NCBI GenBank assembly: GCA_900314295.1
Contig: OMUU01000132.1
Span: 1 to 46,172 of the forward strand
Direction: 5' to 3'
Length of the DNA stretch: 46,172 nt
DNA from: an uncultured Lachnospiraceae bacterium
GTDB lineage: Bacteria > Bacillota > Clostridia > Lachnospirales > Lachnospiraceae
Position numbers and translations under genes: made by a program. Under the pieces are notes generated by a model that searched no databases, was not told the DNA's origin, and was given only the letters and a program-made list of their open reading frames with translations. Numbering within the stretch: the stretch's first letter is position 1; every line of letters starts with the position of its first letter. Below, piece by piece: positions 1 to 46,172 of this stretch.

Positions 1-101
1 ACGGATAAAACTTTTAACAGCCAGTAATGCTCAGGCAAAGGTACTGTAAAATCTTAGCCGTTTCAGGTGGCGCGTTAACAGTAACTGACGCGAAACAGTG
101 A

Positions 102-162
102 CGAAACAGTGAGCCGCAGCCGAATCCGAGGGATTCGGCTGCGGCGAGTGTCGCGACAGCGA
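102..162. repeat. Dispersed intergenic hairpin element, copy 1
   Basis: A perfect 15-bp inverted repeat (113-127 with 131-145, triloop GAG) is flanked by conserved arms (CGAAACAGTGAG on the left, GTCGCGACAGCGA on the right). A second copy with the same arms lies at 39031-39090. It sits about 30 bp downstream of the stop of the minus-strand ABC gene. There is no U-tract, so it is not an ordinary terminator. An 11-bp tandem duplication (91-101, 102-112) leads into it. The rest of 1-193 shows no gene. Confidence 0.7.
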
Positions 163-193
163 GATAAAACTCGTGCAGCGTGTTTTATCTCGT

Positions 194-3100
194 TCAGCTT
201 CTCAGCGCGGTTACCGGGTCGCTTTTCGACGCTTTCCGGGAAGGAATCAGCCCGGCGATCATCGTCAGCGCCACGCTCAGCGCGATCAGCAGAAGAGCCG
301 CCGCCGGAGGAAGCGCCGCGTGAATTTCCTGTCCGGTCACGCGAACGATTAGCGCATTGACCGGGATTGTGAGAAGGACTGTGACGATGACGCCGATGCC
401 TCCCGCAAGGATGCCGGTGATGAAGGTCTCGGCATTGAACACCTGTGCCACATTGTGACGCGACGCGCCGAGAGCACGGAGGATACCGATCTCCTTTCTC
501 CGCTCCAGCACGCTGATATACGTGATGACCCCGATCATGATCGAAGAGACGACCAGCGAGATCGCGACAAAGGCGATCAGAATATAACTGATGGTATCGA
601 TAATCTTTGTGACAGACGACATCATCGCCGTCACCATATCGGTATAGGTGATCACCTTATCGTCCTGCCCTTCCTTCTCCATCTGTTTATTGTAAGAGCT
701 CAGAATGTCTACGACCGCATTCTTCGCCTTGAAATCCTTCGGATAAATGTTGATGCCGGAAGGATCTGCCGGGTCGGCGTATCCCAGGGACGCCAGATTG
801 TTCTCAAAGGAGCTGCTGCTTCCCTGCATCATGGAACTCATCAGCTTCTGCAGCTGTCCCGCGTCCATGTTGGCGCGGAAGGCAGCGGCCATCTGATCCG
901 GATTGATCTGGAACATCTTCTCCATATTCTGAGAGATGGAGCTGACCGTCTGCGTCATGGCCTGCGCAAGCGCCTGCTGCAGCTGTCCCGCCATGCCGGT
1001 CATGGCAGATGTGATCGCGTTTCCGATCTGTGCGGTGACCGCCTGCATCAGAGCACGGATCGTGCTCTGCAAGGTGTCCGAGAGGGCCGTCTGCAGCTCA
1101 CTGGTATCGATCATCTGTCCCGCCGCGTTCAGAAGAAGCTTCTGGGTATCTGCAGATTGAAGATAGGAAGCGAAAGAATCTGTCATTTTCGACAGCTGCG
1201 GCGCATCATGTTCCGCTGCCCAGCTATCGTAGTTCTTCTGCAGGGTTTCTGCCATGGAAGCAGCCTGCTCCTGTGTTACCGTAAACCGGTTTAGTTTGTC
1301 AGTGATAGCAGAAAAAGCCTTGCTGACCGTCTCCTCCGCCTCGGCGGATCTTAGCCATTGCCGGAAATTGTCTGGACTGAGCGGATCCGGATTGTCCGCC
1401 AGATTCCCCTTCAGGTACTCCGTATACCCCGTATAGATTTCCACAGCCATCTGCATCACATCGTCACGGGTAATCAGGTTTTCTTTATTGGCATCCAGGA
1501 TCTTCTGCATCTCTGTCTGAACCGCGCTTCGTCCGCCCTCTGACTGAAGATACTCTGCAAAAGCACCTCCAAGCTTTGTATAATCGGTGGACGGATCTTT
1601 GGAAATACTCTCCAGATATCCCTTTGCCGCCTCGTAAAAAAGGGTCTGCATCTGCTCTCCGGTCACATGCACGCGAATCTTGGAGAGAAGCCCCGCGAGA
1701 TCCAGGCTCCCGAGATCCGGCATTGCCTTCTCAATGGCAGAAGGATCGAGACTGTTCTCCAGATTCAGACTGCTGAAATCCAGGTTCTGGAGGTTCAGAT
1801 TCTGCACGATCTTATCCATATCGAGGCTGTCCGGCGATACCGATGCGGCATTCGCAGAAAACATTTTCTGAAGCGCATCTCCGTCAACCGAAAAAAGCTT
1901 GCTCAAATCCAGATCCTGCGAAGCGTTTTCCTCTGAAAACTTTTTCCCTGTCAGGACATTCACCTCGGGATTCTTCAGCTGATCCTTCACCACCTCGCTT
2001 GCGGCTGCCGCCTTCATCAGTTCCTCCTCCAGAAGCGGAGAATACGCGATTCCGGTGCTCAGAGCCTCTGACATAGAGCCCTTCTTCGGCTGGACGATTC
2101 CCGTGATGGTAAGCGTCCTGCCGTTTTGCACCAGCTTCTTGATATAGTCCTTGTCGCCGCTCTGGTCGGTCCAGACATGATAGGTATCATCATACGTGTA
2201 ATAATCACACGAATTCACCAGGCGAAAACTCTTCCCGAGGAAATCGTCGTATGCGTAGACAGACTTTTCGCTGCCGGAATCCGCCTTCATCGAATTACTT
2301 CTTGCCGAACTCACAGCACTTTTTCCACCTGATGAATCGCTCGACATATCAGTTGAACTGCTGCTAACCGTATTCACACCGTTTTCACCGGATGAGGTGC
2401 TGCTTTCCGTGTCAGCTGAGCTGCCCACCGGGACGAGATTGTCATCCGCTCCCGATGAACCTGTGAAATCCTTCAGCCGCTGTTCCAGCTCTTTCCGATC
2501 CCGCAGACCAACCGCGTAGAGCAGAATATCACTGACCTCGCCGTTCGAATTGAGAACCAGCACAAGATCCGTATCCTTGTCCGGCCAACGTCCCGCCTTC
2601 AGATCATACGATTCCTTATAGAGCTCCTCGGAGGTAGGCAGCTTGCTGAACAGGTCCATTCCCAGGGATCCGGTCATCATTCCCGCCACACCCATGCTAT
2701 CTGAGGAGAGCGAATCAAACATATGGTTCGGATTAAGCTGCTCCGCAGAATCTCCATCCATCGCATAGATCTGCGGCGTGATTCCATAGCTGTACTCAAC
2801 GGCGTTTACGTATTCCCCGATCCCGCTCTTTCCGCTGTCCAGATATGTTTTCAGAGAGGCAAGATCGTTCGTACTCACATCCTTCAGAAGCTGATCGGCG
2901 GTTTCATCGACACCGATTTTGTCGGTATACGTCTGCTTTCCGTTTCCTCCCATCAATCCTCCGGACCCGCTGCCCATATTCTGCATCATCGACGTCAGAT
3001 CATATCCCGTCTTCTCGATCTGCAGCGGATACACGGAAAGCGTCTCTGCCTCCTGCGTCTGGATAAAACGGTTTGCCCCGCTGGAAAGGGCGAGGATCAG

Positions 3101-3937
3101 CGCGATGCCGATGATACCGATGGATCCCGCAAAAGAGACAAGCAGCGTTCGGGCCTTTTTGGTTCGAAGGTTGTTGCCGCTCAGCGCCAGTGCGGTCAGA
3201 AAAGACATGGCGGCCTTTCCCATATTCCGGTGAACCGCCGGCGTCTCTTCCCGCCCGGTTTCCGGCGGATTCGTATCCGACAGGATTCTTCCGTCCTTTA
3301 TGGTCACGATCCGGGTCGCATACTTTCGCGCCAGCTCCGGATTGTGTGTCACCATGACGACCAGCCGGTCTTTCGCCACCTCCTTCAGAATATCCATGAC
3401 CTGTATGCTGGTCTCTGTGTCAAGCGCGCCGGTCGGTTCGTCCGCCAGCACGATGTCCGGGTCATTGACCAGCGCACGCGCGATCGCCACCCTCTGCATC
3501 TGCCCGCCGGAGAGCTGCGACGGCTTCTTGTGCTCCTGCCCGGCAAGGCCGACCCTGCGGAGCGCCTCCAGCGATTTCTGCCTCCTCTCATTTCCGGAAA
3601 TCCCCGAGATGGAAAGCGCCAGCTCTACATTCGCCAGCACACTCTGGTGCATGATCAGATTGTAGCTCTGAAACACAAATCCAATGGTATGATTCCGATA
3701 GGAGTCCCAGTCCCTGTCCTTGTATTTCTTTGTCGAAATCCCATTGATAACCAGATCCCCGCTGTCATAGCGGTCCAGCCCGCCTACGATATTCAAAAGT
3801 GTCGTCTTGCCGGAACCACTCGGGCCAAGGACAGCCACGAATTCACTGTCCCGAAGCTCCAGGCTCACATGATCCAGCGCCTTCTGGACCAGATCGCCGG
3901 TCCGGTACTCCTTGCTGATGTTTTTTATCTGAAGCAT
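194..3937 (-). CDS. ABC transporter ATP-binding/permease fusion, MacB-like, giant extracytoplasmic domain
   Basis: 1247 residues. The N-terminal ATPase has Walker A GPSGSGKTT (38-46), signature LSGGQ (142-146) and Walker B ending in ADEP (about 161-168), like the LolD/MacB ATPases. One membrane segment follows at about 265-290, then roughly 800 residues predicted outside the membrane, rich in Ser, Gln and Ala (helical, coiled-coil-like; a Ser/Gly-rich linker near 510-555). An FtsX-type C-terminal block with three membrane segments (from about 1110) closes the protein. MacB-type systems use ATP hydrolysis to drive mechanical work on periplasmic or extracellular partners rather than classical substrate passage. 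In Gram-positives such fusions are often involved in antimicrobial peptide resistance or cell-wall processes, but the substrate here is unknown. The start is set by AAGGAGAAGG ahead of ATG 3937. The RBS and start are duplicated just upstream. No two-component system is adjacent. Confidence 0.9.
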   Translation of the reverse strand: MLQIKNISKEYRTGDLVQKALDHVSLELRDSEFVAVLGPSGSGKTTLLNIVGGLDRYDSGDLVINGISTKKYKDRDWDSYRNHTIGFVFQSYNLIMHQSVLANVELALSISGISGNERRQKSLEALRRVGLAGQEHKKPSQLSGGQMQRVAIARALVNDPDIVLADEPTGALDTETSIQVMDILKEVAKDRLVVMVTHNPELARKYATRIVTIKDGRILSDTNPPETGREETPAVHRNMGKAAMSFLTALALSGNNLRTKKARTLLVSFAGSIGIIGIALILALSSGANRFIQTQEAETLSVYPLQIEKTGYDLTSMMQNMGSGSGGLMGGNGKQTYTDKIGVDETADQLLKDVSTNDLASLKTYLDSGKSGIGEYVNAVEYSYGITPQIYAMDGDSAEQLNPNHMFDSLSSDSMGVAGMMTGSLGMDLFSKLPTSEELYKESYDLKAGRWPDKDTDLVLVLNSNGEVSDILLYAVGLRDRKELEQRLKDFTGSSGADDNLVPVGSSADTESSTSSGENGVNTVSSSSTDMSSDSSGGKSAVSSARSNSMKADSGSEKSVYAYDDFLGKSFRLVNSCDYYTYDDTYHVWTDQSGDKDYIKKLVQNGRTLTITGIVQPKKGSMSEALSTGIAYSPLLEEELMKAAAASEVVKDQLKNPEVNVLTGKKFSEENASQDLDLSKLFSVDGDALQKMFSANAASVSPDSLDMDKIVQNLNLQNLDFSSLNLENSLDPSAIEKAMPDLGSLDLAGLLSKIRVHVTGEQMQTLFYEAAKGYLESISKDPSTDYTKLGGAFAEYLQSEGGRSAVQTEMQKILDANKENLITRDDVMQMAVEIYTGYTEYLKGNLADNPDPLSPDNFRQWLRSAEAEETVSKAFSAITDKLNRFTVTQEQAASMAETLQKNYDSWAAEHDAPQLSKMTDSFASYLQSADTQKLLLNAAGQMIDTSELQTALSDTLQSTIRALMQAVTAQIGNAITSAMTGMAGQLQQALAQAMTQTVSSISQNMEKMFQINPDQMAAAFRANMDAGQLQKLMSSMMQGSSSSFENNLASLGYADPADPSGINIYPKDFKAKNAVVDILSSYNKQMEKEGQDDKVITYTDMVTAMMSSVTKIIDTISYILIAFVAISLVVSSIMIGVITYISVLERRKEIGILRALGASRHNVAQVFNAETFITGILAGGIGVIVTVLLTIPVNALIVRVTGQEIHAALPPAAALLLIALSVALTMIAGLIPSRKASKSDPVTALRS

Positions 3938-3997
3938 AAAATTACCTTCTCCTTATGTGCTTTATCTGAAGCATAAAATTATTTTCTCCTTATGTGC
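3924..3997. repeat. 37-bp tandem duplication spanning an RBS and start codon
   Basis: Two copies (3924-3960 and 3961-3997) differ at two positions. Each contains, on the minus strand, an AAGGAGAA ribosome-binding site followed by ATG CTT CAG ATA AA. The downstream copy starts the ABC gene. The upstream copy creates a 10-codon open frame. Confidence 0.9.
3942..3974 (-). CDS. Possible 10-residue leader peptide created by duplication
   Basis: ATG at 3974 opens the frame M-L-Q-I-K-H-I-R-R-R-stop. The stop codon lies directly after the Shine-Dalgarno sequence of the ABC gene. It has its own good RBS because the whole start region was duplicated. Translation could therefore affect initiation at 3937 through coupling or occlusion. 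Whether it is translated is unknown; it may simply be a by-product of slippage. Confidence 0.3.
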   Translation of the reverse strand: MLQIKHIRRR

Positions 3998-4308
3998 TCC
4001 TACCTCTGTCCGAAAAGCTTTCTTAACTTTATCCAAACATGTTCTGAAATGCAACATTCTTCTGCGCCAAAAAATCTTCTTCTGGCGCCGGCAAGGGCTT
4101 GGTTTTCCTTCTATACAAATAACGTGCTCACATTTTGGCACATATACAATTCTTATATGGATATTCAAAAGATTTCGTATTTGTGTTTTGTATACTTCCG
4201 GCGTACACTTTATACAGCATGAATCAGGCAGCGTACCTAACGCAGTGCGGCGCACAGACTTCTCATATACGCGAGAACGTCTGTTATCTATTGAAAGGAC
4301 TCTTTATT

Positions 4309-6117
4309 ATGAAACGACTCTGGTCTTATCTGAAGCTGCATCTGGCGGAGACGATCTGTGCTCCGCTTTTCAAGATGCTGGAAGCAACCTTTGAGCTGAT
4401 CGTTCCTCTGATCGTAGCCAGAATGATTGATGTCGGAATCGCCAGCCGCGATGTGTCCTACATCATTCACAACGGCATTCTGCTGATCGTTCTCGGCTTC
4501 ATCGGCCTCGCATCCGCAATCACCGCGCAGTATTTTGCCGCAAAGGTTGCCACCAGCACTTCCACCCTGATGCGGAACGATCTCTACGCACACATCCAGA
4601 CGCTCTCCTGGAAGCAGATCGACAGCATCGGAACCTCTACATTAATCACAAGGATGACCAGCGACATCAACACCGTACAGAACGGCGTCAACATGTTCCT
4701 CCGACTCTTCCTGCGCTCGCCCTTCGTCGTCTTCGGAGCCATGATCCTTGCCTTTACTGTTGACGTTCCGACCGCGGTCAGCTTTGCCGTCGTCATCCCC
4801 GTGCTGCTGTTTATCGTTATGGCGATCATACTCATCACGATGCCGCTGAACCGCAATGTTCAGGCACAGCTCGACAAGATTCTCCGGAAGACCCGGGAAA
4901 ATCTGCAGGGCGTCCGTGTCGTCCGCGCATTTAATCAGCAGAAGAAAGAGGCCGCCTCTTTTGATGACGAGACCGAACGTCTCTATCAGAAGCAGATCCA
5001 TGTGGGAAAAATATCCGCTCTGCTGAACCCCATGACCTATGTCGTCATCAACCTCGGCATCGTCGCGATTCTCTGGATCGGCGGCGGCCGGGTCAATTCC
5101 GGTGCCCTGACACAGGGAGGCATCACCGCCCTGGTCAACTACATGACCCAGATCCTGACCGAGCTGGTGAAGCTCGCCAACCTCATTATTCTGCTCTCCC
5201 GCGCTGCGGCATCCATGAACCGCGTGGACGATGTCTTCCGGATGGAGAATACACGGACGGACGGAAGTCATGATTTTCCTGTTGGAGCGGACGGAGCATC
5301 CATCGACTTCGATCATGTCACCTTCTCCTATCAGGACGGCTCCTCTCCTGCCCTAGATGACATCAGCTTCCACGCAGACGCAGGCTCCACCCTCGGCATT
5401 ATCGGCGGAACCGGTGCCGGCAAGAGTACGCTGATCAACCTCCTCCCGAGGTTCTATGACACCGACTCCGGATCCGTATCCCTGAACGGGAAAAACGTAC
5501 GCGACATCCGGGAAAAGGATCTCCGCTCCCGCATCGGCGTCGTTCCCCAGAAGGCCGTACTCTTTCAGGGCACCCTTCGCGACAACATGAAATGGGGCAG
5601 CGATGACGCCAGTGACGAACAGATCTACAAGGCGCTGGACATCGCCCAGGCCCGGGAATTCGTCGACCAGAAGGGCGAGGGACTCGACCTGCCCATCGAA
5701 CAGGAGGGCCGCAACCTCTCCGGCGGACAGAAACAGCGACTGACCATCGCCCGCGCCGTGGTACGGGATCCGCAGATCCTGATTCTGGACGACAGTGCCT
5801 CCGCTCTCGATTTTGCCACCGACGCAAAGCTGCGGAAGGCCATCCACAACGACATCTCCAGGCGAACCGTAATACTCGTCTCCCAGCGTGTCAGCACCAT
5901 CCGGAGCGCTGATCAGATCCTCGTTCTCGACGACGGAAGACTCGCCGGAACCGGAAATCACTTCGAGCTTCTGAAAAACTGTGAGATATACCGGGATATC
6001 TGCGAATCCCAGATGACACCGGAGGAAATAGAAAATGACCTGAGGGCAGCAGCCGAAACAGGCAGCAGCCCGAAAACGCCGGACGGTACCGCAGACAGCC
6101 GGAAGGGAGGTGAATGA
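4309..6117 (+). CDS. Heterodimeric ABC exporter, subunit with degenerate catalytic site
   Basis: 602 residues, one half of a type IV (multidrug/lipid-type) ABC exporter: six membrane helices (about 1-300) then an ATPase with Walker A GGTGAGKST, signature LSGGQ and Walker B ILILDDSASALD. Asp replaces the usual catalytic Glu after Walker B, and the switch His is Gln (VSQRVSTI). This is the pattern of the degenerate-site partner in TM287/288 and BmrCD. It pairs with the next gene, whose site is canonical. The start ATG 4309 is chosen because GAAAGGA lies 9 bp upstream and the residues that follow (MKRLWSYLKLHL) match the family's N-terminus; the frame is open further upstream but without a credible RBS. 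The substrate is unknown. Confidence 0.92.
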   Translation: MKRLWSYLKLHLAETICAPLFKMLEATFELIVPLIVARMIDVGIASRDVSYIIHNGILLIVLGFIGLASAITAQYFAAKVATSTSTLMRNDLYAHIQTLSWKQIDSIGTSTLITRMTSDINTVQNGVNMFLRLFLRSPFVVFGAMILAFTVDVPTAVSFAVVIPVLLFIVMAIILITMPLNRNVQAQLDKILRKTRENLQGVRVVRAFNQQKKEAASFDDETERLYQKQIHVGKISALLNPMTYVVINLGIVAILWIGGGRVNSGALTQGGITALVNYMTQILTELVKLANLIILLSRAAASMNRVDDVFRMENTRTDGSHDFPVGADGASIDFDHVTFSYQDGSSPALDDISFHADAGSTLGIIGGTGAGKSTLINLLPRFYDTDSGSVSLNGKNVRDIREKDLRSRIGVVPQKAVLFQGTLRDNMKWGSDDASDEQIYKALDIAQAREFVDQKGEGLDLPIEQEGRNLSGGQKQRLTIARAVVRDPQILILDDSASALDFATDAKLRKAIHNDISRRTVILVSQRVSTIRSADQILVLDDGRLAGTGNHFELLKNCEIYRDICESQMTPEEIENDLRAAAETGSSPKTPDGTADSRKGGE

Positions 6118-6118
6118 A

Positions 6119-8062
6119 ATGACGAAAAGCACGAAAGATCTGAGGAATATGGAAATACATGACAAAAACGATCCTGAAATCATGAAAGCAGATGATAAGA
6201 AAGCTTCCGAGAATAGAAAACCGGCTGATAGGAGTGATGCCGCAGTCAGGAGAACAGATAATAAAAAGAATGCGGAGAATGCAAAGGATGCAGAGAGCAC
6301 AAAAAAAGCACAGCGAAAGAACACCCTCCTGCGGATCATCCGCTACGTGAAGCCGTACATGGGATTTGTGATCCTGTCCCTGCTCCTGGCTGTTCTGTCC
6401 GTCGCGCTGACCCTGCTGATTCCCATCTTCATCGGAAACGGCGTGGACCTGATCGTCTCAAAGGGCCATGTCGATTTCGCGGGTCTCTTGCGCATCATCC
6501 GCAGAATCGTCATCTGCATCGCAGTGACGGCAGCTGCCCAGTGGACCATGAATCACATCAACAACAAAATCACGTACCTGATCGTTCGGGATCTGCGCAA
6601 GGAGGCCTTTCACAAGATTCACAGCCTGCCGCTCTCCTACATTGACGCGCATCCCACCGGCGATCTGATCAGCCGTGTCATCACAGATGTCGAACAGCTC
6701 TCCGATGGAATTCTGCTCGGATTCACCAACCTGTTTACTGGCATTGTAACCATCGTGGGAACCATTATCTTTATGCTGACGCTTCAGCCGATGATCACAC
6801 TGATCGTTGCTGTCCTGACGCCGCTGACATTTTTTGCCGCAAAATTCATCTCCGACCGCTCCTTCCGATTCTTCAAGAAGCAGTCGGAATCGAGGGGAAA
6901 CCTGACGACGCTGACCAACGAGATGATCGGGAATCTGACCGTCGTCCAGACCTTCGGCCACGAGGCGGACGCCCTGAAGGAATTCGAGAAGCGAAGCCGT
7001 GAGCTCGGTGAGAACAGCATGAAGGCCACCTTTTATTCCTCTCTGACCAACCCGACGACAAGGTTCCTCAATACCCTGATCTACAACGGCGTGGTGATCG
7101 CCGGATGCCTGCTCTGCTTCCTGTCGCCCATCGGCTCCTCGCTGCTGACGATCGGAAAGCTGACCAGCTTCCTCGCCTACGTCAAGCAGTACAGCCAGCC
7201 GTTTAACGATATCACGAACGTGATCACAGAATTCCAGAATTCCGTCGCATCCGCGGGACGTGTGTTCGAGATGCTGGATGAAGAGCCCGAACCCGCCGAT
7301 GATCCGGATGCGGTTACCATCGAGCACGCAAAAGGCGCCGTTCAGATCAAAAATGTCGCCTTCTCCTACACCCCCGACCATCCGCTGATCGAGAACCTCA
7401 ATGTAGACGTTGCGCCCGGCAGACGGATCGCCATCGTAGGCCCGACCGGATGCGGAAAAACGACCATCATCAACCTGCTCATGCGTTTCTATGACGTGAA
7501 CAGCGGCTCCATCTCGGTGGACGGAACCGATATCCGCAGGATCAGACGGCTGAGTCTGCGCGACAACTACGGCATGGTTCTGCAGGACACCTGGCTGAAG
7601 GCAGGAACCATCCGGGAGAACATCGCGTACGGCAAGCCGGACGCCACCGATGAGGAAATCGTCGCGGCCGCGAAGAAGGCATACGCCCATAGCTTCATTC
7701 TCCGTATGCCCAAGGGCTACGACACAGAAATCGAAGAAAACGGCGGAAACCTCTCCGCCGGACAGAAGCAGCTCCTCTGCATCGCCAGAGTCATGCTGAA
7801 CCTTCCGCCCATCCTGATCCTCGATGAAGCGACCTCCTCCATCGATACGCTCACCGAAATCCGTATCCAGAAGGCCTTCGACGAAATGATGAAGGGACGC
7901 ACCAGCTTTGTAGTCGCACACCGTCTCTCCACCATCCGGGACGCGGATGAAATTCTCGTTATGCGCGACGGCCACATCATTGAACAGGGCAACCACGAAC
8001 AGCTGCTCGCGAAAAACGGCTTCTACAGCCGGCTTTACCACGCACAGTTTGAAAGAAGCTAA
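6119..8062 (+). CDS. Heterodimeric ABC exporter, catalytic subunit
   Basis: 647 residues. Membrane domain at about 75-380 and ATPase at about 400-647, with Walker A GPTGCGKTT, Walker B ILILDEATSSID (catalytic Glu present), H-switch VAHRLSTI and a non-consensus signature LSAGQ. Non-consensus signature here plus Asp in the partner makes one dead and one live ATP site in the heterodimer. The first 65 residues are a highly charged Lys/Asp/Asn-rich cytoplasmic extension absent from typical homologues. ATG 6119 is preferred: GGAAGGGAGG ends 8 bp upstream, and the alternative GTG 6110 overlaps that RBS. The partner's stop is 1 bp upstream, so the two are translationally coupled. Confidence 0.92.
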   Translation: MTKSTKDLRNMEIHDKNDPEIMKADDKKASENRKPADRSDAAVRRTDNKKNAENAKDAESTKKAQRKNTLLRIIRYVKPYMGFVILSLLLAVLSVALTLLIPIFIGNGVDLIVSKGHVDFAGLLRIIRRIVICIAVTAAAQWTMNHINNKITYLIVRDLRKEAFHKIHSLPLSYIDAHPTGDLISRVITDVEQLSDGILLGFTNLFTGIVTIVGTIIFMLTLQPMITLIVAVLTPLTFFAAKFISDRSFRFFKKQSESRGNLTTLTNEMIGNLTVVQTFGHEADALKEFEKRSRELGENSMKATFYSSLTNPTTRFLNTLIYNGVVIAGCLLCFLSPIGSSLLTIGKLTSFLAYVKQYSQPFNDITNVITEFQNSVASAGRVFEMLDEEPEPADDPDAVTIEHAKGAVQIKNVAFSYTPDHPLIENLNVDVAPGRRIAIVGPTGCGKTTIINLLMRFYDVNSGSISVDGTDIRRIRRLSLRDNYGMVLQDTWLKAGTIRENIAYGKPDATDEEIVAAAKKAYAHSFILRMPKGYDTEIEENGGNLSAGQKQLLCIARVMLNLPPILILDEATSSIDTLTEIRIQKAFDEMMKGRTSFVVAHRLSTIRDADEILVMRDGHIIEQGNHEQLLAKNGFYSRLYHAQFERS

Positions 8063-8097
8063 AGCTCCGCCACGCGCATATTTTTCCTGCTCACATG

Positions 8098-9420
8098 TCA
8101 TTCGATACTGCCTGAACTCACGGTATTTCCTCCAGAAGTATCGGTACTGTCATACACGGTATCCGTCTGATATGTGGAGGCAATCTCCCGGCTGCGCTCG
8201 TCCAGCTTGTCAATCACTGACTGCGCGTCCGACCCTGTCAGCGGCGTGGGAACGTAATCATTGTACTCCCACGTCGTCGATTCCAGGCATGGAATAATAT
8301 TGATTGTGGAACCGGTCATCTTCGCGTTTTCATCCACCGAAATGGTCGTCTGGAAGATCATCGTGTCGATTTCCGTCGGATGATAATTGCCTCCGAAGCA
8401 GAAATTTCCGAGCGAATAGGCGATGGTCTTTCCCTTATAGTACTCGATTCCCTGTATGACATGCGGATGATGGCCAACCACCAGATCCGCTCCCTCGTCG
8501 ATGGCCTGGTGCCCCAGCTCCACCTGATACGGATCCGGGCAGCTCTCCAGCTCATTGCCCCAGTGGAAGACGGCGACGATCACATCCGCTCCTTCCTTTT
8601 TCAGCTTATTGATATTTGCGGTCACCTGCGGCGCCACACCATCGTATTCATCGAGCTCATAGATTCCGAACAGGCCGACCTTCACGCCTTTTACCTCAAT
8701 CACAGCCGTATCATCATAGCCGAACGGAGTGATGTTGTTTTCCTTCAGGGTACTCACCGTGTCCGTAAAGCTCTTCTCACCGTAATCGTGGCTGTGATTA
8801 TTCGCCACGTTCGCCGCCTCGATCGACTCCTTATTGATGATGTTTACATATTCCGGCGGAGCCTTGAAGGCGAACTGGTTTCCAACCCTGGCCGTCTCGT
8901 TGGTCAGCGTGCCTTCAAAATTGATGACCGTCAGGTCGTCATTGCGGAAGATATCCTTTACATTCTTCAGAAAGTAGTCCGGGCCATTCAGATCGTAGTA
9001 CGCATTCATGCTGGTGCTGTAATCAAAATACTCATCCGTTCCCAGGATCACGTCTCCGGTAAAGGTCATCTTCAGATCTGTCGGCTTGATCTTTGCGGAA
9101 GAGCCCTCCGCAGCCGCCTCCGAACTCGTAACGGTAACCGCCTCCAGCGTTTCTCCGGAAACAGCCTTGCCTCCCTTGCTCTTTGAGGAGCCGCCCGCGT
9201 GAACCGCCGCAGCGATGACGACTGCAAGCACAGCTCCGCCCGCACAGCAGGCCAGAATCCGCTTTCTTCTTCGCACCTGCGCCTGGCGGCGGCGTCTCGC
9301 CGCCTGCCGCCTCTTCCTCGCACGGATCTCCTCCTCCGTCATGTCAGAAATCTCTCGCCGTCCGCCGGACCGCGCGCCGCGGCGCTTTCTCTCATCCTCC
9401 ATTTCAATTGTCCCCCACAT
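8098..9420 (-). CDS. CapA/PgsA-type membrane-anchored metallophosphatase
   Basis: 440 residues. An Arg-rich cytoplasmic N-terminus (1-53) and one membrane anchor (about 55-75) precede an extracellular CapA domain (about 110-400). CapA signatures are visible: TFTGDVILGTD, NFEGTLTN, ANNHSHDYGE, FHWGNE and GHHPHVIQGIEYY. The fold is calcineurin-like with metal-binding Asp, Asn and His. In Bacillus CapA/PgsA belongs to poly-gamma-glutamate export, but no capB or capC homologue is in the window and stand-alone CapA-like proteins are common in Clostridia, so the substrate is unknown. ATG 9402 (MEDERKRR) has GGGGGA upstream and is an alternative start. It is convergent with the ABC exporter, gap 35 bp. 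Confidence 0.85.
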   Translation of the reverse strand: MWGTIEMEDERKRRGARSGGRREISDMTEEEIRARKRRQAARRRRQAQVRRRKRILACCAGGAVLAVVIAAAVHAGGSSKSKGGKAVSGETLEAVTVTSSEAAAEGSSAKIKPTDLKMTFTGDVILGTDEYFDYSTSMNAYYDLNGPDYFLKNVKDIFRNDDLTVINFEGTLTNETARVGNQFAFKAPPEYVNIINKESIEAANVANNHSHDYGEKSFTDTVSTLKENNITPFGYDDTAVIEVKGVKVGLFGIYELDEYDGVAPQVTANINKLKKEGADVIVAVFHWGNELESCPDPYQVELGHQAIDEGADLVVGHHPHVIQGIEYYKGKTIAYSLGNFCFGGNYHPTEIDTMIFQTTISVDENAKMTGSTINIIPCLESTTWEYNDYVPTPLTGSDAQSVIDKLDERSREIASTYQTDTVYDSTDTSGGNTVSSGSIE

Positions 9421-9780
9421 TAAATCCCTGTTTCATCAGGTTTCGATTACATTTTTTCAGTTAGTCATACTGCTGCCTGATTTAAAAGGTTCCTGAGAAA
9501 AAGCTATAAAAACGCAGTTGTCTCATGGAAGCCCTTTTGGAGATTGCTATAACTTAATGAAAAATACCGCTGTTTTTCGTGTGTTTCCTTCTCCGAATAT
9601 ATGGATCTGCCATAGCCTCGAAACAAATTCTTCATCTACATTGATTGTATATGTGATCCGCCTGTTCATCAATGGGTAGTTTTAAAAAACGGAACAGGTC
9701 TTCCGATTCTGACGACACCTTTTCACTTGCCGAGAGATAGGATATAGTATATTAAGAATAATGTATGTGAGGTCACGGAC
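9421..9780. other. Divergent capA-lysR intergenic region
   Basis: 360 bp without a credible gene. It contains a 7-bp inverted repeat CATTGAT/ATCAATG (9639-9645, 9668-9674) upstream of the lysR promoter, a possible autoregulatory site. I see no convincing promoter for the minus-strand gene. Confidence 0.4.
9727..9755 (+). promoter_or_regulatory. Predicted sigma-A promoter for the LysR gene
   Basis: TTGCCG (9727-9732), 17-bp spacer, TATTAA (9750-9755), 25 bp before the ATG. A GAGG ribosome-binding motif follows at about 9769. Confidence 0.45.
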
Positions 9781-10710
9781 ATGGATCTGAAACAGATGGA
9801 ATATTTTCAGGCAGTTGTAGATGCGGGCAGCATCAGTGAAGCGGCGAGACGGCTTCATGTCGCTCAGCCGCCGATCAGCTATCAGATGAAAATGCTGGAA
9901 AATGAGCTCGGCGTACAGCTCTTCGAAAGAGGCGCCCGCCATATCCGGCTGACCAAGGCAGGCCATACTTTTTATACGCGGGTGGTCCGCATCCTTGAAA
10001 TGGCAGACAATGCGGCAAGAGACACCATCCGGGCCGGCAAGGGGCAGACGCTGTATCTGGGCATGACATCCACAACCGTCTCCATCATGCAGCCTGTACT
10101 GAAGCGTTTTGCCGAGGACCACCCCGATGTCCACTACCAGTTATATGACGGATCCACCTTCGAGCTTCGACACCTGCTGGAGACAGGCGTGATTGAAGGC
10201 GCCGTGCTCCGGACGCCTTTTCCCGTGGATGAGTTCGACTGCCGCCTGATTCGAACCGAAGCCATGCTCGCAGGATTCCCCGCAGAGTGGATCTCCGGAG
10301 AAAGCATACGCTCTGACGGCATGCCCGCGCCCGCGGAATCTTCTGCAGAATCCATCCCCGGGAAAAACGAGATTTCAGGAAGGATCTCTCTTCCGCAACT
10401 TGCCCGCTACCCGCTCTCCGTTTACCGCAGATACTATGACCTGATCCGCGAGCAATTCACTGCACAGCATCTCCAACCGGATTATTTCAGCATCTGCGAC
10501 GACTCCAGAACCTCCCTGCTCTGGTGCAGCAACGGATGCGCCGTATGCCTGTTCCCGGAATCGCTTCGTCCCGCACTCCCGGACGGAATCCGAACCCTCA
10601 CGATTGACTCGGAAGAACTGCGGACCTCGATCCTCTTCGCGGCGGCAAAGAAACGGCAGCACTCCGATCTGATCACGGAATTCACCGGCTATCTCAAATA
10701 CGCGACATAA
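9781..10710 (+). CDS. LysR-family transcriptional regulator
   Basis: 309 residues, the usual LysR length. The N-terminal winged helix-turn-helix (about 1-60) includes the family pattern FQAVVDAGSISEAARRLHVA followed by QPPISYQMKMLENELG. A linker helix and a periplasmic-binding-protein-like effector domain (about 90-300) follow. A short Ser/Ala/Pro-rich stretch near residues 180-200 looks like an inserted loop. Its targets are unknown. LysR proteins often regulate the divergent neighbour, here the CapA-like gene; the folate operon downstream has its own promoter and leader, so it is not obviously part of this unit. Confidence 0.88.
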   Translation: MDLKQMEYFQAVVDAGSISEAARRLHVAQPPISYQMKMLENELGVQLFERGARHIRLTKAGHTFYTRVVRILEMADNAARDTIRAGKGQTLYLGMTSTTVSIMQPVLKRFAEDHPDVHYQLYDGSTFELRHLLETGVIEGAVLRTPFPVDEFDCRLIRTEAMLAGFPAEWISGESIRSDGMPAPAESSAESIPGKNEISGRISLPQLARYPLSVYRRYYDLIREQFTAQHLQPDYFSICDDSRTSLLWCSNGCAVCLFPESLRPALPDGIRTLTIDSEELRTSILFAAAKKRQHSDLITEFTGYLKYAT

Positions 10711-10716
10711 GAAAGA

Positions 10717-10741
10717 AGCTATTACAGAGCTTGCTTTTCGC
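10717..10741 (+). terminator. Weak hairpin after the LysR gene
   Basis: AAGCT...AGCTT stem with a 7-nt loop followed by GCTTTT. Short stem and short T-run, so only tentative. Confidence 0.25.
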
Positions 10742-10815
10742 GGTAAATCTGAAAGGCAGCGCTTTCACAGCGCCTTGTCTGGTTGGCTTAGTGTGAGCAG
10801 TAAGTACCGGAACAA

Positions 10816-10867
10816 CGTGAAAACCGTCATTTACAGGTTATACGTAAAAACAGTCATTTACAGGTTA
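10816..10867. repeat. Tandem repeat upstream of the folE promoter
   Basis: Two 25-bp copies (10816-10840 and 10843-10867; period 27), differing at two positions, end 3 bp before the -35 box. Could be a duplicated regulator site or slippage. Confidence 0.75.
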
Positions 10868-10870
10868 CCG

Positions 10871-10899
10871 TTGATTTTACCCCCGGTCTGTACTAATAT
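10871..10899 (+). promoter_or_regulatory. Strong predicted sigma-A promoter of the folate operon
   Basis: TTGATT (10871-10876), 17-bp spacer, TAATAT (10894-10899). Predicted transcription start about 10906, leaving a leader of about 300 nt before folE. Confidence 0.65.
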
Positions 10900-10903
10900 A
10901 GTT

Positions 10904-11113
10904 CCATAGGCAAAGCAGGATTGAGATGCGTAGTGTTTCCGCTGCACGGGAGATGAGCGGGAAACGAATTGCCGGCCTGATACAGTACATGGCATGATAT
11001 ATCACACGGTTTGTCTTATGGCCGTTTACTGTAACTGCATGGCTGCGATATTTCAGTCCATCCCGTTGCTGGACTTTTTACGGGACCTGATACCTAGCGG
11101 TCCTGTTTTTTTT
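10904..11113 (+). promoter_or_regulatory. Structured folE leader, candidate riboswitch/attenuator
   Basis: From the predicted start, an 11-bp closing stem with one bulge (10904-10914 with 11010-11021) encloses a hairpin GTTTCCGCT/AGCGGGAAAC (10935-10943 with 10956-10965), whose loop contains CGGGAGATG, plus about 45 nt of further sequence. It is followed by a terminator at 11081-11113. A competing pairing CCCGT (11062-11066) with ACGGG (11080-11084) would break the terminator stem. This is the layout of transcriptional attenuation. Ligand unassigned: the sequence does not match the conserved blocks of tetrahydrofolate, ZTP, Moco, TPP or cobalamin riboswitches as I remember them. Confidence 0.55.
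11081..11113 (+). terminator. Intrinsic terminator inside the folE leader
   Basis: Stem CGGGACC (11081-11087) with GGTCCTG (11099-11105), loop of 11 nt, then eight T. It lies 90 bp before the folE start, so it must be bypassed for the operon to be expressed. Confidence 0.7.
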
Positions 11114-11202
11114 GCCTTTTTTATCTCCTGTACATGCGTCACGCCGGCTGTTCCTGTACCATGGACAGCCCGCAGTTCACTAATTGGAGGTTTTATCAGA
11201 TT

Positions 11203-11760
11203 ATGATTGACAAGGTGAAGGTGGAACAGGCCGTTCGTCTGTTTCTTGAGGGAATCGGTGAGGATCCTGACCGAGAAGGCCTGCTTGGCACGCCCGACCG
11301 AATCGCAAGGATGTGCGAGGAAATTTTCGCGGGAACGGATGAAGCGGCCCAAAAAGCTCTGTCGGTGACTTTCTCAAGTCCTGCGGACAACCTCGTTCTG
11401 GAGAAAGACATTCAGTTCTACTCCGTATGCGAACATCATCTGCTCCCCTTCTTCGGCAATGTTCACATCGCCTACCTTCCGAACGGAAAGGTAGCCGGCC
11501 TGAGCAAACTGGCGCGCACCGTTGAGGCTTATGCCCGCCGCGCCCAGATTCAGGAAAAACTGACCGATCAGATTGCAACGGCAGTAATGGAGAATCTCGA
11601 TGCCCGGGGCGTCATGGTTGTGATCGAGGCGGAACATCTGTGCATGTCCATGCGCGGCATCAAAAAGCCCGGCACCCGCACCATGACCTACGTCTGCAAG
11701 GGAACATTTGAAAACGATCCTGCTCTCGTAGACCGTGTGCTCGCGATGATCCGCACCTGA
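11203..11760 (+). CDS. folE: GTP cyclohydrolase I
   Basis: 185 residues, normal for FolE1. It converts GTP to 7,8-dihydroneopterin triphosphate, the first step of tetrahydrofolate synthesis. Zinc ligands Cys76 and His79 ([11 protein letters not shown]) and Cys147 (HLCMSMRG) are present, as is the GLSKLAR motif. ATG 11203 is preferred over upstream starts because GGAGG lies 12 bp before it and the family N-terminus begins there. It is the first gene of folE-HD-folP-folBK-folC, probably controlled by the leader with the terminator at 11081-11113. No DHFR (folA) or pab genes are in the window. Confidence 0.96.
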
Positions 11761-11782
11761 GAAGAATTCCAAGGAGGCAGAA

Positions 11783-12397
11783 ATGTCCCGGCACCCCAGT
11801 GACAACAACCCAGGCCCGGAGCAGGAAGACAGCAGCGCCTTCGCCGCAAACGCGAATCCGCCGGACCGTATCCGCCGCATTATGGATGACCCGCGGTTCC
11901 GCCGCGAATTAAGAAAAACAGAACAACTCGAGAAGGACCGCGTTTTCTGCCGACACGACTGGCAGCACCTTCTCGATACCGCAAGAATCATGCAGATCCT
12001 TTGCCTCCGGGAGAGCCTTCCCGTGGAGACGGATCTGATCTATGCAGCCGCTCTTCTTCATGATATCGGAAGGGCACGCCAATATGAGGTCGGCACTCCT
12101 CATGACATCGCCGGCGTACAGCTCGCCGGTCCGATTCTTGCCGACTGCGGCTATACCACGGCCGAAACCGACCTGATCCTGAATGCTATCGGCAGTCACA
12201 GATTACACGCAGCCTTGACTGTCGGAAGCGATCCGGCCGCTGCTTCGGATAAGGCAGAATATTCCGAAGCCTTCAAAAACCGATTTGCACAGATTATGTA
12301 CGCTGCAGATAAAAAATCCCGTCCGTGCTATTTATGTAACGCCCGAAAGGACTGCAACTGGCCGGAGGAACGCAAAAACCGGACACCGGAGATATGA
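11783..12397 (+). CDS. HD-domain hydrolase of the folate operon
   Basis: 204 residues. An HD metal-dependent phosphohydrolase domain (about 50-170): CRHDWQHLLDTARIM, then AALLHDIGRARQYE, then GTPHDIAG and AIGSHRLH supply the His/Asp ligands. The C-terminus has a CYLCNARKDCNW cysteine cluster. AAGGAGG lies just upstream of ATG 11783. It sits between folE and folP, exactly where the pathway needs dihydroneopterin triphosphate dephosphorylation, and no Nudix-type enzyme is present. A role in that step is an inference from position and chemistry only; a nucleotide housekeeping role is equally possible. The N-terminal 45 residues are low complexity. Confidence 0.85.
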   Translation: MSRHPSDNNPGPEQEDSSAFAANANPPDRIRRIMDDPRFRRELRKTEQLEKDRVFCRHDWQHLLDTARIMQILCLRESLPVETDLIYAAALLHDIGRARQYEVGTPHDIAGVQLAGPILADCGYTTAETDLILNAIGSHRLHAALTVGSDPAAASDKAEYSEAFKNRFAQIMYAADKKSRPCYLCNARKDCNWPEERKNRTPEI

Positions 12398-12480
12398 CGG
12401 TTCCCGCCGCCCGCTCCCCTGCCCGGTTTTGTCGGCTCCGAACGGCACACGAATGTCTAAGAAAGAAGAGGTACAAATCG

Positions 12481-13377
12481 ATGAGCGAACCAGAAACAAA
12501 AGCAAACGAAATCAATCAGAACCCGGCATCCTCCCAGGCAGTCTCCCCGGAAGGCAGCACACATATCATGAAGATCGGCAGCCGCACCTTTGAGCCCGAC
12601 AAGCACTGCTACATCATGGGTATCCTGAATGTCACACCGGATTCCTTCTCCGACGGCGGCAAATGGAACCACCTGGACACCGCCATGAAGCACACAGAAC
12701 AAATGATTGCAGAAGGCGCCGACATCATCGACGTCGGAGGAGAATCTACCCGCCCCGGCTATACAAAGCTTCCGGACCAGGAAGAGATCGACCGCGTCGT
12801 TCCAGTCATCGAGGCCATCCACAGCCGCTTCGATATTCCGATCTCCCTCGACACCTACAAGAGTGCTGTTGCAAAGGCAGGTCTTGCGGAGGGCGTCGAT
12901 CTGATCAACGATATCTGGGGATGCAAGTATGACCCGGACATGGCTTCCGTCATCGCCTCCTCCGGCGCGGCATGCTGCCTGATGCACAACCGCGACAATA
13001 CCGATTACACCGATTACCTGCAGAACGTTCTGGATGATCTCAAAGAATCTGTGGCAATCGCCAAAAGAGTCGGCGTGACCGATGACCGCATCATCCTGGA
13101 TCCAGGCATCGGCTTTGCGAAATCCTACGAGCAGAACCTGAAGCTGATGAACCACCTGGAGCTTCTAAAGGATCTCGGCTACCCGTATCTTCTCGGCACG
13201 TCCCGGAAATCCATGATCGGCCTGACCCTGGATCTGCCCGCATCCGAGCGAGTGGAAGGCACCATCGCCACCAGCGTCATCGGCGTCATGAAAGGCGCCG
13301 GATTTGTCCGCGTCCATGACATCAAAGAGAACGCCCGCGCCATCCGCATGACAGAAAAAATTCTGCAGGCCATATAA
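12481..13377 (+). CDS. folP: Dihydropteroate synthase
   Basis: 298 residues. Joins 6-hydroxymethyl-dihydropterin pyrophosphate with p-aminobenzoate; the target of sulfonamides. Motifs: GILNVTPDSFSDGG (pterin and loop 1), DIIDVGGESTRPG, NDIWG, LDPGIGF and LGTSRKSMIG. ATG 12481 has GAAGAGG upstream; MKIGSRTFEPDK at 12568 is the family core start, so the first 29 residues are a short extension. The frame is open upstream to 12394, but that stretch lacks an RBS and overlaps the end of the HD gene. Confidence 0.96.
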   Translation: MSEPETKANEINQNPASSQAVSPEGSTHIMKIGSRTFEPDKHCYIMGILNVTPDSFSDGGKWNHLDTAMKHTEQMIAEGADIIDVGGESTRPGYTKLPDQEEIDRVVPVIEAIHSRFDIPISLDTYKSAVAKAGLAEGVDLINDIWGCKYDPDMASVIASSGAACCLMHNRDNTDYTDYLQNVLDDLKESVAIAKRVGVTDDRIILDPGIGFAKSYEQNLKLMNHLELLKDLGYPYLLGTSRKSMIGLTLDLPASERVEGTIATSVIGVMKGAGFVRVHDIKENARAIRMTEKILQAI

Positions 13378-13384
13378 CCTCCGC

Positions 13385-13485
13385 GCTATTCTGCGGACCA
13401 TATTGCAGATTACAAAATCGCCATGCCATTCCGCAGACCATATTGCAGATTACAAAATCTCCATGCTATTCTGCCGACCATATTT
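13385..13485. repeat. 40-bp tandem repeat between folP and folBK
   Basis: 2.5 copies (13385-13424, 13425-13464, 13465-13485), nearly identical, starting 8 bp after the folP stop. No open frame and no terminator; it simply widens an intra-operon gap. Confidence 0.85.
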
Positions 13486-13504
13486 AAAAAAGGAAAAATA
13501 ACCC

Positions 13505-14344
13505 ATGCATGCATCCAACCATGACGAAATCCGAATCGACAATCTGACCGTATTTGCAAAGCACGGCGTCTATGAAGAAGAAGCCGTGCTCGGACAGAAA
13601 TTTACCATTTCCACCGTGCTCTATACCGACATCCGGAAGCCCGGACTTACCGACAGCCTGGAAAACACGATCAACTACGGAGAAGTCTGCCACGAAATCA
13701 CGGCCTTTCTGACAGGCCACCGCTTTCAGCTGATCGAAGCCTGCGCGGAGCAGCTTGCAGAACACCTCCTTATAAAATATGAAGGCCTTCTGCAATCCAT
13801 CACGCTTGAAATCCACAAGCCCTGGGCCCCCATCGGTCTTCCGCTCGATCAGGTCTCCGTCCGGATTCACCGCGGCTGGCACACCGCCTTTCTCGCGCTC
13901 GGCTCCAACATGGGCGACCGGCGGGCGATGCTCGACCTTGCCGTTGACGGCATAAAAAAAGAAAAAAGGAACCGTCTCCAGAAGGTTTCCTCCTTCATAG
14001 AGACCGCTCCCTACGGCTACACCGATCAGGACCCTTTTCTCAACGGTGCCTGCATGATCCGCACCCTTCTCACCCCCGGGGAGCTGCTCGACCTCTGTGC
14101 CTCCCTCGAACAGGCGGCGCAGAGAGTCCGCAAAGTCCACTGGGGCCCCCGCACCTTAGATGTGGACATTCTCTTCTACGATCAGGAAATCATCGGAACC
14201 GAGCGGCTCAACATACCGCACCCAGATATGGCAAACCGGGACTTTGTCCTCCGGCCCATGGCAGAAATAGCGCCGTGGTGGAGCCATCCGGTCACACACC
14301 TGACCATGGCGCAGATGCTCCGGAACCTGGAAAATGCAGATTGA
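13505..14344 (+). CDS. folBK: Bifunctional dihydroneopterin aldolase / HPPK
   Basis: 279 residues, a FolB-FolK fusion. FolB (about 1-118): FAKHGVYEEEAVLGQKF with the catalytic Glu-Glu region, INYGEVCHEI and the HKPWAPIGLPLDQVSV region. FolK (about 120-279): LGSNMGDR, FLNGACMIRT, GPRTLDVDILFY and HPDMANRDFVL, the pyrophosphokinase signature. The two halves catalyse successive steps, cleaving dihydroneopterin to hydroxymethyl-dihydropterin and then pyrophosphorylating it for FolP. Such fusions are known in Firmicutes. AAAAGGA lies about 11 bp before ATG 13505. Confidence 0.95.
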   Translation: MHASNHDEIRIDNLTVFAKHGVYEEEAVLGQKFTISTVLYTDIRKPGLTDSLENTINYGEVCHEITAFLTGHRFQLIEACAEQLAEHLLIKYEGLLQSITLEIHKPWAPIGLPLDQVSVRIHRGWHTAFLALGSNMGDRRAMLDLAVDGIKKEKRNRLQKVSSFIETAPYGYTDQDPFLNGACMIRTLLTPGELLDLCASLEQAAQRVRKVHWGPRTLDVDILFYDQEIIGTERLNIPHPDMANRDFVLRPMAEIAPWWSHPVTHLTMAQMLRNLENAD

Positions 14345-14382
14345 ATTTACAAACCGATGATGATAGAAAAAGAGGAGACATA

Positions 14383-15810
14383 ATGAACTTCAGAGAATCT
14401 ATGGAATATCTCGACAGCGTCCCGAAATTTTCCCCAAAAGATGTGGTAAGCGGCGCCGTCGCCTATGAACTTGGCGCGATGCGGACGCTGATGGAATCGC
14501 TGGGAAATCCGGAAAAGCAGCTTCACTTCGTCCATATCGCCGGGACAAACGGAAAAGGCTCCGCCTCCGCCTTCCTCTCACAGATTCTCATCGAGAGCGG
14601 CCTTAAAACCGGAAGCTTTAACTCTCCCGCCATCGAGCATTTCACCGAACAGTTCCGCATCAACGGTCAGGATATCACGGAGGAGGCCTTCGCCGGGATC
14701 CTCACCCGCGTCGCGTCACAGATTCAGCAAAATCTCAAAGAAGGAAAACCGCAGCCCACCCAGTTCGAGATTCTGGTAGCGGTGATGTTCCTCTATTTCC
14801 GCGAACAGAACTGCGACATCGTCGTCCTCGAGACCGGGATGGGCGGACTGCTCGACGCCACAAATGTCATACCCTCCCCCGAGGCCGCGGTCATCATGAC
14901 CATCAGCATGGACCACACCGAGATTCTCGGCCGCACACTCCAGGAAATCGCCTTCCAGAAGGCCGGCATCATCAAGGAAGGGACCGACGTACTCCTCTAT
15001 CCCCAGAAGCCCGAGGCCGACCAGGTATTTGAGGAGGTCTGCCGGGAAAAAAATGCCCGTCTTCACCGTGTCAATGTCTGCCGCGAAGCACGGGAATATT
15101 CCCTTAAGGGGCAGATCTTTGATCTCACGCTCGAATCGGATCCGCAAACCTCATTATCTGAGATGCCTCTTCCCGAATCTTCCGGATCCGGAACATCTGT
15201 ACCAGAAATCTCTACAGATGACATCTCTGCATTGGGAACAACGATCCGGGATCTCTTCATCCCGCTTCTCGGTTCTTACCAGTGCGCAAACGCTTCCATG
15301 GCAGTCGCAGCAGCCGATGTTCTCCGCCGGAAGGGCTGGCCGATCACGGAAGATTCCATCCGCAGAGGCCTGAAGCATACCGTCTGGCACGGAAGATTTG
15401 AGCTCATGCACCAGAATCCCGCCATCATCGTGGACGGCGGACATAATCCGGAAGGAGCCGCCATGCTCCGGGACAGCCTCACCCGCTACTTTCCGGATCA
15501 GAAAATCATCTTCCTGATGGGAATCCTGGCCGACAAGGACTACCATAAAGTCATCGCCACTGTCGGCCCCCTCGCCAAACGTTTTTACACCGTACCCGTC
15601 CCGAACCCGAGAGCCCTTGACCCCGAACAGCTCGCCCGCGAACTGAAGGGCGCCGGATATCTGGCGGAAGCGAGGTCTTCCATCGAAGAAGCCACAGACG
15701 AAGCCCTCAAAAACAGCACCGAAAAGGATGTCATCTGCTCCTTCGGGTCCCTGTACTACGTAGGAAGAATCCGGGAGCATCTGAATACCGAATTCACAAC
15801 AACGATATAA
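14383..15810 (+). CDS. folC: Folylpolyglutamate synthase / dihydrofolate synthase
   Basis: 475 residues, slightly longer than usual (about 430). It adds L-glutamate to dihydropteroate and/or tetrahydrofolates with ATP. P-loop HIAGTNGKGSASAF, metal/ATP motif VLETGMGGLLDATN, SMDHTEILG and C-terminal DGGHNPEGA are present. ATG 14383 has AGAGGAGA 7 bp upstream. A Ser/Pro/Thr-rich insertion at about 255-285 lies between strands of the first domain and accounts for the extra length. It is the last gene of the operon, followed by a strong terminator. Whether it has both activities cannot be told from sequence. Confidence 0.95.
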   Translation: MNFRESMEYLDSVPKFSPKDVVSGAVAYELGAMRTLMESLGNPEKQLHFVHIAGTNGKGSASAFLSQILIESGLKTGSFNSPAIEHFTEQFRINGQDITEEAFAGILTRVASQIQQNLKEGKPQPTQFEILVAVMFLYFREQNCDIVVLETGMGGLLDATNVIPSPEAAVIMTISMDHTEILGRTLQEIAFQKAGIIKEGTDVLLYPQKPEADQVFEEVCREKNARLHRVNVCREAREYSLKGQIFDLTLESDPQTSLSEMPLPESSGSGTSVPEISTDDISALGTTIRDLFIPLLGSYQCANASMAVAAADVLRRKGWPITEDSIRRGLKHTVWHGRFELMHQNPAIIVDGGHNPEGAAMLRDSLTRYFPDQKIIFLMGILADKDYHKVIATVGPLAKRFYTVPVPNPRALDPEQLARELKGAGYLAEARSSIEEATDEALKNSTEKDVICSFGSLYYVGRIREHLNTEFTTTI

Positions 15811-15855
15811 AAATAGCAATTTTGATAAAGCCGGTCAATTCTGTAACAGTGACCA

Positions 15856-15882
15856 AAAAGAGCCCGGAAACCGGGCTCTTTT
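15856..15882. terminator. Bidirectional intrinsic terminator
   Basis: AAAAGAGCCCGG / CCGGGCTCTTTT with an AAA loop: a 12-bp perfect stem with an A-run on one side and a T-run on the other. It serves folC (+) and the pilin operon that ends at 15905 (-). Confidence 0.9.
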
Positions 15883-15904
15883 CTGCTGCATCTTATTGAT
15901 CACA

Positions 15905-18900
15905 TCATGGACTGCTGGATGACACAATACTCTCATCCGAGCGATCCTCATCCACTTTCTTCGAAGAACTCTCGTCTACAGAGCCCGCCGAATCCGATGA
16001 GGAATCGGATACGTTCTGACTATCTTCACTCGTTTCACCACCGCTTGTACTGTCCGTGCTTCCAGCGGTACTTTCCGCCGCATTCGAATTCGCTGTCTGT
16101 CCGCTTTTATTCCCAGATCCTGCTTTCGCCGCAGCATTACCCGTGATCACGTCCGAATCGTCACCCTCAGCGTCCTTCACAATGATGGTAACAGAGGCGC
16201 TCACCACTTTCTCAGGTCCTATAGCTGTGATGACATACGTTCCGGCAGAACTGCTCGAAAATGTACGTACATTTCCCTCCCCTGCCAAGGAAATGTTATT
16301 ACCATAACCGTCTTTTACCGTCCAGTCAGCATCATTGACAGACTGGTTTTGAGCGTTCTTCAGACTGATTTGAATCTGACTGTTCGTTAAAACCGTAACA
16401 GCGTTATTCTCATCCGGCGTAACCACGTTATTATTAACCGTGACGCTCAAGCTGTATGACGGAAGGTAAGTGATCCGGCCATGGCCATTTCCATTATCAG
16501 AAGATTCAAACGTTGGAATATCGCTATTTCCCCCAACGAGAGTCTTTCCCTGCACAGTTGTTCCATCTGTAATCGAGGAAGTGCTCTCAGATGTCTTGAA
16601 ATAACCAGAACCCCCGCCAGCGGAAGGAGCAACTAGTTGTAAGCTATCGACATAGCTGCTTCCACCGCCATACCAGCCGCCTCCCCCTCCGGCACCGAGA
16701 TCGTATCCAGCACTGCCAGTTCCTGCAATTGGAGAACCTCCCTGGCCGAAATTGCCCGATTTTAAACTAACATCAGGTACATTTTTGCCGTTTTTCACTG
16801 TTCCGCCTTCTGTTTCACTTCCTCCGGTTCCATATGTGTCCCAATTATATTGTGCAGTATATGATACACCATTGCCTTCTACTCCACTGTTACCGCCGCC
16901 ATTTCCACCTGCATTTCGCGACATATCAGCATCAAAAATTTTAGATCTCAATGCGTTCACATATAATCCCGCGCCTCCTCCGCCACCTGCTACGAGTAAT
17001 GCAGATCCATCTTTGGACTCCATTGTCAAAGTTTCCGGGATATCTTTCAAAGTGTTAGCATGCAGAGACATATGCGATGCTCCGCCACCGGAAGCAAACA
17101 ACAAGAAAGCAGCAAAGCTACGTCCAGACTTTTTGGAACAACTGAATGCGTCTCCGCCACCATTCCAGCCACCTTTTATAAGCTGTGACTTTTCAGTTTT
17201 TGACTCATTATTACCAAACTTAAGTTGACTATATGTTGCATCCTGACCACGGCCTCCTACATATACATCAATCTTCTGGCCTTCTGTCAGATAAACGTAA
17301 TTTACCGTATATCCTCCTTCTCCTCCTTGAGCATATTTTGTGGCATCATACGTTGCATTTCCTCCATCAGCACCCCAGACTTCCAGCTTGTACCATCCAT
17401 CCGCCTGCGCTGTATATGTCTGCACTCCATTTGAAAAATAGTTAAAATCCTTTTCATTATTAATTTTCCACTGTGCAGTAAGCATTACGGTACCCGATGT
17501 TGCCAAGCCGGATACTTTGTCTCCTGCCTTATACATTTTACCGGATTGATCCTGCCATCCCACAAAAGTCCAGTTACTACCAGCAGATGCTTCACAATCA
17601 GGTAGAGTAACGTCTATAACATAATCAATATCATCAATACTGGATATTACTTTACCATCAATTCTAGGTGTTCCACCATTTCCATCAAACTGAATGGAAT
17701 AGATCGCCTTGTTCCAGCTCCAGTCACCGTACGCAATCATTCCATCTGGCATTGGGAATGGATAAACCTTTTCATCTTTGCTTGTGTATTGATAATATGG
17801 CTTTGTCGTATTGCTCTCTGCCGGTGATCCATACCCTGAAATTTCTTTCAATTTCTCATATGTATAGTTTTTGATTTTATCAGATGCATTTGGAGACTGG
17901 CTTTCAATTTCTCTCAAGCTGTTCTTATCACAATCAATACTCGAAAGGTAAGCACAATTATCTATCTGATTTGAATATTCTGGTGCTTGGTAGGACTTCA
18001 TAAAGAAATAATAATTTAATACCGTACTTTTCCAGATAGCAGAATAATCATTTCTAATGCCCTCTGTCCAACTGCTATTTTTATATTGATAGAGAAAACC
18101 TGCCCCCTCTTCTGCTTGAAGTAACATTCCAACACTATGACACAGCTTTACTTTTCCTCCTGAACAGGAATACCCAAAACCAGCTACAGTACCTGACGCA
18201 GTTACCAGCGCGTTAGCATAACTGGATTCAATATTTCCAGAGTTATTCAAGAAAAATCCTGCTGCGACATTCCCGCCAAACACCTTTCCGGAATAACTAC
18301 ACGACGTAATATCTTTTTGATTATCTTTTACGAATCCAGCTATATCTCCATTTTCCGTATTTGGCTCATCGTCTGAGGTCGTGTCTTTAGTATAATTCAA
18401 TCCGCAAACCAGCAAGCTATAACCTTTTGAATCTGAATCTGAATCATCTACTTTAGGAGAAATGGGTTTAAAGTATTGCTGATCTTCTTGATATTGTTTT
18501 TGATATTCAGTGGGATATAATAGATTATCTGAATACAGCTGGCAATTTTTAATGATTTTTGAGTTTGTATTTGCAAATCCATTCTCACCTATTTGAGCAT
18601 TTACTATGTCACTATTGAAGATTGATCCACTATTGTTATCAACAAAACCATTGGAACCTATCGTAACAAATTTCAGGTCGATTCCTCGGATTGTATTATT
18701 ATTTTCGTTCCCAATCGTGCCACTATTTGTTCCAACTGCTCCATTCTCTTCTATTTGAGCATTTGTGACGCCACTATTTGATATAGTACCGGTGTTTTCA
18801 TTTACATTTACAAAACCATTTTTGCCTATTGTAACTGATTCCAGATGTAGCCCTTTACTATCATCTCCATTTTTACCACCAATTGTTCCTCTATTTGTTT

Positions 18901-21427
18901 CCGCTACTCCATTATCACCTATTTCAGCATTTTTTATTTCACCATTTGATATAGTTCCGCTGTTATCATTTACATTTACAAATCCATTCTTTCTAATAAA
19001 AGCATTTTCAATTTTAACATTAGAAATTAAACCACTGTTGCTTGTGGCCACACCATTTCCTTGTATTGAAACATCATTCAACGAACAATTTAATATAGTT
19101 TTTGTATTCTGATTTGAAGCCAATGCAGAGTTCTCAAATTTAGAGTGTGATACTATCAGATTACTCATTTCTCCGTTGTTATTAACAACTACTGATGAGG
19201 CTTTCATATTTGAAATTTCAAAGTTTTTAAACTTGCTGTTTTCATTGTTATGTATAGTCTCAAATATTGGTTGTGATAAGTATTCTAGCCTTCTAAAACC
19301 TTTTGATAACTTCTCACCTTGATATGTGCCTCCTAATCTCTTAATTTGTGGAGACTTATATATCTTTTTTTCTCCTAACTCAGTGAACTTAATCTCTGAG
19401 CTATACGAGATATCCATTGTCTGTGTTACCGTTTTGTACCCACCGTATTCATCACTTAAATATGATCCTCCATTTAAGAAACTCCCAAATAGTATATTCA
19501 ACTGATGTGCACTTCGTATCTGATAATCTGTACTCCATTCTCCATAGGGATAAAGATAATCTGCTAGATAGGGGTTCATCGTAAAAGAAATAATCTTTTT
19601 CCAAATCCTAGGATTATAACTTTCATCCTCTGTTCCTGAACTCATTGCAAAAGTTATAGTAAATAATGGATCATTCCATGTTTCTCTAGTTAATGCCCTA
19701 TTATTTTCAGTGTTAAAATAATATGCATGATAACCTTCTAGGTTTAATTGCTCTGTGATGGCGTCATATTGTATTAAAATCCTATCATTTATTAAACCTT
19801 TTATTGTATTTCTGTCTGAACCACCATCTTCCTCCCATCCAATTCTGAACAGCTCATCCTGACATTCATCTGATACAAGCAGAATATAACCATCCTCAGT
19901 TACATACTCTCCTCCCTCCGGTGCTGCCAGAAGTCCATGATCGTTTAATTCGCCTGGAGATAGCGTATCGCTTAAGGGTGTTCTTGTACTGATTTCTTTA
20001 TAGGAGTCATTAGAAACATTGCCTCCGGGAACTGCATTTCCTACAAATCCATGATAATAAGCACTCTTGGTGGCGTTTGCCTTATCACCATGCTGCACGA
20101 TCTCGTAGTACAGAATTCCGAAGCTTCCATCAATTTCCTGAGTATTCTTCGGAACTACCCAGTCACCGTAATACACAGACTGCCCGGAGGTCATCTGGTA
20201 CGGATAATCCCCCTTGAGGCTTGCATCATATTTATTTGGTTTTACTTTTGCTGTCTGTTCTGCAAAAGGAGTACCGGCTTCTCCGACTTTTGCACCTTTC
20301 ACATTTGCACCGGTGAGTTTTGCCTTATTCACACCGGAAAGATAGTAATTGTTCTCTGTTTTTGGAAACGAACTGCTGCTGTTTTCACCGACAAATACCG
20401 TCCCGTTTGTAAGGCCCGTTGCATAACAGGATGTTACGGACAAATTCGAATTTGCGCTGTTTGCAATAAAGTTTCCAGCCTGTGCATTTGTTCCCGCACC
20501 ATTCCCGTCAGTTGCATTTGCAGTACTCCCGGAATACGCAGAAGCTGTGGTAAAGCAGTTTTCTATCTTAAGAGAATTGCTGCCTGCAATCTGTCCGATG
20601 AATCCTCCGACATAGCCATTCCCACGGATGTTATACCGTCCCTGCGTAGCATCGTCATTAATGCTTTCTTTATATTTCCCCTCTGCTGTTCTTCCGCCGA
20701 CGTAGCATTTGGATATGGTACTATTTGATCCTGTGCTGTTCAGGCAACCGATGAGCCCGCCGAAGCCGTCACTGACAGCGTTTGCCTGTGCATCGGAATC
20801 TGCGACATATACCGATGCCGCGCTATTCTCTACATCCAGATTTCCGCTTGTACTGATGTACGCAGCGAGTCTCGCCGCAGCATCTTTTGCTGAAACAAGG
20901 TCCAGATTCCCCACGCCGAATACATTGCAGTCGTTGATCTTTACCGCTCCAGTATAGGACGAATTGATTCCGGAAGCATTCCCCGTGCTACTTCCCGGTT
21001 TGCTTCCCGCACAATAGCCAAGAACACCGCCTGCAAAGGAACCACCGATAATTTTCAGAGATTCGCCGTCATTACCTGTGCTGCCGCTATTTGCTGAAGT
21101 ACTGCTTTCTTTTCTAGTGATCGAAACGGCACAGTTCTCAATAGACAGACCTGTCCCGGTGCCTGCTGTCCCTGTTTTACTTTCGATTTGACTTCCGATC
21201 TGACTTCCGAGGATTCCACCTGCAGCTGAACCGATAGTCGAACTTGTAGAATTTGAGCTGCTATCCGAATTTGCAGCAATTGTCAATGTTTTCCCGGACA
21301 AAACCTTGGAGTACCGAATGCTCGTACCGGTACTGGCTGCATGACCCACGATGCCGCCTGCCGCCTGATCTGCCTTGAGATTAAGCGCAGTATCTGCTGT
21401 GACCATTACATTGTGGATCGCAGTCAC
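15905..21427 (-). CDS. Giant pilin-like surface protein, part downstream of the amber codon
   Basis: 1840 residues from GTG 21427, in the same frame as the 628-residue prepilin upstream and separated from it only by one TAG and 24 codons. It has no signal peptide or RBS of its own, so it is best read as the continuation of that gene. Order (composite numbering): GLUG-like GGIVG/GGLIG/GGFIG modules (to about 1000); an AT-rich module with Asn-rich tandem repeats (about 1430-1620); an InlB/Listeria-Bacteroides-type repeat (FDGNGGTP...GWQDQSG...AQWKI, about 1893-1965); a glycine-rich domain resembling the ALK/LTK-type Gly-rich fold (about 1985-2300); an Ig-like domain (about 2309-2408); and a Ser-rich acidic tail with no LPXTG motif. 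Probably adhesive and extracellular. Confidence 0.8.
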   Translation of the reverse strand: MTAIHNVMVTADTALNLKADQAAGGIVGHAASTGTSIRYSKVLSGKTLTIAANSDSSSNSTSSTIGSAAGGILGSQIGSQIESKTGTAGTGTGLSIENCAVSITRKESSTSANSGSTGNDGESLKIIGGSFAGGVLGYCAGSKPGSSTGNASGINSSYTGAVKINDCNVFGVGNLDLVSAKDAAARLAAYISTSGNLDVENSAASVYVADSDAQANAVSDGFGGLIGCLNSTGSNSTISKCYVGGRTAEGKYKESINDDATQGRYNIRGNGYVGGFIGQIAGSNSLKIENCFTTASAYSGSTANATDGNGAGTNAQAGNFIANSANSNLSVTSCYATGLTNGTVFVGENSSSSFPKTENNYYLSGVNKAKLTGANVKGAKVGEAGTPFAEQTAKVKPNKYDASLKGDYPYQMTSGQSVYYGDWVVPKNTQEIDGSFGILYYEIVQHGDKANATKSAYYHGFVGNAVPGGNVSNDSYKEISTRTPLSDTLSPGELNDHGLLAAPEGGEYVTEDGYILLVSDECQDELFRIGWEEDGGSDRNTIKGLINDRILIQYDAITEQLNLEGYHAYYFNTENNRALTRETWNDPLFTITFAMSSGTEDESYNPRIWKKIISFTMNPYLADYLYPYGEWSTDYQIRSAHQLNILFGSFLNGGSYLSDEYGGYKTVTQTMDISYSSEIKFTELGEKKIYKSPQIKRLGGTYQGEKLSKGFRRLEYLSQPIFETIHNNENSKFKNFEISNMKASSVVVNNNGEMSNLIVSHSKFENSALASNQNTKTILNCSLNDVSIQGNGVATSNSGLISNVKIENAFIRKNGFVNVNDNSGTISNGEIKNAEIGDNGVAETNRGTIGGKNGDDSKGLHLESVTIGKNGFVNVNENTGTISNSGVTNAQIEENGAVGTNSGTIGNENNNTIRGIDLKFVTIGSNGFVDNNSGSIFNSDIVNAQIGENGFANTNSKIIKNCQLYSDNLLYPTEYQKQYQEDQQYFKPISPKVDDSDSDSKGYSLLVCGLNYTKDTTSDDEPNTENGDIAGFVKDNQKDITSCSYSGKVFGGNVAAGFFLNNSGNIESSYANALVTASGTVAGFGYSCSGGKVKLCHSVGMLLQAEEGAGFLYQYKNSSWTEGIRNDYSAIWKSTVLNYYFFMKSYQAPEYSNQIDNCAYLSSIDCDKNSLREIESQSPNASDKIKNYTYEKLKEISGYGSPAESNTTKPYYQYTSKDEKVYPFPMPDGMIAYGDWSWNKAIYSIQFDGNGGTPRIDGKVISSIDDIDYVIDVTLPDCEASAGSNWTFVGWQDQSGKMYKAGDKVSGLATSGTVMLTAQWKINNEKDFNYFSNGVQTYTAQADGWYKLEVWGADGGNATYDATKYAQGGEGGYTVNYVYLTEGQKIDVYVGGRGQDATYSQLKFGNNESKTEKSQLIKGGWNGGGDAFSCSKKSGRSFAAFLLFASGGGASHMSLHANTLKDIPETLTMESKDGSALLVAGGGGGAGLYVNALRSKIFDADMSRNAGGNGGGNSGVEGNGVSYTAQYNWDTYGTGGSETEGGTVKNGKNVPDVSLKSGNFGQGGSPIAGTGSAGYDLGAGGGGGWYGGGSSYVDSLQLVAPSAGGGSGYFKTSESTSSITDGTTVQGKTLVGGNSDIPTFESSDNGNGHGRITYLPSYSLSVTVNNNVVTPDENNAVTVLTNSQIQISLKNAQNQSVNDADWTVKDGYGNNISLAGEGNVRTFSSSSAGTYVITAIGPEKVVSASVTIIVKDAEGDDSDVITGNAAAKAGSGNKSGQTANSNAAESTAGSTDSTSGGETSEDSQNVSDSSSDSAGSVDESSSKKVDEDRSDESIVSSSSP
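18560..19040 (-). repeat. Asn-rich tandem protein repeats inside the giant gene
   Basis: Recurring pattern of NGFVNVNxNSGTISN..I.NAxIGxNG units (roughly 40-60 residues each, at least three), in AT-rich DNA with Asn codons mostly AAT. Codon use differs from flanking parts of the same gene. Confidence 0.7.
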
Positions 21428-21499
21428 CCGGCTCGTTTTTCCAACGACAAACTCGGCATAGGAAGCCTTCTCAGCTGTCGGATTCTTCAGCGTAAGACG

Positions 21500-21502
21500 C
21501 TA
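21500..21502 (-). other. In-frame amber codon splitting the giant gene
   Basis: TAG between ...GSKMEI and RLTLKNPTAEKASYAEF, codon 629 of a 2493-codon frame running from 23386 to 15905. The flanking protein sequence is continuous GLUG-type repeat, so the codon interrupts a domain. A single base change (for example from CAG or AAG) would explain it. Confidence 0.85.
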
Positions 21503-23386
21503 AATTTCCATTTTGCTTCCGTCTGCTGTACCGGTGCCAGCATTGATATAGCCAAAGAGTCCCGCGTAGGTGCTGCCTTTCGATCCATTATTCCCGGCAG
21601 CGGCAGCTGTTCCCGAACCGGAAGTGTTCTGATCCGAAGCGGCACCAAGCTTAAGGTTGGAGATTGCAAACCCGTTTCCGTTCAAAGACGTCAGGGCAGA
21701 ATTCGAGATACTGTAGAAGTTCCCGGCAGCAGTAAGCACGGAAGTTGCTGCTGATGTTGATCCTGATGTAGAAACCGAACTCGTATTCCATTCACTCTTG
21801 TAAGAGGAAACCGAATAGGAAGCTGTTCCCGTACCACCGCCGTTTGAAGTACCGGTCGAGGTTCTTGGGATCGCTTCGTTGCTTAGAAAGCGGATTGTCA
21901 TGCGAGACCAGTCAAGATCCTTCAGCATTTTTGCGCTTGTGATTATTGCGGAAGAATTTGAGTCGGAACCTGAAACCTGCGCTCCGGAATTCCCGCTCGC
22001 GTTCACGCCGGAAACGACCGTACTGAGGTTCTGCAGATGCCGCCCATAGGCGATCCCGGCAGTATTGGTGTCCTTCCCACTATTGGAACCATTCGCTAAC
22101 AGACTGTTGCAGGACAACGTCACCGATTTTCCTGCTCTTCCAGCAGACAAAATTTTCTTATTTCCTGTTCCGGATTCATCCGTTCCATCGTCATAGACCA
22201 GCCGTACGGTAATTGTGAGATTTTCTCCGGGAATAAGAGGTTTTTCCGTCGATACAGAATTGCAGAACTGGCTGGCAAAATGGCCTTTTACTCCATCGGT
22301 CACGCTGTCCAACGTATAAAAATACAAGCGATATTTATTTTTGACGGTATTCTGACGAATACCCCCCTTCAGATCACTCTTGTTAGTAGCAAGCATGTCG
22401 TCTGAATTTCCAAGTGTAATTTCCCTGGAGTTTCCGCTGGTCTGTCCGGTCACAGTCGCCTTGACCGTATATTTTCTCTGCGTGGCTTCGGAATCGGATT
22501 TTTCCTGCTCGGGCACAGCGACCTGAAGCATCAGCCGGTCATCGTTTTCGATGATCGCGCTGATGCTGTCCTCTGTCGCTTCGCCTTTCTTCACGGAAGA
22601 CGTACCACCACCGTAGTATCCCACCATCGGATCACTCTTCATGCGATAGGATTTGCTGGTACGATTTTCATTTTTATACGCTTCTGTATTTGCAATGGAT
22701 GTGATAATAGATTGCGGACTGGTTCCGGTTGTATTTGTATACGTTGCCTTCTTCAGATCTGCAGGCTTGCAGTACCAGACGCCGTAGACAGTCGCCGTCT
22801 CCGAGTCATATTCGATGATAATATTTCCGTTTCCACGAAGAGTCTCGTCAATGGCATCGTCCGGAAGAATCATGGACAAGATACCCGAATCGTTCGTGTC
22901 GTCAGCGCTGACCGTCACATAACGAAAATCGTGCGCTTCATCCTTATCAAGCTTTCCATCCGCCCAAGCAGCGTTCCAAGAACCTAAGCTTCCATCATAA
23001 TCCGACGGCCCTGACGAATCCTGAGCGCCGGCTCCCATTGCATTACCAAGCTTCTTTGCAACACTCCCCGGCTGATTTTCCGCCTCCGCGACATAGGTGT
23101 CCCAGTTTCCGCTTGCTCTGGATACGGTCATGTGATTCTGCGCCGCAACAAAAATCTCCCGCGCGGTGTCGTCGAGCTCGGTCTGTTTGAGGGACTTCTG
23201 ATAGCGGATGACCGCCACAAAGCCAAAAGCTGCCAGAATGCCGATGATTGCAACCGTAATCAGCATCTCTGCCAGCGTAAATCCTCTCCGGGCTCTCTCC
23301 CGTGCCGTTTTCTTTTTGTCCGGGCACACAAGATCCGCCCTTTTATCTCTATGATCCTGATGATCTGGAAAACCATTGATTCTCAT
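21500..23386 (-). CDS. Type IV prepilin-like N-terminal part of the giant surface protein
   Basis: 628 residues ending at the amber codon. A long basic leader (1-35) is followed by the prepilin peptidase site G35/F36 and the hydrophobic helix FTLAEMLITVAIIGILAAF with Glu at mature position 5 (E40), as in type IV pilins. The rest is a long Ser/Thr/Gly-rich extracellular region starting with a pilin-like alpha1 (QTELDDTAREIFVAAQNHM) and ending inside a GLUG-type module. GAGG lies about 10 bp before ATG 23386. The gene follows two smaller pilin-like genes with gaps of about 43 bp, so it is the last gene of the operon. As a whole (about 2493 residues) it would be a pilin-anchored or pilus-tip adhesin; truncated at the amber codon it would still be an exported pilin-like protein. 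Confidence 0.85.
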   Translation of the reverse strand: MRINGFPDHQDHRDKRADLVCPDKKKTARERARRGFTLAEMLITVAIIGILAAFGFVAVIRYQKSLKQTELDDTAREIFVAAQNHMTVSRASGNWDTYVAEAENQPGSVAKKLGNAMGAGAQDSSGPSDYDGSLGSWNAAWADGKLDKDEAHDFRYVTVSADDTNDSGILSMILPDDAIDETLRGNGNIIIEYDSETATVYGVWYCKPADLKKATYTNTTGTSPQSIITSIANTEAYKNENRTSKSYRMKSDPMVGYYGGGTSSVKKGEATEDSISAIIENDDRLMLQVAVPEQEKSDSEATQRKYTVKATVTGQTSGNSREITLGNSDDMLATNKSDLKGGIRQNTVKNKYRLYFYTLDSVTDGVKGHFASQFCNSVSTEKPLIPGENLTITVRLVYDDGTDESGTGNKKILSAGRAGKSVTLSCNSLLANGSNSGKDTNTAGIAYGRHLQNLSTVVSGVNASGNSGAQVSGSDSNSSAIITSAKMLKDLDWSRMTIRFLSNEAIPRTSTGTSNGGGTGTASYSVSSYKSEWNTSSVSTSGSTSAATSVLTAAGNFYSISNSALTSLNGNGFAISNLKLGAASDQNTSGSGTAAAAGNNGSKGSTYAGLFGYINAGTGTADGSKMEI

Positions 23387-23430
23387 GCTCTGTCATCCTC
23401 GATGAAAAAAACTGCTCCAGCCGGTCTGCT

Positions 23431-24057
23431 TTATTTGCCCGCATCCGCTCCGCTTCCCGTGCCTGTCGGGTATCCTGCGATCACTGCGGTTTTTACCGTC
23501 TTCGACTCCACCACGGAATCTCCGTGCAGGACAGAAATGGTATAGGTGAAATAGGGATTGCTCCCGGAAGTCTCCGCTGCAGACGGAGTAATGGAAATCT
23601 CCTTGATCTGAAGCTTCAGATTCTGTGTTCGCGTCTGTTTCGTGACAATCGGAATCGCGCCATCCGCCGAAGTTGATTTGCTCGTAGAAGAGCCGGATGA
23701 ACGCATCTGCGCATCCGTCATATAAATCGTATCGCCATCATTGTGAATATGTACGTCATATCCGCGGTTCCCGGAAAAGAAGGAAGCCTCATTTCCATCC
23801 CCTCCGATTGTGAGTGTGGTCAGATCCGCCGAGGCAAAATCATCGTCCACGGCGGCAATTGCTGTGCCGAGAAGAGTCTGCGCCTCTGCCTTCAGCGTCA
23901 TGCTCCGATAGGTGCGCACCGCCGCTGTGACCCCCGCTGCAATCGCCAGTGTCGCGAGGGACATCAGCAGCACGGTCACAAGCATCTCTGTGAGCGAGAA
24001 GCCCTTCTGTGATCTTATTCGATTGCCATTCGTAGAATAACCTCGTCTGCGTCTCAT
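23431..24057 (-). CDS. PilW-like minor pilin
   Basis: 208 residues. A basic leader (1-19) ends at the prepilin motif G/FSLTEMLVTVLL, Glu at mature +5, then the N-terminal helix. The remainder is a small beta-rich Ser/Thr domain with the phrase YDVHIHNDGDTIYM and a conserved-looking C-terminus. It sits between a PilV-like and a giant prepilin-like gene, all on the minus strand with 42-44 bp gaps. Minor pilins of this type usually prime pilus assembly or sit at the tip. No pilus motor, platform or prepilin peptidase gene is in the window. Confidence 0.82.
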   Translation of the reverse strand: MRRRRGYSTNGNRIRSQKGFSLTEMLVTVLLMSLATLAIAAGVTAAVRTYRSMTLKAEAQTLLGTAIAAVDDDFASADLTTLTIGGDGNEASFFSGNRGYDVHIHNDGDTIYMTDAQMRSSGSSTSKSTSADGAIPIVTKQTRTQNLKLQIKEISITPSAAETSGSNPYFTYTISVLHGDSVVESKTVKTAVIAGYPTGTGSGADAGK

Positions 24058-24099
24058 ATCCGTTTCTGCTCTCTCCCGGCGCTTTCTGTATCAGCGGGC

Positions 24100-24516
24100 T
24101 TAACTGTCTGCTGGAAAAAACACCGTATTTCCATTTTTTTCCGTTTTGACGGTTACATGTTCTTTGATCCCGGACAGACTATTGTCAGATGAATTCCCAC
24201 CTTCAACTGGTGAAAAGGTAATATCCTCCCCTGACCCGCTGCCCTGACTGCTGCCTTCTACCGCCAGATCATTGTGCTCACTGATGTAGTCGGAGTAGGC
24301 GGATCCCGACCTTGTGACCACCCGACGGGAAGCCTGCACCATCGTCACCAGGAGAATAGACGCCAGCGACACGATCAGAACCGCGACCAATGTCTCCGTC
24401 AGACTCTCACCTGCGTTTGAGCCGAGCTTCGCCCGAACCCGATTTTGCATCCCCCTATGCCCTTGTTGTATCTTCCTATCTTGTATGCCTCGGTGTATTT
24501 TCTGCATTCTTTTCAC
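24100..24516 (-). CDS. PilV-like minor pilin with atypical cleavage site
   Basis: 138 residues. A long basic leader (QKIHRGIQDRKIQQGHRGMQNR is internally repeated) leads to AGESLTETLVAVLIVSLASILLVTMVQ. The site would be G/E-S-L-T-E, with Glu rather than Phe at mature +1 but the +5 Glu kept. This is common in Clostridial pilV-like genes. A short polar ectodomain follows. The GTG at 24516 has its RBS too close; ATG 24507 with AAAAGGA about 11 bp upstream is the likelier start. Function beyond pilus or pseudopilus assembly is unknown. Confidence 0.78.
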   Translation of the reverse strand: MKRMQKIHRGIQDRKIQQGHRGMQNRVRAKLGSNAGESLTETLVAVLIVSLASILLVTMVQASRRVVTRSGSAYSDYISEHNDLAVEGSSQGSGSGEDITFSPVEGGNSSDNSLSGIKEHVTVKTEKNGNTVFFPADS

Positions 24517-24568
24517 TGTCCTTTTCTAACTGCCGGTTTATAAAAATACCCATCATCTACTAATTTAT

Positions 24569-24638
24569 CCGGTTTCCGAAAAATACTCTCTTTCTGATAA
24601 TACCGCCCGGTTTTCGAAAAATACTCTCTTTCTGACTA
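24569..24638. repeat. 38-bp-period tandem repeat between pilin genes
   Basis: Two copies (24569-24600 and 24607-24638), one mismatch, in the 157-bp gap between the first and second genes of the operon. A degenerate third copy follows at about 24642. Confidence 0.8.
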
Positions 24639-24673
24639 ACACAGTCAATTTTCAAAAAAGAACGCTTGTTTTC

Positions 24674-25792
24674 TTATAATCCAGTCGGATTCTGCGCAGA
24701 AATCGCAGAACCGGTGTAAACCTTTGCGTTGCCCCAGCCGAATCCGCTCAGGGTGACACTTCTCGTAATGGTTACCCTGTAGGTGATCGAATCATCCGTA
24801 GGATCCGTACTCTGGGCCTCTTCTGTACTCTGAGCCTTTTTTCTACTCGAAGCTTCTTCTGTATTCGTATCCTGCGTGTACTGAAGTTCTCCGCCGTTCG
24901 CGGGGATCTTCACCAGACATCTTGCCGATGCATTCTTAAACGTGGATGTCTGTTTTCCGCTCTTATCTGCCTTATAAGAATAAATCTGCGCTTCGATGTT
25001 CAGATTCTTGTCCATGTAAAAATCCACACAGACTTTTATAGCTTCATTATCTTTTCCTGTATTAACGTTCAAAATATATGACTCTTTTTTAAACGAAGTA
25101 TTTGAACTGCTTTTCCAAGAGCTGTCGAGCGAGTCTGTGTGACCGTACATCCACGTATGATTGCCCGGGACATGATCCCCAACCCATTGGTAAGCATTCT
25201 CCTGGGAAAATCCGGGATCTTTCGTAGCCTGCCCCAGCTTGCCATCATCTTCAAGAACATAATCATTCCAGAAACCATCGATGATCTCTCCCGCGCGGAC
25301 GATCTCATATCCGGTGAGGTTCAGGTTCTTAGTACTCAAATTATTTTTCAGATTTGCAAACGGTGAACCCGGAAGCCTGCCGTTCAGATAATCCGAAGTT
25401 ACTGCCTGTGAGCGATTCGAATCCTCTGTCGTTTCTCCCGCTCCACCTGTAGGTGCCGAGTCAACATAGGTTCCGTCTCCATTTACTCTGCGATAGAAAG
25501 AAAACTGAGTACTCGTCGTCAGGGTATTCTCATTTGCATTGCAGACAACCTCGTTATCCTCATTTTTGTCGTCATCCTTGTTGGAAGTAAGCCCCAGAAC
25601 CTGTGGGAGAATTTTGTCGTCCGCCAGATTCTTCCCCGCCATGCGCCGCACTACAAGCCTTGCCGTCGAGTACACGGCCTCTTTATCCCTTTCCGTTGAG
25701 GACAGATTCTTCATACGTCCCATCGAGGAGGCTGCGGCGGCCAGAATCACAGATCCGACAATTGCGCATACCAGAAAAAACAGCAGCGCCAC
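24674..25792 (-). CDS. PilX-like / pilus-associated protein, start behind an A8 frameshift tract
   Basis: 372 residues from GTG 25792; a single membrane helix (ALLFFLVCAIVGSVILAAA) then a polar ectodomain rich in Ser/Thr/Asn with Ser/Glu repeats near the C-terminus. The GTG lies inside the hydrophobic helix and has no RBS. In the same frame the upstream codons read RNGLIRRKIRSEEGASLSVALLFF, the usual N-terminus of this Clostridial family, but a TGA closes that frame 66 nt upstream. An ATG at 25859 is followed by an A8 tract; removing one A joins it to this frame and gives a complete 394-residue protein. The first gene of the pilin-like operon. Natural extent is therefore likely 24674-25859. 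Confidence 0.78.
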   Translation of the reverse strand: MALLFFLVCAIVGSVILAAAASSMGRMKNLSSTERDKEAVYSTARLVVRRMAGKNLADDKILPQVLGLTSNKDDDKNEDNEVVCNANENTLTTSTQFSFYRRVNGDGTYVDSAPTGGAGETTEDSNRSQAVTSDYLNGRLPGSPFANLKNNLSTKNLNLTGYEIVRAGEIIDGFWNDYVLEDDGKLGQATKDPGFSQENAYQWVGDHVPGNHTWMYGHTDSLDSSWKSSSNTSFKKESYILNVNTGKDNEAIKVCVDFYMDKNLNIEAQIYSYKADKSGKQTSTFKNASARCLVKIPANGGELQYTQDTNTEEASSRKKAQSTEEAQSTDPTDDSITYRVTITRSVTLSGFGWGNAKVYTGSAISAQNPTGL

Positions 25793-25845
25793 GGAAAGAC
25801 TTGCGCCTTCCTCCGACCTTATTTTTCTCCGAATCAGACCATTTC

Positions 25846-25853
25846 TTTTTTTT
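25846..25853. repeat. Homopolymer T8/A8 tract at the start of the pilin operon
   Basis: On the minus strand: ATGAAG then eight A then GAAATGG. With seven A the frame continues into the PilX-like protein; with eight it enters another frame. Candidate slippage or phase-variation site, or a sequencing error. Confidence 0.75.
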
Positions 25854-25885
25854 CTTCATAATTAAAACCCTGTCGTTGCCATAGG

Positions 25886-25917
25886 CGGAAACCCAACACC
25901 TTTAGGTCGTGGGAGGA
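25886..25917. mobile_element. Possible IS200/IS605-type end hairpin remnant
   Basis: GGCGGAAACCCAACACC, TTTA, GGTCGTGGGAGG: an imperfect stem capped by TTTA with a GGAA 5' flank, resembling the right-end/omega-RNA hairpins of tnpB elements. No tnpA or tnpB is nearby, so at most a solitary end. It could instead be a leader structure of the pilin operon. Confidence 0.3.
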
Positions 25918-26276
25918 GCCTTATTGTGGCATAGTAATTATGAGCCATTTTTAAGAGAAAACTGTTAGTTCCGGCTCAGAACGAGGCACCTGCATGGCTT
26001 AGCACAATGCACACGTGTGACGCATAATCATAAAAAATATAACGAGAATATTACATTTTTATAATAGCAACAAAGATACCTCACGTCAAATTTTCGTTGA
26101 TTTTCGCAACACCCAAAACACCTTGATTAACGAATCTATGCTCATCGAAGGGTAATCCCCAGCTTCCAATTCGCATTACAAATCAATGCCAGTCTCTTTT
26201 TTCAGTATTCTGCACAATTTTATCAGACATTAATCATTGATTATTCACGAATTTGTAATTCTCGTCCATTCTATTG

Positions 26277-26305
26277 TTGACTAAGTTTGTCCAGTATATT
26301 ACAGT
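26277..26305 (+). promoter_or_regulatory. Predicted promoter with overlapping operator-like dyad, rrf2
   Basis: TTGACT (26277-26282), 17-bp spacer, TACAGT (26300-26305). A near-palindrome GACTAAGTTTGTC (26279-26291) overlaps the -35 box, fitting autoregulation by the Rrf2 protein. The leader would be about 137 nt. Confidence 0.4.
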
Positions 26306-26448
26306 TATCTTGTAAATTCCATAAAATCTTTTGAGTAATACAAGAAATTATCTGACGAAAGGCATCAAGAAGATATGAAAAAGACGATATGGAGAAGAAG
26401 GTATGAATAAGAAACGACAGATTCTCACAGAGAAAAGGAAGAAAGCCG

Positions 26449-26868
26449 ATGCTGATCACCCGGGAAACTGACTACGCTTTACGAATTCTCCGCGCTCTGG
26501 CGGACGGGAAACGGCACAATGTCAAGGAGCTATGCGAGAGCGAAGCCGTTCCGCAGCAGTTTGCGTATAAGATTCTGCGAAGGCTTACAGATGCGGGTCT
26601 TGTGAAGAGCGTGCGGGGCGTCAACGGAGGTACGGAGCTTGCCGGCGATCTCGGAAGCATCACCCTTCTAGATGTCATCCGAATCACGGAATCCGACTCC
26701 TATATCTCCGACTGTATGAGCCCGGATTATACCTGCACATGGTCTGAAAAGAATTGCAGGAAATGCACCATTCATTCCAGGCTGTGCGAAATCCAGCAGA
26801 AGCTGGATCAGGAGCTTGAGAAGCAATCGATCCTGGACCTACTGGAAAACGAGGATGCCTCGTCATAA
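26449..26868 (+). CDS. Rrf2-family transcriptional regulator, putative Fe-S sensor
   Basis: 139 residues. Winged helix-turn-helix (about 1-75: MLITRETDYALRILRAL, then PQQFAYKILRRLTDAGLV, KSVRGVNGG) followed by a dimerisation helix and a Cys-rich loop with Cys at CMSPDYTC, NCRKC and RLCE. Three such Cys bind a [2Fe-2S] or [4Fe-4S] cluster in IscR, NsrR and RsrR. AAAAGGAAG precedes the start. It lies 260 bp upstream of the acyl-CoA dehydrogenase-rubredoxin gene and near the flavodiiron gene, suggesting oxygen/NO/redox control of those genes (inference). Confidence 0.88.
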   Translation: MLITRETDYALRILRALADGKRHNVKELCESEAVPQQFAYKILRRLTDAGLVKSVRGVNGGTELAGDLGSITLLDVIRITESDSYISDCMSPDYTCTWSEKNCRKCTIHSRLCEIQQKLDQELEKQSILDLLENEDASS

Positions 26869-26884
26869 CCGAATCCATCCGGTT

Positions 26885-26989
26885 AATAGAGTCCATCCAT
26901 CCCGACATCGTTCAAGGTCAACAGAGCCCATACATCCCGATACCGCTCAAGGTCAACAGAACCCATACATCCCGATATCGTTCATTCGA
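26885..26989. repeat. 35-bp tandem repeat after rrf2
   Basis: Three copies (26885-26919, 26920-26954, 26955-26989), diverging at the ends, starting 17 bp after the rrf2 stop. A further 21-bp duplication follows to about 27020. No coding sense seen. Confidence 0.85.
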
Positions 26990-27128
26990 GATAGAATATC
27001 ACTCATTTAAGATAGAAAGAAAGAGCAAACAGAGAACTGCATACCGACAAAGCGCAACGCATCATCCCGGTTAAGGGATATCAACAGATAAGGAAGATTT
27101 AAAGTATACAGGAAAAGGAGGCACGTTT

Positions 27129-29036
27129 ATGAACTATGCAACCACACAGAAACAGGAGGAGCTCCGCGCGAAGGTCCGCGCCTTTGCCGAAGCCGAAATC
27201 AAACCGTTCTCTTTCGAATGGGACAAGGGAAATATCTTCCCCTCAGAGGTCGTGCGCAAGATGGCCGATCTTGGCATCATGGGACTTCCCTACCCGAAGG
27301 AATACGGCGGCGCAGGGCTTGATGTAACGAGCTATGCCATCGCCGTAGAGGAGCTCTCGCGCGTTGACGCCGGCGTAGGCGTTATTCTCTCCGCGCACAC
27401 CTCTCTCGGCACCTGGCCCATCGCCGCTTACGGAACCGAGGAACAGAAGCAGAAATATCTCGTTCCTCTCGCAAAGGGTGAGAAGCTCGGCGCCTTCGGC
27501 CTGACCGAGCCCAATGCCGGTTCGGATGCGGGCGGCACAGAGACCACCGCGGTGCTGCAGGGCGACTATTACCTGCTGAACGGTGAGAAGATCTTCATCA
27601 CCAACGGCGGCGAAGCCGATATCTACGTTATTTTTGCCCTGACCACACCGGGCATCGGATCCAGAGGCATCAGCGCCTTTATCGTGGAAAAAGGCATGCC
27701 CGGATTCGAATTCGGCGATCACTATGACAAGCTCGGTATCCGCTCCTCGGCGACCGCTCAGCTTCTCTTCAATGATGTGAAGGTCCCGAAGGAAAATCTC
27801 CTCGGACAGGAGGGACAGGGCTTCAAGATTGCCATGAACACGCTCGACGGCGGACGTATCGGTATCGCCGCGCAGGCTCTCGGCATCTCCCAGGGCGCGT
27901 TTGAGAGCGCGGTTGCTTATTCCAAGGAGCGCGTACAGTTCCACAAGCCGATCGCTTTCCAGCAGGCCATCTCCTTCAAGATTGCTGACATGGCTACCAA
28001 GATCCGCGCGTCCCGCATGCTCGTCTACAGCGCCGCGGAACTCAAGCAGGCGCATGAGCCTTATGCGATGGAGGCCGCTATGGCGAAGCAGTACGCCTCC
28101 GACACGGCCGTACAGGTCTGCGACGAGGCACTTCAGATTCACGGCGGCAACGGCTACCTGAAGGGCATGGATGTCGAGAGATTTTACCGCGACGCGAAGA
28201 TCACGACCATCTATGAGGGCACAAACGAGATCCAGCGTCTCGTCATTTCCACCGCCATCCTCGGAAAGGCTCCGAAGGAGGCCTCTGCCCCGCTCTTCCA
28301 GCAGCAGCCCAATGTCACCGGCGCACGCAGGAAGAAAATCCTCAAGGACGGCTCCGCCCAGGAACGGGTCGACGAGCTGGTAAAGGATCTGAAGAAGGAC
28401 GGCTACGACTTCACGGTCGGCATCCCGAAGGACACCCCGATCGCGAAGGCAGAGCGTGTGGTATCCGCCGGCAAAGGCATCGGACCCAAAGAGAACATGA
28501 AGCTGATCGAAGATCTCGCGGCAGCCGCAGGCGCGGCGATCGGCTCCTCCCGTCCGGTAGCGGAAACCCTTCACTATGTGCCGCTCAACCGCTACGTGGG
28601 TATGTCCGGTCAGAAATTCTCCGGCAACCTGTACATCGCGTGCGGCATTTCCGGAGCTGTACAGCACCTGAAGGGAATTCGCGAAGCCTCTACCATCGTC
28701 GCGATCAACAAGAACCCGAATGCGCCGATCTTCAAGAACTGCGACTACGGCATTGTCGGAGACGTCAATGAGATCCTTCCTCTGCTTACGAAAGCGCTCG
28801 ATACCGGTGAGAAGAAACCCGCTCCGCCGATGAAGAAGATCAAACGCGCACAGCCAAAGAAGATGAAACCGCCGTACAGCCTCTATGTCTGTGACGGCTG
28901 CGGATACGAATATGACGCGGCCATCGGAGACCCGGCAGCCGAGATCAAGCCCGGCACCCTCTTCGAAAAGCTTCCGGAAGACTGGGTATGTCCGGAATGC
29001 GCAGAGCCGAAGGCGAACTTCACCAAAGTCGAGTAA
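27129..29036 (+). CDS. Acyl-CoA dehydrogenase / ETF-alpha FAD domain / rubredoxin fusion
   Basis: 635 residues, three modules. Acyl-CoA dehydrogenase (1-380): [14 protein letters not shown] flavin-binding region, [11 protein letters not shown] and [10 protein letters not shown] with catalytic Glu363. ETF-alpha C-terminal FAD domain (about 437-570): [41 protein letters not shown] and [12 protein letters not shown]. Rubredoxin (583-635): Cys588-x2-Cys591 and Cys621-x2-Cys624 bind one Fe. The order suggests electrons pass from acyl-CoA via FAD (dehydrogenase), FAD (ETF domain) to rubredoxin without free ETF; no ETF-beta domain is present. AAAAGGAGG lies 9 bp before ATG 27129. The rubredoxin-using flavodiiron gene is next. 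The acyl substrate is unknown. Confidence 0.93.
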
Positions 29037-29062
29037 ACGACAGCTTCCGAAAAACAAAGAGA

Positions 29063-29131
29063 CTCTCATTTACAAAGAAGCTCTCATTTACAGGGAAGCC
29101 CTCATTTACAGGGAAGCTCTCATTCATACAG
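29063..29131. repeat. 18-bp tandem repeat before the flavodiiron gene
   Basis: CTCTCATTTACAGGGAAG-type unit, 3.8 copies (29063, 29081, 29099, 29117), starting 26 bp after the stop. The 18-bp period keeps a frame open, but there is no start or RBS. Confidence 0.85.
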
Positions 29132-29296
29132 ACATATACCGTTTTATAAACAACATCCGGTTGTACTCTTTTTTCAAATGCGAAAAGTGTATACAAGCAA
29201 CTTCAATAAGCAAAACCGTACCAAAAGCGAAACCGTACAAAATAAGCCCAAAAGTGCAATCGGATCAACAACAGATCAATATCGGGAGGAAACCAT

Positions 29297-30517
29297 ATGC
29301 ATTGTGTAAGACAGGTGACTGACAATCTGTGGTGGGTCGGCGCAAATGATCACCGCACCCATCTGTTTGAGAATATTCATCCAATTCCGCGAGGAGTCAG
29401 CTATAACGCCTATCTGCTGAAGGATAAGCAGAACGTGCTTTTCGACACTGTAGACTGGTCGGCATGCCGCCAGATGCTGGAGAACATCGAGTATCTTCTG
29501 GACGGTGCAAAGCTGGACGTTCTGGTTGTGAATCATCTGGAACCGGACCATGCCGCATCCCTTCAGGAAGTACTGCTCCGCTATCCGGAATGCAAAATCT
29601 ACTGCACAGAGAAGGGCTTCATGCTGATGCATCAGTTCGGCTTCCACACCGACGGACATGAAACCATCGAGGTGAAGGAAGGCGACACCGCCTGCTTCGG
29701 GGATCACACCGTCGCATTCGTACAGGCGCAGATGGTGCACTGGCCCGAGGCCATGGTCACCTTTGACACCACCAACGGTGTTCTCTTCTCGGCGGACGCC
29801 TTTGGGTCCTTTATCGCCCTGGACGGAAAGCTCTTCAACGACGAGGTCAATTACGACCGCGACTGGATTGATGAGTCCCGCCGCTATCTCACCAATATCG
29901 TTGGAAAATACGGGCCGCACATCCAGAAGCTTCTGAAGAAGGCTGCTCCTCTTCTTCCGCAGATCAAATACATCTGTCCGCTTCACGGACTGGTGTGGCG
30001 CAGTGATTTTGATTATCTGCTGGACAAATATCAGCACTGGAGCACCTATGAGCCGGAAGAAAAGGCCGTCATGATCTGCTATGCATCCATGTACGGCAAC
30101 ACCGAGGCAGCGGCGCAGGCCCTCGCCGCAAAACTGGCGGAACTGGGCGTCACAAATACGGTAGTATATGATGTGTCGAACACACACGTATCCTATCTGA
30201 TCTCTGAAACCTTCCGCGTCAGTCACATCGTGCTGGCTTCGGTCACCTATAACCTCGGCATCTATCCCGTGATGCACAATTATCTGATGGATATGAAGGC
30301 GCTGAATCTCCAGAACCGCACCTTCGCCATCATCGAAAACGGATCCTGGGCATGCAAGTCCGGCGATCTCATGCAGGACTTTCTCAATGACGAACTAAAA
30401 GACATGACCATCCTCAACGAAAGATTGTCTCTCGCCTCCTCGATGAAGGAAGAACAGGAAGACGACCTGACAAGTCTCGCAGAGGCAATCCGGGATTCCC
30501 TGAACGGAGACTCCTGA
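29297..30517 (+). CDS. fprA: Flavodiiron protein (oxygen/NO reductase)
   Basis: 406 residues. Metallo-beta-lactamase-like diiron domain (1-250): HLEPDH (H80, E82, D84, H85), VHWPEAMVTFD, FSADAFGSF and CPLHG supply the diiron ligands. Flavodoxin domain (about 255-400) with FMN loop YASMYGNTE. Such proteins reduce oxygen to water, or NO to N2O, in strict anaerobes, receiving electrons from rubredoxin. GGGAGGA precedes ATG 29297. Same strand and 260 bp downstream of the rubredoxin fusion, which is a natural donor; a separate transcript is possible. Confidence 0.94.
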   Translation: MHCVRQVTDNLWWVGANDHRTHLFENIHPIPRGVSYNAYLLKDKQNVLFDTVDWSACRQMLENIEYLLDGAKLDVLVVNHLEPDHAASLQEVLLRYPECKIYCTEKGFMLMHQFGFHTDGHETIEVKEGDTACFGDHTVAFVQAQMVHWPEAMVTFDTTNGVLFSADAFGSFIALDGKLFNDEVNYDRDWIDESRRYLTNIVGKYGPHIQKLLKKAAPLLPQIKYICPLHGLVWRSDFDYLLDKYQHWSTYEPEEKAVMICYASMYGNTEAAAQALAAKLAELGVTNTVVYDVSNTHVSYLISETFRVSHIVLASVTYNLGIYPVMHNYLMDMKALNLQNRTFAIIENGSWACKSGDLMQDFLNDELKDMTILNERLSLASSMKEEQEDDLTSLAEAIRDSLNGDS

Positions 30518-30629
30518 CAGAAAAGCGTGCAAATCGAAGCCTCATTACAGAAAACGTATAAACCGAAGCCTCATTACAAAAAACATATAAAACAAAAACT
30601 CAAAACAAAAAGCATATAAAAAGAACACC
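30517..30629. repeat. 29-bp tandem repeat after the flavodiiron stop
   Basis: Four decaying copies (30517-30546, 30547-30575, 30576-30604, 30605-30629), the first starting at the stop codon. Copies become more A-rich downstream. Confidence 0.8.
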
Positions 30630-30679
30630 CCTGCCAAATCCATTCTACATGGTAATCCTGTCAGAGGTGCTCTTTTTTT
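30622..30679. terminator. Long imperfect terminator between convergent genes
   Basis: AGAACACCCCTG (30622-30633) pairs with CAGAGGTGCTCT (30662-30673) with two mismatches, followed by seven T; an AAAAAG run on the other side may serve the minus strand gene ending at 30692. Confidence 0.7.
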
Positions 30680-30691
30680 GGAATCCTTTGT

Positions 30692-31594
30692 TCACTGTCT
30701 CCCGCGTACACCCCTGTGATGCGTTTTCTTGACCTGATAAAGCTCTCTGTCTGCTTTATGCACCAGCTCCCGCAGCTCCTCCTTGCTTTCTGCCCGTTCC
30801 ACCACGAACCCGGCGCTGCACCGGAGCGGAATGGAAATGCCGGGCAGGGAAACGGAAGAAACCGCCTTCAGCCAGCGGTCCATGCGGTGTTGAAACTCGG
30901 CCGCATCATCCGTTTTCATAAGAACCAGAAACTCGTCACCTCCATAACGAAAGCAGCATTCCTTCGGAAAGTATTGGGTAAGCAATGACGCAACGCAGAT
31001 CAGCACCTGGTCCCCTGCTTCATGCCCCGCCTCATCATTATAACGTTTAAAATAATCGACATCCGCCATCATCACAGCCACCTGGCTGCCGACATAATTC
31101 CAAAAAGCCGTGCGGACGGACAGCCGGTTTCCAATGCCGGTCAGAGAATCGGTCAGTGACAGAATCTCCAGCTTTTTATTCAGCTTCTCTACCTCAAAGC
31201 GCTGTCGGATCTGCCTGACTTCAACGTGATAACGGGTAATCATACCGGCACAAAGGAGCAGAGCCAGCGCCAGATAGTTCAAAAAACTGATTTTCGCTGC
31301 TCCGTCTTCCAATTCCAGGAGAAGGAAGAAAACGGCGTGTGCCGACAAAATCAACACGATGCTCGCCAGTGGAGGCATCGTAACGAAGCAGGTAAACACA
31401 ATTTCCACGATAAAAAAGGTCAGCATCTGCTCCCCCGAGACGTAATGGCGCAGCGATGCCACCATCCCCCAGAAAACCAGTATGCTATAATAGACGATGA
31501 TAATCGCATTTTCGCGAATCAGGTGCTTGTTCATATAGGCATCATCCCGCGAAATTCTTGTCATATGTACGGTGATATATACTGACCAGAACAC
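30692..31594 (-). CDS. Diguanylate cyclase, membrane GGDEF protein (C-terminal frame)
   Basis: 300 residues from ATG 31594, a start with no RBS that lies inside the upstream frame. About four membrane helices (to residue 125), a helical linker and a GGDEF domain with TDSLTGIGNR, ADVDYFKRYND and intact YGGDEF, so probably active in making cyclic-di-GMP. The preceding 91-codon ORF (31542-31817) supplies the first two helices in another frame; joining them would give the usual six-helix GGDEF protein. The frame change equals loss of 2 bp and lies near a TATATAT dinucleotide run (about 31571-31577). ATG at MTRISRDD is an internal alternative start. Confidence 0.82.
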   Translation of the reverse strand: MFWSVYITVHMTRISRDDAYMNKHLIRENAIIIVYYSILVFWGMVASLRHYVSGEQMLTFFIVEIVFTCFVTMPPLASIVLILSAHAVFFLLLELEDGAAKISFLNYLALALLLCAGMITRYHVEVRQIRQRFEVEKLNKKLEILSLTDSLTGIGNRLSVRTAFWNYVGSQVAVMMADVDYFKRYNDEAGHEAGDQVLICVASLLTQYFPKECCFRYGGDEFLVLMKTDDAAEFQHRMDRWLKAVSSVSLPGISIPLRCSAGFVVERAESKEELRELVHKADRELYQVKKTHHRGVRGRQ

Positions 31595-31817
31595 AGATCA
31601 CGGCACTGACGATACTCCGCCAATAAGACAACACCGCGGCCTGATAATGGATACAAAACAAGGTCAGAATCACAATCTCAACCGCCGTAACCGCAGCTGA
31701 AATTTTCTTCAGGCGATAGATATTATCACGGATAATTTCATTCTTCACGTTCTGCGAAACGTCCGGAAAAATCCCTGTCTTCAGTTTATGAAATAACAAA
31801 TCTATTTTCTCTCGCAT
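31542..31817 (-). CDS. N-terminal membrane segment of the frameshifted GGDEF gene
   Basis: 91 residues: a basic helical N-terminus (MREKIDLLFHKLKTG), then two membrane helices, ending shortly after the frame diverges. It overlaps the 300-residue GGDEF frame by 53 bp in another frame. AAGGGC lies before ATG 31817. Likely one gene with a frameshift, 30692-31817, either mutated or translated by slippage or re-initiation. Confidence 0.6.
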   Translation of the reverse strand: MREKIDLLFHKLKTGIFPDVSQNVKNEIIRDNIYRLKKISAAVTAVEIVILTLFCIHYQAAVLSYWRSIVSAVICVLVSIYHRTYDKNFAG

Positions 31818-31887
31818 ATTCCGTGCCCTTATTCTCTCTTACCCTTGCTCCTCTGCAAGAGTTCTCTCTAAAAACACTATACAAAAT

Positions 31888-31916
31888 ATAATAAACGTAT
31901 TTTCTCCATTGAGCAA
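31888..31916 (-). promoter_or_regulatory. Predicted promoter for the GGDEF gene
   Basis: On the minus strand TTGCTC (31916-31911), 17-bp spacer, TATTAT (31893-31888). Confidence 0.45.
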
Positions 31917-31927
31917 CCCCCAACCCT

Positions 31928-31950
31928 ATATCCACAATTCTTTATCCACG
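31928..31950. other. Two DnaA-box-like 9-mers in a divergent promoter region
   Basis: ATATCCACA (31928-31936) and TTATCCACG (31942-31950), same orientation, each one mismatch from TTATCCACA, 14 bp apart. Confidence 0.35.
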
Positions 31951-32007
31951 AGCCGTATATTCACCCTTTAAAGCGAACATAAACTTACCACACTTTCCCC
32001 CGGAGAT

Positions 32008-32016
32008 GATATAATA
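32008..32016 (+). promoter_or_regulatory. Extended -10 promoter, GGDEF-EAL gene
   Basis: TGaTATAAT (32008-32016), a consensus extended -10. A TTACCA (31986-31991) at 19-bp spacing may serve as -35. GGAG lies 8 bp before ATG 32048. Confidence 0.6.
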
Positions 32017-32047
32017 GTTAAAGCTAATCTATGATCGGAGACTCTTT

Positions 32048-34942
32048 ATGAAGACCCACAGCGATTCGATTTATCACAGATTTTCTAATATTGTTACAAA
32101 AGGGGAATTAAATCTTTCCACTGACGACCCGCGGCTGCAGGCTGATTTTTTAACCAGCAACATCATCTTCTGTATAGCCGCAGGCATTCTTCTCTGTATC
32201 CTTTCCTTCATCGGAGGCGTTGGAACTTTTGCTCCATTCGGAAAAGGGTATGTCCTTTCCGGGATCAATGCCACCTTCGTTTATACCCTGATTTTTCTGA
32301 CGAATCTCATTTTCATCCGTCTGCTTCTTTACGCCATGAAGCAATCCCCCGTAGAAATAAAACGGGGAGCCGGAAAGCTGACCTGTTACGTATTTATGTC
32401 TGTGAATATGATCCTGGCGAACCTGACGTTCTACACCACGCAGAAAGGCAGCAGCTTTTTCTTTGAATATATCCTGGTCACGTCAATCGTCTATCTTGTG
32501 CCGAACTCGGATCTTCGCACCTTTATCCGGAATGCTCTCTTTAATGTCACGGCGTTGCTTGTTGTCCTGGCTTCCTTTCACCGGGCCCTTGCCTGGCAGG
32601 ACCTCGTGGATATCGTTGCGCTGCACATCATCTGCGGGTTTGTGAACTGGGTCCGCTGGCTTTCTTTTCTTCGCACGGAGGCCGCTCTTTTCTCCCTTGA
32701 GAATAAAAAAGATCTCTTTTACGCCGAGAGCCGGACCGACGGACTGACCGGTCTGTTAAACCGCTCCGCTCTTCGGAACGATTTTGCAACCTTTATCAAT
32801 CAAAAGCTCTGTGTAGCCTTGATGGATTTAGATTCCTTCAAGAAGTACAACGACACCTTTGGGCATGAATATGGCGACCAGATACTGACACTCACAGGTC
32901 AAAAACTTAAAAAGGCTTTCCATGGGTATGAGGACAGCTGCTATCGATATGGCGGAGACGAATTTCTTGTGATTTCCAAGGATAATGCCCGTCTGTTCCA
33001 TCAGAAGCTCGAACAGTTTCAGCGCTTCTGCAGCGCAAGCCGGACGGAACGTGCGATTTCCTGCAGCATCGGATACTGCAGCGGCATTCCTCACACGGAA
33101 ACCGATCTGCGCATGCTGATCAAAACTGCCGACAACTTTCTCTATCAGTCGAAGAATAAAGGGCCGGGAAAAATGAGCGGGAGTCTCTCCCCTTACAGTT
33201 TCACCTCACCAATGCCAATGGCGGAACAGCCGTCCGCAGCAGATAACCTGAAAAGTCTGGATGACGCGGTAAAGATCTTTGATAAGCGCCTGATGTCCCA
33301 AAAGGAATGGTCGATTGCCTACCTGAACGTCAACCGCTACGCAGAAATCAATGAGTCCATCGGTTACCGCAATGGTGAGCTGCTTCTGGAATCGATCATC
33401 CGGACAATCCAGCAATATTTCCCGGATTCTCTCCTGATCCATCGGGAAATCGATCATTTTGTGCTTTTTTCCACCCTTCCGGACCCGGAATTCACACAGC
33501 AGATTCGAAAAATACAGAATGATGTATCCGGCCTGGAGAGCCGACGGATGGTGATTGTCCGGGCAGGCGTCTACCATCACGGCTCCGGCGACCGGCCAAC
33601 CGATTTTCTCACAGGTATGTATAACGCCAGGTACGCCTCGGACAAGGCAAATGATGCCGCCAGGAGTGACACCTATCTCCGTGTCTATGATGAAGCACTC
33701 GATCAGCAGCGCGCCAAAGAGACGTTTGTGCACAACCATTTCATAAATGCACTGGAAGCAGGATCCTTCGTTCCTTATTATCAGCCGATCGTCGGCTCTC
33801 TCTCCGGTACAACCTGCGGATTTGAAGCCTTGAGCCGCTGGATCGATCCGGAAAAGGGAACCATTCCGCCCGGGAATTACATTCCTTACCTCGAGGAAAG
33901 CTGTGAAGCTTACCGTCTTGATCTCAATCTTCTGGAACAGGTATGCAGGGATCTGCAGAAACACAGAGACCAGTTTCCATCGAAACTGTTTGTCAATGTC
34001 AATTTGTCACAGACCGACTTTAAGATCATGGATATGCCGGAGAAGATTGATCGTATTGTATCCCGGTATCAGATTCCCAGAGAACAGATTCAATTTGAAA
34101 TCACAGAGTCCGCCTTTGCAGAAACAGATCTGATCCATGAATCTCTGAAAGTTCTTAACGAACGCGGCTATCGTGTGTGGATGGATGATTTCGGCGTAGG
34201 CCAGTCCTCTCTCTCCGCCTTCCATAATTATAAGGTTCAGGGCGTTAAGATTGATCAGTCCTTCTTTGCCGATATCGCAAGCCCCCGAACCAAGATTATC
34301 ATCCAGAGCATTATCGACCTTTGCCACGAGACCAACAGCCTTCTGATCGCTGAGGGCGTCGAAACCCAGGAACAGCTCTGGTATGCGCAGCAATGGGGTG
34401 TGAATTTCATTCAGGGCTTCTACTTCAGCAGACCGATGCCTCTGCATGCGCTTCTTGCTTCTTCCTTTATACGCAATCTGACCAATGAGACTACCGATCA
34501 GTTCTATCAGAAGGCTGCTGAGGTCAATCTTCTGAATAATATCTCAAATAGAGAACGTTTTTCCCTGGATACACACACGCATCCGCTGTTATTTGCCAGA
34601 GCCGTCCTTGTACAGTACCCGGATCAGAGCCTCACGTTGCTGCGTATCAATGATGCCATGCATCAATTATTATGGGAATCCAAAGCCATCGACACACAAA
34701 AACAGTACTCCATAAAAAAAGACAGCGTATTTGCAACCGCTCTCACAGAGAATATACAAAAGATCAGTGGGAAAAGCACCACCATAGATTTTCCGATGGA
34801 GCTCCAGAGCAGACCATATAACGGCCGACTTGTTCTTCTCGCCCAAAAGAGCGATGAAGGAATGACCGCTTATTTGTTCTCTCTCTCCAATTTTGTGATT
34901 ACGCTTCCCTTGAACTCTGGTAAACAGGGGCCGAACCACTGA
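32048..34942 (+). CDS. Membrane-bound GGDEF-EAL cyclic-di-GMP protein
   Basis: 964 residues. About six membrane helices (35-215), GGDEF domain with intact YGGDEF (about 301-306), a second degenerate GGDEF-like region (about 405-560, HREIDHFVLF instead of GGDEF), then an EAL phosphodiesterase domain: FEALSRW (about 592), NVNLSQ, ITESAF, MDDFGVGQSSLS, KIDQSF and AEGVETQEQ, keeping the metal-binding and catalytic Glu/Asp/Lys set. About 120 residues of unassigned sequence end the protein. Both synthesis and breakdown of cyclic-di-GMP are chemically possible. It diverges from the GGDEF gene at 30692-31817. Confidence 0.93.
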   Translation: MKTHSDSIYHRFSNIVTKGELNLSTDDPRLQADFLTSNIIFCIAAGILLCILSFIGGVGTFAPFGKGYVLSGINATFVYTLIFLTNLIFIRLLLYAMKQSPVEIKRGAGKLTCYVFMSVNMILANLTFYTTQKGSSFFFEYILVTSIVYLVPNSDLRTFIRNALFNVTALLVVLASFHRALAWQDLVDIVALHIICGFVNWVRWLSFLRTEAALFSLENKKDLFYAESRTDGLTGLLNRSALRNDFATFINQKLCVALMDLDSFKKYNDTFGHEYGDQILTLTGQKLKKAFHGYEDSCYRYGGDEFLVISKDNARLFHQKLEQFQRFCSASRTERAISCSIGYCSGIPHTETDLRMLIKTADNFLYQSKNKGPGKMSGSLSPYSFTSPMPMAEQPSAADNLKSLDDAVKIFDKRLMSQKEWSIAYLNVNRYAEINESIGYRNGELLLESIIRTIQQYFPDSLLIHREIDHFVLFSTLPDPEFTQQIRKIQNDVSGLESRRMVIVRAGVYHHGSGDRPTDFLTGMYNARYASDKANDAARSDTYLRVYDEALDQQRAKETFVHNHFINALEAGSFVPYYQPIVGSLSGTTCGFEALSRWIDPEKGTIPPGNYIPYLEESCEAYRLDLNLLEQVCRDLQKHRDQFPSKLFVNVNLSQTDFKIMDMPEKIDRIVSRYQIPREQIQFEITESAFAETDLIHESLKVLNERGYRVWMDDFGVGQSSLSAFHNYKVQGVKIDQSFFADIASPRTKIIIQSIIDLCHETNSLLIAEGVETQEQLWYAQQWGVNFIQGFYFSRPMPLHALLASSFIRNLTNETTDQFYQKAAEVNLLNNISNRERFSLDTHTHPLLFARAVLVQYPDQSLTLLRINDAMHQLLWESKAIDTQKQYSIKKDSVFATALTENIQKISGKSTTIDFPMELQSRPYNGRLVLLAQKSDEGMTAYLFSLSNFVITLPLNSGKQGPNH

Positions 34943-35256
34943 CCCGTAAGCGATAAGACCGGTAGATTCACTTCTCCTGCCTTCCGTATGGTATCGTCCG
35001 TCCCTACTGTACCGATATATTTGTCTGGAACCGTTTTTGAATGGTAACCTGTCTGCCTGCTCTACCGGTATGCCCACCAGGCTTCTCCTGCAAAAGAAAA
35101 CCCTCCAGCATGTCATGCTCTCCATCCGAATCAATACGGGAAGAACATGCTGCTGAAGGGCAACAAACTTGTAATTAATAGAATACTGCTGCGCGCAGAA
35201 AACTGCGCCATGACTTCACAGGTATTCAGTCTTATCTTATTTCTTCGTTTCTTATC
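34943..35256. other. Convergent intergenic region
   Basis: 314 bp, no gene. Two hairpins: AGCATGT/ACATGCT (35107-35113, 35145-35151, extended by partial pairing CCC/GGG) and GCGCAG/CTGCGC (35193-35208). No T-tract follows either, so terminators are not clear. Confidence 0.4.
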
Positions 35257-35266
35257 TTATTTCTTC
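35231..35266. repeat. 20-bp-period duplication over the oleate hydratase stop
   Basis: CTTATCTTATTTCTTC occurs at 35231-35246 and 35251-35266; the second copy contains the stop codon of the minus-strand gene. Confidence 0.8.
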
Positions 35267-37182
35267 TTCATATGTTTCAGTGCCGCCACACCTGCCACAA
35301 CCGCAGCTACCGCACCGACAGCTTTCGTGACTCCGCTGCTCTTTGCTTCTTCTACCGCTGCGGCCGCCTTCTTCTTGTCAATCACCGGTTCAAAATCCTT
35401 CTCCTCCGCCGCTCCAAGCCGGATCAGAAGGGTTTCCAGATCGGTGTTGTGCGCAAGCTTGAGGGCTCCCATAATTGCAGCCTTCTCCCCTGCCGCGATT
35501 GGCCAGTCCTTGATCATCTTGCCATCGTTCATCTTCACACCTGCTGTGATCAGATCACGAATATCATAGATAGAACCCCAGACCTCCGGGACGCCACGGT
35601 CTACCTTGCACAGGGTATAAACCGCCTCCATTCCGGTACGAATCGAGTACTCTGTTGTAAATACCGTGTCGCGCGGCGTCTCCGCATACTGTCCCAGAAA
35701 TGCCAGGTTTACGGATCCCTCCGGCACAACGAGCGGACGGTCTCCGTACTTTCTCGGCTCAAAGAAGCTCGTTACGTAGGGCATCATGCAAGGTGTAGTA
35801 TTGCACTCCTTGTCCGCAAGCTCGTCAATATGCTCCACGGGAATTCCGATATGATACAGCCACTCCGCGCAAAGCTCACGACCGCTGCACAGGAACATCG
35901 GCTTCTGCACATAATCGCCGCAATCATCCCAGCAGTTCAGTCCGTAAACCCAGATCAGGCAGTGATCATCCGGCTGATCCTGGAACTGTCCCTGCCGGTT
36001 GATTGTCCAGCTGATCAGCCAGCTGGAATCCTTCGCCGTGACAATTCCTCCGGTTACGACCTTTCCCGAAAGCGGATCCCGGTGACAGATTTTCTCGATT
36101 GCCTCCAAAATCTCCTTGTTTGAGGTGTCCACCGTCCAGGATTCCCAGCTCGTTTCCTTAATATCGCGGAAAAATACGTCCGGATGTCCAAAGGCGTCAT
36201 CCTGCGCAGCCAGCTTCTTCCACAGCTCAACGGACGGGCCCTGTCCGTTCACAATATTCACCTCCGGCGCATGCGTCTGATCGCCGTAAGCAGAACCATC
36301 CCCTTGCGATCCGTTCGTCACAAAGACCAGATCATCCTCGGTCAGATCAATAGCCTTCTCTTCCCCGTCCTGTGTATATTCCAGTCTGACGGCCTGTTTC
36401 TTCGCCGGTTTGCAGTCACAGACAATATTTGTCACCTGGGTGTTGTACGCAATCACCCCGCCGGCATCCTGAATATACTTTACCATCGGAAGAATCATAG
36501 ACTCATACTGATTGTACCGAGTGAAGCGGAGTGCGCTCAGATCCGGCAGTCCATCAATGTGATGAACATAACGCTGCATGTACTTCTTCATCTCGAGAGC
36601 ACTGTGCCATTTTTCAAACGCAAACATGGTCTGCCAGTAGATCCAGAAGTTTGTCTTGTAAAAATCCTCGTCGAACATATCGTCGATCGTCTTATCTTCA
36701 AGCTCCTTATCACTGGCAAACATCAGCTTCATCAGCTGCTTCTCTGCGTTTTTGTTCAGATCATACTTCCGGTCTGTATGCGCGTCCTGCCCCTGCTTCT
36801 CCGTCACACGGCAGAGCGAATAGTTCGGATCCTCTTTATTCAGCTTATAGTACTCGGAAAAAATAGTCTCCCCGGGATTGACGATCGACGGAATCGAACG
36901 GAACAAATCCCACATACACTCAAAGTGATTGTCCATCTCACGGCCGCCGCGCATGATGTAACCCTTCTGCGGATCATGAAAACCATCGCACGAACCTCCC
37001 GCGAGCGGAAGTGACTCGAACAGGGTGATGTTCTCGCCCGGCATCTGCGCATCACGGATCAAATAGCATGCAGCGGAAAGTCCGCCGAGGCCAGTTCCTA
37101 CAATGTACGCATGTTTCTTCTCGATTCCTTCAGGTTTCTCAGGTTTTGCAAATGCTTCATAATTTCCACTGCTATAATACAT
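35257..37182 (-). CDS. ohyA: Oleate hydratase (myosin-cross-reactive antigen family)
   Basis: 641 residues. FAD-dependent hydration of oleic/linoleic acid cis-9 double bond to 10-hydroxy fatty acid, a detoxification step for unsaturated fatty acids. The N-terminal dinucleotide fold YIVGTGLGGLSAACYL, RGGREMDNHFECMWDLF with the catalytic Glu region, and FVTNGSQGDGS are present. Length is at the long end; the last 35 residues (AAAAVEEAKSSG, a hydrophobic Ala/Val segment, then HMKKK) are an extra tail that may bind membrane. GGAGGT precedes ATG 37182. It has its own promoter and operator-like dyad. Confidence 0.95.
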   Translation of the reverse strand: MYYSSGNYEAFAKPEKPEGIEKKHAYIVGTGLGGLSAACYLIRDAQMPGENITLFESLPLAGGSCDGFHDPQKGYIMRGGREMDNHFECMWDLFRSIPSIVNPGETIFSEYYKLNKEDPNYSLCRVTEKQGQDAHTDRKYDLNKNAEKQLMKLMFASDKELEDKTIDDMFDEDFYKTNFWIYWQTMFAFEKWHSALEMKKYMQRYVHHIDGLPDLSALRFTRYNQYESMILPMVKYIQDAGGVIAYNTQVTNIVCDCKPAKKQAVRLEYTQDGEEKAIDLTEDDLVFVTNGSQGDGSAYGDQTHAPEVNIVNGQGPSVELWKKLAAQDDAFGHPDVFFRDIKETSWESWTVDTSNKEILEAIEKICHRDPLSGKVVTGGIVTAKDSSWLISWTINRQGQFQDQPDDHCLIWVYGLNCWDDCGDYVQKPMFLCSGRELCAEWLYHIGIPVEHIDELADKECNTTPCMMPYVTSFFEPRKYGDRPLVVPEGSVNLAFLGQYAETPRDTVFTTEYSIRTGMEAVYTLCKVDRGVPEVWGSIYDIRDLITAGVKMNDGKMIKDWPIAAGEKAAIMGALKLAHNTDLETLLIRLGAAEEKDFEPVIDKKKAAAAVEEAKSSGVTKAVGAVAAVVAGVAALKHMKKK

Positions 37183-37200
37183 GGCATATACCTCCGTATA

Positions 37201-37257
37201 AATGACCGCCAGTCATTTTTATATGCCAAGCATACGCCAAAAAATAAGATTCGTCAA
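37201..37257 (-). promoter_or_regulatory. ohyA promoter with palindromic operator
   Basis: Minus strand: TTGACG (37257-37252), 17-bp spacer, TATGCT (37234-37229). A perfect dyad AATGAC-N5-GTCATT (37201-37217) lies just after the predicted start and before the RBS. The size and position are those of TetR-type operators; no TetR gene is in the window. Confidence 0.6.
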
Positions 37258-37260
37258 CAA

Positions 37261-37578
37261 TGACAGGCAGTTTGACAGAAATTTTATATTTTTTATAATT
37301 TGGTAATCATTCTCTCAACACTTTATATGCTTCTATATGTCTCTAAATGCATTTATCACTATATTCTCCTATCTCTCAATATGCATATGTCTCTATATCC
37401 TTCTATATCTCTCTATTTGTCCATATGTCACAATGTTTTCACTTTACGATTTCAAAAGATTATAATTGTATTACAATCTGCGAAACACCTTCCCTTGTTC
37501 TATTTTTGTGATAAAATTCTTGTAGTCGTATATCATTCAGGAATTATGCTTTAGCATCTGGGAAGTGAGGGAGATTAT
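37261..37578. other. AT-rich region upstream of the CAP-SLH gene
   Basis: 318 bp, no gene. Irregular repeats of TCTATAT/CTCTATAT type (37315-37430), a perfect dyad ATTGTA-T-TACAAT (37465-37477) and an extended -10 TGaTAAAAT (37509-37517). The dyad could be an operator for the CAP-SLH gene; its class is not recognised. Confidence 0.45.
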
Positions 37579-38967
37579 ATGAAACGAAAAATGGTTGTTG
37601 CAGCTCTTGCCCTGTCAATCGCTATGAGTGCGGTGAATGTACAGGCGGCCGATCTCGATCTCGGCAGCGCGCCCGGATCTACCGGCCTCGACATTACGAT
37701 CCTCGGGACCGGAAATCCCGCAGATTCCGGCAATGCTTCCGATTCGAATTCCGGCTATTCTTCCGGAACGGGCAATGAATCGGAGACAGCAATCCGCGAA
37801 GCTGAGCTCTATCCGGAAGGCACTCCCGAAGAGGCAAAGCCTGCCAGACTTGCGTCTGCGAGACTTCTGCTTGGTTCCGTCGGACTGTTTGATTACTATC
37901 ATTCCTATGATGCCATAAGTGCCATCTTCCAGAGCCAGTACGCATCATTCACCACACCGGGTGCCTACGGCGACGCCACCGATATGAACTACATGTACCC
38001 GAGTCTGCAATTCATCGACGAGTGCAATGACCTCCGTGCAAAGCACGGACTTTCCGCTCTCAAGGTAACCGATTACCTGATGGCCTGTGAGGAAGCGGAT
38101 GTCAACTGGTCCAAGGACAACATTGCGCACGCGAAGCAGTTCAATATGGGAGAAAACCTTGCCTGGGGAATGCCCGATCCCTTCTCCGGCTGGTATGATC
38201 AGGAAAAGGCCGCATATGAATCCGGAATCACCGATCCGAATAAGATCGGTCATTATCTGAACATCATTGATCCGTCCTATGGTACGACTGGTTTTGCCAT
38301 TACGGATCTCGGATCCAATCCTTACGGTGTTACGATGGGACAGGCCTTTCACTGGACCGGCGGATCGGAGGCCTATACTACAAAGCAGTATCGTGACAGA
38401 ATCGTTAGCTACTCCGATTATCTGACAGGGACGCTGTTCAAAGATGTAATAAACCTGAACAACTATTACTTTGATTCCGTGTACTGGGCGCGCGAGAAGG
38501 GCATCACAAATGGCGTCGGAGATAATCAATTTGCCCCGGACACCGACTGCTATCGCGGACAGATGGTACAGTTCCTTTATAACATGAAGGGCAAGCCTTC
38601 CTTCTCGACATCCAGTTCCTTTAAGGATGTCTCCTCCAACGATTACTTCGCAAATGCAGTTTCGTGGGCAGCTGAGAATGGAGTGACCTCCGGCACAGGC
38701 AACGGAAAATTCAGCCCGAAGAGCCCGTGCACCAGAGCACAGATGGTTCAGTTCCTCTACAACCTGGCGGGAAGACCCGAGGTAACATCAGAGGCCGCTT
38801 TCTCAGATGTTTCCGCCAATAACGTCTATGCACGCGCGATAGCCTGGGCAAAGGATAATCACATCACAAACGGAACCGGTGAAGGCAAGTTCAGTCCCAA
38901 TACGAACTGCAAACGGGGACAGATGGTTGTCTTCCTGAAGAACTACATCGACAACGTCGGGATCTGA
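37579..38967 (+). CDS. Secreted CAP-domain protein with three SLH repeats
   Basis: 462 residues. Signal peptide 1-23 (cleavage near VQA/A), a Ser/Gly/Asn-rich linker, then a CAP/SCP domain (about 140-275: NDLRAKHGLSALKV, HAKQFNMGENLAWG, GYHV-type residues replaced by GQAFHW), then three S-layer-homology repeats (from about 287, 348 and 408) each with FxDV, W..A/E..G.T.G.G.G.FxP and R.QMV.FL motifs. SLH repeats bind pyruvylated wall polymers, so the protein is anchored to the cell wall. CAP proteins bind lipids or act as proteins of unknown activity; the function here is not known. GAGGGAG precedes ATG 37579. Confidence 0.92.
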   Translation: MKRKMVVAALALSIAMSAVNVQAADLDLGSAPGSTGLDITILGTGNPADSGNASDSNSGYSSGTGNESETAIREAELYPEGTPEEAKPARLASARLLLGSVGLFDYYHSYDAISAIFQSQYASFTTPGAYGDATDMNYMYPSLQFIDECNDLRAKHGLSALKVTDYLMACEEADVNWSKDNIAHAKQFNMGENLAWGMPDPFSGWYDQEKAAYESGITDPNKIGHYLNIIDPSYGTTGFAITDLGSNPYGVTMGQAFHWTGGSEAYTTKQYRDRIVSYSDYLTGTLFKDVINLNNYYFDSVYWAREKGITNGVGDNQFAPDTDCYRGQMVQFLYNMKGKPSFSTSSSFKDVSSNDYFANAVSWAAENGVTSGTGNGKFSPKSPCTRAQMVQFLYNLAGRPEVTSEAAFSDVSANNVYARAIAWAKDNHITNGTGEGKFSPNTNCKRGQMVVFLKNYIDNVGI

Positions 38968-38984
38968 CATTTTTCGCATACTAA

Positions 38985-39022
38985 TACAGGGGCAGCCATT
39001 TCCTCCGCCCCTGTAATTTTTT
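38985..39022 (+). terminator. Terminator of the CAP-SLH gene
   Basis: TACAGGGGC / GCCCCTGTA (38985-38993, 39007-39015) with a 13-nt loop, followed by six T (39017-39022). Confidence 0.9.
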
Positions 39023-39030
39023 GATTTGCG

Positions 39031-39090
39031 CGAACAGTGAGCCGCATCCGAATGCGAAGGATTCGTGTGCGGCAAACGTCGCGATAGCGA
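39031..39090. repeat. Dispersed intergenic hairpin element, copy 2
   Basis: Matches the element at 102-162 in both arms (CGAACAGTGAGCCGCA, then GTCGCGATAGCGA). The stem is preserved by paired segments GCCGCA/TGCGGC and CGAAT/ATTCG, with mismatches between. It ends 9 bp before the minus-strand stop at 39100. Confidence 0.7.
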
Positions 39091-39099
39091 CCTCTTCTC

Positions 39100-39528
39100 T
39101 TAGAGTTCTTCGTTATCCTTGCTGTTCAGGATGATCCCGGCAAGACCGTGCGTAAATGGTTTTCGATATTTGCTGCTGTCGTCTGTAAAGGAAGCGTTGA
39201 TCACGACGCTGCAGTTTCCGCTCCACTGACCGGCTTTTCTCACAGACTCTATACCCGACCGGATCTTTCTGCAAACATTTCTTACCTCTTCCTTATCCTC
39301 ATACTTCATCAGCAATTGGAAGTAGCTTTCCTGGCCTCTTCCGATCACACAGTTTGTCCCGCCGCAGTCTTTCAGAATCCCGCCGATTTTCCGCAGCAGA
39401 TTATCTCCCGCACTATTTCCGTAAAGCTTTACGATCTCACAATATTCGGGGACATATACCTCAATCAGCGCGAATTCATTACCGGTACGCCAGTACTCGA
39501 CAAGATAAGAATAGATGCTGTCCGACAC
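39100..39528 (-). CDS. Frameshifted C-terminal GGDEF-like domain of the EAL protein
   Basis: 142 residues from 39528, but the frame is open further up to about 39590 and reads KLSSTDPVTGLSNARGVSDSIYSYL, the standard GGDEF-domain entry. The last codons of the upstream protein are in another frame; a -1 shift at its CAG AAA TAA stop would join AEEAQK to IKLSSTDPVTG. The active-site region reads GRGQESYFQLLM in place of GGDEF, so the domain cannot be an active cyclase. Probably the C-terminal domain of one 1130-residue protein broken by a frameshift; less likely a separate regulatory module. Confidence 0.6.
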   Translation of the reverse strand: MSDSIYSYLVEYWRTGNEFALIEVYVPEYCEIVKLYGNSAGDNLLRKIGGILKDCGGTNCVIGRGQESYFQLLMKYEDKEEVRNVCRKIRSGIESVRKAGQWSGNCSVVINASFTDDSSKYRKPFTHGLAGIILNSKDNEEL

Positions 39529-39575
39529 CCCGCGCGCATTCGACAGCCCGGTAACCGGATCTGTAGAGGAGAGCT

Positions 39576-42506
39576 TTATTTCTGCGCCTCTTCTGCGTCA
39601 GTCACAGTACCCAGAATGCCCATGATCCTGCCATCGCGATAGATCGGGATTTTGCTCGCGATAATTTCCCGGTTTGTGCCGTGAACAATACAGTTTCCTT
39701 TTCTCAGATAAATTTTCTTGCCGGAACTCAGTATTTCTTCTTCTTCCTTTTTGAAAGGCTCCGGATCAATATGCCAGCCGAGATCCTCATCTGTTTTTCC
39801 AATGATTTCCTTATCGGAATGAAAGCCGAAATATTTCAGGAAGCTCTCGCTTGCACCGACAAACCTCCTGTCCGCATCTTTCCAAAAATACATGCGTTTT
39901 GCATTCAGGACCATGTTTTTCCAGAGCACCTCTGCTGTGATTCCGACGCTCTTCTGCCCGGATATGACATCACTGATCGAAGAAGCGATACGGATGATAT
40001 CGGATTCATCCAGCCCTGACTTGAGAGTTATGTGCAGAGCTTTTTTAAAATCCGATCTCTGCACAGGAACAATAACATGAACAAACCATCGATATTCTCC
40101 CGATGCAGTCATGCTCCGGAATATTCCCGAAAGTGCCCCGCTCTTGCTGTTCTCCAGGCGAGATTGCATCGTAGAAATCTCCATGAATTCCGCAAACCGA
40201 TCCTGATCCGGCAGGTAACAATAATTCAATTTCCAGGCATTGATCACCGAAGACACATTCTTCAATTTGACGCCCACGCCCATCGGCTGATCAGACAGAG
40301 ACGATTTGATACCCTCCACCGTGTCATTTTCTAAATCGTAGATGGCGATATCGTTGCACATATAATACAAATCGCTCATCGTTTCCATTCTGACCTGCCG
40401 GAAATCACTGACGTTTATTTCCACATACTGAATCTGGACGGTATATAGAAAATGCTCATCCTGTACCGCCGCCACGGACCCTGTCAGCATCATATAGTGA
40501 TCCCCGGAAGGATACGCCGTGGTTTGCGGCCCCTCCTGCTTTCTCAGCTGCTGATCGGCATACTGTCTGTGGAAAACGTGAATCGGATCCCCCGGCGTGT
40601 TCATCTTACGTTCCCAGTCTTTTATGTCGCAGACATGATCCCTGCACAGAATTTCCCTGTAGGCCTCGTTGGTAAAAAGAATCTTTAGATTGACGCCGTC
40701 GTCATCCACAACGCACAGAGGCTTATCTGTCAGATAGTCAATTCGACTCAGCTTCGTAAAATAGGCTCTCCACCTGGGCGGTTCTGGAACGAGATCCATA
40801 CTCCTAAAATAAGGAGTAAGGCTTTCCATTGGCATAGGCTTTGCAAAATAATAACCTTGTATCTTTTCGCATCCGATCTCTCTTAGAAAAAGAAACTGTT
40901 CTTCTGTCTCCACACCTTCCGCCAGCGTAGAAACTTTCAGCTTTTTCGCCATCCGCACAATAGACGTAATAATCTGCCTGGACTTTTCATCAAAATCCTG
41001 GAGAAACGACATGTCAAGCTTCAGCTCATCAAATGAATACTTTTTTAAAACACCAAGCGACGAATATCCTGACCCGAAATCATCCATCCACACCTTATAA
41101 CCGATCTGGTGGAATCGATGGATAAACCGATCCACTTTGTCGATATTTCTTACAAAAAAGCTCTCTGTAATCTCCAGATTTGTGAACTCTCTCGGCACGC
41201 CATACTTTTGTGAAATCCTGTCGATCGAATCCGGAAGGTCGTCATACATAAAATCCTTCCTCGACAAATTCACGGATACCGGGATCGGACTGACTCCGCT
41301 TTTCTCCATCTGCAAGTAGTCCCTGCACACCTGCTCAAAGACGTACAGATCCATCCTGTAGATCTGCCCGCTCTCCTCCAGGACAGGAATAAACGCATTC
41401 GGCGATATCATCCCGTACACGGGATCTGTCCACCTCACCAGCGCCTCACAGTTGCACACCGTTTTCGTCATGCTGCGGATAATCGGCTGATAGTAAACCT
41501 GAATCCACCCGCTTTTCAAGGCCTTTTCAAAATTCCTCATGATGTGAAATTTCAGAGCGGTATGTTCCTGAATGCTGTTATCAAACCATACATATACAGA
41601 GGTTGTTGTCTGAGAGATTGATTCGCACGCAAGCCTGGCTCTGGTGCAGGCATCCGTCAGTCTTTCACTGTCATTTTCGAATTTATAAATTCCTGTCTTA
41701 ACGGCCAGATTATTCCCGCTGCCCGCCTTCTTCATCTCTGAAAATAGCGCACGGAGCTTTGATTCAATCCCATCCTCTTCCGCATATACAACAAAATGGT
41801 CACTTTCAAAACGGGATGCTCTATCCCTTCCGAAGTATGTCCCGATCAACTCTGCGAGAGCGCAGATCTGTCTGTCCCCTGCATGCAGCCCATATCTGCT
41901 GTTGTATTTCTTCAGCCCGCAAAGATCAAAGTACATAACGACAGGGGTCTGACCGCTTTCCCTGATTTTCTCGATTCCTGTTAGAGAATACTCGAGAAAA
42001 CGTTCTGTATTCTGAAGCCCTGTCAGACTGTCATAATGCTTTGTGAATTCCGCACTTCCGATTGAAGAATCCTTCCCGGACAACGTTGCAAGCACTGCCT
42101 TCACCATTTGATCACTGCCCGCATCCGATGTCTCGTCGGTATAGGTAATAAAAGCCATGCTTGCGCCATCAACCGTAATGTGCTTGCCCGTTCCGTGAAT
42201 CAGATGATACTCCGACTGATCCTCCCGCTTGTTTCGAAAAACAATATCATAGTCATCCTTTTGCGTTGCAAAACTGTACGAATACTGTTCCATCCTGGGA
42301 ATGTCATCCGGATGCACATTTCGATACAGATCTGTCGCGAGACTATAAACAGCTTCCTCACAGCTGCTATACCCGAACAGCTCAAGATAAGCCTTTGAAA
42401 CCAGGAGCGGCTTGATCTGCTCATCAACATATTGGTACACAGCGATCGGAATCGGTATATTTTCTATAAAAGACCTTGTATCAGCGGAAAACTCGTAGGT
42501 TTTCAT
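39576..42506 (-). CDS. PAS-GGDEF(degenerate)-EAL-PAS cyclic-di-GMP phosphodiesterase
   Basis: 976 residues from ATG 42506, preferred because AAAGGAGA lies 10 bp upstream (42527 is an in-frame alternative whose ATGA overlaps the preceding fragment). A PAS sensor domain (about 10-125), GGDEF domain with RFESDHF in place of GGDEF (inactive), EAL domain (about 320-570) with CEALVRW, VSVNLSRKDF, ITESFF, MDDFGSGYSSL, KLDMSF and LAEGVETEEQ all present, hence likely active. A long C-terminal part (about 600-976) holds further PAS-like segments. No membrane helix, so a cytoplasmic sensor. A GGDEF-like tail follows in another frame. Confidence 0.88.
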   Translation of the reverse strand: MKTYEFSADTRSFIENIPIPIAVYQYVDEQIKPLLVSKAYLELFGYSSCEEAVYSLATDLYRNVHPDDIPRMEQYSYSFATQKDDYDIVFRNKREDQSEYHLIHGTGKHITVDGASMAFITYTDETSDAGSDQMVKAVLATLSGKDSSIGSAEFTKHYDSLTGLQNTERFLEYSLTGIEKIRESGQTPVVMYFDLCGLKKYNSRYGLHAGDRQICALAELIGTYFGRDRASRFESDHFVVYAEEDGIESKLRALFSEMKKAGSGNNLAVKTGIYKFENDSERLTDACTRARLACESISQTTTSVYVWFDNSIQEHTALKFHIMRNFEKALKSGWIQVYYQPIIRSMTKTVCNCEALVRWTDPVYGMISPNAFIPVLEESGQIYRMDLYVFEQVCRDYLQMEKSGVSPIPVSVNLSRKDFMYDDLPDSIDRISQKYGVPREFTNLEITESFFVRNIDKVDRFIHRFHQIGYKVWMDDFGSGYSSLGVLKKYSFDELKLDMSFLQDFDEKSRQIITSIVRMAKKLKVSTLAEGVETEEQFLFLREIGCEKIQGYYFAKPMPMESLTPYFRSMDLVPEPPRWRAYFTKLSRIDYLTDKPLCVVDDDGVNLKILFTNEAYREILCRDHVCDIKDWERKMNTPGDPIHVFHRQYADQQLRKQEGPQTTAYPSGDHYMMLTGSVAAVQDEHFLYTVQIQYVEINVSDFRQVRMETMSDLYYMCNDIAIYDLENDTVEGIKSSLSDQPMGVGVKLKNVSSVINAWKLNYCYLPDQDRFAEFMEISTMQSRLENSKSGALSGIFRSMTASGEYRWFVHVIVPVQRSDFKKALHITLKSGLDESDIIRIASSISDVISGQKSVGITAEVLWKNMVLNAKRMYFWKDADRRFVGASESFLKYFGFHSDKEIIGKTDEDLGWHIDPEPFKKEEEEILSSGKKIYLRKGNCIVHGTNREIIASKIPIYRDGRIMGILGTVTDAEEAQK

Positions 42507-42523
42507 TCGATTTCCGTCTCCTT

Positions 42524-42871
42524 TCATTCCACCGTGCAGATCCTGTCTCTTCCATTCTTTTTTGCCTCATACAAGGCGTCATCTGCCTGTTTATATACAG
42601 ACTTAAAGCTCTGTCCCTCTCTGACTCGTACGCATCCCACCGAGCAGGTGACATGATTTCCATCCGGAAGCTTCACGGTACGGATCCCATCCACGATCTT
42701 CTCTATTCTGTTATTCGTTCCTCCACATTCCTGTCGAATAGAAATGTCTCTTCTGCTCATACATCTGCTGATCCGCAATCCGCAGAGCCTCTTCAATCCT
42801 GCTGCTGTCAGTACACCAGTATGCTCCGGAAGAGAACAGATTGGGATACTGTTCACTTCGTCTCTATCCAT
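42524..42871 (-). pseudogene. Eroded GGDEF fragments, two domain tails
   Basis: The 115-codon frame ends with CSVGCVRVREGQSFKSVYKQADDALYEAKKNGRDRI, the C-terminal end of a GGDEF domain, but has no GGDEF motif. In another frame just upstream (about 42840-42710) the DNA encodes SSRIEEALRIADQQMYEQKRHF then stop, a second GGDEF C-terminal tail. So two different tails lie back to back, one broken, upstream of the EAL gene. The TGA overlaps the possible ATG 42527 (ATGA). Most likely debris of one or two diguanylate cyclase genes. Confidence 0.65.
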
Positions 42872-43183
42872 TTTCTCACCTCTGAAACACGATTGCGTGC
42901 TCTCCCCTCAATTTTTCTATATTTCTATCAATATACATCCTAATCTTTCAATGGTCAAATTGTTCCGATCCACATAAATCTACATAAATTGCATCACGGA
43001 GATACCTAAGTTCTTTTTTTTGTACACCTCATTTGTTATCCTCTTAGAAAGAATCCATTATCTCTTGCAGTAAAGAACACCCTGCTGACAAAGACCACGC
43101 CCGTAGCTTCAAATGCAACTGTCTCTTCACCTCTTCACAATGGACGATATCACAAAGCTGGCAGAGAAAGGAAAGGAAACAAT
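42872..43183. other. Intergenic region before the YolD-like gene
   Basis: 312 bp, AT-rich. No promoter or LexA-type box is convincing. A 15-codon frame (43140-43187, MDDITKLAEKGKETI) overlaps the YolD-like start as ATGA but has no RBS. Confidence 0.4.
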
Positions 43184-43726
43184 ATGACCACAAATAGAGC
43201 AATCGGAGCAATGAAAATGCCAGTCGGTTTTAAATACGAGAAAGTCCACCTCCTGGGACGTCCCCGGCATCAGAAATACAGCGACTTCTGGCGCAGGCAT
43301 ATTCCGATGGACCATACACACCGGGCGAAGCAGTTTGCGCCGTTTGATGCCCTGGACGGTTTCGATGAAGCAATTGCCCGGAAAGAGATTCTGTATGTGG
43401 AGCACAATCGAATGGACGAGAACGAGCTGAATCGAAAGCTCAACCGGTTGCAATCTTATCACAAAGCCGTGAAAATCAGATACTTTGTTCCCTGTACCGT
43501 TGAAGACAACGAGGCATCTGATCCGCTTCGCAGAGGATATGAAATCTTTTCCGACGGAGTAACTGCGACGTCCATGGCCTCTGATCCGATCCGCGGAAGA
43601 TATGAAATAGCCAGCGGAGCCGTCTGCAGAATTAATCCGGAAACGGAAACGCTGAGAATAAACGGCCTTACGATCCGCTTCGATGAGATAAATGACATTG
43701 AATTTCAGCAGGAAAGCGTCACATGA
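43184..43726 (+). CDS. YolD-like protein
   Basis: 180 residues. The block PMDHTHRAKQFAPFDALDGFDEAI is the YolD-like signature found next to Y-family polymerases in Firmicutes. A C-terminal region with two near-copies of ASDPxRxxYEI (about 110-145), a short internal duplication, then a compact beta-rich end. AAAGGAAAGG precedes ATG 43184. YolD function is not established; genomic association is with umuC-type lesion-bypass polymerases. Longer than Bacillus YolD (about 110 residues). Confidence 0.75.
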   Translation: MTTNRAIGAMKMPVGFKYEKVHLLGRPRHQKYSDFWRRHIPMDHTHRAKQFAPFDALDGFDEAIARKEILYVEHNRMDENELNRKLNRLQSYHKAVKIRYFVPCTVEDNEASDPLRRGYEIFSDGVTATSMASDPIRGRYEIASGAVCRINPETETLRINGLTIRFDEINDIEFQQESVT

Positions 43727-43786
43727 CTGATACCTGCCATGGTGCTCCGCTTGCGGGACATGCCGATTCGAGTTATTATATCATTG

Positions 43787-43842
43787 TGGAACGAATGGCA
43801 ACGACTTCCCTGTATGGAACGAATGGCAACGACTTCCCTGTC
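43787..43842. repeat. 28-bp near-perfect tandem duplication
   Basis: 43787-43814 and 43815-43842 differ only in the last base; about 60 bp after the YolD-like stop. The youngest-looking of the tandem duplications in the window. Confidence 0.9.
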
Positions 43843-43909
43843 ATTTTCTTGTCAACCAGCTGCAGCCACAGGGAAACGAATAGAAGTATACCCGGAAAGC
43901 GAAAGGAAT

Positions 43910-44542
43910 ATGTGCACACGTTTTTATCTGGAACTATCGCCGGAACTCCGGCCATATATTGAGGCAGCCAATCACTCACCTCTGAAAGCAAAGATGGTCA
44001 GCAGCCTCGGCAGAGAATTCAAAACAGAAGGAGAAATCCGCCCGACCGACATGACAACGGTGATCGCACCGGGACGAAATGGAATGCCGGCTGTGTTCCC
44101 CATGGTATGGGGATATCATGTCAAGGGGATCAACCATCCGGTTGTCAACGCCAGAGTAGAATCCGCAAAAGAGAAACAGACCTTTACTGATGATTGGAAT
44201 CGCCATCGCTGTATTGTGCCGGCATCCTATTACTTTGAATGGGAACATATAAGGCGTCCGGACGGAAAAGTCAGAACCGGGGATAAGTACACCATACAGC
44301 CACGGAACGCTACTGTGACCTACCTTGCCGGACTGTACCGGATTGAGGAAGAACGGGGCCTGAAATATCCGGTCTTCACCGTGCTCACCCGAGAGCCATG
44401 CGAAGCACTTGCCAGAATCCATGACCGGATGCCGGTAATTCTTCCGGGCGATGCGATTGACGACTGGATAAATCCGGATGCAGATTCTGCAGGGATTGTC
44501 ACGCAAGCACTGACCGATTTGGTGGTGGAGAAAGCGGAATGA
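43910..44542 (+). CDS. SRAP (HMCES/YedK-type) abasic-site protein
   Basis: 210 residues. The start is fixed by chemistry: Cys2 must become the N-terminus to crosslink abasic DNA, and ATG 43910 gives Met-Cys-Thr-Arg. Further active-site residues: Asn80, Arg82 and Glu84 (NARVES), Glu110 (YYFEWE) and His171 (HDRMP). SRAP proteins form a thiazolidine link to abasic sites in single-stranded DNA and shield them. AAAGGA is only 2 bp before the start. Frame open upstream to 43739 but that part includes the tandem duplication and is not SRAP. Lies between a YolD-like gene and a Y-family polymerase. Confidence 0.92.
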   Translation: MCTRFYLELSPELRPYIEAANHSPLKAKMVSSLGREFKTEGEIRPTDMTTVIAPGRNGMPAVFPMVWGYHVKGINHPVVNARVESAKEKQTFTDDWNRHRCIVPASYYFEWEHIRRPDGKVRTGDKYTIQPRNATVTYLAGLYRIEEERGLKYPVFTVLTREPCEALARIHDRMPVILPGDAIDDWINPDADSAGIVTQALTDLVVEKAE

Positions 44543-44598
44543 CTTCGCCCGGCTTTCTCCGATCTCAGGCAGGCTTTTTATTTTTTTTACTTTTGCAC

Positions 44599-44612
44599 CG
44601 AACATATGTTCT
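44599..44612 (+). promoter_or_regulatory. LexA-type SOS box
   Basis: CGAACATATGTTCT, one base from the Bacillus-type consensus CGAAC-N4-GTTCG, with an exact core GAACATATGTTC. A second half-site TGTTCGG extends the dyad. It lies 33 bp before the polymerase start. Confidence 0.75.
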
Positions 44613-44644
44613 GTTCGGAATTTTTTTCAGTGAGGTGATGATGC

Positions 44645-46048
44645 GTGGAAGACACACATATCTATATTGCTATCGACATGAAATCCTTCTACGCCTCCGT
44701 CGAATGCGTCGCCAGAGGATACGATCCGCTCAAAGCCCGCCTTCTCGTGGCAGATGAAACCCGTTCCGATCAGACAATCTGCCTCGCCGTCTCTCCAGCC
44801 CTCAAGGCGATCGGCGTTCCCGGAAGGCCCCGGTTATTCGAAGCGAAACGGGCGATACAGGATTATGAACGATCCCATCGCACAAAGGTATCCTACGAAA
44901 TCGCTGTTCCCCGGATGGCGCTCTATGAGAAGGTCAGCGCCCGGATTTATTCTATCATCCTCCGCTATGCCGCGCCGGAGGATGTGCACGTTTATTCCAT
45001 TGATGAGTCGTTCATTGATTCGACACCGTATCTGCACCTGTATCAATCCGAAGCAGACAGAACCTGCACACACCCTGCGCATATCATGGCCATGACAATC
45101 ATTCGGGATATCCTCCACGCCACCGGAATCACCGCAACCGTCGGCATCGGAACCAACCTCTACCTCGCAAAGGTCGCGATGGACATTGTAGCAAAGCACG
45201 CCCCCGCCGACAAAGACGGCGTCCGGATTGCAGAGCTCAATGAAGACAGCTACCAGTACCTTCTCTGGGATCACCGACCCCTCACGGACTTCTGGATGAT
45301 CGGCCCCGGAAAGGCCCGCACCTTCGAACGGAACTGCCTCTTCACGATGGGTGATATTGCAGAGCGGGCACAATGGGACGAGGAATGGTTTTATAAGACA
45401 TTCGGAATCGACGGCGAGATCCTCATTGACCACGCCTTCGGAATCGAACCGGTCACAATGTGGGATATCAAGCATTACCACTCCGACTCCTCATCTCTCT
45501 CTCAGGGACAGGTTCTTCCAAGACCTTACAGATACAAGGAGGCACGCAATGTCCTCCGGGAAATGGTCGAGATGCTCTGCTCCGATATGTTTGCTCACAA
45601 CACGGTTGCCAGAAGCTTCACCTGGTGGGTGTCCTATGATTACAAAAGTCTCGAGGAATGTCCGAATTATGAAGGCCCCATTGTTCCTGACTTTTACGAC
45701 CGCCTTCACCCGAAGCACAGCAATGGAACCGTAAGAATGCGTGAGAAGACAAACAGCTTTCAAACAGTAGTCCGCGCGCTCCTCTCCTCTTTCGATCAGA
45801 AAACGGACCACCGGCTCCTGTACCGCAGACTTGGTGTCTGTGCGGACAAGACGACGTCCGATGACGGTTGCTACCAGTTGGACTTTTTTACCGATTATCG
45901 TGCACTTGACAAAGAAAGAAAACTCCAGGGGGCTATGGCACTGGTCCGCCAAAAGTACGGAATGAACGCTGTATTCAAGGGGAATAACCTGCTCGAAGGA
46001 GCAAACCAACTCAAGAGAAACCGGCAAATTGGCGGCCACAGAGCGTGA
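44645..46048 (+). CDS. Y-family DNA polymerase (UmuC/DinB type)
   Basis: 467 residues from GTG 44645, with GAGGTG 7 bp upstream. Translesion polymerase: Asp11 in IDMKSFYASVE and Asp120-Glu121 in YSIDES are the metal-binding carboxylates; LAVSPALKAIGVPGR is the fingers region; the helix-hairpin-helix FWMIGPGKARTF and little finger follow. Near residue 411 QLDFF is a likely beta-clamp motif. It is the last of YolD-like, SRAP and polymerase on one strand; the LexA-type box upstream suggests DNA-damage induction. T-rich sequence (44577-44590) before it may partly terminate the SRAP transcript. Confidence 0.94.
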   Translation: MEDTHIYIAIDMKSFYASVECVARGYDPLKARLLVADETRSDQTICLAVSPALKAIGVPGRPRLFEAKRAIQDYERSHRTKVSYEIAVPRMALYEKVSARIYSIILRYAAPEDVHVYSIDESFIDSTPYLHLYQSEADRTCTHPAHIMAMTIIRDILHATGITATVGIGTNLYLAKVAMDIVAKHAPADKDGVRIAELNEDSYQYLLWDHRPLTDFWMIGPGKARTFERNCLFTMGDIAERAQWDEEWFYKTFGIDGEILIDHAFGIEPVTMWDIKHYHSDSSSLSQGQVLPRPYRYKEARNVLREMVEMLCSDMFAHNTVARSFTWWVSYDYKSLEECPNYEGPIVPDFYDRLHPKHSNGTVRMREKTNSFQTVVRALLSSFDQKTDHRLLYRRLGVCADKTTSDDGCYQLDFFTDYRALDKERKLQGAMALVRQKYGMNAVFKGNNLLEGANQLKRNRQIGGHRA

Positions 46049-46172
46049 AAATCCTGGAACACTCGCCAACGATCAAGCTCCCTTCCAACGAGTTTTCTTC
46101 GCTCTTCTGATATTTTTGCCTCAATCACTTTTCCTATGGGATTTGGGGTTCCGGACCACCTCAGCCCGGCTT
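46049..46172. other. Window end, no feature seen
   Basis: 124 bp with no credible gene start, terminator or repeat. Confidence 0.5.

Follow-up and report, generated by a model that had tools for sequence, protein, structure and literature searches.

Three consecutive plus-strand genes, identified from open reading frames, Pfam and NCBIfam, occupy positions 26449-30517 of the window, the whole stretch of 46,172 nucleotides that was analysed. They encode an Rrf2-family regulator, a fusion of acyl-CoA dehydrogenase, ETF-alpha and rubredoxin domains, and a flavodiiron protein (FDP), which bears out the gene assignments and positions given in a preliminary description of this DNA. The features of the locus are as follows:

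26277..26305, + strand: predicted promoter with overlapping candidate operator (consensus scan; the element recurs in loci of regulator class A)
26449..26868, + strand: Rrf2-family regulator, 139 aa (Pfam PF02082, TIGR00738)
26869..27128, no strand: Rrf2-fusion gap, 260 bases, with short tandem repeats (35-base unit x3.0, 21-base unit x2.0)
27129..29036, + strand: fusion, 635 aa, BCR subunit of BOOR by likeness (Pfam, nearest structures, conserved residues)
29037..29296, no strand: fusion-FDP gap, 260 bases, with tandem repeats (18-base unit x3.9, 17-base unit x2.3)
29297..30517, + strand: class A FDP, 406 aa, oxygen-reducing subunit of BOOR by likeness (Pfam, structures, diiron ligands)

Both 260-base gaps are roomy enough for internal promoters, and the consensus scan saw none in either. 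None of the 5 sites predicted by a terminator scan of the region lies behind the FDP gene.

A fusion and FDP pair of this kind is known from Fusobacterium nucleatum, where FN1423-FN1424 constitute the butyryl-CoA oxygen oxidoreductase, BOOR, credited to Bystrom & Wolthers 2024 in PMC12288474. The two proteins are reported to form an alpha4beta4 complex that reduces O2 to water in a butyryl-CoA-dependent manner and has no NO reductase activity, and BOOR is reported in many Firmicutes (PMC12288474).

The fusion joins in one chain, in the order of BOOR, a butyryl-CoA-dehydrogenase (Bcd)-like part (residues 1-378), a linker, the C-terminal FAD domain of EtfA (about 438-558) and a rubredoxin (586-631), as supported by Pfam and structures. 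The Pfam positions (Acyl-CoA_dh N/M/C, 6-377; ETF_alpha, 438-518; Rubredoxin, 586-631) confirmed the domain order that had been proposed. The nearest solved structure to the N-terminal part was 5ol2_C, the acyl-CoA dehydrogenase of a Bcd-Etf complex that we take to be from C. difficile (488.8 bits), and those nearest to the C-terminal part were 5ol2_A, the ETF large subunit, and rubredoxins. The catalytic Glu363, the ETF-domain residues Arg475, Ser493 and His513, and the four rubredoxin Cys are present in all 84 aligned fusions.

The FDP consists of a metallo-beta-lactamase-like diiron domain and a flavodoxin domain (Pfam), with flavorubredoxin, nitric oxide reductase and rubredoxin:oxygen oxidoreductase as its nearest structures. 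The diiron ligands His80, Glu82, Asp84, His85, His148 and Asp167 were found in 83/83 aligned FDPs and His230 in 82/83, the remaining one having a gap. As in BOOR, the gene that follows the fusion encodes an FDP of class A, with two domains and a complete set of diiron ligands. The earlier designation of this protein as an oxygen/NO reductase stands in its flavodiiron identity, supported by Pfam and structures, while its NO half is doubtful given a F. nucleatum complex reported to lack NO reduction (PMC12288474).

Linkage of these genes was followed in the 80 best fusion loci from one database scan of genome contigs. The fusion architecture is kept in all of them, and an FDP gene lies downstream on the same strand within 0.9 kb in 79 (median gap 38 bases); in the sole locus without one, L089, the contig stops 84 bases past the fusion. 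Three loci (L073, L083 and L096) carry an open frame of 157-278 aa between fusion and FDP. Together with the conserved functional residues, this linkage rules out a chance neighbourhood of fusion and FDP. An Rrf2 gene lies upstream of the fusion in 46/80 loci, and the proposal, which had been staked on linkage in other genomes, was not refuted by either neighbour. No adjacent Rrf2 gene was found in 25 of the 70 fusion loci having at least 800 bases upstream, and the regulator is therefore optional; a tblastn re-check of 36 loci for overlooked genes gained one Rrf2 gene, in L054, and no other. The only locus named Fusobacterium among the best 80 was L036 (F. naviforme, by record name).

The linkage also bears on the direction in which the fusion works. 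The top-scoring NCBIfam model for the fusion was acryloyl-CoA reductase AcrC (488.4 bits, under the cut-off of 640), and Bcd-like enzymes run reductively in fermentation, as would be expected if the protein ran chiefly backwards, or took in electrons at the rubredoxin to reduce acyl/enoyl-CoA generally, and were only incidentally paired with the FDP. We consider this highly unlikely, since an FDP gene follows so regularly, FDPs act as terminal reductases of O2 or NO, and the F. nucleatum complex runs from butyryl-CoA to O2 (PMC12288474).

The regulator scored 99.2 bits against Pfam Rrf2 and 94.7 against TIGR00738 (cut-off 73.3). It is neither IscR proper nor NsrR proper, scoring 43.9 bits against the NCBIfam IscR equivalog (cut-off 207.55) and 53.8 against that for NsrR (cut-off 182). 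Across 47 aligned Rrf2 proteins, from which L054 was left out as it was from the class counts below, C89, C96 and C106 are invariant and D8 is present in 44, the short Rrf2 frame of L034 being without residue 8. The Cys-rich loop that had been described as a sensor is thus real, with C103 and C113 of the window protein as its variable members, and it offers the three conserved Cys for a cluster that mark Fe-S Rrf2 regulators of the IscR/NsrR type. We infer from the residue pattern an Fe-S cluster, and its type, with Asp8, Cys89, Cys96 and Cys106 as candidate ligands; the window Rrf2 is probably an O2/redox-sensitive autorepressor. An Rrf2 regulator of R. inulinivorans, UniRef50_C0FN14, adjoins BOOR in gut Clostridia and has three Cys and Asp8, a ligand pattern cited for NsrR, and its derepression by cluster oxidation has been proposed (PMC13404960, preprint, July 2026).

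Upstream of the Rrf2 gene, a plus-strand promoter is predicted with -35 TTGACT at 26277-26282, a 17-base spacer and -10 TACAGT at 26300-26305. Its hexamers match the consensus at 9/12 positions, in a scan whose 3 promoter-like sites in the region are not above the shuffle mean of 3.7. Over the -35 and spacer lies the dyad-like candidate operator TTGACTAAGTTTGTCCA (26277-26293). The general element is TTGACT-N5-AGTCAA, with the degenerate form TTGAC-N8-TC[CA]A. The regulators fall into class A (34 loci) and class B (14 loci, with a TLK-type recognition helix), and the candidate operator overlies the -35 and spacer of the Rrf2 promoter in 26/34 class A and 0/14 class B loci, the pattern having been derived from the very 34 class A sequences in which it was counted. 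It is absent from 8 class A loci, one of which, L066, has just 61 bases upstream. When class A was clustered at 60% identity, 13/17 clusters held the site, and L054, outside the sequences that defined the pattern, carries it at the expected position before Rrf2. Half-sites at other spacings occurred in 0-2 loci, the remaining locus sequence, with both strand readings masked, held 6 matches in 1,040,660 bases, and dinucleotide shuffles gave a mean of 0.08 matches (maximum 2).

A tighter pattern, TTGACTNNNNNDGTCMA, has the window site as its sole match in the window's own genome. Each of four genomes of the genus with Rrf2-fusion-FDP has a single place for this pattern, before rrf2; among 12 other genomes of the genus, four have a match elsewhere. 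Class B Rrf2 promoters carry a different dyad (9/14). An operator before the fusion itself was also considered and rejected, neither pattern being found in the 150 bases that precede the fusion gene (0/48 Rrf2-bearing loci). The candidate operator presumably does not match the E. coli NsrR site.

The position of the element leaves room for another reading, in which TTGAC-N8-TC[CA]A is a mere promoter feature, or the site of another regulator, and Rrf2 acts elsewhere. TTGAC is itself the -35 hexamer, the full pattern is missing from those 8 class A loci, and among 27 loci without Rrf2 the class A pattern lies within 300 bases upstream of the fusion in one, L053, where no adjacent rrf2 was found. 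We regard this reading as possible but rather unlikely, since a sigma-70 promoter includes no TC[CA]A half at exactly N8, the element is absent from class B promoters, which have a dyad of their own, four loci (L003, L032, L036 and L037) have the perfect palindrome, and L054 was no part of the defining set.

The nature of the signal was weighed along similar lines. An operon chiefly for NO detoxification under an NsrR-type NO sensor would accord with the Asp8 and three Cys of Rrf2, as cited for NsrR (PMC13404960), and with nitric oxide reductase flavorubredoxins as the best FDP matches. It appears very unlikely given the low NsrR equivalog score, the BCR-FDP complex of F. nucleatum reported as inactive towards NO (PMC12288474) and the candidate operator layout, which resembles that of IscR type 1 sites (consensus ATASYYGACTRWWWYAGTCRRSTAT; PMC6599224). 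Relative to the type 1 core GACT-N5-AGTC, the window site keeps the left half plus GTC of the right.

We favour oxygen as the signal, and it is very likely that the operon couples butyryl-CoA oxidation to O2 reduction, probably under repression by an Fe-S Rrf2 protein at 26277-26293. Without oxygen, Rrf2 with an intact cluster would occupy this site and keep rrf2-fusion-FDP off; oxygen would damage or oxidise the cluster, releasing the repressor and allowing fusion and FDP to be produced. The dehydrogenase FAD of the fusion would convert butyryl-CoA to crotonyl-CoA and pass electrons to the FAD of the ETF-alpha domain, from which they would travel one at a time via the rubredoxin iron to the FDP, whose FMN and diiron centre would reduce O2 to water. 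By analogy with the homologue, the electrons very probably run from acyl-CoA through FAD, FAD, rubredoxin Fe and FDP to O2, and the path that had been proposed from the letters alone agrees with that reported for F. nucleatum BOOR (PMC12288474).

A separate Bcd-EtfAB complex would return crotonyl-CoA to butyryl-CoA, and oxygen removal would therefore draw on the butyrate cycle. The window's own genome has consecutive genes for crotonase, 3-hydroxybutyryl-CoA dehydrogenase, Bcd, EtfB and EtfA (recognised by eye, with Bcd and EtfA additionally matched by search), as well as two rnfC above the cut-off. It also encodes two FDPs besides that of the operon, and BOOR would therefore not be the sole oxygen sink. 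Two further parts of the preliminary description need narrowing. Its fatty-acyl oxidation holds for acyl-CoA entry but not for fatty acyl-CoA in general, butyryl-CoA being most likely the physiological fuel. Its independence of free ETF and NADH holds for the direct path, in agreement with the BOOR report (PMC12288474), but NADH would still play an indirect part, as the reductant with which Bcd-Etf restores butyryl-CoA from crotonyl-CoA.

These results support the view that butyryl-CoA-fed oxygen removal is widespread among gut-type anaerobes, with its two genes closely conserved as a unit. Going further, we lean towards the view that BOOR operons of gut Clostridia possess a dedicated, autoregulating oxygen switch. 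On this view an Rrf2 family of its own would recognise a palindrome like that of IscR type 1 over its own promoter, with a regulon of apparently one operon in the window genus, while the TLK-type branch would recognise a different palindrome, G[GT]AC-N7-GTAC, immediately past the -10. Butyrate producers would then have evolved oxygen sensors with a single target, which redirect butyryl-CoA to the removal of O2. The operator prediction opens the oxygen control proposed for BOOR to testing, and with it a connection between oxygen in the gut and the output of butyrate.

A wholly new system is ruled out by the literature, the enzyme dating from 2024 and the Rrf2 link from 2026 (PMC12288474, PMC13404960). 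Compared by description, the window pair resembles BOOR in its fusion of Bcd, the C-terminal part of EtfA and rubredoxin, its adjacent two-domain FDP and its expected path from butyryl-CoA to O2; it differs from the F. nucleatum pair in the preceding Rrf2 gene and the 260-base gaps. It shares with the NAD(P)H-driven routes usual for FDPs (PMC12288474) the flow of electrons through an FDP to O2, but has acyl-CoA entry, and none of the three genes of the operon encodes an NADH:rubredoxin reductase. IscR is similar in having a site whose GACT-N5-AGTC core the candidate operator resembles at equal spacing, in the position of that site before its own gene and in being an Rrf2 protein with three Cys, and the window site lies between -35 and -10 like site B of P. 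aeruginosa iscR (PMC6599224); the window Cys are at 89/96/106 rather than 92/98/104, the target is not the isc operon and the score is below the equivalog cut-off. C0FN14 is likewise an Rrf2 protein with three Cys and Asp8 beside BCR and FDP (PMC13404960). With the enzyme and the Rrf2 link already known, and no operator, promoter, binding site or DNA motif for the BOOR Rrf2 in the main text of that preprint, what is new here is the prediction of a candidate operator, together with the two regulator classes.

Gene calling placed the regulator gene (rrf2), the fusion gene and the flavodiiron protein (FDP) gene at the positions given in the preliminary description, all on the forward strand, and a promoter scan added a predicted -10 element behind a candidate operator:

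26277-26293, candidate operator TTGACTAAGTTTGTCCA, upstream of rrf2
26300-26305, predicted -10 TACAGT (promoter scan)
26449-26868, +, rrf2, Rrf2-family regulator
27129-29036, +, fusion of acyl-CoA dehydrogenase, ETF-alpha FAD domain and rubredoxin, 635 aa
29297-30517, +, FDP

The domain order and the matches to solved structures also agreed with that description. Pfam domains of the fusion are Acyl-CoA_dh_N/M/1 (6-377), ETF_alpha (438-518) and Rubredoxin (586-631), in this order. The solved structure nearest to its N-terminal part is the dehydrogenase of the Bcd-Etf complex 5ol2 (488.8 bits), its middle matches residues 202-329 of 5ol2_A, the FAD domain at the ETF-alpha C-terminus, and its end matches rubredoxins; the matches listed by Pfam and by the structure comparison included neither the ETF-alpha N-terminal part nor ETF-beta. 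The FDP matches flavorubredoxin, the nitric oxide reductase 1ycf (Moorella FprA) and the rubredoxin:oxygen oxidoreductase 1e5d. All 84 aligned fusions retain the catalytic Glu363, the four rubredoxin cysteines, and Arg475, Ser493 and His513, the flavin-holding positions of ETF-alpha. At the diiron ligand positions of known FDPs, six ligands are present in 83/83 aligned FDPs and the seventh in 82, with one gap. In the Cys-rich loop proposed for the regulator, C89, C96 and C106 are invariant (47/47), but the extra Cys103 and Cys113 of the window copy are not conserved; Asp8 is found in 44 of the 47, the other rows being two Glu and one truncated sequence.

The primary paper on the butyryl-CoA oxygen oxidoreductase (BOOR) of F. 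nucleatum is reportedly that of Bystrom & Wolthers (Biochemistry, 2024). As described in a review, the F. nucleatum FDP gene FN1423 shares a bicistronic unit with the gene for a fusion of Bcd, EtfA C-terminus and rubredoxin. The two proteins assemble into an alpha4beta4 complex in which the oxidation of butyryl-CoA is coupled to the reduction of O2 to water; the review uses the name BOOR and states that many obligate anaerobes of Firmicutes encode it (PMC12288474). The same function is restated, for FN1423-FN1424, in a passage of PMC12630350. A July 2026 preprint reports that the Rrf2 regulator C0FN14 adjoins the BOOR pair, with the fusion in 123/149 and the FDP in 115/149 of its neighbourhoods, and proposes that oxidation of its Fe-S cluster leads to gene induction (PMC13404960). 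The acyl-CoA-fuelled oxygen detoxification proposed from the raw sequence is supported in substance and amounts to a rediscovery, since the system was recently described in print (PMC12288474, PMC13404960). The additional proposal of NO reduction is doubtful, the F. nucleatum complex being described in that review as lacking NO reductase activity (PMC12288474).

The fuel of the window system is most likely butyryl-CoA. In the same genome, crotonase, 3-hydroxybutyryl-CoA dehydrogenase, Bcd, EtfB and EtfA lie in a row (L121; recognised by eye, with Bcd and EtfA additionally matched in the 61-genome search) and two rnfC genes score above cut-off, so that the cell should produce butyryl-CoA and be able to recycle crotonyl-CoA. 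The genome encodes two further FDPs (43% and 31% identity) and no other close Rrf2 of the BOOR-operon kind, the two matches having 25 and 27% identity. A second FDP of 596 aa (L122, contig C112, 1066-2856, -), with a C-terminus that appears flavin-reductase- and rubredoxin-like by eye, is perhaps a pyridine-nucleotide-driven oxygen reductase.

Whole-fusion matches were found in 7 of 61 genomes (the window's own and 60 relatives), six at full length and one ended by a contig end; one bearer, G044, belongs to another family. Linkage was examined in the best 80 of at least 439 confirmed relatives, obtained by scanning named genomes with the ETF-rubredoxin half, with record titles including Lachnospiraceae, Oscillospiraceae, Eubacterium, Erysipelotrichaceae, Peptostreptococcaceae and others. 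Among these 80 loci, the co-occurrence expected across genomes held for the FDP, which lies within 0.9 kb downstream of the fusion on the same strand in 79 (median gap 38 bases), the contig of the 80th (L089) stopping 84 bases past the fusion. An rrf2 gene precedes the fusion, on the same strand, in 46/80, or in 45/70 loci with at least 800 bases upstream, so the FDP is near-obligatory and the regulator optional; the same-genus genome G001 (L007) has the pair and lacks rrf2 in the 1.5 kb examined upstream of it. Three loci carry open frames of 157-278 aa between fusion and FDP (L073, 6739-7212; L083, 6733-7566; L096, 846-1679; +).

Every gap around the three window genes contains short tandem repeats, each with its own set and units of 14 to 35 bases (26367-26413, 26881-27017, 29054-29124, 29204-29242 and 30517-30621). 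The nearest relative (L032, fusion 94% identical) has different arrays and a 90-base rrf2-fusion gap versus 260 bases in the window; it is among the 7 of 46 other rrf2-bearing loci with arrays at the operon, and the same-genus loci L003 and L037 have none. Just downstream of the operon, Pfam identified c-di-GMP genes for a GGDEF protein (30692-31594, -) and a GGDEF-EAL protein (32048-34942, +), and an oleate hydratase is encoded nearby (35257-37182, -; NF010584, 860 bits versus a cut-off of 567). At 21500-24516 (-), three proteins have N-termini that resemble those of type IV prepilins by eye; beside them, a 372-aa protein (24674-25792, -) had no Pfam match.

What is new here, from comparison of upstream regions, is a specific, conserved and testable candidate operator and two putative regulator-operator classes. 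A literature search with subscription papers largely outside its coverage found no operator for a BOOR-linked Rrf2; its only match joining flavodiiron, butyryl-CoA and Rrf2 was PMC13404960, in whose main text, as far as available, no operator-related wording was found. The pattern common to loci upstream of rrf2 is TTGAC-N8-TC[CA]A, with its first half being the -35 hexamer and its second inside the spacer; in its best form, seen in L003, L032, L036 and L037, it is perfectly palindromic, TTGACT-N5-AGTCAA. When regulators were classed by recognition helix into A (34 loci, with helices such as QQFAYKIL) and B (14 loci, with helices such as AVTLKIL), this pattern occurred in 26/34 class A and 0/14 class B loci, while G[GT]AC-N7-GTAC occurred in 9/14 class B loci, directly 3' of a TATAAT, and 0/34 class A loci. 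Dinucleotide shuffles (300 rounds) gave the pattern in 0.08 of the 34 loci on average and in 2 at most, though they alone are no independent test, the pattern having been derived from the sequences counted. Controls by spacing, class and locus are the weightier ones: apart from N8, spacings between 0 and 15 gave no class A loci save 2 at N3, and the remaining sequence of the same loci (both strands) gave 6 matches in 1,040,660 bases. At 60% identity, 13 of 17 class A clusters had the site. Of 27 loci without an adjacent rrf2, 1 had it in the 300 bases preceding the fusion. A chance test came from L054, outside the 48 loci behind the pattern because gene calling had missed its Rrf2 gene, which carries TTGACAATACTTGTCCA at 4275-4291, ~60 bases before that gene. 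L053, the one locus with the site among those lacking an adjacent rrf2, has a class A-type palindrome 54 bases upstream of the fusion, on which a distant regulator may act.

The tighter pattern TTGACTNNNNNDGTCMA has one match in the 2.69-Mb genome, the window site. Across 16 genomes of the genus, each of the four bearing rrf2, fusion and FDP (G000, G002, G007 and G009) has one matching place, always before the operon; eight of the other 12 have none and four have one place elsewhere, among them G014, with a fusion that ends at a contig end. Matches occur in 30/61 genomes, so a mere match is not rare. In its perfect form the candidate operator has the GACT-N5-AGTC core of the IscR type 1 site described in PMC6599224 and, like that site, lies between -35 and -10; the window copy keeps the left half and the GTC of the right. 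In E. coli, IscR binding at type 1 sites is weakened by oxygen, according to a passage of PMC12594620, which offers a ready model for the proposed BOOR operon switch: by analogy with E. coli IscR, oxygen would weaken binding of the regulator at the candidate operator.
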